Shown piece by piece: positions 1 to 64,000 of a stretch of 64,000 nt of DNA. The stretch is from Saprospiraceae bacterium. GTDB lineage: Bacteria > Bacteroidota > Bacteroidia > Chitinophagales > Saprospiraceae. Both the position numbers and the translations under genes were made by a program. Every line of letters starts with the position of its first letter. Within the stretch, counting starts at the first letter, position 1. The notes under the pieces were generated by a model. It did not search any database. It had not been told where the DNA came from and saw only the letters and a list, made by a program, of their open reading frames with translations. The stretch spans positions 310,001 through 374,000 of the forward strand of contig JAHDCU010000005.1 of assembly GCA_020629715.1 (NCBI GenBank), read 5' to 3'.

Positions 1-373
1 TATGCACTGTGACTTTGCTTGTTTGCTATACAATAATCATATTCAAAATAAACTCAATAAAGACACAGTAACGAGTATCATTACTGATGCTGTTGCTATA
101 GAGAAAGAATTCGTTTCAGACGCCTTACCAGTAAAGCTTATCGGTATGAATTCTGATCTAATGTGTCAATATATCGAGTTTGTAGCAGATAGATTACTCG
201 TGGCGCTCGGATGTGCAAAAGTATATAACGTAGAAAATCCTTTCCCATGGATGGAAATGATTTCTCTTCAAGGAAAAACTAACTTCTTTGAAAAAAGAGT
301 AGGTGATTACCAAAAAGCAGGTGTTATGGCCGAAAAGGAGAAGCAAGTATTTTCACTTGACGAAGACTTTTAG
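1..373 (+). CDS. nrdB: Ribonucleoside-diphosphate reductase, beta subunit (C-terminal part)
   Basis: This is the C-terminal third of the small (radical-generating) subunit of class I ribonucleotide reductase, which reduces ribonucleotides to deoxyribonucleotides together with NrdA. The gene runs off the left edge, so the Met encoded at position 2 is internal and not a start. The fragment opens with HCDFACLL, where the His is the conserved second-half iron ligand of the family. It continues through the helical region with [11 protein letters not shown] and ENPFPWME, and ends in the acidic FSLDEDF tail that docks on the large subunit. nrdA follows about 110 bp downstream on the same strand, so the two are probably co-transcribed. 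The radical Tyr and the other iron ligands lie outside the window. Confidence 0.95.
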
Positions 374-485
374 GTCTACTAAACCAATCGAACCCCATCC
401 CTTACACGGTTTTTAAGGTTTTTATTTTTTGATTTGCACCTCGGTGCAGGAAAACTACATTTCTTCAATTCAAAACTCAAACTCA

Positions 486-2858
486 ATGCAAGTAGTAAAG
501 CGTAGTGGTAAAAAAGAAGCGGTATCTTTCGACAAGATTACTGCCCGTGTAAAGAAATTGTGTTACGGCTTAGATGCCGATTACATCGAACCAATCGACA
601 TAGCGAAAAAAGTAATCCAGGGGTTATACGATGGTGTGACGACTACTGAACTAGATAATCTCGCCGCAGAGACTGCAGCAACAATGGCAGCCAAACATCC
701 CGAGTATGCACAGTTAGCCGCAAGAATAGCTATCTCTAATCTCCATAAAAATACCAATAAGAGTTTCTCGGAATCCATGAGAATACTCTATGATTACATT
801 GATCCCAAAACAGGTGATAAGGCGGGACTTATCGGTGAATCTACGATGAAAGTAGTCGAACAAAATGCAGACAGATTAAACTCTGCTATCATCTACGATA
901 GAGATTATAACTTTGATTTCTTTGGGTTTAAGACCATGGAAAGATCTTATCTGTTAAGAGCGAATGGAGAAGTAGTTGAGAGACCACAGCATATGTTGAT
1001 GAGAGCAGCTGTAGGTATACATGGTAACGATATAGAAGCGGCTATCGAGACCTACAATTATATGTCGGAGAAGTGGTTTATACATGCGACTCCAACACTT
1101 TTCAATGCAGGAACTCCTAAGCCACAGTTGTCTTCATGTTTTTTATTGAGTACAACCGAGGATAGTATTAGTGGAATTTTCGAAACACTTACAAGATGTG
1201 CTAAAATATCTCAATCAGCTGGTGGTATAGGTCTTAGTGTCCATAATGTAAGAGCCAAGGGTAGTTATATCAAAGGTACTGGTGGTACAAGTAACGGTAT
1301 TGTACCTATGCTGAAAGTATTCAATGATACTGCGAGATATGTAGATCAGGGTGGGGGAAAAAGAAAAGGTGCATTTGCAGTTTACATAGAACCATGGCAT
1401 GCTGATATTCATGATTTCTTGGATCTAAAGAAAAATCATGGTAAAGAAGAGATGCGAGCTAGAGACTTATTTTATGCAATGTGGATACCAGACTTATTCA
1501 TGCAGAGAGTAGAAGAAAATGGTGAATGGTCACTATTCTGTCCTAACGAAGCACCAGGTTTACACGATTGTTATGGGGGAGAGTTTGAGGCTCTCTATCA
1601 CAAATATGAGCAAGAGGGAAGAGCTCGTAAAACAGTAAAAGCACAAGAACTATGGTTTTCGATTTTAGAATCTCAAATCGAAACAGGGACGCCATATATT
1701 TTATACAAAGACGCATGTAACAAAAAGTCAAACCAAAAAAATCTAGGAACTATAAAGTCTAGTAACCTGTGTACCGAGATCGTAGAATATACTTCTAAGG
1801 ACGAAGTTGCTGTATGTAATTTAGCCTCTATTAGCCTTCCAAAGTTTGTAGATACCGAGACAAAGGAGTTTGATTTTGAAAAACTAGAGGAGGTAACCAG
1901 AGTCATTACTCGTAATCTTAATAAGATTATCGATATCAACTACTATCCTATCATTGAAGCACAGAATTCTAATTTTAGGCATAGACCAGTTGGAATAGGA
2001 GTTCAAGGTCTTGCGGATGCATACATGATGATGCGTCATCCTTTTGATAGTCCAGAAGCCAAAGAATTAAACAAGCAGATCTTTGAGACAATCTACTACG
2101 CAGCTGTCTCTGAATCTAATGCAGAAGCACAGCGAGATGGTAGCTATGAAACATTTAAAGGTAGTCCTGCAAGTGAAGGTATACTGCAATTTGATATGTG
2201 GGGAGTAGAACCAAGTGATCGTTATGATTGGAATGCTCTCAAAGAAGAAATCAAAAAGACAGGACTAAGAAATAGTCTATTACTGGCGCCAATGCCCACT
2301 GCGTCTACTTCTCAGATCCTAGGAAATAATGAATGCTTTGAGCCGTATACCTCCAATATTTATACTAGAAGAACATTATCAGGTGAATATATTATAGTCA
2401 ATAAGCACCTGCTCAAAGACCTCATTGGGTTCGGAATTTGGAATGAGGAAGTCAAAGAACAACTCATGGCTAGCAATGGATCGATACAAGATATCGAGGG
2501 TATTCCGCAAGAGCTAAAAGATTTATATAAAACAGTATGGGAGCTTAGCCAAAAGGTTATCATTGATCAAGCTGCAGATCGTGGAGCATATATCTGTCAA
2601 AGTCAAAGTCTCAACCTTTTTGTTGAGAATCCTAACTTCGGTAAACTCAGTTCAATGCATTTTTATGCATGGAAAAAAGGATTGAAAACTGGTATGTATT
2701 ATCTCCGGTCAAAAGCAGCAGTAGATCCTATCAAGTTTACATTGAGTGCAAAACACCAACAAAAATTTGTCAAACAAGATGAGCAAGCCGTAACTGATGA
2801 AATGGTAGAAGGCGAAGTATGTACCATGGAGGAAGGTTGCATTATGTGCAGCGGATAA
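486..2858 (+). CDS. nrdA: Ribonucleoside-diphosphate reductase, alpha subunit
   Basis: Catalytic large subunit of class I ribonucleotide reductase (790 aa). An N-terminal ATP-cone (about residues 1-90) starts [18 protein letters not shown] and precedes the ten-stranded barrel. The redox and catalytic cysteines are visible in SSCFLL, NLCTEI (Asn, thiyl-radical Cys and Glu) and VAVCNLAS. The mobile C-terminal pair is in EEGCIMCSG. The open frame extends up to a TTG at 429, but the ATG at 486 matches the family start, so I chose it. The 5' leader contains a small inverted repeat (GCACC at 436-440, GGTGC at 443-447). All key residues are intact. The gene ends just before a strong terminator. Confidence 0.97.
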
Positions 2859-2903
2859 AGATATTTAAGAAATCCTTTAAACGATTTTACAATTCTTACA
2901 CTT

Positions 2904-2938
2904 AGCGATTGCAGCTTTTAGTTGCAATCGCTTTTTCT
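2904..2938 (+). terminator. Rho-independent terminator after nrdA
   Basis: A perfect 10-bp stem (AGCGATTGCA at 2904-2913 and TGCAATCGCT at 2923-2932) with a 9-nt loop is followed by TTTTCT. It lies 46 bp after the nrdA stop and argues against starting the next gene inside it. Confidence 0.9.
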
Positions 2939-3004
2939 ATTAATACTATGATATATCGGATCAAGGATGAGTATATTATCATGACTTATTTCGTTATTTA
3001 TAAG

Positions 3005-6799
<3,795 letters not shown>

Positions 6800-7350
6800 G
6801 ATTTAGTTATTTTGAATCTTCGTGAAGTTCTACATTTTCTCAGGATTTTAAGGGATTATTCTTCAAACAAAATGGTTGACCCAGATTATGCATTTAAATA
6901 TTCAAATGCATAACAGACGATTGATTTTCAACAGATTATTGCGAATAAGGTAAAACCAATTTGGTGAAATTCAATGTCTGGGCAGACCTATGACAAATCA
7001 TTGAAATTCAATGATTTCATCTACCCAAAGGGCGATCTATGCAATTCTATTGTATAGGTCGGGTTGAACTACAAATCAAATAATGATGATCAAAAATGCA
7101 CATGCCTAATTGAGTTCTTAGAGCTCATAGACCTGTTAGATAATATTAAGAATGGTAGAATAGCACTTTCGCTGCGATTCAACATTTTCCATCTTATACC
7201 ATTTCATGAAATTTCTGGTAGAATGCTGATCTATGTTTATTGATATATGTGGAGTATTCGTCGAATTAAACAGTAATCGGTATTATTCATCATCGTCTTT
7301 AACGGAGAAGTCTTAAATTAGATAAGTTAAAAACCAAAAAAGCAATCGCC
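6800..7350. other. Intergenic region between divergent argE and an outer-membrane protein gene
   Basis: A 551-bp gap without a credible gene. It holds a cluster of inverted repeats described separately (6886-7061), a 12-bp palindrome ATTTCATGAAAT at 7201-7212, and short arms AATGGTA (7151-7157) and TACCATT (7197-7203). I saw no clear promoter or terminator. Confidence 0.7.
6886..7061 (+). other. Hairpin array, possible structured RNA or palindromic repeat cluster
   Basis: Several hairpins lie within 176 bp. TTATGCATTT (6886-6895) pairs perfectly with AAATGCATAA (6904-6913). GTCT-GGGC-AGAC lies at 6976-6987. AAATCATTGAA (6995-7005) pairs with TTCAATGATTT (7007-7017). CCC-AAA-GGG lies at 7024-7032. 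CGATCTATGCAAT (7033-7045) pairs with ATTGTATAGGTCG (7049-7061) over 13 bp around a TCT loop, with two positions that are G.U pairs only if the plus strand is transcribed. TGAAATTCAATG occurs twice (6965-6976 and 7002-7013). No poly-T tail follows. It could be a small RNA, a leader element or mobile palindromic repeats; the function is unknown. Confidence 0.45.
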
Positions 7351-7929
7351 ATGAGACTGATATTATTTTTCTTTTTTATGTTCACTATGATATGGAGCGT
7401 CCAAGGACAAAATGAGACACTACTTAGTGGTAATAACACTTATGGTGGATTTGGTGGACCTATTTTAGAATTTTCAAGCATCAATGGTACGACAGTGGCT
7501 GATATAGGTGGAGGCGGAGCCCTTGTGATTAATGATTTCTTTTTTGGGGGTTATGGTACAGGATCAGATGCGGCGTCATTGATATTTGAAGAACAGCGAT
7601 ATGACATCGACTTTGGACATGGTGGATTTTGGATGGGATATGCACATAATGAATACAAATTATTTCACCTCTATAGTTCCTTACGCCTAGGCTGGGGAGA
7701 AGCTGAATTTAAACAGAATGATCAGACCTTCTACGATGACAATTTTTTTACCTTGAATCCAGAATTAGGCATAGAGGTAAATGTTACAGATTGGTTTAAG
7801 TTAGGATTTAATGGTGGTTATAGATACATCTCTGGTATAAATACTTTACCGACTCTAGACGCTGATGATTTTTCTGGTTTGATAGGTAGTATCACGTTTA
7901 GGTTTGGAGCTTTCGGCGAGTATGATTAA
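7351..7929 (+). CDS. Exported beta-barrel-like protein, unknown function
   Basis: A 192-residue protein with a clear signal peptide (MRLILFFFFMFTMIWSVQGQ, cleavage near residue 20). The body is Gly- and aromatic-rich (NTYGGFGGPILEF, GGGGALVINDFFFGGYG, GFWMGYAH) and has alternating beta-strand patterns. It ends in GSITFRFGAFGEYD, suggesting an eight-stranded outer-membrane barrel or a similar beta fold. I do not recognise a specific family. It sits alone, with 308 bp before the next gene and a 551-bp hairpin-rich region upstream. Confidence 0.7.
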   Translation: MRLILFFFFMFTMIWSVQGQNETLLSGNNTYGGFGGPILEFSSINGTTVADIGGGGALVINDFFFGGYGTGSDAASLIFEEQRYDIDFGHGGFWMGYAHNEYKLFHLYSSLRLGWGEAEFKQNDQTFYDDNFFTLNPELGIEVNVTDWFKLGFNGGYRYISGINTLPTLDADDFSGLIGSITFRFGAFGEYD

Positions 7930-8237
7930 GCATAGTTTTATATCAAGTGCTTTTTAACTATTGATTGAATATGACTGTTTTAGGCATCGGATATTATAGG
8001 CTTAAATAGCTTAATTGAATGGCGCTGTTTTATTGAAAAAATAAGTCACTTTTGATTACCATAAACACCTGAATTTACCATAAGAAGAAGAGAATTGTAG
8101 CTATTATCGTTATTTGCGCTGAGTAATTAAGTAAATGTGATTTGACTTATATTAAGTAATCGTATAAGCTGTCTTATGTCATATAAAATAGTATCACTAT
8201 TTCCATGCGCTTAACAGAATTTTTCTATTTTAAGAGA
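7930..8237. other. Intergenic region, nothing recognised
   Basis: A 308-bp AT-rich gap. No gene-like frame, RNA gene, strong hairpin terminator or consensus -7 box was found by eye. Confidence 0.6.
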
Positions 8238-9005
8238 ATGAAATCAATCTATTTATTTTCTTGGTGGCAACTGTTATTAATTTTTGTTTCGGTGATTATT
8301 TTGATCTCTTCCTGTGGCAAAGAGTCTGCGGACGATGCTTCTTTGAGAAGGTACAATATCCAGCTCATAAACGGTCTTACGGATGAGCCTTTAGCCAATG
8401 TTCCTATCTCTATGTTCTTTGGTATCGGTGGTACATATCTCATAGACCAAACGGAGGGAGTAACAGATAATCAGGGAATGTTAACATTAGAAATGACTGC
8501 GGCTCAGGATTCTATCAACACATTGATCAACGAAGCATCATGGTTGGAGCAATCCAATATTCATCAAACGATTACTCTCTCTACAAATGAGTATGTTTTG
8601 TATGAACTTTTTCAAGATACTGCAAAAGCCACTTTCAGACCAAAATTGGAAGAAGATAAACTCATAGTGGCTAAAGCATACGAACCTATCATCAATACAT
8701 TAAGAATTATTGATGAGCCTCCTTATCGTGAGCGTGATGAATATTGTATCTATGATATCTTTCAATCACATCCTAAATTCTCTTTTAAGTATTTCGCGAG
8801 TGGGGTAGGTTTGTTTAGAGAAACCGATCCAGATACCACTGATTTATTTCTGTATTTGGCAGATGGTGTTGAGTATAATACTGAGTTCTCATTAGTCTAC
8901 CTTACAGATACACTCACTGGAGCGTTGGATACCTTTTTTCAATCATCGATACAGTTTCAGGCAGATCGAAATCTTGAAGGAGAGATTTATGAAATCAAGT
9001 TTTAA
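8238..9005 (+). CDS. Lipoprotein with beta-sandwich domain, unknown function
   Basis: A 255-residue predicted lipoprotein. From the ATG at 8238 the N-terminus is MKSIYLFSWWQLLLIFVSV and ends in the lipobox LISSC-G. The frame is open back to 8205, but that start would add 11 residues before the signal peptide. After the Cys, residues 35-100 (NIQLINGLTDEPLANVPISM ... VTDNQGMLTLEM) look like a carboxypeptidase-regulatory-like beta-sandwich with the usual TD.nG.. turn. The remainder (about residues 120-255) is beta-rich and unassigned. Probably surface- or periplasm-facing. No operon partner is evident. Confidence 0.7.
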   Translation: MKSIYLFSWWQLLLIFVSVIILISSCGKESADDASLRRYNIQLINGLTDEPLANVPISMFFGIGGTYLIDQTEGVTDNQGMLTLEMTAAQDSINTLINEASWLEQSNIHQTITLSTNEYVLYELFQDTAKATFRPKLEEDKLIVAKAYEPIINTLRIIDEPPYRERDEYCIYDIFQSHPKFSFKYFASGVGLFRETDPDTTDLFLYLADGVEYNTEFSLVYLTDTLTGALDTFFQSSIQFQADRNLEGEIYEIKF

Positions 9006-9135
9006 GTAGTATTGCTGAAGCCATTAACTTTAACTATCATAGTGCATACAGCATCCTTTCGATTCTGATCCGTTTCTTTCATAGCTTTCATTAAGAAATA
9101 GTATTTTCAGTTCAAGTCTTTACAAAACCAATTAT

Positions 9136-12100
9136 ATGAAAAATTCCACTCTTGCAATTGTTGTATTTTTCCTTTTAATAATACTTCAAACTGGTTTCTC
9201 ACAGAAGAAAAAATCTTCAAACTCTGAAGCCGTAGAGATGAAGTCAGAGTTATTTGATAATCTAAAATTTAGAAGTATTGGACCAGCATTCATGTCTGGA
9301 CGAATAGCAGATATAGCCATTGATCCAACGAATGAAAATGTATGGTATGTTGCCGTAGGTTCAGGCGGCGTATGGAAGACCATCAATGCGGGTACAACCT
9401 TTCATCCAATATTTGATGAACAGCCAGTATACTCCATAGGTTGTGTGACGCTTGATCCGAATAATCCTTATACTGTTTGGGTAGGTACCGGCGAAAATGT
9501 AGGAGGTCGTCATGCGGGGTTTGGTGATGGCATATACCGCAGTCTTGATGGTGGTGTTTCATGGGAGAATATGGGATTACTTGACTCTGAGCATATCTCT
9601 AAAATCATCGTACATCCTGATGATTCTAATGTCATCATGGTAGCATCTCAAGGACCGCTTTGGAGTGCTGGCGGAGATCGAGGGTTTTTTAAATCAACGG
9701 ATGGTGGTAAGAGTTGGAAAAAGACTTTGGGAGATGACCAATATACTGGAGTGACGGATATGGTCTACGATCCACGAAACCCAAATAGAATCTATGCCGT
9801 GACTTGGGAACACCATAGAACTGTTGCTGCTTGGATGGGAGGTGGTGAAAACTCTCGACTATACGTATCTGATGATGCCGGCGATACTTGGAGAATGTTA
9901 GAAAATGGCTTGCCAAAAGGAAAGTGGGGTAAAACAGGCTTAGCCATTTCTACTCAAAATCCTGATGTACTCTATGCTGCCATAGAGCTCAATCGTACCA
10001 AAGGTGGTGTATGGCGTTCTGATAATCGTGGTGGTACTTGGACTAAGATGTCAGATGCAGTTGCAGGAGCCACAGGTCCACATTACTATCAAGAAATTTA
10101 CGCTTCGCCACATCAATTTGACAGATTATACCTCATGAATAACCGCCTCATGAAATCAGAGGATGGTGGCACTACATTTGCCAATATGGATGAAACGGCC
10201 AAGCATGGAGATAATCACGCCGTAGCATTCAAGCATTCAGACCCCAACTATCTGCTGGTAGGTACGGATGGAGGATTGTATGAAAGTTTTGATTTGGGTG
10301 CTAGCTGGAGGTACATGGAAAATCTACCATTGACACAGTTTTATAAAGTTGCAGTTGATGATGCCGAGCCGTTTTATAATGTATACGGAGGGACACAGGA
10401 CAATAGTACCGAGGGAGGACCATCACGTACTGACAATCATCATGGTATCCGAAATGCAGATTGGAAAGTGGTACTCAACTGGGACGGACATCAGCCAGCT
10501 ACCGAGCCGGGAAACCCTGATATTATGTATGGACAGCGACAGCAAGGGACACTTTCTCGTATTGATTTAAAATCTGGAGAGGTCATCGATATCATGCCTC
10601 AGCCAGCCGCCGATGAAGATTATGAACGATACAACTGGGATGCACCTATATTAGTATCGCCACATTCGCCGACCACGATTTATCATGCTTCACATAGGCT
10701 TTGGAAGTCTGATAATCGAGGTGATTCTTGGACAGCGCTTTCAGGAGATCTTACCAGAGACCAAGAACGTATAGCGTTACCGATCATGGGAAATGTACAA
10801 AGTTGGGATTCTCCATGGGATGTTGGAGCCATGTCTAATTTTAATACCATTACCTCCATCGCGGTATCACCACAAAATGAGCAAGTCATTTTCATAGGAA
10901 CCGATGATGGTCTGATACAGGTGACTTCTGATGAAGGTAAGACTTGGAAAAAAATAGAAGTGAGTGCTATGGGAGTACCCAACCGATGCTATGTCAATGA
11001 TATCAAAGCAGATCTTTATGATGAGAACACGTTGTATGTAGCTTTGGATAACCACAAAGAAGGAGACTACAAACCCTATCTATTGAAGAGTACCAATAAG
11101 GGAGCTAGCTGGAAACGTATCGATCATGGATTAGGTGATAAAAATCTGGTGTGGAGAATTGTACAAGATCACGTCGATCAAGACTTAATGTTTCTTGGTA
11201 CTGAGTTTGGCGTATATGTTACCGTAGATGGTGGTCAACTTTGGACAGAGTTGAGAGGAGGAATACCAACGATATCATTTAGAGATCTGGCTATTCAGCG
11301 ACGAGAAAATGACTTAGTCGCCGCTTCATTTGGAAGAGGTTTTTACATTTTAGATGATTACACATCATTGAGAAATGTAGATAAAGACCAACTCCAAGAA
11401 TCAGCTAGCTTATTTGAGCCACGTAAGGCTTGGTGGTATATCCAAAAATCGGTACTCAATTTTGATAATATACGAGGATCTCAGGGGTCTCAGCTATACG
11501 TTGCGCCTAATCCCGATTTTGGAGCCGTATTTACCTATTATCTGAAGGAAGAAATACAGAGTTTAGAAAAGCTCAGACAAGCTTCTGAAGAGTCGATGAA
11601 AGCAGATATAGCCTTCCCAGGTTGGGAAGCACTTGCCGCGGAAACGCAAGAGCTAAAACCTTTCGTCTATGTAGAAATCAAAGATCAATCGGGTGGAGTA
11701 GTCAATCGTGTAAAAGCATCGAATAAAGCAGGATTTAATAGGGTAGCATGGGATCTTCGTGTAGGAGGATCGGGCACAATGATGCTAGATCAAAAAGAAG
11801 AGCGATTGACCGCGCTCTTAGCAGCGCCAGGAAATTATACTGCAACATTACATGCCATGGAAAACGGAAAGTCTTCTCGGATTGCTGGACCTGTTGATGT
11901 AGTAGTAGAACGATTAGGAGAGCCCGCTCTAAAAGGTAGCGATATGAAAGATGTACTAGCTTTTTGGAGACAATATGAACAATTGACCAAAGAGGTGAAT
12001 ACCTTATCGATAAAACTGACCAATCTAGAAAAGTTAAGTGGAAAGTTACTTACCGCCGCCACTAGGTCTTCAGTAGATCAATCCGTCATGGAGCGAATTT

Positions 12101-12393
12101 CAAGCCTTACGCAGAATCTAAATAAGTTGAATACCCAACTTTATGGAAATCCTGCTAAAAATCAGATTGGAGAAAAAGGAAAGCCAACTATTGGGAGTCG
12201 TCTATTTGCCTTAAATAGAGGTATTTCCATGTCGACTTACGGCCCAACGACTACGCATTTGATGACCGTGGATATCATTAATGATGAACGAAAAGCTATT
12301 AACGATCGATTGACTTCACTTCAGGCAGAAGCTAAAGAGATAGGTGGAGTGATTTCAAATGCTGGTGGTGCTTGGATAGAAGGTATGGATTAG
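9136..12393 (+). CDS. Exported BNR/sortilin-like repeat protein (VPS10-type propeller)
   Basis: A 1085-residue exported protein. The signal peptide MKNSTLAIVVFFLLIILQTG ends near FSQ. At least ten Asp-box/BNR motifs follow, including SLDGGVSWENMG, STDGGKSWKKTLG, SDDAGDTWRML, SDNRGGTWTKM, SDNRGDSWTALSG, TSDEGKTWKKIE and TVDGGQLWTELR. These form one or two beta-propellers of the sortilin/VPS10 type found in many Bacteroidota proteins often called glycosyl hydrolases. A C-terminal segment (about residues 800-1085) has an Ig-like part (GFNRVAWDLRVGGSG) and a helical part. No T9SS sorting tail is obvious. No catalytic residues can be assigned, so hydrolase activity is not claimed. Confidence 0.85.
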   Translation: MKNSTLAIVVFFLLIILQTGFSQKKKSSNSEAVEMKSELFDNLKFRSIGPAFMSGRIADIAIDPTNENVWYVAVGSGGVWKTINAGTTFHPIFDEQPVYSIGCVTLDPNNPYTVWVGTGENVGGRHAGFGDGIYRSLDGGVSWENMGLLDSEHISKIIVHPDDSNVIMVASQGPLWSAGGDRGFFKSTDGGKSWKKTLGDDQYTGVTDMVYDPRNPNRIYAVTWEHHRTVAAWMGGGENSRLYVSDDAGDTWRMLENGLPKGKWGKTGLAISTQNPDVLYAAIELNRTKGGVWRSDNRGGTWTKMSDAVAGATGPHYYQEIYASPHQFDRLYLMNNRLMKSEDGGTTFANMDETAKHGDNHAVAFKHSDPNYLLVGTDGGLYESFDLGASWRYMENLPLTQFYKVAVDDAEPFYNVYGGTQDNSTEGGPSRTDNHHGIRNADWKVVLNWDGHQPATEPGNPDIMYGQRQQGTLSRIDLKSGEVIDIMPQPAADEDYERYNWDAPILVSPHSPTTIYHASHRLWKSDNRGDSWTALSGDLTRDQERIALPIMGNVQSWDSPWDVGAMSNFNTITSIAVSPQNEQVIFIGTDDGLIQVTSDEGKTWKKIEVSAMGVPNRCYVNDIKADLYDENTLYVALDNHKEGDYKPYLLKSTNKGASWKRIDHGLGDKNLVWRIVQDHVDQDLMFLGTEFGVYVTVDGGQLWTELRGGIPTISFRDLAIQRRENDLVAASFGRGFYILDDYTSLRNVDKDQLQESASLFEPRKAWWYIQKSVLNFDNIRGSQGSQLYVAPNPDFGAVFTYYLKEEIQSLEKLRQASEESMKADIAFPGWEALAAETQELKPFVYVEIKDQSGGVVNRVKASNKAGFNRVAWDLRVGGSGTMMLDQKEERLTALLAAPGNYTATLHAMENGKSSRIAGPVDVVVERLGEPALKGSDMKDVLAFWRQYEQLTKEVNTLSIKLTNLEKLSGKLLTAATRSSVDQSVMERISSLTQNLNKLNTQLYGNPAKNQIGEKGKPTIGSRLFALNRGISMSTYGPTTTHLMTVDIINDERKAINDRLTSLQAEAKEIGGVISNAGGAWIEGMD

Positions 12394-12738
12394 TGAGGAT
12401 AAGAGCATATTTAAGTTAACTGTGTCGATAAAGCAAAACAGTGTTTTTTATGATGAAACTTAAGTAAAAAGTAAGTTTAAGCACGAGGTATAAATGATCC
12501 TTAGAATATGCTGGTAAGGTAATTACCATAGCTATCGGGAAACGAATATTTTGGGCTGAAAATTCTTGCTTCCTTGCATAATAAAAGATACGAAAAAAAC
12601 CTCAGATACATAACAAATTATTCTAATACTTTATCAACAGGCTCCATTGTTATTCACCGTGATTGAAAATAATTTTACAAACTTATCAGCAATCGTTTTT
12701 TCTTTCTGTTTACCAAGCGTGGAAATCATTTTTCGTCT
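12394..12738. other. Intergenic region left of the methyltransferase block
   Basis: A 345-bp AT-rich gap between convergent genes. It contains a short dyad TGGTAA-GGTAA-TTACCA (12512-12528) and no T-tract terminator, tRNA or recognisable gene remnant. It marks the left edge of the accessory-looking block. Confidence 0.55.
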
Positions 12739-13206
12739 TTATTGCTTCATTATTTTCGGTACAAATTCATCTTCACTTCCAAATTGGTATTCTATTTTTT
12801 GTTCTTTTAGGAACTCCAATATTTCTATCAATTCTGATTTATTTACGTGACTTTCCATTGTTACAAAAATCCATTTCTGCTTATTTTCATCGACTGGCAA
12901 ATTTTCTAATATTTGCTTTTTGCATGATTCTACGGAATGAAAATCTAAATCTTTCATTATTAACCCGTCCTCTGAAAATACGATGAAATTATTTACCATT
13001 CCTTTTTCATCCAATGTTGTTTTTGTCGAATCTTTTCCGATTGATTCTATCCATGAATTAAACTTTTTATGAAATTTTTGGATTTCGATATCTGAATTTG
13101 AATCGACTTTATCAGCTTGGATTTCAAATGAATCATCGTTTTGGGCAGCCATATAAATTGGAATTTGAATTAAAAGTAAAATGGTAATTATTTTCCGAGT
13201 TGTCAT
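12739..13206 (-). CDS. Small exported protein, unknown function
   Basis: A 155-residue protein with a signal peptide (MTTRKIITILLLIQIPIYMA, ending near AQ). The mature part is acidic. Its C-terminal half (KQKWIFVTMESHVNKSELIE followed by ILEFLKEQKIEYQF) recalls the periplasmic fold of ExbD/TolR-type proteins, but this is a weak pattern-level resemblance. It lies 32 bp downstream of the adenine methyltransferase gene on the same strand and may be co-transcribed. An exported product is an odd partner for a DNA methyltransferase, so the linkage could be accidental. Confidence 0.65.
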   Translation of the reverse strand: MTTRKIITILLLIQIPIYMAAQNDDSFEIQADKVDSNSDIEIQKFHKKFNSWIESIGKDSTKTTLDEKGMVNNFIVFSEDGLIMKDLDFHSVESCKKQILENLPVDENKQKWIFVTMESHVNKSELIEILEFLKEQKIEYQFGSEDEFVPKIMKQ

Positions 13207-13238
13207 TTTTTTTCTTTTTAGTTGGCGGTAACGGATGA

Positions 13239-14171
13239 TTATATCGATCGTCTCTCTGAGGTACGAGGAGATATGATCTGATATATATTGTTACCTGTAG
13301 TCTTTCTTTTCATTTTGAAATCAGTAGGCATCCAATTTTCACCTTTTGGCTTTTTTAGATACGGACTAAAAAATAGTATTTCTTTTCCCAAAACTGGTTT
13401 ATTTGAAGTATGTCTTAATGAATATTCTTTCTTTGCTTTTCCTCTGTATAATTTTCTGATTTCACCAACATTGTCATATGAAACTATCCACTTCATATTA
13501 TCGATGCTCTTGATTTTGTCACTTACAATTTTATGGTCTTCTTCATTGTAGTAATTTAGATACAAGGAGGATGCCTTCAAATAATAGGGTGGATCAAAGT
13601 AAAAAATAGTATTGGGATCATTCTGTTTGATTACTATATGATCTATTAATTTGAGAGCATCTTTTTTATAAAGTTTAATTCTCTTTTTCTGTTTTGCTAT
13701 TCTTCTAATTCTTCCTATTAATTCAACTTTATTGAATCTGCAATCCATTTTATATTCACCTTCTTGTTTCATTCCGCCAATTGGTCTTGCACCAATAATT
13801 CCTGACCTGTTTACTCTGTTTAGATAAAATGTTGAGAAGCCCAATTTCAATAAATTCTCTTTGCTTTTGTTGTTCTGTATTAATTTTTGTTTGTGCCATT
13901 CTGGTATAGAAATATCAGAGTTGTCTATAAGTTCACATAGATCATTAGTTCTATTAAGTAGTGAATGCCAGAAAGCATAGATCGATCGATCTTTATCGTT
14001 AATTGTTATCCTTTCAACGTAATTTTCGAGAAGGAGAAATAACGCTACTGCTGCACCACCACAAAAAGGTTCTACATAATGTCCATTAACATTATTGTCT
14101 AAACATAATTTAGCTATAAAGGGAGAAATTTTATTCTTACCGCCTGGATACCTTAAAGGTGAATAATTCAT
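13239..14171 (-). CDS. D12-class DNA adenine N6-methyltransferase
   Basis: A 310-residue adenine-specific DNA methyltransferase of the D12 (Dam/DpnM-like, alpha-group) class. The AdoMet-binding region is LRYPGGK (residues 6-12) with motif I EPFCGGAAV (34-42). The catalytic motif IV is FDPPY (192-196), and FYLNRVNRSGIIGARP (115-130) is the typical class segment. All core motifs are intact, so it is probably active; the target site cannot be predicted. Its ATG overlaps the stop of the upstream ParB-like gene by one base (TAATG), so translation is very likely coupled. No classical restriction endonuclease gene is adjacent. Either it is an orphan methylase, or the ParB-like protein is its functional partner. 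Confidence 0.93.
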   Translation of the reverse strand: MNYSPLRYPGGKNKISPFIAKLCLDNNVNGHYVEPFCGGAAVALFLLLENYVERITINDKDRSIYAFWHSLLNRTNDLCELIDNSDISIPEWHKQKLIQNNKSKENLLKLGFSTFYLNRVNRSGIIGARPIGGMKQEGEYKMDCRFNKVELIGRIRRIAKQKKRIKLYKKDALKLIDHIVIKQNDPNTIFYFDPPYYLKASSLYLNYYNEEDHKIVSDKIKSIDNMKWIVSYDNVGEIRKLYRGKAKKEYSLRHTSNKPVLGKEILFFSPYLKKPKGENWMPTDFKMKRKTTGNNIYQIISPRTSERRSI

Positions 14172-15562
14172 TAGTTCTTCTTATTTAAATCCTGCCACAC
14201 AAGTTCAAAAAATGACTGTAAGTTATCCCATTTCGTTTTAAGTTCATTAGAACTTGGTTGAGTCACTGTAGAATGGACATATTCGTGAAAATTATGTATT
14301 GATAGAAATGAATGAACACCTTTAGCAGACGCAACTTTGTTTATATTGTTGAAGGTTTTATTATCGTAGCCTTTTGACATTAATGAATCTACAACCCAAG
14401 GTATTTTTTGACTTATCGTAGTAGATTTTGAGAAATTATGCATATTCTGTTGAGCATAATAATCTAACGTTACTTCCAGAAAGACTCTAAATAAAACACC
14501 TACAGCATTAGGGACTGAATTGCTGGATTCGTCAAGTAATAAGTCATCTTTAAGCTCTCTGTAAATATTATTGATTTTAGTTGGACTAATTCTAATTCTG
14601 CAATTTGAAGGAATGAGTCTGCGACGACTGCTGCTTTTAGGTAAGACACGATTTGTTGGTTTTGGAGTAGGTGCAGATGGACTATCTTTTTGGAATAGAT
14701 CAGATTTTTTGTTCTCCTCAATTTTCTTATCAACTTTCTTTGAATCAGTTGACTTGACAGATTTCAGATATTTCTCTATTTGCGGACCTTTGTTCAATTC
14801 TCTTGAATCAACGGGATTTCCTTTAAAGTCTTCTTTTTCGAGAACGTTGTATATAATCACCTTTAATTTCTCCGGAAAGTTGGGGTCAACATAAGTCAAA
14901 CTACCGTCTTCATCCAAGTTAAGTCCAAATAGTTTTCTTGCAGGGCCTGTTGTTGTTAATCTAAAGAAGTTAGTTACAAATCCTTTCCCTAAAACTTTAC
15001 TTTTAATTGGTGCAGGGAGTTCTAATTCTTTTATGAAATTACTGAGAGCAACTTTCAATTTAATGCTATGATTTGCCGCTCCTCTTCTAACTGTATAGTT
15101 GTTTCTTTCTAAATCACCCCAATTCACTTCGTTGTTTCCGCGATTGTGTTTTCTGTCCAAAAATCTATAACATTGGCCTTTGTCTTCGGATACAACACAT
15201 TCAAGTTTGAAATCACCTGATATACTTATGTCGGATTTTAATTTCTCTATTTTTTTGAATAACTTTTTATACTTGGATTTTATTATTTCTGGGTTGGCCA
15301 AGAGTTTATAACAGGTAAGTCTTCTATTTCCTTCAAGAGCAACTAAACTTTCTTCATCTTTCCAGACGACCAGTTTTTCTAATTGAGGTAAATCAAAATC
15401 ACTTATTATTTCATCCAAAAAATCTTCTATAGCATAAGCAGGTTGAGATATAAAATATTCTATAAGTTCTGATTCTTTCGAATTGGAGTAATTATCAGGA
15501 AACCGAGCATTTTCATCCCATAAAATCAAACTGTTAATCTCTATATTTTTCTTTTGGAACAT
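14171..15562 (-). CDS. ParB/Srx-like N-terminal domain protein with helical C-terminus
   Basis: A 463-residue protein with an N-terminal ParB/Srx-like fold. SLILWDENAR (11-20) is followed by ALEGNRRLTCYKLL (75-88), the counterpart of the ParB GxRR motif, and RFLDRKHNRGNNEVNWGDLE (133-152). A Lys/Ser-rich linker (about 255-300) leads to a C-terminal helical domain (about 320-463) with GVLFRVFLEVTLDYY and NFHEYVHSTVTQPSSNELK, faintly resembling HEPN/DUF4145-type helical domains. No chromosome-partition ParA or centromere site accompanies it. Its stop overlaps the start of the adenine methyltransferase, indicating a two-gene functional unit. Nuclease, nucleotide-binding or regulatory roles are all possible. 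Confidence 0.7.
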   Translation of the reverse strand: MFQKKNIEINSLILWDENARFPDNYSNSKESELIEYFISQPAYAIEDFLDEIISDFDLPQLEKLVVWKDEESLVALEGNRRLTCYKLLANPEIIKSKYKKLFKKIEKLKSDISISGDFKLECVVSEDKGQCYRFLDRKHNRGNNEVNWGDLERNNYTVRRGAANHSIKLKVALSNFIKELELPAPIKSKVLGKGFVTNFFRLTTTGPARKLFGLNLDEDGSLTYVDPNFPEKLKVIIYNVLEKEDFKGNPVDSRELNKGPQIEKYLKSVKSTDSKKVDKKIEENKKSDLFQKDSPSAPTPKPTNRVLPKSSSRRRLIPSNCRIRISPTKINNIYRELKDDLLLDESSNSVPNAVGVLFRVFLEVTLDYYAQQNMHNFSKSTTISQKIPWVVDSLMSKGYDNKTFNNINKVASAKGVHSFLSIHNFHEYVHSTVTQPSSNELKTKWDNLQSFFELVWQDLNKKN

Positions 15563-15581
15563 TTTGCTTTTTTATTTTTTG

Positions 15582-15750
15582 ATTACAGGTAACTCAATTA
15601 TAACAGGAACAACCCGCTCCCTTCCGAAAGATACTAGAATATTTCTAATCGTTTGATAATCAGTAATCTTAAGTTGTATAGTCGTTTTATAAACGATTAT
15701 ACCCGATTATAAATGTTTATAATCGGGTATTTCCGTACTAATTACAGGTA
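15582..15750. repeat. 10-bp direct repeats flanking the palindrome region
   Basis: ATTACAGGTA occurs at 15582-15591 and again at 15741-15750. The two copies bracket the palindromes upstream of the ParB-like gene. They may be regulator sites or scars of an insertion; a chance match is possible. Confidence 0.35.
15682..15730. repeat. Perfect 15-bp palindrome with adjacent smaller dyad
   Basis: Left arm 15699-15713 and right arm 15716-15730 are exact reverse complements (key sequence ATACCCGATTATAAA) separated only by TG. Directly beside it, TCGTTT-TAT-AAACGA forms a second dyad at 15682-15696. Neither strand shows a T-tract after the large hairpin, so it is not a standard terminator. It lies between the end of the CBM-like lipoprotein gene and the start of the ParB-like gene, both on the minus strand. 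It could be an operator or a recombination site. Confidence 0.6.
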
Positions 15751-15777
15751 CTTTATGCTCAGTAAGGGCAGAAAACT

Positions 15778-16146
15778 TTAGTCAATCAGGGGCTTATCGT
15801 ATACGGCTTTGATGACGGTGACTCCATCTTCATTGAAGGCCGTACGTCGGTTATCTTTTCCATCCAATTCAAATACGCCATCGTTTTTGACAAATTTATA
15901 TTCAAAGCCTTTGTACGGGCTTTCTATTGATAATGTACCGATGTATACACCGTCCATATCTTTGTCGGTTAGGAGTAGGGTTTTATTCCAGTCGAGTGGT
16001 GCTTGCCCACCTCTGATGCCTACGGAGTCTACATCTATTTGATTACGCATATCGACTTGGAGACTGATTTGACGTACATAGGTTTCTTGGACACATGCAG
16101 TGAGCAGTAAAGTACCTATGCATGCCGTAAAGAGAAAGTATTTCAT
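15778..16146 (-). CDS. Lipoprotein with CBM20/48-like starch-binding fold
   Basis: A 122-residue predicted lipoprotein (MKYFLFTACIGTLLLTAC, acylated Cys18). The mature part is a single small beta-domain. VGIRGGQAPLDWNKTLLLTD, then GVYIGTLSI and FEYKFVKNDGVFELDG are the layout of carbohydrate-binding modules of the CBM20/CBM48/AMPK glycogen-binding type (RG...W....L.D.dgdGvy, yKFv..dg.wE). Last gene of a three-gene operon, starting two bases after the DoxX gene. It may bind glucan at the cell surface, which is inferred from the fold only. Confidence 0.75.
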   Translation of the reverse strand: MKYFLFTACIGTLLLTACVQETYVRQISLQVDMRNQIDVDSVGIRGGQAPLDWNKTLLLTDKDMDGVYIGTLSIESPYKGFEYKFVKNDGVFELDGKDNRRTAFNEDGVTVIKAVYDKPLID

Positions 16147-16148
16147 AA

Positions 16149-16643
16149 CTATTTGATTTTTTGATGAATAAGATAATCTAGTCCCGTTCTGCTTGATCCT
16201 TGGATGATGCTATACATAGCTACCCAAAGAAATCCCAAGGCGGGTAGCATATTCCACAGGCCTTGATCCCACTTTTGCATAAATATAGCGACTAGCATGG
16301 TACAGATGATTAAGAAAGATGCAATTCTGGTCTGGAAGCCTATCGCTAGCAATAATCCTCCTACTGCCTCACTAAAGGCACCCATCCAAGCAAAGAAGAT
16401 TGGAAACATCGCGAATATACCTCCATAGCTAGCCACATCTTCAGGAAACCATGCGATCACTTCAAAGAAGTCAAGATTTCGACTTTCATCTGTCCATGGC
16501 ATACCGAATTTATCGGCACCAAAGCTACTGGTCAATAAAAAGCCTGTAACAAATCGAGGGATAAAATTGAGGATCTCGGCTACCCAGTTTTGCTGTTGCC
16601 TGGGGCGATTGATGTATCGGTATATTTTGATAAATGCATTCAT
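16149..16643 (-). CDS. DoxX-family membrane protein
   Basis: A 164-residue inner-membrane protein with about four hydrophobic helices. IPRFVTGFLLTSSFGADKFG is the typical first DoxX helix with G.DK, and FAWMGAFSEAVGGLLLAIGF the central helix with the conserved E and GG. Helices TRIASFLIICTMLVAIFM and MLPALGFLWVAMYSI follow. DoxX proteins are small membrane proteins linked to redox or quinone-associated functions; the exact role is not known here. It sits between the GIN-domain gene (20-bp gap) and the CBM-like lipoprotein gene (2-bp gap), so the three are one operon. Confidence 0.85.
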   Translation of the reverse strand: MNAFIKIYRYINRPRQQQNWVAEILNFIPRFVTGFLLTSSFGADKFGMPWTDESRNLDFFEVIAWFPEDVASYGGIFAMFPIFFAWMGAFSEAVGGLLLAIGFQTRIASFLIICTMLVAIFMQKWDQGLWNMLPALGFLWVAMYSIIQGSSRTGLDYLIHQKIK

Positions 16644-16663
16644 GATATTTCGTATTTATGGGC

Positions 16664-17545
16664 TTACTTTTTAAGTTTAATAGTTCTGTTTTCGTCTTCT
16701 GCTTTCACCTCATGGATCAGTGTTTTTTTACCAAAGAGTCCTACTTTATAAAGTTTAGTACCTACGGTCCACCGTTCAGCTTTGGTAAGCATGGGTGCAA
16801 AGTTCAATCCGTAGCTAAAGTAGTTTCCATCCGGCTTAGGTCCTCTCACATAGGCGCTTATTTTTCTAAAGCTATTATTTTTAAATTTTACATCGATATA
16901 TCGAGTATCTATAGGTTCTTCATTTTGAAAACTTGAAAAAGTATATGCTCTACCAAATACTTCAGGCTCTCCTTGGTATACAACTTTGCCTTCTTTAGAG
17001 CTTTTACAATCCAAACGCTCACTTGCGTTGACGAATACTTTACCAGCTTCTTTGATGTTCACTTTTGCAGTTTTAGACTGTAGCTTTTCGGCATGTACAT
17101 GTCCATCTTCGCTGACAATATCGATATGATTTACACTTCCATACAGTCTTACCTTACTGATACTCGCATTCACTTTGATGGATTCTTGATTGAGATCGTA
17201 GATATCTATCTCACTCCAGCTATCATTGGTCAGTACCTCGAGAGAGGGGAGGTAGATGTTGATTTCAAATTCTTGGGTACCTTCGATCCATTTTTCCTGA
17301 TCGATGATCATTTTACCTTTCTTGACCTGAGTACGGAGTAGCGAAACTATATTTTCGTCATAGCTTATCTCTGCCTTTGTTACGGAAGCGTTGCAGTATA
17401 TATTTACTTTACCGTTGGCATTCACAAATATCTCTTCGATATGATCGTATGTTCTGGTTTGTGTAGCTCTCTTTCCATTTCCAAAAACCTGTGCTTGCAG
17501 TTGGGAAATGGTGATTAAAAGTAGGGTAGTCATTAAAAATCTCAT
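16664..17545 (-). CDS. Exported GIN-domain (DUF2807) protein
   Basis: A 293-residue exported protein. Signal peptide MRFLMTTLLLITISQLQA is followed by a right-handed beta-helix-like region of the GIN/DUF2807 type (about residues 30-190): VNANGKVNIYCNASVTKAEI, LEVLTNDSWSEIDIYDL, KVRLYGSVNHIDIVSE. These are head-like domains of putative adhesins. The C-terminal 90 residues (SYGLNFAPMLTKAERWTVGT) form a separate module of unknown role. First gene of the GIN/DoxX/CBM operon. A 19-bp dyad (AACCCG/CGGGTT, 17563-17581) lies in its leader, and tandem repeats lie 110-145 bp upstream. Confidence 0.85.
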   Translation of the reverse strand: MRFLMTTLLLITISQLQAQVFGNGKRATQTRTYDHIEEIFVNANGKVNIYCNASVTKAEISYDENIVSLLRTQVKKGKMIIDQEKWIEGTQEFEINIYLPSLEVLTNDSWSEIDIYDLNQESIKVNASISKVRLYGSVNHIDIVSEDGHVHAEKLQSKTAKVNIKEAGKVFVNASERLDCKSSKEGKVVYQGEPEVFGRAYTFSSFQNEEPIDTRYIDVKFKNNSFRKISAYVRGPKPDGNYFSYGLNFAPMLTKAERWTVGTKLYKVGLFGKKTLIHEVKAEDENRTIKLKK

Positions 17546-17655
17546 GGATAATTTGTTTTAAAAACCCGCATTATTCGGGTTAAAGTTAGGGTTGAGGTCA
17601 GTGCGACCGTTTGACAAGTCAAATATGAGTACGATTAGCTCTTTAAGCGCCTCAA

Positions 17656-17691
17656 TGAGATTTGATACGGTCTCAATATGAGATTTGATAC
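17656..17691 (-). promoter_or_regulatory. Tandem operator-like direct repeats upstream of the GIN/DoxX operon
   Basis: TGAGATTTGATAC is repeated exactly at 17656-17668 and 17679-17691, a 23-bp period close to two helical turns. Each copy is preceded by CTCAAT. A degenerate third copy (AAATATGAGTACGAT) lies near 17622-17636. The position just downstream of a membrane AraC-type regulator gene and upstream of the operon start fits an AraC-family activator site. Confidence 0.55.
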
Positions 17692-17763
17692 TATTAACTA
17701 TATGATAATCAGTGGCTTGATCGCATTTGGATTTTTGCCATAATTATCTTGGGTTTGAAACAA

Positions 17764-18939
17764 TTATACTGCTTTGGATCGTAAATATTCAGAAGGAGAC
17801 ATGTTTGTCCATTTTTTGAAGGTGCGATTAAAGGTAGCTTTACTATTGAATCCAGCATCATAGGCTAGGCTAAGTAAAGTATATTGTGCTGCTGCACCTT
17901 GATTGATTTTTTGCTTTATCCAATCTACTCGTTGTTCATTGATGTAATCATTAAAGTTAAGTCCACAACCTTTATTGATCAAAAAAGACAACTCATTAGG
18001 GTGTAGCTTTAGCTTAGAAGCTAATTCGCCTAATTTTAAATCAGCATTTCGGAAAGCCTCATTTTCTACCATATACATCTTAAGTTGATCCAAGGATAGA
18101 AGCTGCTCGTTGGATAGTTTGGGGATAGCTGCTTCAGTCAAATGAGCGTTGTCAGTGGAAGAATCAATATCAAAATTGAGACTTGATAGAGTAGATAGAT
18201 CTACTCGATAGCCATATATCCCGAGGTAAATTAAAGTGAGTGCCGCTGCCATATGACCCCACCAGAAGTCTGTATAGTGTAGTGAGGTGATATTGTTATC
18301 AATCTGAGCTAGTATCAGTTGTAAAACAAATAAGGTGGCAAAAATGAGAAGGAAATTTCTGATCCAAAATAACTCACTTTTATATTTCTGGCCAAACAGC
18401 TTTTCTGTGATTTGAGCATAACTCGCGTATACCATAAATGCGAGTATGAGATAGACGATCGTAGAGATATTGTTGAGTATCTGTAGGATAAAACTGATAG
18501 CACCCATTTCTACAAATTGGAAAATAGTCCCATTCTGTACATTGTCAAATCCGTCTTGCTGCACATCATAAATGAAAATAAAGCAACGAAATATCACATA
18601 TATGATTACAGGCACAAAATGCCAAATATGTTTTCGCTTAAATGCAAAACTGACCTGTGTTACACTTCTAACATAAAAGTATATCAGGGGTGCAAATAGT
18701 AAGGTGAGATCCAATAAGAAATAGTCAATCTTGGTCTGCTGGTAAGTGTCATACCAAGCCATGAATCCTACCGTATAATTAATCCTATGATAGGTATGAA
18801 TGCCAATTATGGAAGCTAGAATAAGATCCCGAAGCTGCTTTTCACGGAAGTATCTGATCAAAAAAGCGATGAAAAAACCTGTGCCCCAAAGAAAAATGAT
18901 GATCAATGGGATACTCCATTTTGTGAATTCGGGAAACAT
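17764..18939 (-). CDS. AraC-type transcriptional regulator with membrane-embedded N-terminus
   Basis: A 391-residue regulator. The N-terminal half (about residues 1-235) has some seven hydrophobic helices (WSIPLIIIFLWGTGFFIAFL, LLDLTLLFAPLIYFYV, HIWHFVPVIIYVIFRCFIFI and others), as in membrane-anchored AraC proteins of Bacteroidota. The C-terminal 100 residues are an AraC HTH pair: KLGELASKLKLHPNELSFLI, NFNDYINEQRVDWIK, and LSLAYDAGFNSKATFNRTFK with a final MSPSEYLR. It probably senses an envelope or small-molecule signal and acts on nearby DNA. The downstream tandem repeats and GIN/DoxX operon are the obvious targets, although this is inferred from position. Confidence 0.85.
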   Translation of the reverse strand: MFPEFTKWSIPLIIIFLWGTGFFIAFLIRYFREKQLRDLILASIIGIHTYHRINYTVGFMAWYDTYQQTKIDYFLLDLTLLFAPLIYFYVRSVTQVSFAFKRKHIWHFVPVIIYVIFRCFIFIYDVQQDGFDNVQNGTIFQFVEMGAISFILQILNNISTIVYLILAFMVYASYAQITEKLFGQKYKSELFWIRNFLLIFATLFVLQLILAQIDNNITSLHYTDFWWGHMAAALTLIYLGIYGYRVDLSTLSSLNFDIDSSTDNAHLTEAAIPKLSNEQLLSLDQLKMYMVENEAFRNADLKLGELASKLKLHPNELSFLINKGCGLNFNDYINEQRVDWIKQKINQGAAAQYTLLSLAYDAGFNSKATFNRTFKKWTNMSPSEYLRSKAV

Positions 18940-19083
18940 GCCCTAATGTAATTATTTTCCCAGCGAATAGCATGATTTTTTAGACTAACAAAGCTTCGCT
19001 TCTAAGTGCTTCATTATATGTCTTGTAAGAATGTGCTCATGATAGAGTCTAATTTAAAGTGCTAGAGCAAAGGGAAACTTCAA

Positions 19084-19121
19084 TAAAAAAGGCCGATACT
19101 CCTCGTTAGAAGTATCGGCCT
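19084..19121 (-). terminator. Rho-independent terminator of the RskA-like lipoprotein gene
   Basis: An 11-bp perfect stem (AGGCCGATACT at 19090-19100, AGTATCGGCCT at 19111-19121) with a 10-nt loop. Read on the minus strand it is followed by TTTTTTATTG. It lies 93 bp after the stop of the 19214-20095 gene. Confidence 0.9.
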
Positions 19122-19213
19122 CATCAAATTAAGCATAAATTTTTCTTTTAAAATTCCTTTCTCCAGTCAACCAGCTGTGAGGGACTTGCGGCCGAAGAGA
19201 GGAATTTTTAGCT

Positions 19214-20095
19214 CTATCTGCTTACACTACCAAAAGGATTTGTTGCTGAAGCGTTATTGTTAAGACTTAGTGCTGAATGCACTTCGTTATTGTCTAATCC
19301 AACAAGCAATGGCTTGAGTACAAAAGGTGCAGGACTATTATCAGGTACTGGCTCCACAGAGATAACTATAGTTGAGCTTGTCAAATCTGTTGGAAACGAT
19401 AGTCCATTAGGAGCATTTTGTAAAAAGTCTTCGCCTGGGTATGGAGGTCCACTTAGTGGTCCGCTGAAGCTTGCACTGGCATCAGCACCACTTGCAGAAG
19501 TAAATGTACCTGTGCTGATAGGTTGTCCGTTGATGACAGCCCAACCTTCATACGCCCATCCAGCGGGTAGAGTAGGTAAGTCCAATCCTGCTTCTGGACC
19601 TGCGGCCGTAGGGTTTAAGAACCATACACCACTCGCCTCATTCGTATCGTCATCATCTGTAGGAGTAGCAAGAATAAAACGTCCAGTAGCTTCCGTAAAA
19701 TCTGTACCAATGGCAGCGCCGTGGCTCACAGTAAGATCAGATTCACTACCCGTAAAGTCTCCGGCAAGTATATGTACATCAGATGGAGATGGATCGTTGT
19801 CTGGACTTGGCTCGATCGTAAGGATATAAGCAGTTGCTTTGGATAAAGCATCTTGATCTAATTCAAAACTATTTTGCGATAATACCCCTTGATCATTCAC
19901 AGTGAAAATACCAGCGGTTTGAGGAGCTCCATCCACCATGATCCAACCTTCATAAGCATAGTCACTCCCTAGGTTTTGTAGGCCTGTGATGTCAAGTGTT
20001 AGACTTTGTGTTTGATTCTCATCATCGTCGCTATCGCATGATGTCAAACTGATTCCAAATAATAATATGGCGATTAAATAATAAGTATTTTTCAT
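19214..20095 (-). CDS. Lipoprotein with two RskA-like anti-sigma sensor domains
   Basis: A 293-residue predicted lipoprotein (MKNTYYLIAILLFGISLTSC). Two homologous units follow. The first is YAYEGWIMVDGAPQTAGIFT ... AYILTIEPSPDNDPSPSDVH (about residues 45-120). The second is WAYEGWAVINGQPISTGTFT ... IVISVEPVPDNSPAPFV (about residues 180-275). The pattern W-G-P-aG-F-...-EP-P matches the extracytoplasmic C-terminal domain of RskA-type anti-sigma factors. There is no zinc anti-sigma domain or cytosolic part. It lies downstream of an ECF sigma factor and its putative membrane partner on the same strand and ends at a strong terminator. A sensing or ligand-binding role for that system is inferred. 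Confidence 0.7.
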   Translation of the reverse strand: MKNTYYLIAILLFGISLTSCDSDDDENQTQSLTLDITGLQNLGSDYAYEGWIMVDGAPQTAGIFTVNDQGVLSQNSFELDQDALSKATAYILTIEPSPDNDPSPSDVHILAGDFTGSESDLTVSHGAAIGTDFTEATGRFILATPTDDDDTNEASGVWFLNPTAAGPEAGLDLPTLPAGWAYEGWAVINGQPISTGTFTSASGADASASFSGPLSGPPYPGEDFLQNAPNGLSFPTDLTSSTIVISVEPVPDNSPAPFVLKPLLVGLDNNEVHSALSLNNNASATNPFGSVSR

Positions 20096-20242
20096 AATCG
20101 TGTAGTTGTAATTTCATTCGGTACGGGCATAGATGTACCAGTACGAACGTTGTCGTTAGAAAAAAAATTAAGGTTTATAAAAATGAATTTAATGAGCTAC
20201 AACCTGCAGAATCATAGCTCTAATAGATACTGATTTGGCTAT

Positions 20243-21511
20243 TTATTTAAATCGATAAGCGATTTCAATTCCTGAATTAAATATGGATAGTTCTCCCATC
20301 CCGATCCCTTTCATAGGGACTTGGACGTAGGGCGAAATTTCAAAAGCTTTCTGTCCATAGGTATTTCGCTGATATCGTAATGCTACTCTCGCTGATCCCA
20401 GGATAAGTTTATTGACTTCCTGATCTGGTACCTCCATCAATAAACCTGGTTTCATTTGATCATCGCTATACTCAAAACCATACCACTCAGATCGGTGATT
20501 AAAATTGGTCATCCCAAGTTCAACCGCCCAACTCTGCTTTTCAGACTTAGAAAATTTATATCCTAATGAAACTGGAAACTCAATAAATCTTGATTTTCCT
20601 TTCATTTTCTCTGGTACGGTATCTCCGAATAATGCTTGATCTGCAAAATCAGCTCCTGCACCATTAAATATTTTTCTACTGTAGGCTGCTCCTAGTGAAG
20701 CATACCATCTATCAGATATATCAAATGTTACAGCTAGACCTACACGTTGACCCAGCATCGGGCTACTATTACGTCTCAGTACTGACCATTCAGGTCCTCC
20801 GTAAAGAGTAAAATGTGTACGATTCCAAAGAGTGTTATTGTTTTCTTCTATAATATTCACTGGTACCAGTTCTAGTGGTAAGTCTTGTGCTTTATCATCG
20901 CTTATAAGTAATGACTTATCTAGCGAGGATAATGACGTTATATAGATTAGATTTCTTGTATTTTCAGATAAGGAAGACATATTCGCAGTGCTCAATCCTA
21001 AGGATTCATTTGATTCCTTTAGATACACTGGGTTAGACACAGCTTTTGATTTATTAACTTCGCTAAATATTGATTGCTCCTTTATTTCAGCTATTGGTAA
21101 TAGCTTTTGTGTCGTATTAGCTATCGTATTTACTTGCTGTACGAGCACGTTCTGTGAAGCACTTTTAATTGAAGCTTCTTCTAAAGTTTGAATTTTTGCT
21201 TCTTCAGAAGCAAATGGAGTAGCTAGATCATCTTGTGTTATAACTTCTGCAATTTGTTCGATTGTTTCAGCATCTTCCATATTTTGCGATACTAAAACGG
21301 TGTTGTTTTGTCGATTGATGATACAAAGTGTAGCGATAAGGCTCAAGACCAATAGAGCTCCAGAGATCCACCATATCAAGGCTTTTTTACGATCTCGCTG
21401 ATCCAACATGGCATCCATAGCACTCCATGCATCTTCGCGGTACTGAAACTCTTGATGCTCCGTACCCTGCTGAAACAGCTTATCTATGTTATTTTCGGGT
21501 ATTCTAGACAT
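20243..21511 (-). CDS. Putative anti-sigma/outer-membrane barrel protein with one inner-membrane helix
   Basis: A 422-residue protein overlapping the ECF sigma gene by 8 bp. Residues 1-43 are polar (IDKLFQQGTEHQEFQYREDA), with the AWSAMDAMLD segment common in Bacteroidota proteins encoded after sigma factors. A single hydrophobic helix spans about 44-65 (ALIWWISGALLVLSLIATLC). A low-complexity linker (66-230) leads to a beta-rich C-terminus (232-422) starting HFTLYGGPEW and ending EIAYRFK, typical of small outer-membrane barrels. If correct, one chain would run from cytosol through the inner membrane to the outer membrane. An anti-sigma role is inferred from gene order and topology; no zinc-binding anti-sigma motif is seen. 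Confidence 0.7.
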   Translation of the reverse strand: MSRIPENNIDKLFQQGTEHQEFQYREDAWSAMDAMLDQRDRKKALIWWISGALLVLSLIATLCIINRQNNTVLVSQNMEDAETIEQIAEVITQDDLATPFASEEAKIQTLEEASIKSASQNVLVQQVNTIANTTQKLLPIAEIKEQSIFSEVNKSKAVSNPVYLKESNESLGLSTANMSSLSENTRNLIYITSLSSLDKSLLISDDKAQDLPLELVPVNIIEENNNTLWNRTHFTLYGGPEWSVLRRNSSPMLGQRVGLAVTFDISDRWYASLGAAYSRKIFNGAGADFADQALFGDTVPEKMKGKSRFIEFPVSLGYKFSKSEKQSWAVELGMTNFNHRSEWYGFEYSDDQMKPGLLMEVPDQEVNKLILGSARVALRYQRNTYGQKAFEISPYVQVPMKGIGMGELSIFNSGIEIAYRFK

Positions 21512-22049
21512 GTTCGAGTTTTAATTGTTGTTGAACCATGATTTGTAGGCTTTTTCGAGCCTTGTGTAGGTTCGATTTTGATGTACCTACTGATATATTT
21601 AGTTTTTCTGCTATTTCTTCATGCTTAAATCCATCTATCGCATATAGATTGAATACAGTACGATATCCATGAGATAGATTTTTGATCATTCCGAGAAGCT
21701 CTTTGTAGCTAATCTTGCTTAAAATATTTTCTCGGTCAGATATGTGATGAATGTCATCTATATTTTTATTCATGATAAGGCGCTTTTGAGATTTCAAATA
21801 ATCAAGCGCGGTATTGACCAGTATTTTCCTGAACCACGGTCTGAAATCATTGGAGGTATCAAATCGATTTATCTTATTGAATACCTTCATAAAACTATCA
21901 TTGAGCAGTGTGATCGCCTCATTTTCATTATTTACATATCTGATAGCAATACTCATTCCATAAGAATAGAATAGCTTGTATAGCTCATGTTGGCTTTTAC
22001 GATCTTGCTTAAGACAGCCTTGGATTATATGTTGAATATCTTTATTCAC
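21504..22049 (-). CDS. ECF-type RNA polymerase sigma factor
   Basis: A 181-residue sigma-70 family factor. Region 2 spans about residues 20-92 (LYKLFYSYGMSIAIRYVNNE ... LLNDSFMKVFNKINRFD, then FRPWFRKILVNTALDYLKSQ). Region 4 spans about 112-165 (NLSHGYRTVFNLYAIDGFKH, EEIAEKLNISVGTSKSNLHK), with the helix-turn-helix intact. The start is a GTG at 22049 (GTG-AAT-AAA); no in-frame ATG precedes region 2. Its 3' end overlaps the next gene by 8 bp, so the pair is translationally linked. It is expected to direct polymerase to promoters controlled by the membrane partner encoded next. Confidence 0.92.
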   Translation of the reverse strand: MNKDIQHIIQGCLKQDRKSQHELYKLFYSYGMSIAIRYVNNENEAITLLNDSFMKVFNKINRFDTSNDFRPWFRKILVNTALDYLKSQKRLIMNKNIDDIHHISDRENILSKISYKELLGMIKNLSHGYRTVFNLYAIDGFKHEEIAEKLNISVGTSKSNLHKARKSLQIMVQQQLKLEHV

Positions 22050-22149
22050 TATGCTTACTCTTCGTAATATGCACCCTATACGAGTACTATAAAGATAAGG
22101 TTGCCTGAGTTAAGAATATTTTTTTGAATATGATATCTATTAAAATGAA

Positions 22150-22177
22150 ACGACCCAGACATTACTGCCTAGGTCGT
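22150..22177 (-). terminator. Terminator-like hairpin after the pyruvate dehydrogenase E2 gene
   Basis: ACGACCCAG (22150-22158) pairs with CTAGGTCGT (22169-22177), with one position that is a wobble on one strand. The loop is 10 nt. On the minus strand it is followed by a moderately T-rich stretch (TTTCATTTTA). It lies 31 bp beyond the E2 stop. Confidence 0.65.
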
Positions 22178-22208
22178 TGGTTTTATTGTTAATCAAATCA
22201 TCTTGACT

Positions 22209-23480
22209 TTATACCATCATCATAAGTGGTTGCTCCAAGTACTGTCTTACTGTACCTAAAAACTTAGCACCTACTGCACCATCTACAATACGATGATCAC
22301 ATGATAGGGTGACTTTCATCATATTACCTACGACAATCTCACCATCTTTGACGACAGGCTTTTGCACGATGCTGCCTACAGCCAGGATGCATGCATCTGG
22401 CGGATTGATGATAGCTGTAAATTCTTCTATACCAAACATTCCTAGATTAGAAATGGTAAAAGTGTTGCCTTGCATTTCTTGCAAAGAGAGTTTTTTATTC
22501 TTGGCTTTTTCTGCAAGCTCTCGTACCTCTTGGTTGATATAGCTTAATGGTTTGAGGTCCGCATTATTGATAACAGGTACCAAAAGTCCTTCGCTTACCG
22601 CTACAGCAACACCAATATTTACGTCTTGATGCAGCGTAATTTTATCACCATGCCAAGATCCATTCACATATGGATGTTTTTTAAGTGCCATGGCACAGGC
22701 CTTGATGACGAGATCATTAAAGCTTATTCGAGATTCTGAGATTTCATTGACTGATTTTCTAGCGGCAATAGCATTATCCATATTGATCTCTATGGTCAAA
22801 TAGAAATGCGGTGCTGTAAACTTACTTTCACCAAGTCTTTTAGCAATAGTCTTTCTCATCTGAGATACGGGATGATCACCGTACTCAATATTAGTTTCTT
22901 GTACAACTGCTTGCTGTACAGGTGCGGCGGCTTTTTGTCCTCCTCCGGCTATAAAAGACTCAATATCTCTTTTGACAATGCGCCCATGATCACCTGATCC
23001 CGATACAGATGATAGATTTATGCCGGCTTCTTTAGCCATTGATTTCGCTAGAGGTGAGGCTTTGAGATGTCCATTGTCCTGAGATGATACAACTGGGGCA
23101 GTTGCTACAGGTGCAGATGCCTTGGGTGTGGAAGGTGCTGGCTTAGTTTCGGTAGCCGGAGCTTCTACTTTTTTCTCAGGTGCAGCGGCAGGAGCGCTTG
23201 CTTGAGGACTAGATTCAGCACTCAATATTCCTGAAATATCTTCACCCTCCTCTCCAATAATAGCAATAAGTCCATCAACAGGTACAGGGCCTTCTGGTAC
23301 TCCTATATGCAATAGTGTACCATCTTCAAAACTCTCCAACTCCATCGTGGCCTTATCAGTCTCTACCTCCGCAAGTACATCTCCGGATTCCACTTTTTCT
23401 CCAACTTTTTTTAACCATCCTATGATGTTACCTTCTTCCATGGTATCACTCAGTCTAGGCATTCTGATAATCTCGGCCAT
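22209..23480 (-). CDS. pdhC: Dihydrolipoamide acetyltransferase, E2 of pyruvate dehydrogenase
   Basis: A 423-residue E2 component that transfers the acetyl group from lipoamide to CoA. One N-terminal lipoyl domain has the lipoylation motif ETDKATMELE (Lys43). An Ala/Pro-rich linker (about 85-135) leads to the peripheral-subunit-binding domain KASPLAKSMAKEAGINLSSV ... GRIVKRDI (about 136-172). The catalytic trimer-forming domain ends in SCDHRIVDGAVGAKFL, with catalytic His396 and Asp400. Many homologues carry two lipoyl domains; this one has one. Neither E1 nor E3 is adjacent, and pyruvate specificity over 2-oxoglutarate is inferred from the linker and catalytic sequences. Confidence 0.88.
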   Translation of the reverse strand: MAEIIRMPRLSDTMEEGNIIGWLKKVGEKVESGDVLAEVETDKATMELESFEDGTLLHIGVPEGPVPVDGLIAIIGEEGEDISGILSAESSPQASAPAAAPEKKVEAPATETKPAPSTPKASAPVATAPVVSSQDNGHLKASPLAKSMAKEAGINLSSVSGSGDHGRIVKRDIESFIAGGGQKAAAPVQQAVVQETNIEYGDHPVSQMRKTIAKRLGESKFTAPHFYLTIEINMDNAIAARKSVNEISESRISFNDLVIKACAMALKKHPYVNGSWHGDKITLHQDVNIGVAVAVSEGLLVPVINNADLKPLSYINQEVRELAEKAKNKKLSLQEMQGNTFTISNLGMFGIEEFTAIINPPDACILAVGSIVQKPVVKDGEIVVGNMMKVTLSCDHRIVDGAVGAKFLGTVRQYLEQPLMMMV

Positions 23481-23628
23481 AATTTGAATCTTTTTTTTCG
23501 ATTTAGAACTGTAAATATCTCAATTCTATGAATAACTACAAGCTTATGAATTGGTTTATCATTATGAAAATCAATTAATATTATTTCAATGAGTATCTAT
23601 TTATTCATAATATGTTTTTTGATATATG

Positions 23629-23636
23629 TAGCTTTG
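23629..23636 (+). promoter_or_regulatory. TAnnTTTG -7 box four bases upstream of the recR start
   Basis: TAGCTTTG matches the Bacteroidota -7 consensus and ends four bases before ATG 23641. No TTTG -33 box at standard spacing was found. If used, the transcript would be nearly leaderless. Confidence 0.4.
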
Positions 23637-23640
23637 TTAT

Positions 23641-24258
23641 ATGTCCATGAAGTTTTCTTCAAAATATCTTGAACAAGCGGTTGAAGCACTTTCTGAACTA
23701 CCTAGTGTAGGAAAAAAGTCAGCCTTACGTCTAGCATTGCATTTAATCAATGATGAATCAGAAAAAACTAAGCGAATCGCTCAAAGTCTGATAACATTGA
23801 AAGAAAATATCACTCGATGTAAAACGTGTAATAATCTTGCAGATACTGATACTTGTGATATATGTCTCAGTGAGTCTCGTAGAAGGAATATCATTTGTGT
23901 AGTAGAGAATGTGAGAGACGTGATGGCTATCGAAGATACTCAACAGTATAGTGGTATATATCATGTACTGGGTGGAGTTATCTCTCCGCTCGAGGGAATA
24001 GGACCAGAAGATTTATCCATACAGCTTTTAAAAGATAGAGTTGAGCAGGGGCAGGTGGATGAACTCATTATGGGATTGAGTCCGACAATAGATGGAGAGA
24101 CTACCATATATTATCTTTCTAAGATTTTGTCGGATACTGATGTGAAGATTAGTTTGATTGCTAGGGGAGTCGCATTTGGTGGTGAATTAGAATATGCAGA
24201 TGAATTGACCATTGCCAGATCGATACAATCTAGAATACCTTATCTTGCAGGTCAATAA
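23641..24258 (+). CDS. recR: Recombination protein RecR
   Basis: A 205-residue RecR of the RecFOR pathway, which helps load RecA at gapped DNA. The N-terminal HhH segment is LSELPSVGKKSALRLALHL. The four-Cys zinc finger is Cys60, 63, 72 and 75 (CKTCNNLADTDTCDIC). The Toprim domain carries ICVVENVRDVMAIE and YHVLGGVISPLEGIGPEDL, and the C-terminal Walker-B-like part includes ARGVAFGGELEYADELT. An alternative ATG at 23647 would remove only two residues. The downstream glycosyltransferase gene begins 8 bp after the stop, so the two are probably co-transcribed. Confidence 0.97.
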   Translation: MSMKFSSKYLEQAVEALSELPSVGKKSALRLALHLINDESEKTKRIAQSLITLKENITRCKTCNNLADTDTCDICLSESRRRNIICVVENVRDVMAIEDTQQYSGIYHVLGGVISPLEGIGPEDLSIQLLKDRVEQGQVDELIMGLSPTIDGETTIYYLSKILSDTDVKISLIARGVAFGGELEYADELTIARSIQSRIPYLAGQ

Positions 24259-24266
24259 ATGACCTT

Positions 24267-26216
24267 ATGTCCGACATTTCGATTGTCATAGTTAGTTATA
24301 ATGTAAAATCATTCTTGCAGCAATGCTTAGAATCGATCGATAAGGCTCGCGGCGGTCTTGATATTAATATCTATGTTGTTGACAACAATAGCGTTGACGG
24401 CACCAGAGAATATTTGCATTCTCTTCGTGATGAAAATTTACAGATCATTCTCAATGACGATAATGTTGGTTTTTCTACGGCTAATAATCAGGCCATCAGA
24501 ATAAGCAATTCTAAGTATATACTTTTACTCAATCCTGATACCGTTATTCAAGAAGATACGCTGATAAAGTGCTTCGATAAGATGCAAATGGATCAAGAGA
24601 TTGGAGCATTGGGCGTAAAATTGATAGATGGTAGTGGAGAGTTTCTCGTTGAATCCAAGCGAGGATTCCCCAGTCTATGGGCATCATTTACCAAAATGAC
24701 AGGTATATCTAAGCTAGCTCCGAGATCAGAGTTTTTCAATGCCTACTATTTGGGGCATCTCGATCCAGAAGAGGAAAACGAAATAGATGTTTTATGCGGT
24801 GCCTTCATGATGGTACGATCGAGTATTTTGCCTGAAGTAGGATTCCTAGATGAGCAATTCTTTATGTACGGAGAAGATATCGATTGGTCTTACCGTATTC
24901 AAAGAGCGGGTCATAAGATTTATTATTTGCCTACTACTTCTATTATTCATTATAAAGGTGAAAGCACTAAGAAAACGAGTATTTCCTATCTAAAAATATT
25001 CTACAATGCGATGATTATCTTTTTAGATAAGCATTTCCATGGCACTACTTATTCGGTGTTAAAGCTGTTTTTGAGAGGGGGGATATATTTAAGAGGAGCT
25101 TTGAGTGCAGTGAAAAGAGTAGTTAAGAAAGGACTACATCCACTTTTGGATGCAGGTATCATTTTCCTCATCTTATGGTGCTTTAAAGACCTCTGGGCAA
25201 CCTTATATTTTGGAGATCCTGATTATTTCGATGATAGTATTATATTTTGGAATATCATTGGATATCTTATTATTTGGTTAGGTTCTTTACAATTATTTGG
25301 CAATTATGATCGACGATCAGGGCCCCCTAATGTTATACAAGGGGTGATTTTTGGTTTTGTCTTTATAGTTTTGATGTATTCTATTTTACCAGAGAATTTA
25401 AGAAGTTCTCGCATGTTGATTTTAATTGGATTACCACTCGTCACAATAGGATTATTATTGGTTAAACGATTAATTAACATCATGCTTTATCATACCCATG
25501 GGCTAAGTATACCTAAGACGAAACATATAGCGATCATTGGTTCTGAACATGACATCCAAAGTATAGAATCTCAAGTTCGTTATTCAAATATAGATGCAGG
25601 TGAGATTTCAAAAGTAGAGCTCACCGAATCAGATGGGAATATTAAAAATTTGGCTAGACGTATTGACCAAATGATAAAATTACTTGGCGTAAACGAGCTT
25701 ATTTTTTCGAGCCAGTCCTTGAGGTACCATGAGATTTTACAACTTATGCAGCTATTTGGTAGTAAAACCACGTTTAAAATCGCAGCAGTTAACCAAAAGT
25801 TAATCATTGGAAGTGATTCTAAGGATGAGATGGGTCAGAGCTTTACCATGCAAATGGAACTAGATATACTCCTTCCTGTAAAGAGGAGAATGAAGCGACT
25901 TTTAGATTTTGTATTAGCTTTATTTACACTAATTACATTTCCGATTACCTATTGGATTAGCAAAGGTAGGATACGTTTATCGGATATAATTTCTATAATA
26001 TTTGGACGTATGAGTTGGGTAGGAGTGGACGATGATCTTGTGGATAATCAATCTAGATTGAATTTGAAGAAATCTGTATTTACGATTAAAGACACATTAC
26101 CTCTAGCACTACAAGCTAATCTCGTCGTTTTACAAGAGTTAAACTTAAATTATATTCGATTTTATTCAATATGGAAAGATTTAGACACCTTAAGTCAGAT
26201 TTTCTTTAAACGCTAA
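24267..26216 (+). CDS. Fusion: GT2 glycosyltransferase with phosphoglycosyltransferase-like membrane half
   Basis: A 649-residue membrane protein. Residues 1-240 are a GT-A family 2 transferase: ISIVIVSYNVKSFLQQCLES, YVVDNNSVDG, ILLLNPDT, and EQFFMYGEDIDWSYRIQRAG. Helices at about 295-310, 326-342, 358-375 and 383-405 follow. A CoA_binding_3-like Rossmann part (HIAIIGSEHDIQ, 420-430) leads to KRRMKRLLDFVLALFTLITF near 540-560. The second half resembles WcaJ/WbaP-type polyprenyl phosphoglycosyltransferases. However, the catalytic Arg/Lys/Asp-Glu block after the last helix is not recognisable, so that half is probably structural or regulatory. Likely acts in surface polysaccharide assembly. Confidence 0.8.
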   Translation: MSDISIVIVSYNVKSFLQQCLESIDKARGGLDINIYVVDNNSVDGTREYLHSLRDENLQIILNDDNVGFSTANNQAIRISNSKYILLLNPDTVIQEDTLIKCFDKMQMDQEIGALGVKLIDGSGEFLVESKRGFPSLWASFTKMTGISKLAPRSEFFNAYYLGHLDPEEENEIDVLCGAFMMVRSSILPEVGFLDEQFFMYGEDIDWSYRIQRAGHKIYYLPTTSIIHYKGESTKKTSISYLKIFYNAMIIFLDKHFHGTTYSVLKLFLRGGIYLRGALSAVKRVVKKGLHPLLDAGIIFLILWCFKDLWATLYFGDPDYFDDSIIFWNIIGYLIIWLGSLQLFGNYDRRSGPPNVIQGVIFGFVFIVLMYSILPENLRSSRMLILIGLPLVTIGLLLVKRLINIMLYHTHGLSIPKTKHIAIIGSEHDIQSIESQVRYSNIDAGEISKVELTESDGNIKNLARRIDQMIKLLGVNELIFSSQSLRYHEILQLMQLFGSKTTFKIAAVNQKLIIGSDSKDEMGQSFTMQMELDILLPVKRRMKRLLDFVLALFTLITFPITYWISKGRIRLSDIISIIFGRMSWVGVDDDLVDNQSRLNLKKSVFTIKDTLPLALQANLVVLQELNLNYIRFYSIWKDLDTLSQIFFKR

Positions 26217-26219
26217 AAT

Positions 26220-27398
26220 ATGCCTACTAATATCGACTTACTTTCAGAAGGGAAGACTATTCATCAGGATTTAATTAATATAAGAAGGCACATTCACAAA
26301 AATCCAGAACTGAGTTGGCAAGAGAAAGAGACTAGCTCATTTATCCAAGCCCAGCTTGATGAAATAGGTGTTTCATACACCACGGGTTGGGGTGGAGGTA
26401 CAGGTGTTATTGCTGAATTAGGGAATGGTGATAAAACGGTAGCTCTCAGAGCCGATATGGATGCCTTACCTATTGAAGAAAAAGCTGCACATGCTTATAA
26501 ATCTCAAAAACAAGGGGTCATGCATGCATGTGGTCATGATGTACATACTACTTGTCTGTTAGGTGCATTGCGGATCTTAAAGAAGTTTGAAGCTCATCTT
26601 TCACATCGAGTCGTAGCGATATTCCAACCAGCAGAGGAGCAATTACCAGGTGGGGCTTCAATCATACTCAAAGAGGGATTTATTGAAAAGTATAATCCCG
26701 TTGCCATAATTGGTTTACACGTACACCCTCCACTTGAAGTAGGAAAAGTTGGATTGAGCCCGGGGCAATATATGGCCTCAGCAGATGAAATAAGAATCAC
26801 AGTCAAAGGAAAAGGAGGACATGCAGCAGTTCCTCAAGACTGTATAGATCCTATAATAATGGCGGCACAGCTTTTAATACTATTTCAACAATTAGTAAGC
26901 CGAAAATCAAATCCAATCAACCCTGCTGTATTAAGTTTTGGAAAAATAAATTCTATTGGCGGAGCTACTAATGTTATTCCCAATGAAGTAAAACTAGAGG
27001 GAACACTACGTGCTATGGATGAGGTATGGAGAAAAGAAGCTCATGATTGGATACGGAATACAGCCTCAAATTATGCAAAGAGTCAAGATGCCGAAATCGA
27101 TGTCGATATTGCTATCGGTTATCCTTGTCTATTAAATGATGAGCAATTAACTCATAATGCTAAAGCACGACTACAAGATCTACTCGGTGCTGAGAATGTC
27201 GTTGACTTGCCCAAGCGGATGACCGCCGAGGATTTTGCATATTACAGCCAAGAAATACCAGCATGTTTTTATCGTTTGGGAGTAAGAAATGAAGCTAAAG
27301 GAATTACATCTAGTGTTCATACAGATACCTTTGATGTAGATGAAGAATGTCTTTGCATAGGTGCCAGTACTCTAGCTCATATTGCACTGAATATATAG
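26220..27398 (+). CDS. M20D amidohydrolase (N-acyl-amino-acid / IAA-amino-acid hydrolase type)
   Basis: A 392-residue metal-dependent amidohydrolase of peptidase family M20D. Motifs are IRRHIHKNPELSWQEKETS, ALRADMDALPIEE, and MHACGHDVHTTCLLGAL with ligands Cys104 and His106. FQPAEEQLPGGA carries the catalytic Glu pair, and the C-terminal ligand His is in SSVHTDTFDV. The dimerisation domain includes VKGKGGHAAVPQDCIDPI. It is expected to cleave N-acyl amino acids; the exact substrate cannot be read from sequence. It starts 3 bp after the preceding gene and closes the recR operon. Confidence 0.9.
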   Translation: MPTNIDLLSEGKTIHQDLINIRRHIHKNPELSWQEKETSSFIQAQLDEIGVSYTTGWGGGTGVIAELGNGDKTVALRADMDALPIEEKAAHAYKSQKQGVMHACGHDVHTTCLLGALRILKKFEAHLSHRVVAIFQPAEEQLPGGASIILKEGFIEKYNPVAIIGLHVHPPLEVGKVGLSPGQYMASADEIRITVKGKGGHAAVPQDCIDPIIMAAQLLILFQQLVSRKSNPINPAVLSFGKINSIGGATNVIPNEVKLEGTLRAMDEVWRKEAHDWIRNTASNYAKSQDAEIDVDIAIGYPCLLNDEQLTHNAKARLQDLLGAENVVDLPKRMTAEDFAYYSQEIPACFYRLGVRNEAKGITSSVHTDTFDVDEECLCIGASTLAHIALNI

Positions 27399-27458
27399 AT
27401 CATAAATAATGTAAGTATCATTAAATGAGATAATTATCTATTATAATTATTTTTAATG

Positions 27459-27466
27459 TATATTTG
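27459..27466 (+). promoter_or_regulatory. Candidate -7 box for the sigma54-type regulator gene
   Basis: TATATTTG fits TAnnTTTG and lies 66 bp upstream of ATG 27533. No -33 TTTG at standard spacing was seen. Confidence 0.35.
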
Positions 27467-27532
27467 GGTTTATGTTGACTTTGAGTCAAATTTTTGCGCA
27501 ATGCACCCAATGATTGATCTAAATAGAAGTAA

Positions 27533-28807
27533 ATGGCTAGAATTTTAGTTGTAGACGACGATAGAAGTATAAGAAGAACCCTTAAAGATATCCTTGAATT
27601 TGAAAAGTACAAGGTAGATGAGGCTTCTGATGGCTTAGATTGTATAGTCAAGATTAAGCAGAGTAAGTACGATGTTATCATATTAGATATTAAGATGCCG
27701 AAAATGGACGGCATGGAGGCTATCGAGAGAATTCAGGCTCTTTGCCCTGAAACGCCTGTCGTTATGATATCTGGTCATGGAACTATAAATACGGCGGTAG
27801 AAGCAGTCAAAAAAGGAGCTTTTGATTTTATACAAAAACCACCAGATCTTAATAGGCTGTTAATCACCATCCGTAATGCGCTTGATAAATCTACTCTGAT
27901 TACGCAGAAAAAAGCGCTACAGCGAAAAGTAAGTAAGGTCAAGGTTCAGGAAATCATTGGAGAGTCAAAATCCATCAAGAGCATCATAGAAACTATAGAA
28001 AGAGTGGCTCCAACAGATGCAAGAGTTCTAGTAAACGGACCTAACGGTACAGGAAAGGAGCTTGTTGCGAGATGGATTCATGAATATTCTAATAGAAAAG
28101 ATAAGCCGATCATAGAGGTCAACTGTGCTGCTATACCTTCGGAGCTAATTGAAAGTGAACTCTTTGGACATGAAAAAGGATCATTTACTTCTGCGCATAA
28201 ACAGCGTCTTGGTAAATTTGAGTTAGCAAATGATGGAACACTATTTTTGGATGAGATAGGGGATATGAGCCTATCGGCACAGGCTAAAGTACTACGTGCA
28301 TTGCAAGAAAATATCATCACCAGGGTAGGTGGAGATAAAGTGATTTCAGTAAATGTAAGAGTCATTGCTGCCACCAATAAAGATCTAAGGAAAGAAATAG
28401 CCGCTGGGAGATTTAGAGAAGATTTATATCATCGTCTAGCTGTCATCATTATCAAAGTGCCTAGTCTCAATGATCGTGCTGATGACATTCCTTTGCTAGT
28501 AACTCATTTCAATGAGAAGATTTGTGCTGAATATGGAGTACCCACAAAAAAAGTAGCTACTTCAGCTATCAAAACGCTGCAAACGTATAATTGGACAGGA
28601 AACATTAGAGAACTTCGCAATGTGGTAGAGCGTTTAATCATTCTGAGTGGCGACGAGATTACCAAAAAAGATGTAGAAAAGTATGTTTCCGCTCATCAAA
28701 CGGCGAAAACTTCGCTGTCAACACTAATAGATAAATTTGATACCCTTGAAGAGCTGCAACGTCATGTAGAGCAGGAGTTCGAAGCAGTGAAAGGTGTATT
28801 AGCTTAA
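27533..28807 (+). CDS. NtrC-type response regulator lacking the DNA-binding domain
   Basis: A 424-residue protein with a receiver domain (1-120; LVVDDD, phosphoacceptor Asp52 in IILDIKMP). An AAA+ domain (about 142-375) carries Walker A GPNGTGKE (169-176), Walker B TLFLDEIGD, and the arginine-finger segment AGRFREDLYHRLAVI. The sigma54-contacting loop reads GSFTSA (216-221) instead of GAFTGA. The chain ends soon after the C-terminal AAA+ helices (LEELQRHVEQEFEAVKGVLA), with no Fis-type helix-turn-helix, and the next gene begins 20 bp later. It may regulate by protein contact instead of DNA binding. No histidine kinase gene is adjacent. Confidence 0.88.
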   Translation: MARILVVDDDRSIRRTLKDILEFEKYKVDEASDGLDCIVKIKQSKYDVIILDIKMPKMDGMEAIERIQALCPETPVVMISGHGTINTAVEAVKKGAFDFIQKPPDLNRLLITIRNALDKSTLITQKKALQRKVSKVKVQEIIGESKSIKSIIETIERVAPTDARVLVNGPNGTGKELVARWIHEYSNRKDKPIIEVNCAAIPSELIESELFGHEKGSFTSAHKQRLGKFELANDGTLFLDEIGDMSLSAQAKVLRALQENIITRVGGDKVISVNVRVIAATNKDLRKEIAAGRFREDLYHRLAVIIIKVPSLNDRADDIPLLVTHFNEKICAEYGVPTKKVATSAIKTLQTYNWTGNIRELRNVVERLIILSGDEITKKDVEKYVSAHQTAKTSLSTLIDKFDTLEELQRHVEQEFEAVKGVLA

Positions 28808-28827
28808 TAAATTTTAAACAAAACAAA

Positions 28828-29514
28828 ATGAAACAATGGACTCAAATAAAAGGTGAGAACTCGTGGACTATGTTCAAAGTACTTGCTGAATTTGTAGAAG
28901 GATTTGAAACACTAAATAGGATTGGACCTTGCATCTCTATTTTCGGTAGTGCTCGTACTAAGCCTGATCATAAATATTATCAACTTACCGTAGATCTTGC
29001 TGAGAGACTTGGTAAAGAGGGCTTTGGTACGATAAGTGGCGGTGGACCTGGTATCATGGAAGCTGCCAACAAAGGAGCTCAGAAAGGAGATGCACCTTCT
29101 GTAGGACTCAATATTGATTTACCTTTTGAGCAATCCCACAATCCATTTATTGATCAAGATAAAGTGCTTAACTACAACTACTTTTTTATCAGAAAGGTCA
29201 TGTTCGTAAAGTATGCACAGGCATTTGTAGTAATGCCAGGTGGTTTTGGTACTCTTGATGAGTTGTTTGAAGTGTTGACTTTGATTCAAACAAAAAAGAT
29301 AAAGTCTGTTCCTGTCATATTAATGGGTTCAGAGTTTTGGGAAGGCATGAGAGAGTGGATAGTAGCTACTATGCTTGAAAAAGAGGGGAATATAAGTCCT
29401 AAGGATTTAGACTTGATACCTGTCACGGATGATATAGAAGAAGTGATCCAGATCATAAATGACTTTTACAAAGAAGGTTCAAGTCATGATTTGGAACCTA
29501 ATTATGCGTTATAA
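28828..29514 (+). CDS. LOG-family nucleotide 5'-monophosphate phosphoribohydrolase (TIGR00730)
   Basis: A 228-residue Rossmann-fold protein of the LOG family, which hydrolyses nucleoside monophosphates (cytokinin ribotides or AMP) to free base and ribose 5-phosphate. Diagnostic motifs are GGGPGIMEAANKGA (71-84) and PGGFGTLDELFEVLT (137-151). ISIFGSARTKPDHKYY forms the nucleotide-binding N-terminus. It starts 20 bp after the regulator gene and is followed by a strong terminator. Bacterial members are often annotated as lysine decarboxylases in error. Confidence 0.9.
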   Translation: MKQWTQIKGENSWTMFKVLAEFVEGFETLNRIGPCISIFGSARTKPDHKYYQLTVDLAERLGKEGFGTISGGGPGIMEAANKGAQKGDAPSVGLNIDLPFEQSHNPFIDQDKVLNYNYFFIRKVMFVKYAQAFVVMPGGFGTLDELFEVLTLIQTKKIKSVPVILMGSEFWEGMREWIVATMLEKEGNISPKDLDLIPVTDDIEEVIQIINDFYKEGSSHDLEPNYAL

Positions 29515-29536
29515 AACTCAATTTGTATTGAATAAT

Positions 29537-29576
29537 AAAAAAAGCCTCTGCGAAGTTAATCGTAGAGGCTTTTTTT
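29537..29576. terminator. Bidirectional rho-independent terminator
   Basis: AGCCTCTGCGA (29543-29553) pairs with TCGTAGAGGCT (29560-29570), one G.U pair, with a 6-nt loop. It is followed by TTTTTT on the plus strand and preceded by AAAAAA. It separates the LOG gene from the convergent hydrolase-like gene. Confidence 0.9.
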
Positions 29577-29605
29577 ATGAAGAATTTTCAATTATAATCG
29601 AGATA

Positions 29606-31270
29606 TTACTCGATGACAAGTTGTTTTGTTGCAATACCTTCGTCAAAGTATACTTTCATAATGTATACGCCAGAAGGCATAGATGATACGTCTATTTTTG
29701 TAGACAATCTATTAGATCCTTGATCTATGATCATCATTTTACCAGCTACATTGAAAATTTCAACATTAGTAAACTCCTGATTTCTAACAGATACATTGAC
29801 AATATCTGATGTAGGGTTAGGAGATATCGTCAAGTTAACATCGACTAAGATGTCTTCAGTCGATGTGGTTAAATAAGCTGACTTACAAGGAAGGTCTAAA
29901 GCGACGCAAGCTCTTGGAGCGAAGTAGTTGATGATAGAATCTTGGTAAGCAGAAGCTTTTTCAAATGACATATCAGGGTTACTTCCTGAAGATATTAAAT
30001 GCCAGTTACAAAATTCCATTGGTATACCTTCACAAGGACCACCAGCTCCATCAAGTGTTGCTTGGCCTAGAGGAGCTGTAGACCATTGGGTAACGTCCCA
30101 ATATTCCCATGGAGATGCCTCTACAGGAACAGGATTGTCCATACCGTCATCCGTAAGATCCCAGTTTGGTCTTACCATAGGATATAGACCTTCATTACCG
30201 CCGTTATTAGCATTTGCAGAAGCAGTAACATCATCGTCAAAGTTGGTATCATTAATGAATACATCATTGTTACCTAATGAAACTGCCTTTGGTATGAATA
30301 AATTAGCTCCCTGTACTTCAACGATTAGGTCACCTGTCGTTGGTACGATTAGGATATCCTCGTTATATGGTGCAAAAGGGTCTGTAGGTACCTGATATGC
30401 AATCATTGGTGGATCAGACTCATCTACCCAAGATGTATCACCTAGTGCTCCTCCCATATTTACAGCTAGTTGGAACTCAGAAGAATATACTGGCGCCATA
30501 TTGGCATCTAGCTCAGCATGATTAGGGAAACATAGTGTATCACCTGTAAGAGGATTTACACCTACAGTCAAACCTTTAGGGTCACCATTGATGAAAGGAA
30601 TAACCATAGGATCAGGAATACCATCACCATTAATATCAGAACCGATGAACTTTGGTATTACAACATCTAAATAATCATCAACTGTAACTGCACCAAGAGA
30701 TACATATGCCCCAGTTCCGATTCCCCATATCGTAATTTTATCAGGGTCTATTCCGTGTGGGTTTCCGAGTAAATCAACAGATTTACGGAAGTATCTTGCG
30801 CAAGAAGAAGCATCTTGAATTCCTCTATAAGATGCGTTGATCAGCGTATTGATTTTTTCTTCCTGTGTAGCTGTTGGACTTGGATTCCAACCCTTACGAT
30901 AATCAGCAAGAGCTACTGCGTATCCACGTCTAGCAAGACTTTCTGCAAGATTTACTACATAAGGGTCAGTATTAGTTCCTATTATACTTCCATTCAAAAA
31001 TTGGGGAAGAAAGTTTCCTGAGTGTAACATAACGATTAGAGGTCTCTCTGTTTCGGTATCACCTGCGGGAGTATAAAGGTCTAAGTTAAGAGGTCTAATC
31101 GATGGTGCAGCACCTAGTAATACTGGAAGTACAGTCGTGTTAGCTCCGTAGATGATATCTGTTTCAACAGCAACATCAGTAAACTCTTCAGTTACATACC
31201 TTTGAGCGTTTAACATAAGAGTACCACTCAGACAAAGTGTTGTCAAGAGTAGAGTGTAAAATCTTTTCAT
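29606..31270 (-). CDS. T9SS-exported alpha/beta-hydrolase-like protein without nucleophile Ser
   Basis: A 554-residue exported protein. The signal peptide is MKRFYTLLLTTLCLSGTLML (to about residue 22). The alpha/beta-hydrolase core follows: LNLDLYTPAG, PLIVMLHSG (oxyanion region, 79-85), and ITIWGIGTGAYVSLGA (179-194). At the nucleophile elbow the usual GxSxG reads G-I-G-T-G (183-187), so the Ser position is Gly and hydrolysis by the standard mechanism is unlikely. The C-terminal 75 residues, with TISPNPTSDIVNVSV and SGVYIMKVYFDEG, are a T9SS type A sorting domain. It lies 32 bp downstream of a TonB-dependent receptor gene on the same strand. Probably a surface binding protein, or an enzyme with altered chemistry. 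Confidence 0.8.
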   Translation of the reverse strand: MKRFYTLLLTTLCLSGTLMLNAQRYVTEEFTDVAVETDIIYGANTTVLPVLLGAAPSIRPLNLDLYTPAGDTETERPLIVMLHSGNFLPQFLNGSIIGTNTDPYVVNLAESLARRGYAVALADYRKGWNPSPTATQEEKINTLINASYRGIQDASSCARYFRKSVDLLGNPHGIDPDKITIWGIGTGAYVSLGAVTVDDYLDVVIPKFIGSDINGDGIPDPMVIPFINGDPKGLTVGVNPLTGDTLCFPNHAELDANMAPVYSSEFQLAVNMGGALGDTSWVDESDPPMIAYQVPTDPFAPYNEDILIVPTTGDLIVEVQGANLFIPKAVSLGNNDVFINDTNFDDDVTASANANNGGNEGLYPMVRPNWDLTDDGMDNPVPVEASPWEYWDVTQWSTAPLGQATLDGAGGPCEGIPMEFCNWHLISSGSNPDMSFEKASAYQDSIINYFAPRACVALDLPCKSAYLTTSTEDILVDVNLTISPNPTSDIVNVSVRNQEFTNVEIFNVAGKMMIIDQGSNRLSTKIDVSSMPSGVYIMKVYFDEGIATKQLVIE

Positions 31271-31302
31271 ATAAGTGTTGTTTTAATATTTAATTTAAAT
31301 TT

Positions 31303-34128
31303 TTATTTCTTTTCAAAATCGTAAAGCATGCTGACATAGGCCATTCTACCTACGAGAGGTCCTCCATAGGTTTGATATACTTGATTGTTTAATGCATTAC
31401 TTGCACCCAACTTAATGGTTGTATTTAGTGATTTCAAATGATAATTAATTTGAGCATCTAATAATGCATAGTCATCAATAGCCCCAGTAAACTGTGGGGA
31501 ACCCTCGAATATAAATCCTTGAATCCATTTATAGTTTACATTAAAACCAAACACATTATTAGAATTACCGGATAAGAATTTCAGGTTTCTTCCTGAGAAT
31601 CCAATATTATATTTGTGTTCAGGTGTATTAAATGCCGGAATAATAGGGTCATCTACATCCGTATTTAATCTATTCCAGGAGTAGTTACCATTGATTTTAT
31701 AATTTTCACCTAAAAAGTAATTCAGACCAGCACTAAATCCTTGAGTGGTTACTTGATTTCTAGAGTTTGCACTATATCTAAATGCTTTTACACCAGTTGG
31801 GAATCCGTCAGTAAGTGTTAATGATAATCCGATATTATATCCTATAAAGTCGTCATAAATACTATAATAATATCCCATATCAACGTATAACCTGTCAAAT
31901 AAAGTAGATCGATATCCGAGCTCTAACGTTTTTACTTTCTCAGGTCTAATAGCATCTATCGAAAAGTATTCTAGATCTGGTCTATCTGGTGCAAATAGGA
32001 ATTTGGTATAATCAATAAATGATTCTACAGTCACTAGGCTATCTACACCATTTAGATTTCCTCTGAGCGTAGCCGGACCAACATTGAAGTCTAGGTATTG
32101 ATCACTAAGCGTGGGATTTCTGATCGCAGATGAAAATGAAACTCTAAAAAAGTTAGTTTCTCCTGGTGTATATACAAGAGAGGCAGCAGGGCTAGTCAAC
32201 CAATCGAAGTTTTCATTCTTATCGACTCTCATAGTTGCACTTAAGGTAAGATCTTGTGCAATTTCTTTTTCAAATCCTCCATACATACCAAACTCTAAGT
32301 TGGATATAGATATATCTGCAGAATCGATAAAGATCGTACCATCACTTTCTGGTCGGTACAGCCTTACATTAGAGCCCACTTTGATATAATTGAACCATTC
32401 TGGTTCAAATTTATATTCTCCATGTACGTGATATAAAGCACTTCTGTCCACAATACGTGTACCACCTAACGGGTCACCTGATGGCCTAGATGTGATGGCA
32501 TCGAATTCATCTTGAAACTCTTGGGTACCTGGTTCTAGAAAATTACGGGTAAAATTTTCAGTAGCTGGATTAGCAATATTGGCAAAATCTTCCGCTAAAG
32601 AATGCCAATAGCTTAATGAATCTTGGAAGTCATTCGTCCAGGTTTCTTGCGCATCTCGATCGAAGCTAATAATTGGAACGCCATCATCACCAATCTCAAT
32701 TTCTAATTGGGGATATCCATTGGCATCCATTCGGTCTATAATATTATCTTTCCAAAAGTTGGCATATGCAGAATTCCAATCATTGTCAGACTTAGAGGCT
32801 TGCTGTAAGAGTAGCGCAGTAAAATAAGGGTCATATGTATCACCTGCATTATCTACTGTCATATATGCTCTTAAGAAGTATTTATCCTGTTTTCTGAATT
32901 CTATTCTATTTTGAAAAAACTGTATGTTCTTTAGTGCAAATCTGTTTTCACCTTGGTAGATGGTAGTACCATTACTATAGCTTGATGCAAATATTAGTTC
33001 TGGTGATTCGTATTCAGCACTAGGATTTGTTCTTAAATGCAAAGAGACGTTTGACTTTAGATTTCGAGTATCATAGTTAAGTAAATCCTCTTCTCTATAT
33101 CCAGTTCTATGGTATGCACCTAATCCTTTGGTCGAAGACCATGGACTTGCAGTAGACTGATCAAAACTACTTCGATATTCATCACCGTAAATGTTTACCG
33201 CATCAAATCTTCCAGGATTATTTGCTCCTGATTCAGAATCAAAAACTGGTGAATAGTTAGTTGCTTCCCAGTCATCTGCAGTGAGGTATGATAGATTTAA
33301 TTTAAAGGCTAAGAAATCATCTCCATTCTTGTTTTTAAAGGCGTCTGCATATCTAACAGCTGTTTCTTTAAGATTTCGTTCACCTGCTTTTAGCATGGCG
33401 CTTAGACCTTTTTTATAGAATGGATTTTTAGTCTCCATACTAATTACACCATTAAAGGCATTAGGACCATAAAATGCACTACTTGCTCCTACAATGATGT
33501 CAACCTTCAGAACGTCAAGCTCTGAAGTTCCAAGGAAGTTACCTAATGAAAAGTTAAGACCTGGTGCTTGGTTATCAACTCCATCTATAATCTGTAGAGA
33601 TCTTACAGGACTAGTACTATTGAAACCTCTTGTGTTTATCACCTGAAATCCTAGACTAGCGGTTGTCATATCTACTCCTTTCAGTGCTCCAAGTCCTTCA
33701 TAAAAACTGCTTGCTGGTGTTTCTTTGACTGCAAGTACGTCTAATGATTCTACGGTCAATGGAGATTTCTTAGTTTCTTCAGCAATGCGACTTCCTTTTA
33801 CAACTACTTCTCCTAATACTTCTGTTGCTTCTTCCAGTCCGATTTTGACCTTTTTATTATCATTGATAGCAATTGTTTTTTCACCAAAACCTAGATAACT
33901 AATTGTGATGGTTACTGGATAGGGCAGTGCAGTATCAAAATCAAAACTTCCATCCCAATCAGTAATGGTTCCTTCGGTAGTACCATCAATGGTGATATTT
34001 GCTCCGATTACTGGTTCAGCAGTTGCCGCTTCGGTAACTACACCCTTGATTGTATTCTGTGACGATAACGTCGAAAGTGAAACCAGTGCAAATAACAAAA
34101 CAAAATAAACTCTACATTTTAGCATCAT
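31303..34128 (-). CDS. TonB-dependent receptor with carboxypeptidase-regulatory N-terminus
   Basis: A 941-residue outer-membrane receptor for TonB-driven uptake. Taken from ATG 34128, the signal peptide is MMLKCRVYFVLLFALVSLST; the frame is open to 34191, but that would bury the signal peptide. A CarboxypepD_reg domain follows (IKGVVTEAATAEPVIGANIT, about 25-100). Next is a plug domain with SLQIIDGVDNQAPG and VGASSAFYGPNAFNGVISME. The 22-stranded barrel ends in VYQTYGGPLVGRMAYVSMLY. The substrate is unknown. It is co-oriented with the T9SS hydrolase-like gene (32-bp gap), so the two probably act on the same extracellular ligand. Confidence 0.9.
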   Translation of the reverse strand: MMLKCRVYFVLLFALVSLSTLSSQNTIKGVVTEAATAEPVIGANITIDGTTEGTITDWDGSFDFDTALPYPVTITISYLGFGEKTIAINDNKKVKIGLEEATEVLGEVVVKGSRIAEETKKSPLTVESLDVLAVKETPASSFYEGLGALKGVDMTTASLGFQVINTRGFNSTSPVRSLQIIDGVDNQAPGLNFSLGNFLGTSELDVLKVDIIVGASSAFYGPNAFNGVISMETKNPFYKKGLSAMLKAGERNLKETAVRYADAFKNKNGDDFLAFKLNLSYLTADDWEATNYSPVFDSESGANNPGRFDAVNIYGDEYRSSFDQSTASPWSSTKGLGAYHRTGYREEDLLNYDTRNLKSNVSLHLRTNPSAEYESPELIFASSYSNGTTIYQGENRFALKNIQFFQNRIEFRKQDKYFLRAYMTVDNAGDTYDPYFTALLLQQASKSDNDWNSAYANFWKDNIIDRMDANGYPQLEIEIGDDGVPIISFDRDAQETWTNDFQDSLSYWHSLAEDFANIANPATENFTRNFLEPGTQEFQDEFDAITSRPSGDPLGGTRIVDRSALYHVHGEYKFEPEWFNYIKVGSNVRLYRPESDGTIFIDSADISISNLEFGMYGGFEKEIAQDLTLSATMRVDKNENFDWLTSPAASLVYTPGETNFFRVSFSSAIRNPTLSDQYLDFNVGPATLRGNLNGVDSLVTVESFIDYTKFLFAPDRPDLEYFSIDAIRPEKVKTLELGYRSTLFDRLYVDMGYYYSIYDDFIGYNIGLSLTLTDGFPTGVKAFRYSANSRNQVTTQGFSAGLNYFLGENYKINGNYSWNRLNTDVDDPIIPAFNTPEHKYNIGFSGRNLKFLSGNSNNVFGFNVNYKWIQGFIFEGSPQFTGAIDDYALLDAQINYHLKSLNTTIKLGASNALNNQVYQTYGGPLVGRMAYVSMLYDFEKK

Positions 34129-34210
34129 CTCAAGCAAATATTTGATCTTCAAAAAGGCTTCTAGCCACATAAAATTATTAAAATAATCCAAACGTGATCC
34201 TTATTTTTTG

Positions 34211-35131
34211 TTATTTGTTTATATCAGACGTTTTTTCTGCTTTCTTTAACTTTCCCAATACAATCGCTAATTTATACCATTGAAGGTATTTTATATTCGG
34301 TTGATCGGATAATAAATTTTTGATTATTGATTTTTGTAGTAAGTGTTTATCCATCTTAAGTACTAGATTACTTATTCTCCAGTGCTGAATTTTATCTGCA
34401 TATACTAATAATGGTATTTCTATAATTTTATCTTGCTTTTTGAATTTTATAAGGTTATCTAAGGATTCATCAATCTTCTTCAAAAAGGACTTATTTTTCA
34501 CGAGTTCCAGATGTCGTGTATTATTATCAATATGAACGATGTGTTTTCCAGCTCGATATAATTGAGTGGCTAGCACCAAATCTTCATAGCCATAGCCATC
34601 CAGTGTTTCATCAAAGGGATAGTCAAGCATAGTGTCTCGGGTTATTACAAAATTGTTACTATGAAAATACCTAATCGGATGCTGTTGCCTAATGACAGCT
34701 TCTTTGGATTCGTAGGTAATGCCATATTTCCAATGCAATATTTTTGAACTTGTCTTAGGAGCTGATGGAGCATAATTGCGTCCGCCATTGATGATGGCAT
34801 CAGGATAATCAGTCAGTCCTTTGATGTAGGTTTTGATAAAGTCGCGTTTTAAGATGCCACTATCACAATCGAGAAATAATAAATGATCGTACCTAGATAC
34901 TCGAGCGAGCGTATTTCTAATTTTAGCACGACCCATATTTTCTTTAAACTCTACATAATTCACTCTAAACTTGGCATCTAGTGCTCTATTGCGTTCTATA
35001 ATTTTCGGTCGAGAGCAATCATCAAAGCAAAGTATTTCATACTCTATACCAAGGGTATCACATTGCTTTTTAAGTCTTGCGACTAGGTCAGTAATATCTC
35101 GATTATATATAGGTATCAGAATAGAGAGCAT
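34211..35131 (-). CDS. Family 2 glycosyltransferase
   Basis: A 306-residue cytosolic GT-A glycosyltransferase. From ATG 35131 the protein opens MLSILIPIYNRDITDLVARL, the canonical GT2 start; the frame is open to 35158. Further motifs are YEILCFDDCSRPK, FLDCDSGIL (DxD-like, metal and sugar-nucleotide binding) and GYGYEDLVLATQLYRAGKHI (acceptor-side catalytic acidic region). The C-terminal 80 residues are helical and basic. It is preceded by no operon partner and lies 82 bp from the TonB receptor start. Sugar specificity cannot be told. Confidence 0.85.
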   Translation of the reverse strand: MLSILIPIYNRDITDLVARLKKQCDTLGIEYEILCFDDCSRPKIIERNRALDAKFRVNYVEFKENMGRAKIRNTLARVSRYDHLLFLDCDSGILKRDFIKTYIKGLTDYPDAIINGGRNYAPSAPKTSSKILHWKYGITYESKEAVIRQQHPIRYFHSNNFVITRDTMLDYPFDETLDGYGYEDLVLATQLYRAGKHIVHIDNNTRHLELVKNKSFLKKIDESLDNLIKFKKQDKIIEIPLLVYADKIQHWRISNLVLKMDKHLLQKSIIKNLLSDQPNIKYLQWYKLAIVLGKLKKAEKTSDINK

Positions 35132-35212
35132 AAGTACGAAAGTACAAACTATCGGCATTACTGCACTTGAGTAAAGATTAAGCTTTCTATTTTTATTTGG
35201 GGCAACCCTTTT

Positions 35213-35220
35213 TACCTTTG
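35213..35220 (+). promoter_or_regulatory. Candidate -7 box for the DUF547/barrel gene
   Basis: TACCTTTG fits TAnnTTTG and ends 15 bases before ATG 35236. A TTTG at 35196-35199 is too close (13 bp) to be a standard -33 box. Confidence 0.4.
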
Positions 35221-35235
35221 AGTCTTATAGGAAAT

Positions 35236-36714
35236 ATGAATAAAATAAAATGCTGCTTCTCGATACTCTTAGCTTTATCTTTTGGTTTGATATCTCCATT
35301 CCACTTAGCATCTCAGGACTTTAATCAAGATTTTCAAAAAATATTAGATACTTATGTAGTTGATGGACTAGTCAATTATGCTAATCCTCAATTAGAAGAA
35401 GATTTAGATTTGTTATTTGAAAACAATATTGAAGAGATATTTTTACCAGAATCGAAGAATAGGACTAAAGCGCTTTTGATTAATGTTTATAATGCAGCAG
35501 TAATAAGACAAGTGGTTAAAAATTATCCAATCACTAGTCCTCAAGAAGTCAATGATTTTTTTACTGAAGATGTAATTCCCTATATGGGTTTGAATTATAA
35601 CCTAAATCGATTTGAAAGGGAATTATTACTTGACCAATATCATGACCCAAGACTACATTTTGCTCTCGTATGCGCAGCCGTTTCTTGTCCTAAGCTATCA
35701 AGTCAAGCATATACAGAGGATCGGCTAGAGCAAGGATTAGATAGTATCACAAACGCAGCACTTAAGGATGGTAGAATAATTAAAATAGGTGAACGGTCTG
35801 TAGCGTTGAGCAACATTTTTCGTTGGTATAGTCAAGATTTTGGTGATGTAAGACAGTATCTTTCCCAATATGATATTCTTGTAGAGGATAAGCAAATCAA
35901 ATATTTGCCATATGATTGGTCATTAAACGATCAGACCAAAAAACAGGGAAATAATTCATTTCGCTACATAAGCTCATCAACGGTTAGAAATGGAGGTTTT
36001 GAATTAAAGATTTTTAATAATCTGTATAGTCAAATTGATCCTAATGAACGTTCAAACTTTTTTACGCAGACGACGAGTTTTGTATATGGGTTTAGACCCA
36101 ATTTCAATATTGGTTTTGATCTTAGGTATAGAAGGGTAAATTATTTAGCAACTGATTCGTCTCCTTTTGAAGTTCTTGGGGCATTAAGTACAGGTGGTCA
36201 TAGAGTATCTAATCTAGGTCCTAAAATAAGATGGGCACCAAACCCAAAGAGATTTCCAAATTTTTCGATACAATCCGCTTTTTGGTTTTCAACTTCATCA
36301 CAAAGTGAGGAACTTGCTAATGGTAGGTTTTTGGATTGGAGTCACGCTACTTGGATTACCCAATTTTTTAATGATTTTACTTTTGGTGATAAATATTCAC
36401 TATTTACGGAGCTAGATTTTATCTGGGAAGATATTGGTGGTGCTGATCAGTCCAATAGATTTAGCACTCCAACAACTTTAATTTTTAGCTATTTTCCGAT
36501 AAAAAATTGGACTATTTATGGTTTAGGTCAATATTCACCGTTTATTCAGAATCCTTACGACTATTTCTACCAGTATGGAATAGGTACTAAATATCAGTTT
36601 ACACCAGATCTAGAATTGGAGATATCATACACCAGCTTCTCTAACGAATACCTTAAATCGGTCGATGGTACTGCAGCAACTTACAATATAGGAATCAGAT
36701 ATAGCAAAAATTAA
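35236..36714 (+). CDS. Exported DUF547 domain fused to an outer-membrane barrel
   Basis: A 492-residue protein starting at ATG 35236 (MNKIKCCFSILLALSFGLIS), with a signal peptide to about residue 27. Residues 30-230 are a DUF547 domain: VDGLVNYANPQLEEDLDLLF, TKALLINVYNAAVIRQV, and HFALVCAAVSCPKLSSQAYT with a conserved Cys, then LSNIFRWYSQDFGD. The remaining 250 residues are beta-rich with alternating aromatics (FVYGFRPNFNIGFDLRYRRV, WFSTSS, YNIGIRYSKN) and should form a barrel. DUF547 is related to papain-like and transglutaminase-type folds but has no proven activity. The fusion would place it on an outer-membrane anchor. The frame is open upstream to 35197. Confidence 0.78.
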   Translation: MNKIKCCFSILLALSFGLISPFHLASQDFNQDFQKILDTYVVDGLVNYANPQLEEDLDLLFENNIEEIFLPESKNRTKALLINVYNAAVIRQVVKNYPITSPQEVNDFFTEDVIPYMGLNYNLNRFERELLLDQYHDPRLHFALVCAAVSCPKLSSQAYTEDRLEQGLDSITNAALKDGRIIKIGERSVALSNIFRWYSQDFGDVRQYLSQYDILVEDKQIKYLPYDWSLNDQTKKQGNNSFRYISSSTVRNGGFELKIFNNLYSQIDPNERSNFFTQTTSFVYGFRPNFNIGFDLRYRRVNYLATDSSPFEVLGALSTGGHRVSNLGPKIRWAPNPKRFPNFSIQSAFWFSTSSQSEELANGRFLDWSHATWITQFFNDFTFGDKYSLFTELDFIWEDIGGADQSNRFSTPTTLIFSYFPIKNWTIYGLGQYSPFIQNPYDYFYQYGIGTKYQFTPDLELEISYTSFSNEYLKSVDGTAATYNIGIRYSKN

Positions 36715-36751
36715 AGCTCAATTCTAGTAAAATCACTCAACTTAGCTTCAT

Positions 36752-36759
36752 TACCTTTG
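36752..36759 (+). promoter_or_regulatory. Candidate -7 box for mqnE
   Basis: TACCTTTG matches TAnnTTTG and ends 24 bases before ATG 36784. No -33 element at standard spacing was seen. Confidence 0.4.
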
Positions 36760-36783
36760 TTATTCTTAATACAAAGTATACAT

Positions 36784-37977
36784 ATGTCTAAGTCACGTTT
36801 GCAACTCTTATTGCAGGATCAAAATTTAGATCCGACATTAAAGTCTATAGCACAACGGGTGTACGAAGGTGATCGTATTTCCGATGAGCAGTGCCAACAT
36901 TTGTTTGATCATGCTTCTCTTTCATATGTCGGTGTTTTAGCTAATTTTATAAGAGAAGAGCGCCACGGTGATAAGACTTATTTCAATCGGAATTTCCATG
37001 TGGAGCCAACTAATGTCTGTCTGTATACATGCACATTTTGTAGTTATTCTAGATTGATTAAGAAAAGAGATGAAGGTTGGGAATATTCCTTAGATGATAT
37101 CATGGATATCGTCAGAAAGTATGACGATGAGCCAGTGACAGAGGTACATATTGTTGGCGGAGTATTACCGCAGTATGATGTACCTTTTTATGAGTCATTA
37201 TTTTCAGGAATCAAGAAGCATAGACCTGATCTGCATGTTAAAGCATTGACACCTGTAGAGTATCACTATATTTTCAAAAAGGCCAAAATTTCATACCAAG
37301 AAGGTATGGAGCGGATGCTGGCTTCAGGATTAGATAGTATGCCCGGTGGGGGCGCTGAGATTTTTCATCCTGAGATAAGAGATCAGATTGCTGGTGGTAA
37401 ATGCAGTGGAGAACAATGGTTAGACATTCATCGTATATGGCACAAGCTTGGAAAACGAAGTAATGCCACCATGCTCTACGGACATATAGAGGAGTATCGC
37501 CATAGAGTAGATCATCTTTCTAAACTAAGATCTCTACAAGATGAAACTGGTGGTTTTCAGACATTCATCCCTTTGAAGTTCAGAAATAAAGGAAATCAAA
37601 TGTCACATGTAGAAGAGTCTACGGTAGTAGAAGACTTACGCAACTATGCTATATCCAGAATTTACCTCGATAATTTCGATCATATCAAAGCTTATTGGCC
37701 CATGATAGGCAGAGATACAGCGCAGCTTTCATTAGCATTTGGTGTTGATGATCTGGATGGGACCATCGACGATACTACCAAGATATATAGTATGGCTGGA
37801 GCAGAGGAGCAAAACCCTGCGCTATCTACAGAGCAATTAGTCAAAACTATACGTGCAGTGGGTAGACATGCTATCGAGCGAGATACTTTGTATGGTATTG
37901 TTCAAGATTACAAAGATCACGTATTTGCTGATGATAAGCAGTTTAGGGGTTACCTTTCTTTACCTGTAAGCAACTAA
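36784..37977 (+). CDS. mqnE: Aminofutalosine synthase (radical SAM)
   Basis: A 397-residue radical SAM enzyme of the futalosine menaquinone pathway, joining chorismate-derived 3-enolpyruvylbenzoate to adenosine to give aminofutalosine. The [4Fe-4S] ligands are in CLYTCTFC (Cys79, 83, 86). Diagnostic MqnE stretches are VTEVHIVGGVLP, HVKALTPVEYHYIFKKA, GLDSMPGGGAEIFHPEIRDQ, SNATMLYGHIEEYRHRVDHL and QDETGGFQTFIPLKF. The GGGAEIF and ATMLYGHIE patterns favour MqnE over MqnC. Start 36784 is preferred to the upstream TTG. Other mqn genes are not in the window. Confidence 0.93.
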   Translation: MSKSRLQLLLQDQNLDPTLKSIAQRVYEGDRISDEQCQHLFDHASLSYVGVLANFIREERHGDKTYFNRNFHVEPTNVCLYTCTFCSYSRLIKKRDEGWEYSLDDIMDIVRKYDDEPVTEVHIVGGVLPQYDVPFYESLFSGIKKHRPDLHVKALTPVEYHYIFKKAKISYQEGMERMLASGLDSMPGGGAEIFHPEIRDQIAGGKCSGEQWLDIHRIWHKLGKRSNATMLYGHIEEYRHRVDHLSKLRSLQDETGGFQTFIPLKFRNKGNQMSHVEESTVVEDLRNYAISRIYLDNFDHIKAYWPMIGRDTAQLSLAFGVDDLDGTIDDTTKIYSMAGAEEQNPALSTEQLVKTIRAVGRHAIERDTLYGIVQDYKDHVFADDKQFRGYLSLPVSN

Positions 37978-38100
37978 CTGATTTTTTCTTTTCATTTTTT
38001 CCGATTGCTACGCAACGAATATTGGTAAGAGCATATATCTATTGTCGTACCAGCTGTACAACTCGTTCCTTAAATGAAAACGAAGCTAAATTTGAACACA

Positions 38101-40794
38101 ATGAAACAAAATCTAATCTACCTTTTTCTTTTTTCGATCATACTAGCAGTAGGATGTAGAAAAGATGATATCGGAACAGGCACTATCATAACAAATATTC
38201 CTGACCCTGAAGTATCATTCAATGCATCCATTAGCGGAATAGTCATAGATGAAGATAATGCCGTAGTAGCAGGAGCACTTGTCCAATTAGCAGATCGCTC
38301 TACCACTACCGATGAAAACGGATATTATAAAATATCAAATGTCACCATCGAAGAAGGAGGACAACTAGTGACCATAGTGAAAAATGGATATTTCAAAGGA
38401 TATACCTTTGCAGAGACTGAATTGAACAAGAAATGGTTTGGCAAAACTCAGTTAATTACTCGAGAGGAGGTAGCCAATTTCAATAGTGCCAATGGTGCAA
38501 GCGTAGAAATGAATGGTGGAGCTAAGGTAGAATTTGTACAAGATGGTATCAAGAAAGAAGATGGAAGTGCATACTCAGGTCAAGTGAAAGTATTTGCTCA
38601 TTGGTATGACCCATCGGCAGATAATACAGGACTAAGTATGCCAGGTGATTTAAGAGCGATTAACCTTGAAGATCAGTTGCAGCAATTAGCTACCTATGGA
38701 ATGGTCGCTGTAGAATTAGAATCAGAGTCTGGTGAAAAACTACAACTTAAAGATGGCACAGAAGCTACTATAACTTTCCCGCTACCTCAGGAGTTATCTG
38801 ATGCTCCTGCGGATATTCCATTATGGAGTTTTGATGAAGCATCAGGCTATTGGAAAGAAGAGGGTACTGCCACTCGCGAGGGTAATAGTTATGTTGCCCA
38901 AGTTTCGCATTTCTCATTTTGGAATTGTGATGCACCTTTTCCGGTAGTACCTTTTTCTGCACAATTCGTAGATGAAAGTGGTCAACCCTTAGTGTATCAA
39001 AGAATATGTCTTAGCGTCCTAGATAATGGACTTACTAGATCAGGTTGGACTAATGATCAAGGGGTAGTTTATGGTAAAGTACCTAAGGATAAAGAAATGC
39101 TCATGCAAGTGAAAGATGTATGTGGAAATATACTTTTAGAGCAAAATATTGGGCCTTTTTCTACTGATGTAGATTTGGGTACGATTACCGTCTCCAATGG
39201 CAATTATTCAAATACATTGACTGGGCAAATAGTAGATTGTAACAATATGCCTGTTGAGGGTGCATATGTTGTAGTGCAGACTGGTATCAATACTACTATA
39301 TTAGAAACAGATGCAGATGGATTTTTTGAATATACCGTAACGAATTGCTTCTTAAATGAATTTACGGTATACGCCTATGATCCGATCACGCTCAAGCGTA
39401 GCGAGGATATACAACAAAGTACCGATGATGCTATTATTGATCTCGGCGTGATTGCACTCTGCGAAGACATTTCAGAATTTATTACCTACACCATAAATAA
39501 CGGTCCTCTCAATCTGATTGATAACCCAGCAGCGGATATAGTAAATGGTACAGATGTACTTCTTTATGGCGGTATATTTGGCGATACTTTGTCGATGAAA
39601 ATTTTTACTGAAAATGTATCTGTTGGATCGACTTTGACCGCTTTTAGTTCTGAAGGTAATGGATTCGATAATAATGGAAATTTCCTAGGTTTTAGATGCT
39701 TATCAGATGATATCAATCTTCCTTGTGATGATTTGAGTATTGACTTTACAGTATTCAATACCAATATTGGCCAATTTGTCGAAGGTAGTTTTAGTGGAAA
39801 TATTGATGCTACTCCGAATGGTGCAGCAATAAATATTTCTGGATCTTTTAGAGTGGAAATTGATAGGATTTATGATTTTGCGTCTATTTCAGGTTTAGCT
39901 TGGCAAGATGCCAATGATGATGGTATTCGTGATGCTGGTGAGCAATTACTAGAAAATCAAACTATGGTTCTTAGAAATCAAACTTCAGTCTGTATTATCG
40001 GCTCTAATGTTGCTATTACCGACGCATCTGGTAATTATAGTTTTGAAAAAATAGTGCCTGATGCTGAGTATAGAATATATTATCAGTCAAATCAACAATC
40101 ACCCATTACGATAAAAGATCAGGGTAGTGATGATACGGTTGATTGCGATTTTACTCAAGAAGCAGTTACAGATATATTAAGCCCTACTAGTGGAGAGATG
40201 ATCACCAATATAGACTTAGGTCTTGCAAGTGCTCCTCCGTTATCATGTGGTGCAGATACCGAAGGTTGTAGTGATCTCTATGCATGGGCTACAGGAGGTG
40301 TTGCACCTTATATTTATGAAGTCGATGGTATTACTTCTCAAAATGGATATTTCGACTTTTTGGCACCCGGCACTTATACCTTAAATGTAACAGATGCTGT
40401 AGGTAATATTTGTGAACAAGTTGTATTTGTAGAAGGCGAAGGTCAAGTAAGTGGTAATATTTGGATCGATCAAGCCGGTGGTCAGGATGGTATATATGAT
40501 CCAGGTATTGATATAGGACCAGGTTCTGGTACTACGATTTCTCTTGTTTTTGCAGGTAGTAATAATGAGATGTCGAGTACAACATTGGGTAGTACTTCTG
40601 TGAATTATAATCTCGGAGTACCGTTTCCAGGAGAGTTTCAAGTGACGATTACACCTCCTGCTGGTTTTGTGTTTGTGGATCAAGTTGTCGGTCCTAATGC
40701 TAGTGATATTGATCCAGTTACAGGTAGATCTGAGGTATTTTTTATGGAGTGTGGCTTTTTTGAAGAAATAAATATTGGTCTAAGACCAGAATAG
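38101..40794 (+). CDS. Large surface lipoprotein with regulatory-like and SdrD-B-like domains
   Basis: An 897-residue predicted lipoprotein (MKQNLIYLFLFSIILAVGC; an in-frame ATG at 38074 would add nine residues). N-terminal part: SISGIVIDEDNAVVAGALVQ ... TTTDENGYYKISNV, a carboxypeptidase-regulatory sandwich, then a region with WYDPSADNTGLSMPGDLRAI common in Bacteroidota surface proteins. A second regulatory-like repeat begins NTLTGQIVDCNNMPVEGAYV. SdrD-B-like modules follow at ISGLAWQDANDDGIRDAGEQ and SGNIWIDQAGGQDGIYDPG, which carry Ca-binding-like Asp repeats. No enzymatic motif is seen. A strong terminator follows. Function unknown; an adhesive or structural surface role is inferred. Confidence 0.8.
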   Translation: MKQNLIYLFLFSIILAVGCRKDDIGTGTIITNIPDPEVSFNASISGIVIDEDNAVVAGALVQLADRSTTTDENGYYKISNVTIEEGGQLVTIVKNGYFKGYTFAETELNKKWFGKTQLITREEVANFNSANGASVEMNGGAKVEFVQDGIKKEDGSAYSGQVKVFAHWYDPSADNTGLSMPGDLRAINLEDQLQQLATYGMVAVELESESGEKLQLKDGTEATITFPLPQELSDAPADIPLWSFDEASGYWKEEGTATREGNSYVAQVSHFSFWNCDAPFPVVPFSAQFVDESGQPLVYQRICLSVLDNGLTRSGWTNDQGVVYGKVPKDKEMLMQVKDVCGNILLEQNIGPFSTDVDLGTITVSNGNYSNTLTGQIVDCNNMPVEGAYVVVQTGINTTILETDADGFFEYTVTNCFLNEFTVYAYDPITLKRSEDIQQSTDDAIIDLGVIALCEDISEFITYTINNGPLNLIDNPAADIVNGTDVLLYGGIFGDTLSMKIFTENVSVGSTLTAFSSEGNGFDNNGNFLGFRCLSDDINLPCDDLSIDFTVFNTNIGQFVEGSFSGNIDATPNGAAINISGSFRVEIDRIYDFASISGLAWQDANDDGIRDAGEQLLENQTMVLRNQTSVCIIGSNVAITDASGNYSFEKIVPDAEYRIYYQSNQQSPITIKDQGSDDTVDCDFTQEAVTDILSPTSGEMITNIDLGLASAPPLSCGADTEGCSDLYAWATGGVAPYIYEVDGITSQNGYFDFLAPGTYTLNVTDAVGNICEQVVFVEGEGQVSGNIWIDQAGGQDGIYDPGIDIGPGSGTTISLVFAGSNNEMSSTTLGSTSVNYNLGVPFPGEFQVTITPPAGFVFVDQVVGPNASDIDPVTGRSEVFFMECGFFEEINIGLRPE

Positions 40795-40838
40795 ATAAGT
40801 AAGATTAATTATTCGTTAGATTTAAGGAATCTTAACTG

Positions 40839-40869
40839 GGCGATGAGAAATGTCTCATCGCCTTTTTCT
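40839..40869 (+). terminator. Rho-independent terminator
   Basis: GGCGATGAGA (40839-40848) pairs perfectly with TCTCATCGCC (40853-40862) around an AATG loop and is followed by TTTTTCT. It ends the large lipoprotein gene. Confidence 0.92.
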
Positions 40870-40930
40870 ATTTACGACAATTGCTTGATTTCTATTATGT
40901 ATTCTACGTTTACAATGTTAACTTAAAGAA

Positions 40931-43216
40931 ATGAAGGAGTTGTCAATCATTTTAGCGATTTTTTTTCATAGTGTCATAAATGCCCAGAGCGTACCTAATG
41001 CCTATCATAATGATGATCTGAGAGATGTAGAATACCAAGGAGCGTATCAGTCTTTTGATCAGGTAGATTATATCGTAATTGAGGAAGACTGTCGCGAACT
41101 CTATATATACGATCATATTACTCAAGAAGAGCTATTTCATCCAGAAATGCACTTTCAAGATGCAAGTGTGAAGTATTATGCTTCTTCGGCAGGGTATGTT
41201 TTATGTAATTTTAATTCTGCTTTTGATGTAGGCAATGGAGATATCATGATGCTTTCAAAAGCCACAGGCATATGGGAGCCATTGATATTATCTGAAAGGC
41301 TAGAGGATGGATTTCATGGATATTTTATTGATTGGGCTCCTTTGGATCAAGATCATTTCATTTTCGCATCCTCATCTTGGCCTGAGGAAGAATTAATAAT
41401 TCGGCACTATTCTATTAGTGAGAATAGATTAGATACTCTCTTTCATCTTGATCAGGGTGATGACTTGTTCTTAGGTATTGAGTATAATGATCAGGCAGAG
41501 TTTATCTATACAATACATCAACAATCCATTGTGATTATGGATCTATCTGGAGAAGTTATAGAATCCATTGAACTAGGATCAGCAATCGAAAAGTATTCCT
41601 ATCAACGTAATCAATTTTTATTAATAAAGACAGAGGATGCCTTTTACACTTTAGATGCGAGATCCAATACTTTCAACGAAAACGATTTCGCATTTGAAGT
41701 AGATTCTTGGAGCGATGCTACAGATTCTACAGTTATGTATATTTCAAGAGATCCTGTAGATGCGGTTTTTGAGGCTAATGTTTTTACTGATGATATAAAT
41801 TCGTTCCGTTGGTTATATGTAGAAGAGAACGATTTCATTCTCCCTAATTTTGTCGATATTTTTAATATTGACGGTTATGTGTCGGGTATTTCAATGTTTA
41901 AGTCTACTATAAACAATCAAATTTTTGCGGTCAGCTCTCTAGGAGATAAAGTAGAATCCTATGTTTCTTACAATGATATAACCGAGTGGTATGTACCTTC
42001 CAATGATTTTTCGATTGGCATAACCGATCATTCTTATTTTCTCGATACGACAGAGGTTATAGAAGTAAATGAAGATTCATTGTATTACGTTGTAGATACC
42101 TCCATAGATTTTACTTATGAAATAGAAAACCTATCAGGAGTCGATATTGACCAATTAAGAGTAAGAAGTAATGCCACCAATATGAATGGGTGTGGTTTTT
42201 TGACTTATAATCGCAACCTTACTGATCTTGCACTTGCAGAGGTTGGTGATAAAATTATTGTCAGAGATACGCTTGATTTTATTGGACGATCAGGATTTTA
42301 TGAGTTTTGTATTTATGCGCATAGCGCTAATGCTAAATATGATGCGCATCAAAGAGATAATCAAAGTTGTATTGAGGTGCCTTTTGATAAAGGCGGTTGG
42401 CTAAATATGGTAGATCCTGATATCAATTGGTATATAGACTTTTTTGGTATAGGGACTCCTCCAGGACCAACGTACTTGTATCATTATACTCAAGATACTA
42501 TTTGGAAAAAAGACAAAGCATATAGGCAGCTTACATGGTCGTTAGCAAAAGATGATTCAAATCAACAAAGTATTTCTTCTTTAACATCATTGTACAGGCA
42601 ATATGGACCCAAAGTATATAGATGGGATGATGACATTCAAGATGAATTCCTAGTATATGATTTCAGCCTATCAGTAGGTGATCGTTTTTATCAATACGAC
42701 GCGGATGAATACAGCCCCTATCTGGAGGTGGTAGAAAAAAGTACGATTCAATTAGATGATGGCAAGGATCGTATCAAGCTTGTATTAGAATGTGGTAATA
42801 GTTTCTTTGATGATGATCTTAGGTTTAAGACTACTTGGATTGAAGGTTTAGGGGATAGACGTGGTCCTTTTGTTTACGATGGGCTTTGTGTTTGGGATAC
42901 TAATTTGTCTTATATACGTTGTGTCTCGGATGAGGATGGTTATATATGGCAAACTGGTGAATCGTGTATACTCTTATCGACGGAAGAAGAACCATTGAAT
43001 AGAATCTCTATATTCCCAAACCCGAGCATCGATTATTTGAAAATCGAAGGAGCCTCCAATCCGTTGCAATGGGATATTATAGATATGGGAGGCACAAGTT
43101 TGATCAAAGGAACAGATCTTCAAATAGATATATCAAATTTGACCTCAGGAATTTATATAATCAAGATGACCGCAGAAGGCAATACACCTCTTTATAAACG
43201 ATTCATCAAAATATAA
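40931..43216 (+). CDS. T9SS-exported protein of unknown function
   Basis: A 761-residue protein with a signal peptide (MKELSIILAIFFHSVINAQS, cleavage after Ala-Gln near 19). Its C-terminal T9SS type A sorting domain begins RISIFPNPSIDYLKIEG and contains LTSGIYIIKMTAEGN. The middle is beta-rich and acidic, with propeller-like repeats in the first 350 residues (DGFHGYFIDWAPLDQDHFIF, IEYNDQAEFIYTIHQQSIVI) and an Ig-like segment near 380-460. No catalytic motif is recognised. It ends only 4 bp from the end of the convergent dehydrogenase-like gene, with no hairpin between them. Confidence 0.8.
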   Translation: MKELSIILAIFFHSVINAQSVPNAYHNDDLRDVEYQGAYQSFDQVDYIVIEEDCRELYIYDHITQEELFHPEMHFQDASVKYYASSAGYVLCNFNSAFDVGNGDIMMLSKATGIWEPLILSERLEDGFHGYFIDWAPLDQDHFIFASSSWPEEELIIRHYSISENRLDTLFHLDQGDDLFLGIEYNDQAEFIYTIHQQSIVIMDLSGEVIESIELGSAIEKYSYQRNQFLLIKTEDAFYTLDARSNTFNENDFAFEVDSWSDATDSTVMYISRDPVDAVFEANVFTDDINSFRWLYVEENDFILPNFVDIFNIDGYVSGISMFKSTINNQIFAVSSLGDKVESYVSYNDITEWYVPSNDFSIGITDHSYFLDTTEVIEVNEDSLYYVVDTSIDFTYEIENLSGVDIDQLRVRSNATNMNGCGFLTYNRNLTDLALAEVGDKIIVRDTLDFIGRSGFYEFCIYAHSANAKYDAHQRDNQSCIEVPFDKGGWLNMVDPDINWYIDFFGIGTPPGPTYLYHYTQDTIWKKDKAYRQLTWSLAKDDSNQQSISSLTSLYRQYGPKVYRWDDDIQDEFLVYDFSLSVGDRFYQYDADEYSPYLEVVEKSTIQLDDGKDRIKLVLECGNSFFDDDLRFKTTWIEGLGDRRGPFVYDGLCVWDTNLSYIRCVSDEDGYIWQTGESCILLSTEEEPLNRISIFPNPSIDYLKIEGASNPLQWDIIDMGGTSLIKGTDLQIDISNLTSGIYIIKMTAEGNTPLYKRFIKI

Positions 43217-43220
43217 ATGG

Positions 43221-44429
43221 TTACTCTTTACCATTCACATAATCTTGCAGATAGCTAAAATTAGCAGTCAACTCACCATGTTGTGTAATCGTTGCTCGAT
43301 CGATGATTCCTTTCCCTCCTTTGATGAGGTCCTCAGCGACATGCTCTAAGAACATCGTGCCAAATGCAGAAGAAGCATCTCTTGGTAGTTCGTTAGGTAA
43401 GTTGTCAATGGTTGTCATATCAATAATATCTTGACCATGTGCATCTGTCATTTTTCCAGTTTGTGGATCGTATCCGAAAATAGGATCAGCGATCGTACTT
43501 GCTTTTAAAGTACTCGGAATAGATGCGTCGGGTGCAATATCACAGGTAACATCAGAGATCACTTTGATTTTAAAATCTGAATCTTGCATCTGCTCTTTCG
43601 TAAAAAAGGCAGGTGCTTTGGTATCCCAGTAGATACCATTAATCATGATATCGCTTACGGGTAGAAAATGATCGAAATCAGATTCATATACTTCAGGATT
43701 TTGATAGAAGTCCTCAAGTTTATCGAATGTCTTACCATCCTTTCGCTTGACGTAATAAAAGCAATTAAGCTGTGTGAAGACAGGGTAATCATACTGATTG
43801 AGAACATAATCGAGTGGGGCGACTTGTTCAATGCCCATGTCACGAAGTACCATGGCAGCACCATTGGATACACGGCCTGTTCCTGTCAATACGATCTTGA
43901 TCGGGTCTAGTTTCCAGCCTTGATACTGAGCTTTGGCAGCTTCATAATCTTTGAAACTATTCATTCTTGGTAGATCAAACTTTGGATTCCGTTGATTCCA
44001 CGTATAGATAGCATTGTGAGCACCGACCATGCCCGCAAACTTACCGAATGCTATCAGACGTTGTTTTTGTTCATTAGTGATGGTTTCGTAGTCTGTAAGC
44101 TGTATGTTTTTAGATAATATGGCTCTGAGTAGACCGCGATTATATTCTTGCTTTTTGATGGTATGCGAAAAGAAAAAGTAATGTTTATCAGATACTAAGG
44201 TATCAATGGGTACTTCTTTTACTCCTAATAACACGTCACAGTCATTAACAGATTCCACGATAGCGATACCTTCATCTTTATACTCTTGATCACTAAAACA
44301 TCGTGTATCACTAGATTGTACTACGATGTGGATATCAAATTCATTTTTGAGTTGAGCACATTGCTTTGGACTCAGAGGTACTCGAGTATCTGGCGGCGTC
44401 TTTAATTCTTTGATGATACCTATTTTCAT
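43221..44429 (-). CDS. NAD(P)-dependent saccharopine/alanine dehydrogenase-like oxidoreductase
   Basis: A 402-residue protein of the alanine dehydrogenase/pyridine-nucleotide transhydrogenase superfamily. The N-terminal substrate domain opens MKIGIIKELKTPPDTRVPLS and includes VLLGVKEVP and YFFFSHTIKKQEYNRGLLRA. The nucleotide-binding Rossmann part has IKIVLTGTGRVSNGAAMVLR (G-x-G-x-x-x-G). ISDVTCDIAPDASIPSTLKA ... FGYDP resembles lysine-forming saccharopine dehydrogenases more than alanine dehydrogenases. Likely role: interconversion of saccharopine with lysine and 2-oxoglutarate, or a related amino-acid reaction. The substrate is inferred only. Followed on the same strand by the RluA gene region. 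Confidence 0.75.
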   Translation of the reverse strand: MKIGIIKELKTPPDTRVPLSPKQCAQLKNEFDIHIVVQSSDTRCFSDQEYKDEGIAIVESVNDCDVLLGVKEVPIDTLVSDKHYFFFSHTIKKQEYNRGLLRAILSKNIQLTDYETITNEQKQRLIAFGKFAGMVGAHNAIYTWNQRNPKFDLPRMNSFKDYEAAKAQYQGWKLDPIKIVLTGTGRVSNGAAMVLRDMGIEQVAPLDYVLNQYDYPVFTQLNCFYYVKRKDGKTFDKLEDFYQNPEVYESDFDHFLPVSDIMINGIYWDTKAPAFFTKEQMQDSDFKIKVISDVTCDIAPDASIPSTLKASTIADPIFGYDPQTGKMTDAHGQDIIDMTTIDNLPNELPRDASSAFGTMFLEHVAEDLIKGGKGIIDRATITQHGELTANFSYLQDYVNGKE

Positions 44430-44490
44430 AAAAATGATTTTTGTAATTCAAGGTGTATGTTATTCAGGCAGTGATTTTGCTGAATATATT

Positions 44491-45219
44491 TTAACCGTAT
44501 GCTTTTTCTAATTGATAGATTAGGGCTTTTAAATCCTTAGGCAATTCAGCAAGCCAATGAAGGCGTTCCCTTGTTGTTGGGTGATCTATCGCAAGTTGAT
44601 ATGAATGCAAACTATGCCTTTTTACTAAAGGTCGTTCTTCAGTATCTCTATCGAAACGAATACGTTTTTTACTAAATTCAGATAGCTTGATTTGATCTCG
44701 CTTACTATATAAAGCATCTACAGCGAGTGGCAATCCTATAGCGCTTAAATGAACTCTGATCTGATGGGTTCTACCCGTAAGTAGTGTTACATCAAGCAGT
44801 GCATACTGCCCATATTGTTTGACTAATTGATATTTAGTAATACTGGCTTTACCCTTTTTGGCAGTGGTCATCTTTCCCTTTTTGGAAGATTCTACTATAG
44901 GTAAATCTATGGTATCTCCTTCAACATTCGGATATCCTTTAACGATGGCTTTATATTGTTTAGTTACGGTATGGTCTTCAAATTGCTTGCTGAGGTTTTT
45001 ATGAGCCGTTTCATGTTTGGCCAAGATCATGACGCCACTTGTATCACGATCTAGACGATGCACCATAAAGATCTCACCATACTCTCGTTTATAATATCCC
45101 ATGACATTAGGCAAGTCGCGATATCGGTCTGGAATAGTCAGTAGCTCAGCAGGTTTGTTGATCACGATGATGTCATCGTCATCATGCAGGACTTCAATCT
45201 TTTGGAGTAAACTTTTCAT
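44491..45219 (-). CDS. RluA-family pseudouridine synthase
   Basis: A 242-residue RNA pseudouridine synthase converting specific uridines in rRNA or tRNA. The catalytic motif is HRLDRDTSGV (Asp57 in HRLD). Other family signatures are VINKPAELLTIP, ILAKHETAHKNLSKQFEDHT, LLTGRTHQIRVHLSAIGLPL and RHSLHSYQLAI. No N-terminal S4 domain is present, as in RluA itself. The exact target nucleotide cannot be told. It is followed by no clear terminator; a 7-bp dyad (TATTCAG/CTGAATA) lies at 44461-44486. Confidence 0.92.
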   Translation of the reverse strand: MKSLLQKIEVLHDDDDIIVINKPAELLTIPDRYRDLPNVMGYYKREYGEIFMVHRLDRDTSGVMILAKHETAHKNLSKQFEDHTVTKQYKAIVKGYPNVEGDTIDLPIVESSKKGKMTTAKKGKASITKYQLVKQYGQYALLDVTLLTGRTHQIRVHLSAIGLPLAVDALYSKRDQIKLSEFSKKRIRFDRDTEERPLVKRHSLHSYQLAIDHPTTRERLHWLAELPKDLKALIYQLEKAYG

Positions 45220-45274
45220 GTATGTTGATGAATAGTAATTTGAGATTTAACGAAGCTTGGGAACATAACTTTTA

Positions 45275-46093
45275 TCACTTGATACTATTGATAGTCATTA
45301 GCAAAAAATCTAGAGCATTTGAATAGTTAAGGGTCTCATACTCTAAACCTAGTTTTTTGATATTGTTATAATAATCAGCTCTATGCTCATAGTAGTTTTT
45401 TTCTAGACCCGTAGCATGAGCTAAGTCTCCTAATTTATCAAGTAAAAACCACTTTTCTAGAAGCCTACCCATTCTGCCATTACCATCCTGAAATGGATGT
45501 ATTTTTACAAAAGTCAAATGTATCATAGATGCATAATAAAAACTCTCAGACACATCCATTTCTGTTTCAAAGAGCATTGATGTATCCACTATGAACTGGT
45601 CATATTCATCAGATAGTCTGTATTGGTCGCAGGCTACGTATTCTATTTTATCCTCCTCTCCAAGTACATACATAGGGTTATTTCTCAGCTTACCTCGTTG
45701 ATGTTCGGGTAATAAATTAGTTGATAATATGGCATGTGCTTGTTTTAGGCCGTCTTTAGTAAATTTCTGATTTTGTATGTATTCGTAAGCCTTGAAGAGG
45801 TCATTAGATCGCTTCGTATAGTCAGGTTCGTACGGGACTTTTAAAAATTTATATTTAAAAAAGGAATCATAATCTATTTCTTCACCTTCAATTTTTGAAG
45901 AATAAACAGAGGATACCGAATTATAAAAATCAAAATAATCAACCGGTAGTTCTTCTTGCCTTTTTAAATCTAAAGAACTCAACGGATTGGAATGAATCTG
46001 CTCTTTGAAAAAAGACAACAGTCCTTGATATATGATTTTTGTTTTTATGAGTTCTTTGATTTTGTGACGATTTAGCAAATTACCAATCGCCAA
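45275..46093 (-). CDS. Fic-family AMP-transferase (class II)
   Basis: A 272-residue Fic protein. The active-site loop HPFQDGNGRMGR (199-210) is complete, so AMPylation or related nucleotidyl transfer is possible. The N-terminal inhibitory helix carries SSKIEG (Glu69), the class II autoinhibition motif. No start ATG exists: the frame begins with TTG 46093, overlapping the RibF-GT2 gene by 14 bp, and a second TTG at 46078 is an alternative just after that gene's stop. No antitoxin-like gene is adjacent. The overlap suggests expression from the ribF transcript. Target protein unknown. Confidence 0.88.
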   Translation of the reverse strand: MAIGNLLNRHKIKELIKTKIIYQGLLSFFKEQIHSNPLSSLDLKRQEELPVDYFDFYNSVSSVYSSKIEGEEIDYDSFFKYKFLKVPYEPDYTKRSNDLFKAYEYIQNQKFTKDGLKQAHAILSTNLLPEHQRGKLRNNPMYVLGEEDKIEYVACDQYRLSDEYDQFIVDTSMLFETEMDVSESFYYASMIHLTFVKIHPFQDGNGRMGRLLEKWFLLDKLGDLAHATGLEKNYYEHRADYYNNIKKLGLEYETLNYSNALDFLLMTINSIK

Positions 46094-48062
46094 GTTCTTG
46101 ATAGCTCTTTCTTCCCTTCACAAAATATTGATAGACAATTGACTTGTTGTAAAAAGAAGGGTTTTTACCCTTGATACCTCTGGCTTTTAAGCTTTCTTTC
46201 AATTGTCGTCTTTTACCAATAACATAAGGTAGTCTTTTATAAACACCAAAATGAGCACGGATAACTGCTAAGCAATTTTGCCATTTCCCATCCAAGATCA
46301 TTTTTAATCCAGCGATGCCATCAAGGATAAGGCGTGATATAAACTTTAAAATCCTGAAACCACTCATATCATTTTTGAGTAACATCATCAGGTTATTTCT
46401 AAAATTCAGATAGGTCTTTTTAGGATTTTCATAATCCAATGTGCCGCCACCTAAATGAAATACTACAGATTGTGGAATATATCTGATTGTGTGACCATTT
46501 AGCCGCATTCTCCAACAAAGATCTATTTCTTCTTGATGCGCAAAAAACTTTCTATCGAATCCACCTGCATCCAAGAATATCTGCTTTCTTACTACCATCG
46601 CAGCTCCTGAGGCCCAATGAATGTCTGATGCTTCATCATGCTGACCATGATCCTCTTCAATATGATCGAAGATCCGCCCTCGACAAAATGGATAGGCTAG
46701 ATAGTCTAAAAAACCACCAGCAGCACCTGCATATTCGAATGATTGAGCATCCTCTAAGGATAAAATCTTGGCTTGACAAGCACCAATATTATGATCATTA
46801 TTCATGGCTTTAAGGATAGGGTCTATCCAGTTTGGCTCAACTTTGACATCAGAGTTGAGTATAGCTATAAGTGGCTCTTTTATAAACTGGATTCCTTTAT
46901 TATAACCTTCCGCAAACGCATAATTAGTCTGCAATTTGATCAACTCTACCTCTGGGTGGTATTCTTGGATATAATCTACAGAATCATCCGTTGAGCCATT
47001 ATCGATGACATAAATTTTAAACTTCTCTTGACTGCTAAATGATACAGAGGCCAAGTAAGATTGCAGATGCTCACTTCCATTATAGTTTAAAATGGCGATT
47101 GCAACCTTACAATCTTCTACTTTTGTTTTGTAGCGATTGAGTAGGTGTATAACATCAGCCTTATCCTGCGTAAGTTGTTTTTTGAGTTCGTCTAGATGAT
47201 CAAATTTTTCATTAGCTCTGATGTATGCCACAATCTCTACTCGGAGCTGATCATTATAGATGATCTGATTGAAATCAAAAATATTAACTTCTACAGACAG
47301 CTCTAATCCATCATTAAGACTAGGACGATTACCGATATGCATCATGCCATCATATTGAAAATCATCATGGATTACTCGTACAGCGTATACTCCTTGTTTA
47401 GGAATGAGTTTCTTTTCTTCATTGAGTTTGAGATTTGCTGTAGGAAAACCCAATGAAGTGCCTATTTCTTTTCCATGAATGACTTTTCCAGTCAATGCAT
47501 AGGTATGATTGAGTAGATTATTGGCAATTAAAATTTCACCTTGAAGGAGCGATGTTCTAATTTGAGTAGAACTGATGGTGATATCTTGCAACTGTTGTTG
47601 TTCGATCTCAACTAATTTGAAACTGCCTTTAGCTTCATAGGTTTTGAGTAAATGAATATCCCCAGCCCGATTAAGTCCGAATTTATGATCGTATCCAATG
47701 ACAATGTATGATGGATCGAAGTTGCCAATGATAAATTTCTCGACATATTCTTGAGGTGATTGTCTTGAAAATTCAAAGGAAAAAGGCACTACCACTACAT
47801 TGTCTACTCCTTGTTCTTCTAATAGTTTCAGTTTTTCATCAATATCAGATAAGAGCCTAAGAGTTTTATCTTTTGGATAAATAATAGACCTCGGATGTGG
47901 ATCAAATGTGATGATAATAGATTCGCCACGAATCTCGCTAGCCAGTTGTTTGACTTGCTTAGCAATCTGTTGGTGAGCTCGATGCACCCCATCAAAAGAT
48001 CCAATCGTGATTACTGATCTTTTAAATTTTGGAAGGTCGTTTATATCTCGAAATATTCTCAT
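46080..48062 (-). CDS. ribF: Fusion: FAD synthetase/riboflavin kinase (RibF) with GT2 glycosyltransferase
   Basis: A 660-residue fusion. Residues 1-312 are a complete RibF. The FMN adenylyltransferase half has ITIGSFDGVHRAHQQ (18-32), IITFDPHPRS and ISSTQIRTSL. The riboflavin kinase half has GKVIHGKEIGTSLGFPTANL (192-211) and MHIGNRPS. Residues 318-660 are a family 2 glycosyltransferase beginning VAIAILNYNGSEHLQSYLAS, with YVIDNGSTDDSVDYI, ILNSDVKVEPNW, and KFFAHQEEIDLCWRMRLNGH. The join (NRYKTKVEDCKVAIAILNYN) contains no Met or stop, so the halves are one reading frame. RibF makes FMN and FAD; the transferase half probably builds surface glycans. Fic follows with a 14-bp overlap. Confidence 0.9.
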   Translation of the reverse strand: MRIFRDINDLPKFKRSVITIGSFDGVHRAHQQIAKQVKQLASEIRGESIIITFDPHPRSIIYPKDKTLRLLSDIDEKLKLLEEQGVDNVVVVPFSFEFSRQSPQEYVEKFIIGNFDPSYIVIGYDHKFGLNRAGDIHLLKTYEAKGSFKLVEIEQQQLQDITISSTQIRTSLLQGEILIANNLLNHTYALTGKVIHGKEIGTSLGFPTANLKLNEEKKLIPKQGVYAVRVIHDDFQYDGMMHIGNRPSLNDGLELSVEVNIFDFNQIIYNDQLRVEIVAYIRANEKFDHLDELKKQLTQDKADVIHLLNRYKTKVEDCKVAIAILNYNGSEHLQSYLASVSFSSQEKFKIYVIDNGSTDDSVDYIQEYHPEVELIKLQTNYAFAEGYNKGIQFIKEPLIAILNSDVKVEPNWIDPILKAMNNDHNIGACQAKILSLEDAQSFEYAGAAGGFLDYLAYPFCRGRIFDHIEEDHGQHDEASDIHWASGAAMVVRKQIFLDAGGFDRKFFAHQEEIDLCWRMRLNGHTIRYIPQSVVFHLGGGTLDYENPKKTYLNFRNNLMMLLKNDMSGFRILKFISRLILDGIAGLKMILDGKWQNCLAVIRAHFGVYKRLPYVIGKRRQLKESLKARGIKGKNPSFYNKSIVYQYFVKGRKSYQELGDW

Positions 48063-48106
48063 AGAGAGATTTCTGATTTATTCATGGTTATCAAATCACT
48101 TTACTA

Positions 48107-48114
48107 CAAAGATA
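48107..48114 (-). promoter_or_regulatory. Candidate -7 box for the RibF-GT2 gene
   Basis: Read on the minus strand the site is TATCTTTG (TAnnTTTG), ending 44 bp upstream of the ATG at 48062. No -33 box found. Confidence 0.35.
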
Positions 48115-48156
48115 CAATAGTATACTTTGAGAACCCTCTTTGGACGCATTTGTTGA

Positions 48157-48164
48157 TATATTTG
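48157..48164 (+). promoter_or_regulatory. Candidate -7 box for the Mrp gene
   Basis: TATATTTG fits TAnnTTTG and ends 13 bases before ATG 48178. The 13-base leader contains the small dyad ACGC-TTA-GCGT. Confidence 0.4.
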
Positions 48165-48177
48165 TAACGCTTAGCGT

Positions 48178-49278
48178 ATGAATATAGATAACAACACGAT
48201 TGTCTCTGCTCTTAGACGAGTACGTGACCCCAAAACAGGCCTAGATGTCATTTCTCAAAAGATGATTTCTAATCTCAAAATAGATGCAAAGAATGTTTCT
48301 TTTACTCTCAAGGTATCTGCTAAAGATCCCGAGGTAAAGTCAACACTCAATTTTGCTTGTATCAAGGCTATCAATGAAGAGTACCCCGATGCACAGGTAC
48401 ATGTTCATATGGAGCAAGAAGCTCCCACGGGTAGTGCCGGAGCTAAAGGAAGGGCATTGCCACAAATCAAAAATATCATAGCCGTTGCCTCAGGAAAGGG
48501 AGGAGTAGGGAAATCTACAGTGACTACCAACTTGGCGATTGCCCTTCGGGACAAAGGTGCTAAAGTAGGTATTATGGATGCGGACCTCTATGGTCCAAGT
48601 ATTCCTACTATGATGGGGACCACTGCTCAACGACCTCAAGTGAAAAAGCTCTATGGTCAAAATAAAATATTGCCGATAGAGTCACATGGCATACACATGA
48701 TATCGATAGGAAATATTGTGGAACCAGAACAAGCAGTGGTACTTCGAGGTCCTCGTCTTGGCGGCATCATCCGGCAGTTTATCAATGAATGTCTCTGGCC
48801 AGAGCTTGACTATTTACTGATTGATCTTCCTCCAGGGACTGGTGATATCCAATTGACATTGGTACAAGCGATACCGATTACAGGTGCGGTAATGGTGACC
48901 ACTCCTCAAGAAGTCAGTGTAATCGATGCCGTAAAGGCCATGAATATGTTTATGTTACCCAATGTAAACGTCCCGATTCTTGGTGTGGTAGAAAATATGG
49001 CATGGTTTACTCCGGCAGAATTACCAGATAACAAGTATCATATTTTCGGATCAGGTGGAGGTATGAGCTTGGCAAGAAAGGCAAATTCGATGTTGCTCGG
49101 ACAACTGCCTTTGATACAAGGAGTACGAGAGGCAGGTGATCGAGGAACGCCTGCAATTTTAGATAATAGTAATCATGCACAGAGTTATATTTCTGATATT
49201 TCTGACAATCTCATCAGACAAGTCAATATCCGCAATGAGGCTTTGGCACCCACTGAAGTTGTAAAAATCGTCAATTGA
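48178..49278 (+). CDS. Mrp/NBP35-type Fe-S cluster carrier ATPase
   Basis: A 366-residue P-loop protein that carries or inserts Fe-S clusters. The N-terminal MIP18/DUF59 domain spans about 1-80 (SALRRVRDPKTGLDVISQKM). The deviant Walker A AVASGKGGVGKST lies at 102-114, followed by VGIMDADLYGPSIPTMMG, LLIDLPPGTGDIQLTL, and TPQEVSVIDAVKAMNMF. At the usual CPxC cluster-binding position the sequence reads VENMAWFTPAELPDNKYHIF, with no cysteines. First gene of a probable operon with the NifU-like gene (25-bp gap), pyrF and others. Confidence 0.93.
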   Translation: MNIDNNTIVSALRRVRDPKTGLDVISQKMISNLKIDAKNVSFTLKVSAKDPEVKSTLNFACIKAINEEYPDAQVHVHMEQEAPTGSAGAKGRALPQIKNIIAVASGKGGVGKSTVTTNLAIALRDKGAKVGIMDADLYGPSIPTMMGTTAQRPQVKKLYGQNKILPIESHGIHMISIGNIVEPEQAVVLRGPRLGGIIRQFINECLWPELDYLLIDLPPGTGDIQLTLVQAIPITGAVMVTTPQEVSVIDAVKAMNMFMLPNVNVPILGVVENMAWFTPAELPDNKYHIFGSGGGMSLARKANSMLLGQLPLIQGVREAGDRGTPAILDNSNHAQSYISDISDNLIRQVNIRNEALAPTEVVKIVN

Positions 49279-49291
49279 TCCAGAAATTCAT

Positions 49292-49299
49292 TATTTTTG
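49292..49299 (+). promoter_or_regulatory. TAnnTTTG -7 box four bases upstream of the NifU-like start
   Basis: TATTTTTG ends four bases before ATG 49304, the same spacing as at recR (23629) and the DUF1343 gene (53775). No -33 box at standard distance. Confidence 0.35.
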
Positions 49300-49303
49300 T
49301 AAT

Positions 49304-49561
49304 ATGAGCGCAGCTGAGAAAGAACAATTGCTACAAAGAGTAGAACTCGCTTTGGATGAAATACGTCCACATCTCAAAGTAGATAAAGGCGATATCGAAC
49401 TCGTAGATATCACTGATGATCTTGAGGTAAAAGTCAAGTGGTTGGGTAGTTGCGAATACTGTAGTATGTCGGCTATGACTATGAAAGCTGGTGTAGAGCA
49501 TACCATAAAGCAAAAACTCCCTGAAATTAAGTCAGTACAAGCCGTAAACGGAGTAGCCTAA
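49304..49561 (+). CDS. NifU C-terminal-like Fe-S scaffold protein
   Basis: An 85-residue protein formed only of the NifU C-terminal (NFU) domain, which transfers Fe-S clusters to apo-proteins. Key features are the helix [20 protein letters not shown], the strand [16 protein letters not shown], and the cluster motif [20 protein letters not shown] with Cys50 and Cys53. The position right after the Mrp ATPase gene points to a shared Fe-S maturation role. pyrF begins one base after its stop. Confidence 0.92.
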
Positions 49562-49562
49562 T

Positions 49563-50369
49563 ATGGATAGACAATCGTTGATTGCCAACATCAAAGCTAA
49601 GAAGTCTTTCTTATGTGTAGGATTAGACACTGATCTTGAAAAAGTGCCTCCATCATTTCTAGAGATGGATGATCCTATTTTTGAGTTTAATAAAATGGTT
49701 ATTGATACGACCAAGGAGCATTGTGTCGCTTATAAACCTAATACAGCCTTTTACGAAGCCTACGGGGCGGCAGGTTGGACAAGTCTGCAAAAAACTATTG
49801 ACTATATCGGTGAAGATCATTTTATCATTGCAGATGCAAAAAGAGGAGATATAGGAAATACTTCGGGGCGATATGCCAAAGCATTTTTTCATGCCCTAAA
49901 TGCTGATTCTGTTACGGTTGCTCCATATATGGGTGTAGATAGTGTAAGTCCGTTTTTGGCTTTTGAAAATAAGTGGGTTATCCTGCTAGCTTTGACATCT
50001 AATAAAGGAAGCCAAGACTTTCAACTACTTAAGGATCAAGATGGCTTGCTATTTGAACAAGTGATCGCCAAAAGTCAAGAGTGGGGTAGCATCGAAAATC
50101 TAATGTATGTGGTAGGTGCTACGCATCCTGAGCAATTGGCACATATACGATCTTTAGTGCCTGATCATTTTTTTCTAGTGCCTGGAGTGGGAGCCCAAGG
50201 CGGCACCATCCAAGAAGTTGCTGATGCAGCGTTTACCAAAGACTGTGGGCTTTTGGTCAATAGTACCCGAGGCATTATCTATGCAGGTGGCAATGGTCCT
50301 GGATATCAAGAGCGCATAAGAGCAGCTGCCGCAGACTTACATCATCAAATGAAACCATACTTCTCATGA
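49563..50369 (+). CDS. pyrF: Orotidine 5'-phosphate decarboxylase (type 2)
   Basis: A 268-residue OMP decarboxylase, last step of UMP synthesis. Motifs are [32 protein letters not shown] and the catalytic [20 protein letters not shown] (Lys-x-x-Asp pattern). [19 protein letters not shown] and [14 protein letters not shown] form the phosphate-binding end. The length and the GNTS variant fit the longer group 2 PyrF. Its 3' end overlaps the next gene by 4 bp (ATGA), so translation is coupled to the lipoprotein gene. Confidence 0.95.
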
Positions 50370-50809
50370 GATTTTTAGTCATATTATTTTTGGGACTCAT
50401 CCTTACTTCATGTGCATCAACGGAGATGAAGCCGTCTGATTATGAAAAAGAAAAGAAGGCCGTACTCAAGGTATTGACCGATCAAGAATTTGCTTGGAAT
50501 AAAGGTGACATAGATGGATTCATGGAAGGATATTGGAAATCTGATTTCTTAACATTTGTAGGGAGCTCAGGAGTAACCAAAGGTTGGAATGAAACTAAGG
50601 ACAATTTCAATAAAGCATATCCTACTCGTGATCGTATGGGTACATTATCATTTGATGTCAATGAAATACACCGAGTGCAAGATGGATTGTACCGTATCAT
50701 AGGAAAGTATACCCTCCAACGTGATGAAGATGCGCCAACTGGCTATTTTACGATTATGCTTCAGCAAGACGAAGGTAAATGGGTGATCATTTCTGATCAT
50801 ACGTGTTAA
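50366..50809 (+). CDS. DUF4440/SnoaL-like lipoprotein
   Basis: A 147-residue protein with a lipoprotein signal ([20 protein letters not shown]). It has one NTF2-like domain of the DUF4440 type (about 30-147): [56 protein letters not shown] and [10 protein letters not shown]. These cone-shaped folds bind small ligands or catalyse isomerisations; no residue set fixes a reaction here. Starts inside the pyrF stop (ATGA). Confidence 0.85.
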
Positions 50810-50814
50810 TCAAG

Positions 50815-52275
50815 ATGAAAAAAGTTTTCTTCCTTGTATTGATTGTTTTACTGGTTTTGGCTTTTGTCATAGGCTATAATACCTATAATTTTAAAGTAGA
50901 ACGAAAAGTAGTTGAGCCTATAGAGGCTATTAAAATAGATAGCTTAGCCAAAGAAAGAATAGTTAAAGCTATTTCTATTCGTACGGTATCGTTTGAGAAC
51001 GAAGAAGATTTCGACTCCATTCAATTTGAGCTATTTAATGACTTTTTAGAGGAGCAATATCCATTATTACACCAAAGCTCAGAACATAAAATTTTTAATA
51101 ATTATAGTCATCTCTATCATATCAAGGGACGTAAACCTGACTCAAGTCCGATCGTCTTGATGGGACACCTAGATGTTGTTCCTATTGCTTCACCTGCATT
51201 GTGGACAGTACATCCATTTGCAGAAGGGATACAACGAGACTCAATTTTTGGAAGAGGATGTATTGACGATAAGGGAGCACTGATCAGTATTTTGGAGGCG
51301 GTGGAGTATTTATTGAAGGATGGATTTACGCATGACCGTGATATCTATCTGGCATTTGGTCATGATGAGGAAGTATCAGGAAAACGTGGAGCAGCGGAGA
51401 TTTCAGCTTATCTTAAGGATTCCAATATTAAGCCTCATTTCGTTCTAGATGAAGGAGGTGCCATTACTCAAGGACTGGTGCCAGGAGTTGATCAAAATAC
51501 CGCTCTGATAGGAATAGCGGAAAAAGGATACGCTAGTTTTGAACTAGTGACTCAAATGGCAGGCGGACACTCATCACAGCCCTCAAAAGAAACATCCATT
51601 GATGTATTGGCAAGAGCAGTAAGTCAATTAAAACAAAATCCGTTCCCAAGAAAGATAACACCTGTTTTATCCAGCTTTATGGATCAAGTAGGACCTCATC
51701 TTGACCTCAAAGGAAGGATGGCATTTGCCAACACTTGGCTTTTTGAATCTATGATTTTGGACGAGTACGAAAAAACAAATCAAGGGAATGCCAATATAAG
51801 GACAACTACTTCGCCGACCATTTTTGAAGCTGGTATTAAGGATAATGTTATTCCAACTGAATCTCGAGCTGTAGTTAACTTTCGGATACTACCTGGAGAA
51901 ACTATAGAAACAGTCCGAGAACGTATTGTTACGACCATTAATGATGATAGGGTACAGATAAGACTATCAGGTGAAGGCTTTGATCCCTCTCCAGTATCTC
52001 CAATTGACCATGAATCCTATCAGATGATCACGAAATCGATACACGAAATATTCTCAAATACGATCACATGCTCTAATCTTGTAATAGGTGCAACGGATGC
52101 CAGGTACTATGCCAAGGTAAGTCCAAATGTATATCGATTTACTCCTTTTAAGCTTACGCCTAAAAATATCAATTGTTTTCATGGTGTAGATGAACGTATT
52201 TCTGTTGCTGAGTTTGAAAACGCTATACGGTTTTATGTCCAATTGATCCGAAATGCTAGTATTATAGAATCATAG
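50815..52275 (+). CDS. Membrane-anchored M20 carboxypeptidase (Cps1/PM20D1-like)
   Basis: A 486-residue zinc peptidase with an N-terminal membrane segment (KKVFFLVLIVLLVLAFVIGY). The start is ATG 50815; the frame is open to 50803. Metal and catalytic motifs are VLMGHLDVVPI, GRGCIDDKGALISILEA, AFGHDEEVSGKRGA and, near the C-terminus, NCFHGVDERI. The large lid domain is at about 235-370 (AGGHSSQPSKETSIDVLARA). The layout matches yeast Cps1 and mammalian PM20D1, which cleave peptides or N-acyl amino acids. It starts 5 bp after the lipoprotein gene and ends the operon. Confidence 0.9.
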   Translation: MKKVFFLVLIVLLVLAFVIGYNTYNFKVERKVVEPIEAIKIDSLAKERIVKAISIRTVSFENEEDFDSIQFELFNDFLEEQYPLLHQSSEHKIFNNYSHLYHIKGRKPDSSPIVLMGHLDVVPIASPALWTVHPFAEGIQRDSIFGRGCIDDKGALISILEAVEYLLKDGFTHDRDIYLAFGHDEEVSGKRGAAEISAYLKDSNIKPHFVLDEGGAITQGLVPGVDQNTALIGIAEKGYASFELVTQMAGGHSSQPSKETSIDVLARAVSQLKQNPFPRKITPVLSSFMDQVGPHLDLKGRMAFANTWLFESMILDEYEKTNQGNANIRTTTSPTIFEAGIKDNVIPTESRAVVNFRILPGETIETVRERIVTTINDDRVQIRLSGEGFDPSPVSPIDHESYQMITKSIHEIFSNTITCSNLVIGATDARYYAKVSPNVYRFTPFKLTPKNINCFHGVDERISVAEFENAIRFYVQLIRNASIIES

Positions 52276-52314
52276 ATTTTATAATCAGAGAATTAGGTAC
52301 ATATTTCTTTCATA

Positions 52315-53712
52315 CTACAACACGACAAGATCCCGCTCCCTGATCTTACTCAAATAATTACGTACGATGCTATTTAACTCGGGATTGGATTTTTGCCGAT
52401 CTACATAGCTTTTGATTTCGTCGGGGCTATTGATCTGCTCATCTGTGCCAACGTATCCATATCCGGCATATTCACCATCCTCCACGAGCACGATACCCAT
52501 TTCATCATTCTTACGACCAGGAAGTTTGATACAAAAATCTTGATCAAAATAAGTATTCATGGTTTGGTAGGCTAATTCGGCTCGTTGATTATACTCTTCA
52601 GAGCTTTCATCACCTAAACATGCACCATGACAAAGCCCTACTTTATGTTCAAAGCAAGGACCATCCTCTTTGAATATGCCGATTTTAGCATCGCATAATT
52701 CGAATCGTTTTTTGATATTCCAGAGGTATGATTTAGCGGTTTCGCGAGAGCTGAAGAACTCCAATATCTGCTTGTGCTGTCGATTTTTATTGTTGCTTTT
52801 TAGAATTTCAAACTGTATGTATCCCGCAAGATCGTAGTAACTATGAATAAAATACGGGTACTTGGCATTTCTCTGAGCTTTATTGATTTCGGGTTGAAGA
52901 GATTTGATCTCTTTTGATTCTAATAATAGTGCTATGAGTTCATGCCCTGTTTCCACGAAGTCAATACTATGAAGCATTTGAGCAAGCTTTAGGGATTTTT
53001 TAGTCGTTTTAGAGAAATGTTGAATAACTCTTTTCTGGATATTTTTACTTTTCCCAACGTAAATGACCTTGCCGTAGCTATTGTAGAAATAATAAACTCC
53101 AGGTGACTCTGGCAGTGCTAGTAATTGTTCTTTGCTAAGATTTTCTGGCAGTTGAGCTTCTTTGATGCCCTTATTGATCATAGTCTTGACCATGTCAGTA
53201 TTATCATCACAAGAAAGTATGTATGATAATACTACAGATGCGGCATACGCATCATCTAAGGCTCGGTGTCTACTGCTTACTTCTATACCAAAATGTTTGA
53301 TAAGATTACCTAAACTATATGATTTCAGTCCTGGGAATGCCTTCCGAGACATACGTACAGTACATAGTTGGCGCTTGGTAAAAGTGTAACCAAGTCTCGC
53401 AAACTCTTCTTTCAGAAAGCTGTAATCAAAACGTACATTATGCGCCACAAAAATTGCGCCTTCAGTCATTTCTACGATACGCTTAGCAATTTCATAAAAC
53501 TTTGGTGCTTCAGCTACCATGTCATTGGTAATCCCAGTGATACGTGTGATCTCAGGAGGGATAGATCGCTCTGGATTGACTAAACTCTCAAATTGCTCTA
53601 TAATATCTGTACCATCATAGAGTACTATACCAACCTCGGTAATACGATCACGTTTGGCAAGGCCACCAGTGGTCTCAAGATCTATTACCGCATATATTCT
53701 TTTTTTCGCCAA
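52315..53712 (-). CDS. Fusion: DnaQ-like exonuclease with UvrC-type GIY-YIG nuclease
   Basis: A 465-residue protein. Residues 1-175 are a DEDDh exonuclease: YAVIDLETTGGLAKRD (Asp11, Glu13), FVAHNVRFDYSFL, and SSRHRALDDAYAA. Residues 205-290 are a GIY-YIG domain: SPGVYYFYNSYGKVIYVGKS, NIQKRVIQHF. After that a UvrC/Cho-like tail includes CFEHKVGLCHGACLG. The arrangement is known in several phyla and is linked to DNA repair. The frame begins with TTG 53712 (TTG-GCG-AAA); I see no in-frame ATG that fits. Divergent from the NamZ-like gene. Confidence 0.9.
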   Translation of the reverse strand: MAKKRIYAVIDLETTGGLAKRDRITEVGIVLYDGTDIIEQFESLVNPERSIPPEITRITGITNDMVAEAPKFYEIAKRIVEMTEGAIFVAHNVRFDYSFLKEEFARLGYTFTKRQLCTVRMSRKAFPGLKSYSLGNLIKHFGIEVSSRHRALDDAYAASVVLSYILSCDDNTDMVKTMINKGIKEAQLPENLSKEQLLALPESPGVYYFYNSYGKVIYVGKSKNIQKRVIQHFSKTTKKSLKLAQMLHSIDFVETGHELIALLLESKEIKSLQPEINKAQRNAKYPYFIHSYYDLAGYIQFEILKSNNKNRQHKQILEFFSSRETAKSYLWNIKKRFELCDAKIGIFKEDGPCFEHKVGLCHGACLGDESSEEYNQRAELAYQTMNTYFDQDFCIKLPGRKNDEMGIVLVEDGEYAGYGYVGTDEQINSPDEIKSYVDRQKSNPELNSIVRNYLSKIRERDLVVL

Positions 53713-53774
53713 TATACTTTTTTGAGATATGAGTCTAAGATATTAAACAACTTCTATATATGTTTTAAATCTTG

Positions 53775-53782
53775 TAATTTTG
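53775..53782 (+). promoter_or_regulatory. TAnnTTTG -7 box four bases upstream of the DUF1343 gene start
   Basis: TAATTTTG ends four bases (AAAA) before ATG 53787. No -33 box at normal distance was seen. Confidence 0.4.
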
Positions 53783-53786
53783 AAAA

Positions 53787-54989
53787 ATGAAATATTATTT
53801 TTTGCTATTTGTGATGGGGTTCTTGATGATACAAGCTTGTAAGGGTGACACCGTCTCACAGGATCAAGTTCGTAAAGCTATCTTACCAGGTATCTTTCAA
53901 ACTAAGGATTATATCCCAAATCTAAAAGATAAGAAGGTAGCCTTGGTCGTAAATCATACTTCGACCTTTGAATCTACTCATCTATTGGATAGTTTAATCA
54001 GTCTTGAGGTTGATGTAAGAGCCATTTTTGCACCAGAGCATGGATTTAGAGGTACAGCTGACGCGGGTGAAAAGATAGACGATGGAAAGGATGCTAAAAC
54101 CGGTATACCGCTATACTCTCTCTATGGTAAAAATAAAAAGCCATCCGCATCTCAACTTGCTGATATTGACATAGTAGTATTTGATATCCAAGATGTTGGT
54201 GTACGTTTTTATACCTATCTATCGACGCTGCATTATGTGATGGAAGCTTGTGCCGAACAAGGCATTCCACTCATCGTTCTAGATCGACCAAATCCTAATA
54301 TAGATCGTGTAGATGGTCCAGTTATGGAGGAAGAGTTTATGTCTTTTGTAGGCTTACATCCTGTTCCTATTGTGTATGGAATGACAATAGGAGAGTATGC
54401 GAAAATGATCAAAGGTGAAGAATGGATCAATCAGGCAACTTCATGTGATTTAACCATTGTGAAATGTAAAGATTATACCAGAGAAAGCACGTATGAAGTA
54501 CCAATTGCACCTTCTCCTAATCTGCCTAATCATCGCTCCATAAGATTATATCCTAGTCTTTGTTTATTTGAGGGGACAAGGGTTTCTATCGGTAGAGGGA
54601 CTGATCGTCAGTTTCAACTCATTGGTAGTCCAGAACTCAATATGGATGGGTGGGATGATAGCTTCATTCCCAAGCCCAATATTGGATCAAAATATCCCAA
54701 GCATCAAGATCAGGTATGCAAAGGTATAGATTTGACAAAAGCGAAATACGATCAATATCTGGAGGCAAATGAACTTACATTTGAATGGCTACTTGCTGTG
54801 CATAATCATTATCAGTCGCAAGGGCATGATTTTTTCAATAACAATAATTTTTTCGAAAAGCTGGCAGGTACAGCTAGCCTAAGGAAGCAACTTATACAGG
54901 GTAAGAGTATTCAAAAAATAAGAGCAAGCTGGCATGAGTCTCTTATTGAATTTAGAATGATCAGAAGGAAGTACTTAATCTATCAGTGA
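53787..54989 (+). CDS. DUF1343 lipoprotein, NamZ-like exo-beta-N-acetylmuramidase
   Basis: A 400-residue predicted lipoprotein (MKYYFLLFVMGFLMIQAC). The DUF1343 body has KKVALVVNHTSTFESTHLLD, IFAPEHGFRGTADAGEK, VVFDIQDVGVRFYTYLSTLH, LIVLDRPNPN, ESTYEVPIAPSPNLPNHRSI and RVSIGRGTDRQFQLIG. Characterised family members (NamZ) release terminal N-acetylmuramic acid from peptidoglycan fragments, so a cell-wall recycling role is likely. The active site is inferred from homology. No other recycling genes are adjacent. Confidence 0.9.
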   Translation: MKYYFLLFVMGFLMIQACKGDTVSQDQVRKAILPGIFQTKDYIPNLKDKKVALVVNHTSTFESTHLLDSLISLEVDVRAIFAPEHGFRGTADAGEKIDDGKDAKTGIPLYSLYGKNKKPSASQLADIDIVVFDIQDVGVRFYTYLSTLHYVMEACAEQGIPLIVLDRPNPNIDRVDGPVMEEEFMSFVGLHPVPIVYGMTIGEYAKMIKGEEWINQATSCDLTIVKCKDYTRESTYEVPIAPSPNLPNHRSIRLYPSLCLFEGTRVSIGRGTDRQFQLIGSPELNMDGWDDSFIPKPNIGSKYPKHQDQVCKGIDLTKAKYDQYLEANELTFEWLLAVHNHYQSQGHDFFNNNNFFEKLAGTASLRKQLIQGKSIQKIRASWHESLIEFRMIRRKYLIYQ

Positions 54990-55061
54990 TAGATTATCAT
55001 ATTTTAAGATTCTCTTAGTACTATAAATATCTAGTGGATACGTTTAGCTACTAATTAAGTG

Positions 55062-55069
55062 TAGTTTTG
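55062..55069 (+). promoter_or_regulatory. Candidate -7 box for the 55086 gene
   Basis: TAGTTTTG fits TAnnTTTG and ends 16 bases before ATG 55086. Upstream TTTA at 55043-55046 is only a weak -33 candidate. Confidence 0.35.
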
Positions 55070-55085
55070 TGATATTCTCATAAGT

Positions 55086-55628
55086 ATGTTATATAAATTA
55101 ATTATAATCCTATGTTTTCCAATAGTTCTCCTAGGTCAAGACCTGTCTTGGACTACATATAAGAATGATTCATTCCAATTCTCGGTGTATGTGCCCTGTG
55201 AATTAGAATCCAAATCGAGGGTGATCGAAACTGTATTTGGAGAATTTCCTAACATGAGCTTCTATTGTGAAGGAACCGAAGAAGATCCGAATGAACTTTA
55301 TATGGTATCCATCATACAGTATTCTGAGGGACTTTTTCCTGATGATTCTACAGCGCTGAAAGCACTGGTGCTGGATAGTACGATGATGCAAATTACAACC
55401 CAACTCTATGGAGAATTAAGTTACAATTCTGCAAAAAACATAAATGGTATCGATGGTGAAATCGGAAGGATCGTATATAACGGTGGAAGTGCAGGATGCA
55501 AACTTTGGATGGCTATAGAAGAAGATGTGCTCTACGTCTTACAGGTCTTTATGAAGTCTGAAAATGGACTGAACGAAGGCATAGATGAATTCTTGAATTC
55601 ATTCAGGGTAAAAAGCAAAGAAGAGTGA
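55086..55628 (+). CDS. Small exported protein, unknown function
   Basis: A 180-residue protein with a signal peptide (MLYKLIIILCFPIVLLGQ). The mature domain starts LSWTTYKNDSFQFSVYVPCE, the opening of many small beta/alpha exported domains that resemble PsbP-type folds, and ends FLNSFRVKSKEE, a typical last helix-strand. No catalytic motif. It lies 96 bp after the DUF1343 gene and 44 bp before coaD. Confidence 0.7.
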   Translation: MLYKLIIILCFPIVLLGQDLSWTTYKNDSFQFSVYVPCELESKSRVIETVFGEFPNMSFYCEGTEEDPNELYMVSIIQYSEGLFPDDSTALKALVLDSTMMQITTQLYGELSYNSAKNINGIDGEIGRIVYNGGSAGCKLWMAIEEDVLYVLQVFMKSENGLNEGIDEFLNSFRVKSKEE

Positions 55629-55672
55629 TCGAATAAGATTATTTTCGTGGAAAGATATCTAATACTGCCATT

Positions 55673-56149
55673 ATGAAAATTGCCGTTCTTCCTGGTTCTT
55701 TCGATCCTATTACAACCGGACATATTGATATTGTAAGACGTGCCAAGCCACTTTTTGATAAGATTGTCGTAGCAGTAGGTGTCAACTCTCAGAAGAAATA
55801 TCTTTTTTCCCTGGAGAAGAGACTGGAATGGATAAATGAAGTATTCAAAGATGATGACCAGGTCGAAGCTGGTTTTTTCGAAGGACTTACGGTCAATTAC
55901 TGCAAAAATATTGAAGCTAGATTTTTGATCCGAGGATTAAGAAATGCGTCGGATTTCGATTATGAAAAGACGATCTCTCAACTCAATCACATTATTGGAG
56001 ACGATTTAGAGACTATGTTCTTTATTAGTCAACCTGAGTATTCACATATTAGCTCGACGATTGTAAGAGAAATAATCAAAGGAAATGGCGATGTTTCTGC
56101 CTTTGTTCCTGATTTTATAGCCAAAGAAATTACTAACAACAACTACTAA
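55673..56149 (+). CDS. coaD: Phosphopantetheine adenylyltransferase
   Basis: A 158-residue nucleotidyltransferase that makes dephospho-CoA from ATP and 4'-phosphopantetheine. Motifs are PGSFDPITTGHIDIVRRA (the T/HxGH motif), FEGLTVNYCKNIEARFLIRG, NASDFDYEKTISQLNH and the ISSTIVREI motif. All expected residues are present and the length is standard. The next gene, pruA, begins 11 bp downstream, so the two may be co-transcribed. Confidence 0.96.
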   Translation: MKIAVLPGSFDPITTGHIDIVRRAKPLFDKIVVAVGVNSQKKYLFSLEKRLEWINEVFKDDDQVEAGFFEGLTVNYCKNIEARFLIRGLRNASDFDYEKTISQLNHIIGDDLETMFFISQPEYSHISSTIVREIIKGNGDVSAFVPDFIAKEITNNNY

Positions 56150-56160
56150 TAAGAAACCAT

Positions 56161-57786
56161 ATGTCAAACGCATATTTTGAACCCCCAATAGCTACTAACG
56201 AACCCGTATTGAGCTATGCACCAGGAACGGTAGAAAGATCAGAGCTACAAGCAGCCTATGAAGCCATGAAGATCACACCAATGGACGTACCCATGTACAT
56301 TGGTGAGCAGCATGTGACTACGACTGACAAAGTAGACATGTATGCACCACATGATCTTAGCCTAAAATTAGGAACCTATAATAATGGAACAAAAGCTCAT
56401 GCTCAACAAGCTATTGATGCTGCATTAGCAGCTAAAGAATCCTGGGCAGCGATGCCATGGCAAGAGAGAGCTTCCATCTTTTTAAGAGCAGCAGATCTAT
56501 TGACGGGACCATTTAGAGCGAGAATGAATGCCGCTACTATGCTTTGTCAGTCTAAAAATGCTTTCCAAGCAGAGATAGATGCTGTATGTGAAATGGCAGA
56601 CTTCTTTAGATTCAATGTGCAGTATATGACAGAAGTCTATGCGCAACAACCAGAAAGTGCACCTGGCATTTGGAATAGGCTAGAGTATAGACCACTTGAG
56701 GGCTTTGTATTTGCATTGACACCATTCAATTTCACATCTATAGCCGCTAACTTATGCGCTGCTCCAGCGATGCTTGGAAACGTAATTGTTTGGAAACCAG
56801 CTGATAGTCAGATCTATTCTGCCAATATCATTATGGAGCTTTTTGAGGCTGCTGGATTACCTAAAGGAGTGATCAATTTGATTTACGGTGATGGACCTGA
56901 GATCGGCGATGTCGTATTTAATCATCCTGAGTTTGCTGGGTTACATTTTACAGGAAGCACCGGTGTTTTCAAGCATTTATGGAAGACGATTGGACAAAAT
57001 ATCGATACATATAGATCATACCCAAGAGTAGTAGGAGAGACGGGTGGTAAAGATTTTGTAGTTGCGCATCCATCAGCAGATGCAAAGATTGTAGCTACTG
57101 CATTGGTAAGAGGAGCGTATGAGTTTCAAGGTCAAAAATGTAGTGCAGCCTCTCGAGCATACATACCAAAATCTAAGGCTCAAGATATCATTGACTTTGT
57201 GAAAGCGGATCTCGAAACGATCACTGTAGGTTCTCCTGAGGATTTCTCACATTTTGTGAACGCAGTCATTGATGAACGAGCATTCGATAAGATCTCGACC
57301 TACATAGATTATGCAAATGAGAGTAAAGATGCAGATGTAGTCGCAGGGGGAACTTACGATAAGTCTAAAGGATATTTTATTCAGCCTACCTTGATTGTGA
57401 CAGAAGACCCAAAGTTCAAAACGATGGTCGAAGAGATATTTGGCCCTGTCTTGACTGTTTATGTATATGAAGACGATGCTTACGAAGCTACTCTACATTT
57501 GGTAGATGAGACCTCTCCATATGCGCTTACAGGTGCAGTGTTCAGTCAAGATAAAGATGCCGTTGCCTTAGCTCATAAGCTATTGAAAAATGCAGCAGGT
57601 AACTTTTATGTCAATGATAAACCAACAGGAGCAGTGGTTGGTCAACAACCATTTGGTGGAGCTAGAGCTTCTGGTACCAATGATAAGGCGGGTTCTATCC
57701 TAAATCTATTTAGATGGGTATCACCACGTACGATCAAAGAAAATTTTGTTCCACCATCGGACTATCGTTATCCATTTTTGGGATAG
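56161..57786 (+). CDS. pruA: 1-pyrroline-5-carboxylate (L-glutamate gamma-semialdehyde) dehydrogenase
   Basis: A 541-residue aldehyde dehydrogenase oxidising glutamate semialdehyde to glutamate in proline breakdown. Motifs are FALTPFNFTSIAANLCAAPA, WKPADSQIYSANIIMELF, LHFTGSTGVFKHLW, the catalytic Glu in VGETGGKDFVV and the nucleophile Cys in GQKCSAASRAYIP. The C-terminal GGARASGTNDKAG belongs to the P5C dehydrogenase group. No proline dehydrogenase domain is fused and none is adjacent. Confidence 0.94.
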   Translation: MSNAYFEPPIATNEPVLSYAPGTVERSELQAAYEAMKITPMDVPMYIGEQHVTTTDKVDMYAPHDLSLKLGTYNNGTKAHAQQAIDAALAAKESWAAMPWQERASIFLRAADLLTGPFRARMNAATMLCQSKNAFQAEIDAVCEMADFFRFNVQYMTEVYAQQPESAPGIWNRLEYRPLEGFVFALTPFNFTSIAANLCAAPAMLGNVIVWKPADSQIYSANIIMELFEAAGLPKGVINLIYGDGPEIGDVVFNHPEFAGLHFTGSTGVFKHLWKTIGQNIDTYRSYPRVVGETGGKDFVVAHPSADAKIVATALVRGAYEFQGQKCSAASRAYIPKSKAQDIIDFVKADLETITVGSPEDFSHFVNAVIDERAFDKISTYIDYANESKDADVVAGGTYDKSKGYFIQPTLIVTEDPKFKTMVEEIFGPVLTVYVYEDDAYEATLHLVDETSPYALTGAVFSQDKDAVALAHKLLKNAAGNFYVNDKPTGAVVGQQPFGGARASGTNDKAGSILNLFRWVSPRTIKENFVPPSDYRYPFLG

Positions 57787-57826
57787 TTAGTCGTGCTTAA
57801 CAGAACATTAATATAAAGATCTTCAC

Positions 57827-57855
57827 AAGGCTAGCGATTATATCGTTAGCCTTTT
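57827..57855 (+). terminator. Terminator after pruA
   Basis: AAGGCTAGCGAT (57827-57838) pairs with ATCGTTAGCCTT (57842-57853), one G.U pair, around a TAT loop. The run TTTT overlaps the arm's end. It lies 40 bp past the stop, and only 15 bp remain before the next start codon. Confidence 0.85.
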
Positions 57856-57869
57856 ATATTTACCTATAT

Positions 57870-60248
57870 ATGCAAAAATCAACAATCTTTATCTCATGGT
57901 TCTGTTTTCTAATCTGTGTCCATTTGAAAGCACAAAGCTTTACGGTAAGTGGGTATATAGACGATGCTAGTACTGGAGAAAAATTGGTCTCCGCGAATGT
58001 CTATGACTTCAATTCAGAGAACGGAACTATCAGTAATACCTTTGGGTTTTATTCATTTTCTGGTACTGGAAATGCCGAACTCGAGTTTTCATACATAGGG
58101 TATAAGTCGCAAACGATTACGATCAATTTGGATAAAGACCAAACGGTCAATATTTCGTTGCAGCCTGATAATGTTCTGCAAGAGGTGGAAATCAGTGCTG
58201 TAAGGAGTAAAAAAATTCAAGAAGAATCTCAGATGTCGACGGTTGAAGTTCCGATTGCGCAGATTAAGAAAATTCCAGCATTTTTGGGAGAGGTAGATGT
58301 ATTGAAAGCTTTACAATTATTGCCAGGGGTACAGTCTGGAGGAGAAGGACAGAGTGGATTATATGTGAGAGGTGGCAGTCCCGACCAAAATTTGATATTG
58401 CTAGATGGCGTCCCAGTCTATAATGCTTCTCATCTATTTGGCTTCTTTTCGGTATTCAACGCAGATGCGCTAAAAGATGTCAAACTGATTAAAGGTGGTT
58501 TTCCAGCACGATATGGTGGTAGACTCAGTAGTGTTTTGGAAATCAATATGAAAGAAGGCAACATGAAAGAGTTTAAAGGTACAGGATCTATAGGTCTAGT
58601 AGCTTCCAAACTTACACTTGAAGGGCCCATTGTTACAGACAAAACTTCCTTCATAGTCTCTGCAAGACGTACGTATATTGATGTATTGGCTCGACCTTTT
58701 ATCAAACGAGGATTTGAAAGTGAAGGAGAGGAGGGAAGTACAGGTTATTATTTCTATGACGTGAATGCCAAGATCAATCATAAGTTTTCGGATCGTGATC
58801 GTTTATACTTAAGCACCTATATAGGAAAGGATAGATTTTTTCTCAATACTAGAGAAACAGATACAGAAATCCGTGATCGATTAGATAATAATTTTGCCTG
58901 GGGAAATATAACGACTGCGCTTCGATGGAATCGATTATTAGCTCCAAAACTATTCATGAATACTACCTTAAGCCTAAGCCATTATAACTTAGATTTTGGA
59001 GTAGGGTATGGGACCGAATATCCTAATGATCGCTTAGAGGAGATCAGCCTTAATTACAATTCTGGAATAAGAGATTATGCTGCGAGAGTAGATTTCGATT
59101 ATGTTCCTAGCCCAGATCATTATATTCGTTTCGGAGCTCAATGGATCAATCATAAGTTCAAACCTGGTCTATTTACGCTAAGGGAAGTTGATACCGAGGA
59201 AGACTTGAATTTTAGACTTGAGCTTGGTCAAGCTGATATCTCAGCTGAGGAATTTGCAGTATATGCTGAAGATGATATGAAGATCGGTAGTCAATTTAAA
59301 GTCAATGCAGGACTTCACTTTTCTGGATTTGTAGTAAACGGTAAAACCTATCTTTCTTTACAACCTAGGATCAGTTCGCGGTATTTGATTGATGAAAATA
59401 CCTCTATCAAAGCATCCTTTGCTACGATGCAACAAAATATACATCTATTAGCCTTTGAAGGCATCGGTCTACCCACAGATCTTTGGTTACCTACCACGGA
59501 TCGAGTGCGGCCACAGACATCCTATCAGTTTGCGATAGGAGCAGCCAGAAGTTTGGGAGATGATTATGAGCTTAGTGTAGAAGGATATTACAAATCGATG
59601 TCTAATGTCATTTCTTATAAAGAAGGATCTGGATTATTTGAGTTTACTGATTGGGAAGATCGAGTTACTCAGGGTGATGGAGAAGCATATGGAGCAGAGA
59701 TACTGCTTCAGAAAAAATTAGGTAGACTCAATGGGTGGATGGGCTATACCTTGTCGTGGTCCAATAGACAGTTTGATGATCTCAATTCTGGCCGTGAATT
59801 TCCTTATCGTTATGATCGACGTCATGACTTGTCTATAGTCGCAAATTATCAATGGAAAGAAAATATATCTATCTCCGGTGCATGGGTGTATGGGACAGGT
59901 AATGCCGTAACTCTGGCTAGCTCAAATTATGAATCTATTGTCCAGGGGGATATAGGTGAGCCTAACTTTATTTTTGCATCATACTATGGTGATCGCAATG
60001 ATTTTAGAATGAATAGCTATCATCGACTTGACGTAGGAATTAATTTTACGAAACAGAAAAAACGACATAAACGGACCTGGTCTTTCGGAGCTTATAATAC
60101 TTACAATCGTAAGAATCCGTTTTTTATATACTCAGAGGTTGATTACGAGAGAAACCCAGCTACGGGAGATTTTGAGGGTACATATAGTCTGAAGCAAGCT
60201 AGCTTATTTCCAATTATACCATACATCAATTATAGTTTCGAATTTTAA
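57870..60248 (+). CDS. TonB-dependent receptor (DUF4249-associated)
   Basis: A 792-residue outer-membrane receptor. The signal peptide runs to about residue 22 (FISWFCFLICVHLKAQS). The CarboxypepD_reg domain is at 23-100 (FTVSGYIDDASTGEKLVSAN). The plug has LLPGVQSGGEGQSGLYVRGG, NLILLDGVPVYNASHLFGFF and IKGGFPARYGGRLSSVLEIN. The barrel ends ASLFPIIPYINYSFEF. A DUF4249 lipoprotein gene follows 10 bp later, a pairing frequent in Bacteroidota. Substrate unknown. Confidence 0.92.
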   Translation: MQKSTIFISWFCFLICVHLKAQSFTVSGYIDDASTGEKLVSANVYDFNSENGTISNTFGFYSFSGTGNAELEFSYIGYKSQTITINLDKDQTVNISLQPDNVLQEVEISAVRSKKIQEESQMSTVEVPIAQIKKIPAFLGEVDVLKALQLLPGVQSGGEGQSGLYVRGGSPDQNLILLDGVPVYNASHLFGFFSVFNADALKDVKLIKGGFPARYGGRLSSVLEINMKEGNMKEFKGTGSIGLVASKLTLEGPIVTDKTSFIVSARRTYIDVLARPFIKRGFESEGEEGSTGYYFYDVNAKINHKFSDRDRLYLSTYIGKDRFFLNTRETDTEIRDRLDNNFAWGNITTALRWNRLLAPKLFMNTTLSLSHYNLDFGVGYGTEYPNDRLEEISLNYNSGIRDYAARVDFDYVPSPDHYIRFGAQWINHKFKPGLFTLREVDTEEDLNFRLELGQADISAEEFAVYAEDDMKIGSQFKVNAGLHFSGFVVNGKTYLSLQPRISSRYLIDENTSIKASFATMQQNIHLLAFEGIGLPTDLWLPTTDRVRPQTSYQFAIGAARSLGDDYELSVEGYYKSMSNVISYKEGSGLFEFTDWEDRVTQGDGEAYGAEILLQKKLGRLNGWMGYTLSWSNRQFDDLNSGREFPYRYDRRHDLSIVANYQWKENISISGAWVYGTGNAVTLASSNYESIVQGDIGEPNFIFASYYGDRNDFRMNSYHRLDVGINFTKQKKRHKRTWSFGAYNTYNRKNPFFIYSEVDYERNPATGDFEGTYSLKQASLFPIIPYINYSFEF

Positions 60249-60258
60249 TATTTTGTCA

Positions 60259-61149
60259 ATGATGAATCTATTGTATAAAGCCACAATTCTAGTTCTCTTA
60301 GTATTGATTTGCAGTTCGTGCGGTGAGGACTTTTTTACAACTACCTTAGAAATTGATCCACCAGAACATACGGATCAGTTGGTAACTAATGCATTTTTGA
60401 ATATCGATGATGGAAAGATAGAAGTTGCAGTCAGTCAGACCTATAGCGTGGTAGATGTTGATCAAGAATTTGAATTAGTCAATGATGCCGAAGTCATTCT
60501 TAGAAATGATCAAGGTTTAGACCAACTTGTGCCAGCAAGTGGTCAAGACTTTGGATTTAATTATTTTGCTGATGATATAGTATCCCAAGGAAATACTTAT
60601 GAATTGGAGGTGAAATATGGATCTTTTAATTCAAGAGCAACTGCGAGTATTCCGAATTTGGTTACTCTCTATGACTTCGAATTTATTGAGGATGGCGGTA
60701 TAGACTCAGAGGGGGAAGATCGTAGTCGGGTGGAGTTTAGTTTTGATGATCCTGAAGATGAGGAAAATTACTATGAGCTTACCATCTATATGAGTAATGA
60801 AGGAGATCCTACATTACCAAGCTATGCTACCTATACTGACACCAATGATCCTTCGGGATCTCGTGGATATAATTATCAGTCGCTATTGATAAGTGATGCG
60901 AGCTTTGATGGTGAGCGAAAGCGCTTTAAAGCTTTGATGTATCCTACGACTAAAGAAGAGGTGGAGGGAAGACTTTTTGTACGTTGGAAAGTAGTGTCCA
61001 AGGAATATTTTCAATACTCCAAAACATTAAATATTGCTTCAGAGTTAGAAGATAATCCTTTTGCCACTCCTGTACAGATTTTCACCAATTTTGAAGGTGG
61101 TATTGGTATTTTTTCCGTTTACCGAGAGAAGAATTATAGTGTTTTTTAA
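60259..61149 (+). CDS. DUF4249 lipoprotein, receptor partner
   Basis: A 296-residue lipoprotein (MMNLLYKATILVLLVLICSSC). Start: the frame opens at TTG 60253, but ATGs at 60259 or 60262 are more likely. The body shows the DUF4249 pattern: HTDQLVTNAFLNIDDGKIEV, SQTYSVVD, VNDAEVILRNDQG, YELEVKYGSFNSRATASIPN, and a C-terminal NFEGGIGIFSVY. These proteins accompany TonB receptors and probably help capture the ligand. Its last 4 bp overlap the convergent rhomboid gene. Confidence 0.88.
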   Translation: MMNLLYKATILVLLVLICSSCGEDFFTTTLEIDPPEHTDQLVTNAFLNIDDGKIEVAVSQTYSVVDVDQEFELVNDAEVILRNDQGLDQLVPASGQDFGFNYFADDIVSQGNTYELEVKYGSFNSRATASIPNLVTLYDFEFIEDGGIDSEGEDRSRVEFSFDDPEDEENYYELTIYMSNEGDPTLPSYATYTDTNDPSGSRGYNYQSLLISDASFDGERKRFKALMYPTTKEEVEGRLFVRWKVVSKEYFQYSKTLNIASELEDNPFATPVQIFTNFEGGIGIFSVYREKNYSVF

Positions 61150-61787
61150 AACATTCCCCTAGGCCAACTACTAGGACCTGAAAGTACCTCTTGTATGAAT
61201 GTTGGAATCTGTGAAGGTATCAATGCGAAGATGATAACGACTCCAGCAATTGCTCCCCAAAAGTGAGCATCATGCCCGATATTATCATTGCTATTTTTGC
61301 TGGCCCATGAGGAGTAAAAAAGATAGAGAATAGCAAAGATGATTCCTGGAATAGGAATCACGAAAAATAAATACAGCCATTCCCAAGGATAAAATATACA
61401 GAACATTAGCACTATTGCTGATGTCGCTCCCGAAGCCCCTATGGCACGATACATTCGGTTGTCCTTATGCTTGAAATAGGAAGGAAGATCACCAATAATG
61501 ATAGCCGCTAAATAGGCAAGCAGAAATAGTAATCTACCCATCATATCACCGTAGAAAGTGGTGAAAATTGATTCTATAGTATTACCAAAAATATAGAGTA
61601 CATACATATTGATCAACAGATGCGTAAAATCGGCATGTACAAAGCCACTGCTGAGCATTCTATAATACGATTTATCCTGTGCTTCTATATATGGATAATG
61701 ACAGAGTTGGTTGAAGAGCTCTCTATTGTTAAAAGCCATATAAGATACTAGGCAAGTCACTCCAATTAAAAGATAAGTAATCGTCAT
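61146..61787 (-). CDS. Rhomboid intramembrane serine protease
   Basis: A 213-residue membrane protein of six helices. Rhomboid motifs are SGFVHADFTHLLINMYVLYI (H...N-terminal loop region), the active-site Ser in AIGASGATSAIVL and the catalytic His in IGHDAHFWGAIAGVVI. The Ser-His dyad is present, so proteolysis inside the membrane is likely; substrates are unknown. It starts 8 bp after rlmH on the same strand and is probably co-transcribed. Confidence 0.9.
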   Translation of the reverse strand: MTITYLLIGVTCLVSYMAFNNRELFNQLCHYPYIEAQDKSYYRMLSSGFVHADFTHLLINMYVLYIFGNTIESIFTTFYGDMMGRLLFLLAYLAAIIIGDLPSYFKHKDNRMYRAIGASGATSAIVLMFCIFYPWEWLYLFFVIPIPGIIFAILYLFYSSWASKNSNDNIGHDAHFWGAIAGVVIIFALIPSQIPTFIQEVLSGPSSWPRGMF

Positions 61788-61795
61788 AGTCTGTA

Positions 61796-62275
61796 TTAGT
61801 CGTTATGGTATTTTTCGTTGCGCATGATCGTACAAGCACGATACAACTGCTCCATGAAGATAAGACGAATTAACTGATGGGAAAAAGTCATGTCTGAGAT
61901 TGATAGTAACTCCTGAGCTCTAGCCTTGAGTACTTCTGAAAATCCAAATGCTCCACCTATGATGAATACAATATTACGCTGTGCCCCTATCCTTATCGTA
62001 AGATTTTCTAAGTGCTGCGACCAGGATCTGGAGTTATAAGACTTACCTTTTTCATCTAATAAAATAACATAATCAGTAGGGGATAGATGTTTAAGATAGC
62101 TTTCACCCTCTTTTTCTTTCACCATCTTCGGAGGAGTATTCTTCGTTACTTTGACGTCCTTGATAATCTGAAATTGAAAGTTGCAATAGTGTTTTAAGCG
62201 TTTTTGATACTCTTGTATACCAGACTCAACGAAGCTTTGAGCGGTTTTTCCTATTGCTAATAATGTGATCTTCAT
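61796..62275 (-). CDS. rlmH: 23S rRNA pseudouridine(1915)-N3 methyltransferase
   Basis: A 159-residue SPOUT methyltransferase acting on the helix 69 pseudouridine of 23S rRNA. The start is ATG 62275 (MKITLLAIGKTAQSFVESGI); the frame extends to 62329, but this Met matches the family. Knot motifs are VILLDEKGKSYNSRSWSQHL, FIIGGAFGFSE, and the C-terminal LSISDMTFSHQLIRLIFMEQ, LYRACTIMRNEKYH. The product is complete. Confidence 0.96.
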   Translation of the reverse strand: MKITLLAIGKTAQSFVESGIQEYQKRLKHYCNFQFQIIKDVKVTKNTPPKMVKEKEGESYLKHLSPTDYVILLDEKGKSYNSRSWSQHLENLTIRIGAQRNIVFIIGGAFGFSEVLKARAQELLSISDMTFSHQLIRLIFMEQLYRACTIMRNEKYHND

Positions 62276-62463
62276 ATTGGGCAAAAAAATAAAGCAACCA
62301 AAATAATCAGTTGCTTCATTTACCATCAACTACCTAGAATATTAGATAACGGTATGTTGTTCATCAATATCCATGGTACGGCGAATATACAAAGCAATCC
62401 GAATTTCAAAAGAGCGCTTTTGACTAAAAAACGTTAAAATTGAACTCAAAGTATAAAAACCGA

Positions 62464-63012
62464 TTAATTACCGACTGGAACGGCTCTGAAAATCTTTGAA
62501 TTGTATGTTTTGGTGTAGCGTTTCCAAGGAGTTCGATGTTGGTGATCTCCTAGGTAGTAGGTGAGTATAAGTTCCATGGACAAGGGATCTTGAAATCCTT
62601 TAAGCGGTTGGAGCACGTTTAGATTTTCATCAAGAATAATCACGGTTGGATATCGTAGATCTCCACGTGTTAAACTAGCTGCGAGCTCATGGTAACCTTT
62701 TTTACCTGCTTTTACAAAATTATATTCTTTGCCTTGATAGGTGATGAGGCCATTATACTCAGCATTAAATCTGATCGCATAAAAGTTTTCATTTATAAAG
62801 GCAGCAATCTGAGGTTGTTGAAAAGTCTTCTTATCCATTTTCTTGCACCACCCACACCAATCCGTGTAAACATCTACAACAACTTTACGAGGGTTTGTCT
62901 TAGATAACTCTATTACCTCCTCCCATGTTTTCCATTCGATTTGCTGAGCGAAAATCGAAACCGGGATTATAAACAGAAATGTGTAAAAAGATAATTTTAA
63001 AAACTTGATCAT
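62464..63012 (-). CDS. Exported thioredoxin-like protein
   Basis: A 182-residue protein with a signal peptide from ATG 63012 (MIKFLKLSFYTFLFIIPVSI, ending near FAQ); the frame opens at 63069. The thioredoxin fold has VVVDVYTDWCGWCKKMDKKT with redox motif CGWC, and DLRYPTVIILDENLNVLQPL carrying the cis-Pro. Likely a periplasmic reductase or DUF255/DsbD-C-like thioredoxin. No obvious operon partner. Confidence 0.88.
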   Translation of the reverse strand: MIKFLKLSFYTFLFIIPVSIFAQQIEWKTWEEVIELSKTNPRKVVVDVYTDWCGWCKKMDKKTFQQPQIAAFINENFYAIRFNAEYNGLITYQGKEYNFVKAGKKGYHELAASLTRGDLRYPTVIILDENLNVLQPLKGFQDPLSMELILTYYLGDHQHRTPWKRYTKTYNSKIFRAVPVGN

Positions 63013-63115
63013 ATCGTGCTTTAATATCACTTCATAAACAAAGTAACAATGAAGAAACATAAAAATCAAAATTGTTCTTGCACATATTCTCCTTTTAAAA
63101 CATTCTTAACGCTTT

Positions 63116-64000
63116 TTAACGGGTAGACTTTTTTATCTGGTAGACCATATCATTGCTAACTAAATTTTTAGAAACAAGCTTACCGTCCAATAGTGGTGCT
63201 TGTATTCCTTCTATCAAGTTATTTTGGCTATTATAGACATATGCTTGATCCCAAAGCTCATGCTTAATAAAAGATGCCAAGACTTCTTTTCCTCCTTCAA
63301 CTAATAAACGATGAATGCCTATTGATCGTAAGTGACTAAGAACGTTGTCAATCTTTCTTGGATCGATTTTGATATAGTCGACTTGTCCTTTTTGTTTGGA
63401 ATACTGGGTATTAAAAATATAAATGGGTACAGATGATTTTATAAAGTTGTATTTCTGATGATTAATTTCAGCGTTGCTATCTAGTATGACGATGCTTGGA
63501 TTGTCACCGAAGTATAACCTATTATTCAGCTTTGGGTCATCTGTCAAAACTGTTTGTTTACCCACCAAAATAGCATCATGCTCTGATCTCAATTTATGGC
63601 TATGAATTTGACATTCAGGTCCTGATATCCATACCTGTCGATCTTCTTGCCCCATGAAAGCATCTTTGCTTTGAGCCCATTTCAGTGTTATGTATGGTCT
63701 ATCCTCGTCTTGTAAAATTTGAAATGGATGAATAAGCTCTTGGGCTTCATCTTCTAAGACTCCTACTTCTACCTCTACACCATGATTTCTGAGATGAGAG
63801 ATCCCTTTTTGATTGACTTTATCTGTAGGATCCACCATGCCGATCACCACTTTTGCTATGCCAGCATTCGATATAGCAAGGCAGCACGGTGGAGTCTTAC
63901 CATAATGGGCGCATGGTTCGAGGCTGACATACATGGTACTATGAGCAAGAAGATGCTGGTCAGATGGTTTAACAGAATTCAGTGCATTAACCTCAGCATG
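63116..64000 (-). CDS. ribD: Riboflavin biosynthesis deaminase/reductase RibD (partial)
   Basis: C-terminal part of bifunctional RibD; the N-terminus lies beyond the window. Continuing the frame to 64000 adds HAEVNALNSVKPSDQHLLAH before MYVSLEPCAHYGKTPPC. This supplies the zinc ligands His and Glu (HAE) and both Cys (PCxxxGxTPPC), so the deaminase active site is visible. The reductase domain follows (YITLKWAQSKDAFMG, EHDAILVGKQTVLTDDPKLN, LLVEGGKEVLASFI). It shares the riboflavin pathway with the RibF-GT2 fusion at 46080, 15 kb away. No FMN riboswitch is in the window. Confidence 0.94.
   Translation of the reverse strand, partial: HAEVNALNSVKPSDQHLLAHSTMYVSLEPCAHYGKTPPCCLAISNAGIAKVVIGMVDPTDKVNQKGISHLRNHGVEVEVGVLEDEAQELIHPFQILQDEDRPYITLKWAQSKDAFMGQEDRQVWISGPECQIHSHKLRSEHDAILVGKQTVLTDDPKLNNRLYFGDNPSIVILDSNAEINHQKYNFIKSSVPIYIFNTQYSKQKGQVDYIKIDPRKIDNVLSHLRSIGIHRLLVEGGKEVLASFIKHELWDQAYVYNSQNNLIEGIQAPLLDGKLVSKNLVSNDMVYQIKKSTR

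Follow-up and report, generated by a model that had tools for sequence, protein, structure and literature searches.

A FAD synthetase gene fused in frame to a family 2 glycosyltransferase in most sampled Saprospiraceae

FAD synthetases of type I (RibF), such as those of Corynebacterium ammoniagenes (2x0k) and Thermotoga maritima (1mrz), share both modules, the fold and the key motifs with the N-terminal half of the protein described here. A normal RibF ends where this protein continues into a glycosyltransferase. In higher plants, the FAD synthetase is reported to be joined to a FAD pyrophosphatase that has become inactive (PMC9678776). On the one hand, both the plant enzyme and the present protein join a FAD synthetase to a second enzyme domain. 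On the other hand, the plant partner is there a flavin-hydrolysing domain by descent, whereas the present partner is a glycosyltransferase without a known flavin role.

For the C-terminal half, the nearest counterparts are stand-alone family 2 glycosyltransferases (GT2) of Bacteroidota from Psychroflexus (L002) and Cyclobacteriaceae (L003), which are about 46% identical to it over the GT2 half. These are independent genes with their own Met that adjoin GWxTD, LpxL, YbaB or HolA genes, in contrast to the fused GT2. Polypeptide GalNAc-transferases and GlfT2 share the GT-A fold with this half (Z of about 20-24) at about 11-22% sequence identity, a common fold that is uninformative on the substrate. 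We found no paper on a RibF-GT2 fusion in a search that ran outside subscription journals and domain-architecture databases, where an automatic entry may exist.

The fused gene and the integrity of its parts

The window analyzed here is a stretch of 64,000 nucleotides from the genome of a Saprospiraceae bacterium. The fused gene and its parts lie in it as follows:

46080..48062, minus strand: fused ribF-GT2 gene, a single open frame of 660 amino acids plus stop
47565..48023, minus strand: FMN adenylyltransferase (FAD synthetase) domain, residues 14-166, Pfam PF06574
47148..47513, minus strand: riboflavin kinase domain, residues 184-305, Pfam PF01687
47109..47147, minus strand: linker or hinge, residues 306-318, with no in-frame ATG, GTG or TTG
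46083..47108, minus strand: family 2 glycosyltransferase of GT-A fold, residues 319-660, assigned by Pfam PF00535 and structural matches

The open frame begins with ATG at 48062 and ends with a TAA stop at 46080-46082. A preliminary description of this DNA had proposed a single in-frame fusion of RibF and GT2 with no stop or Met at the join, and the 660-codon frame bears this out; the join reads NRYKTKVEDCKVAIAILNYN, identical to the sequence quoted at that time. The gene is confirmed to encode in one frame both a complete bifunctional RibF, which extends to about residue 312, and a complete GT2. In related genomes, the two halves occur as separate orthologous genes, and the present gene joins them, as in a Rosetta-stone fusion. 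In the genome from which the window comes, which is 99% complete, no second RibF match was found, and no other GT2 match exceeds 32% identity. Fused proteins of this kind may carry the annotation of RibF only, hiding the glycosyltransferase.

Domain searches placed FAD_syn at residues 14-166 (E 1e-44, 152 bits against a cut-off of 27) and Flavokinase at residues 184-305 (E 6e-39, 134 bits against a cut-off of 19.6), and the ribF model TIGR00083 gave 247 bits, above its cut-off of 184. Together with the motifs GSFDGVHRAH and ISSTQIR of the adenylyltransferase and GFPTAN and E258 of the kinase, these matches identify the N-terminal half, as judged from its sequence, as a predicted type I FAD synthetase. 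The RibF motifs had been called complete in the preliminary description. This holds for G21, D24, G25, H27 and H30, which are all present, but GSFDGVHRAH contains an unusual Ala where the consensus of the fused family has Gly.

The C-terminal half contains Glycos_transf_2 at residues 322-434 (E 1e-18, 68 bits against a cut-off of 23) and the motifs DNGSTDDS, NSDV and EEIDLCW. It has the domain, the GT-A fold, the DxD-like metal motif and the acidic catalytic residue of a family 2 glycosyltransferase. A more specific name could not be assigned: all of the named equivalogs (MftF, HpsN, EpsD, PgaC and rhamnosyltransferase) scored below the NCBIfam cut-off, the best being MftF with 79.5 against 280 bits, and comparison with PDB sequences returned distant matches only.

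Both halves appear to be maintained. An alignment of 62 fused proteins shows no variation at the catalytic residues of the three modules, namely G21, D24, G25, H27, H30, S164, S165 and R169 in the adenylyltransferase module, G197, T208, N210 and E258 in the kinase module, and D354, N355, N403, D405, E511, E512 and D514 in the GT2 half. The dN/dS ratio estimated between the window and its sister species is low, at about 0.13 for the kinase part and about 0.10 for the GT2 part. In structural comparison, residues 1-315 matched the C. ammoniagenes FAD synthetase 2x0k with Z 33.3 over 308 residues at 32% identity, and residues 316 to about 650 matched GT-A enzyme structures with Z of about 19-24. 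An AlphaFold model built from the 62-row alignment (mean pLDDT 88.3, pTM 0.66) shows two intact, well-folded predicted domains joined by a loose hinge; confidence is lowest at residues 160-162 and at the hinge residues 313-315, where the hinge pLDDT is below 50.

Distribution and path of the fusion

We found the same fusion in most of 298 Saprospiraceae genomes, among them some that are assembled into one or a few contigs. In about 220 of the 298, the best match has an E-value beyond that of any single half, single halves stopping near E 1e-113; this count is approximate, and a few rows have internal stops. Half-length matches only were obtained from about 50 genomes, of which 30 were looked at individually. 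Most of these 30 have adjacent separate genes, two (G056 and G076) have the genes apart, and the loci of three (G167, G140 and G173) are cut by contig ends. About 23 further genomes gave weak matches only, many of them being fragmented assemblies. Across the deep family that keeps the fusion, the proteins are 41-55% identical to that of the window, and the sister species (L001, the same as G085) has a single full-length fused frame that is 94% identical. The fusion is both genuine and old, and most of the Saprospiraceae sampled have retained it, which answers a check suggested in the preliminary description, namely whether relatives keep it.

Outside Saprospiraceae, no fusion was found in about 870 distinct genomes, which cover 17 other families of the order as well as the class and the phylum. 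Both halves are normally present there as separate genes, mostly with a single strong match per genome. Long open-frame values at L157 and L202-L209 had raised the possibility of GT2 fusions to other genes outside the family; all were checked and found to be separate genes.

The split loci within the family show what may have preceded the fusion. In about 25 sampled Saprospiraceae genomes, ribF and GT2 are adjacent, and their stop and start codons usually overlap or nearly touch. Of the 22 split loci with a placeable start, in which alone the spacing was measured, 12 have the GT2 start at 0 nt or less from the ribF stop, many at -4 or -1 nt; in 8 the distance is 1-50 nt, and 2 have a wider gap. 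Such an overlapping or near-touching arrangement is that described for translationally coupled pairs (PMC10666635).

A maximum-likelihood tree was built from both halves, with 94 rows and 650 columns. In it, unfused Saprospiraceae are basal and the fused proteins are nested; support is weak at many deep nodes, with 58 at the root split. Parsimony on a quick tree gave 5 state changes. Several independent fusions are nevertheless not required, since a tree that groups all fused rows fits equally well or better: a single clade of all 62 fused rows had a p-AU of 0.535 and a log-likelihood 2.57 above that of the free quick tree. The tree, with its weak deep support, puts split loci in basal positions, and the AU test does not reject one fused clade, so the simplest history would run from genes apart to genes adjacent and then to a single fusion. 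Fusion between neighboring genes is a known process. Together with its living apart and adjacent stages, this joining of an essential FMN- and FAD-making enzyme to an unrelated core glycosyltransferase offers a natural series for asking whether operon neighbors fuse by drift or for function.

Independent or coupled action of the two halves

We consider that two housekeeping enzymes have probably been tethered by a staged fusion and act independently of each other. GT2 would have come to lie directly behind ribF in ancestors of the Saprospiraceae, the stop and start codons of the pair would then have become coupled, and the genes would have been joined when ribF lost its stop while the frame was kept. 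A single polypeptide would carry three catalytic modules, namely an FMN adenylyltransferase, a riboflavin kinase and a family 2 glycosyltransferase of GT-A fold; its two halves are presumably both active and would work independently on a flexible hinge. The RibF half would supply the FMN and FAD of the cell, and the GT2 half may glycosylate an envelope glycolipid at the inner membrane. Such a fusion would fix a 1:1 ratio and the co-expression of both enzymes. It may be kept mainly because its reversal is hard, a split needing a new stop and a usable new start at once. A stop-codon loss that became fixed had been one of the two explanations offered at the outset, and it is supported by fixation in most of the family and an origin from an adjacent pair, a single origin not being rejected.

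The analysis shows directly that the frame is open, that its domains are intact, how the fusion is distributed and that the order runs from apart to adjacent to fused. The retention across many genera could also reflect selection for a functional link. In such a case, selection would have acted on a functional coupling of flavin synthesis with glycan assembly, for example with the GT2 half holding the FAD synthetase at the membrane near flavin-using envelope enzymes, or with the flavin status controlling the glycosyltransferase. The preservation of the fusion over a deep family, at the protein identities given above, speaks for such coupling. The use of gene fusion for inferring functional association and the frequent occurrence of overlapping gene pairs as subunits of one complex, as reported in PMC2248599 and PMC10666635, also favor it. 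Measured in the 62 fused proteins between residue 300 and the GT2 motif, the linker further keeps a narrow length of 19-30 amino acids, with a median of 22, but its sequence is variable and not conserved. There is also no confident interface or arrangement between the predicted domains in the AlphaFold model, at a pTM of 0.66 in an output that comes without an inter-domain error map. Moreover, some Saprospiraceae are unfused, two of them with the genes apart. To our knowledge, flavin synthesis and glycan assembly share no metabolite, which we count against the coupling.

The gene surroundings outside the family also argue against it. There, GT2 is a core gene of Bacteroidota, so far uncharacterized, that is about 40-53% identical to the window GT2 half among the rows listed. 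In none of 73 loci outside Saprospiraceae does ribF lie beside GT2; ribF itself can be located behind truB elsewhere in the order. The neighbors of GT2 are instead lipid A, envelope or housekeeping genes and not flavin genes. A GWxTD-domain gene is the upstream same-strand neighbor in 14 of the 73 loci, and a HolA together with an HsdR-N-like gene is near GT2 in 12. An LpxL-type acyltransferase gene lies upstream on the same strand within three genes in 9 loci, and WbqC-like, YbaB and LptE genes occur nearby in 8, 4 and 1, respectively. From gene context, the LpxL, LptE and WbqC-like genes, which occur in a minority of lineages and were not observed at the other loci, suggest a role of GT2 on an envelope glycolipid.

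With the variable linker, the lack of a confident interface and the separate genes in relatives, nothing was found in support of the functional flavin-glycan link that had been offered as the other explanation, and we regard selection for such coupling as unlikely. The more specific proposal that the GT2 half places FAD synthesis at the site of envelope-glycan assembly, coupling flavin supply to surface glycans, is doubtful as well. If true, a functional link would join flavin supply to envelope synthesis; we know of no bacterium in which flavin supply and surface glycans are coupled.

It is also rather improbable that the fusion is genetic only, with one transcript yielding two proteins by internal translation initiation or by proteolysis at the hinge. 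The hinge is predicted to be disordered in the AlphaFold model, which would favor such a process, and a start-like codon occurs in the linker of 30 of the 62 fused genes, an ATG specifically in 8. However, the linkers of 32 of the 62, the window gene among them, contain no ATG, GTG or TTG, so that an internal start within the window linker is ruled out, and no conserved cleavage motif was seen.

Nothing was found in favor of a sequencing or assembly artefact, or of a recent stop loss in one strain, and both can be dismissed. The sister MAG (L001/L013) has the same open frame, as do fused sequences of other genera, some of them from near-complete assemblies. Across the join, where a hidden stop or frameshift at about 47110 had been a concern, the frame is uninterrupted in 62 fused sequences, each from a separate genome.

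Gene neighborhoods and minor observations

Two neighbors recur in the gene-order table of Saprospiraceae loci:

44491..45219, minus strand: RluA-type pseudouridine synthase, Pfam PF00849, the recurrent downstream neighbor at fused and split loci
48178..49278, plus strand: Mrp/NUBPL-type iron-sulfur carrier ATPase, Pfam PF10609, the recurrent divergent neighbor

Between the fusion gene and rluA, the window has a Fic/DOC family gene (45275-46093, minus strand) that overlaps the end of the fusion gene by 14 bases and has no counterpart at the corresponding place in the sister species L001. Farther on, a 402-aa protein is encoded at 43221-44429 on the minus strand. It has an alanine dehydrogenase/PNT N-terminal domain, and its C-terminal part gave no Pfam match at the threshold used.

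A block of WbqC-like, GWxTD, LpxL-type acyltransferase and GT2 genes recurs, whole or in part, in several families of Bacteroidota:

L145, 3148-7300: WbqC-like/GWxTD/LpxL/GT2 block, with relatives in L149, L163, L176, L213, L214 and L221

Our literature search, which ran outside subscription journals, found no paper on GWxTD together with a glycosyltransferase.

The DNA identity between the window and L001 rises from about 71-83% to 95-100% across 44750-47450 and 48351-48650. These high-identity stretches cover the kinase-GT2-RluA region and a small part of mrp. Relative to L001, synonymous change is saturated in residues 1-170 but near zero in the linker. Judging from these identities, the pattern looks like recent interspecies homologous recombination with a breakpoint inside the fusion gene.
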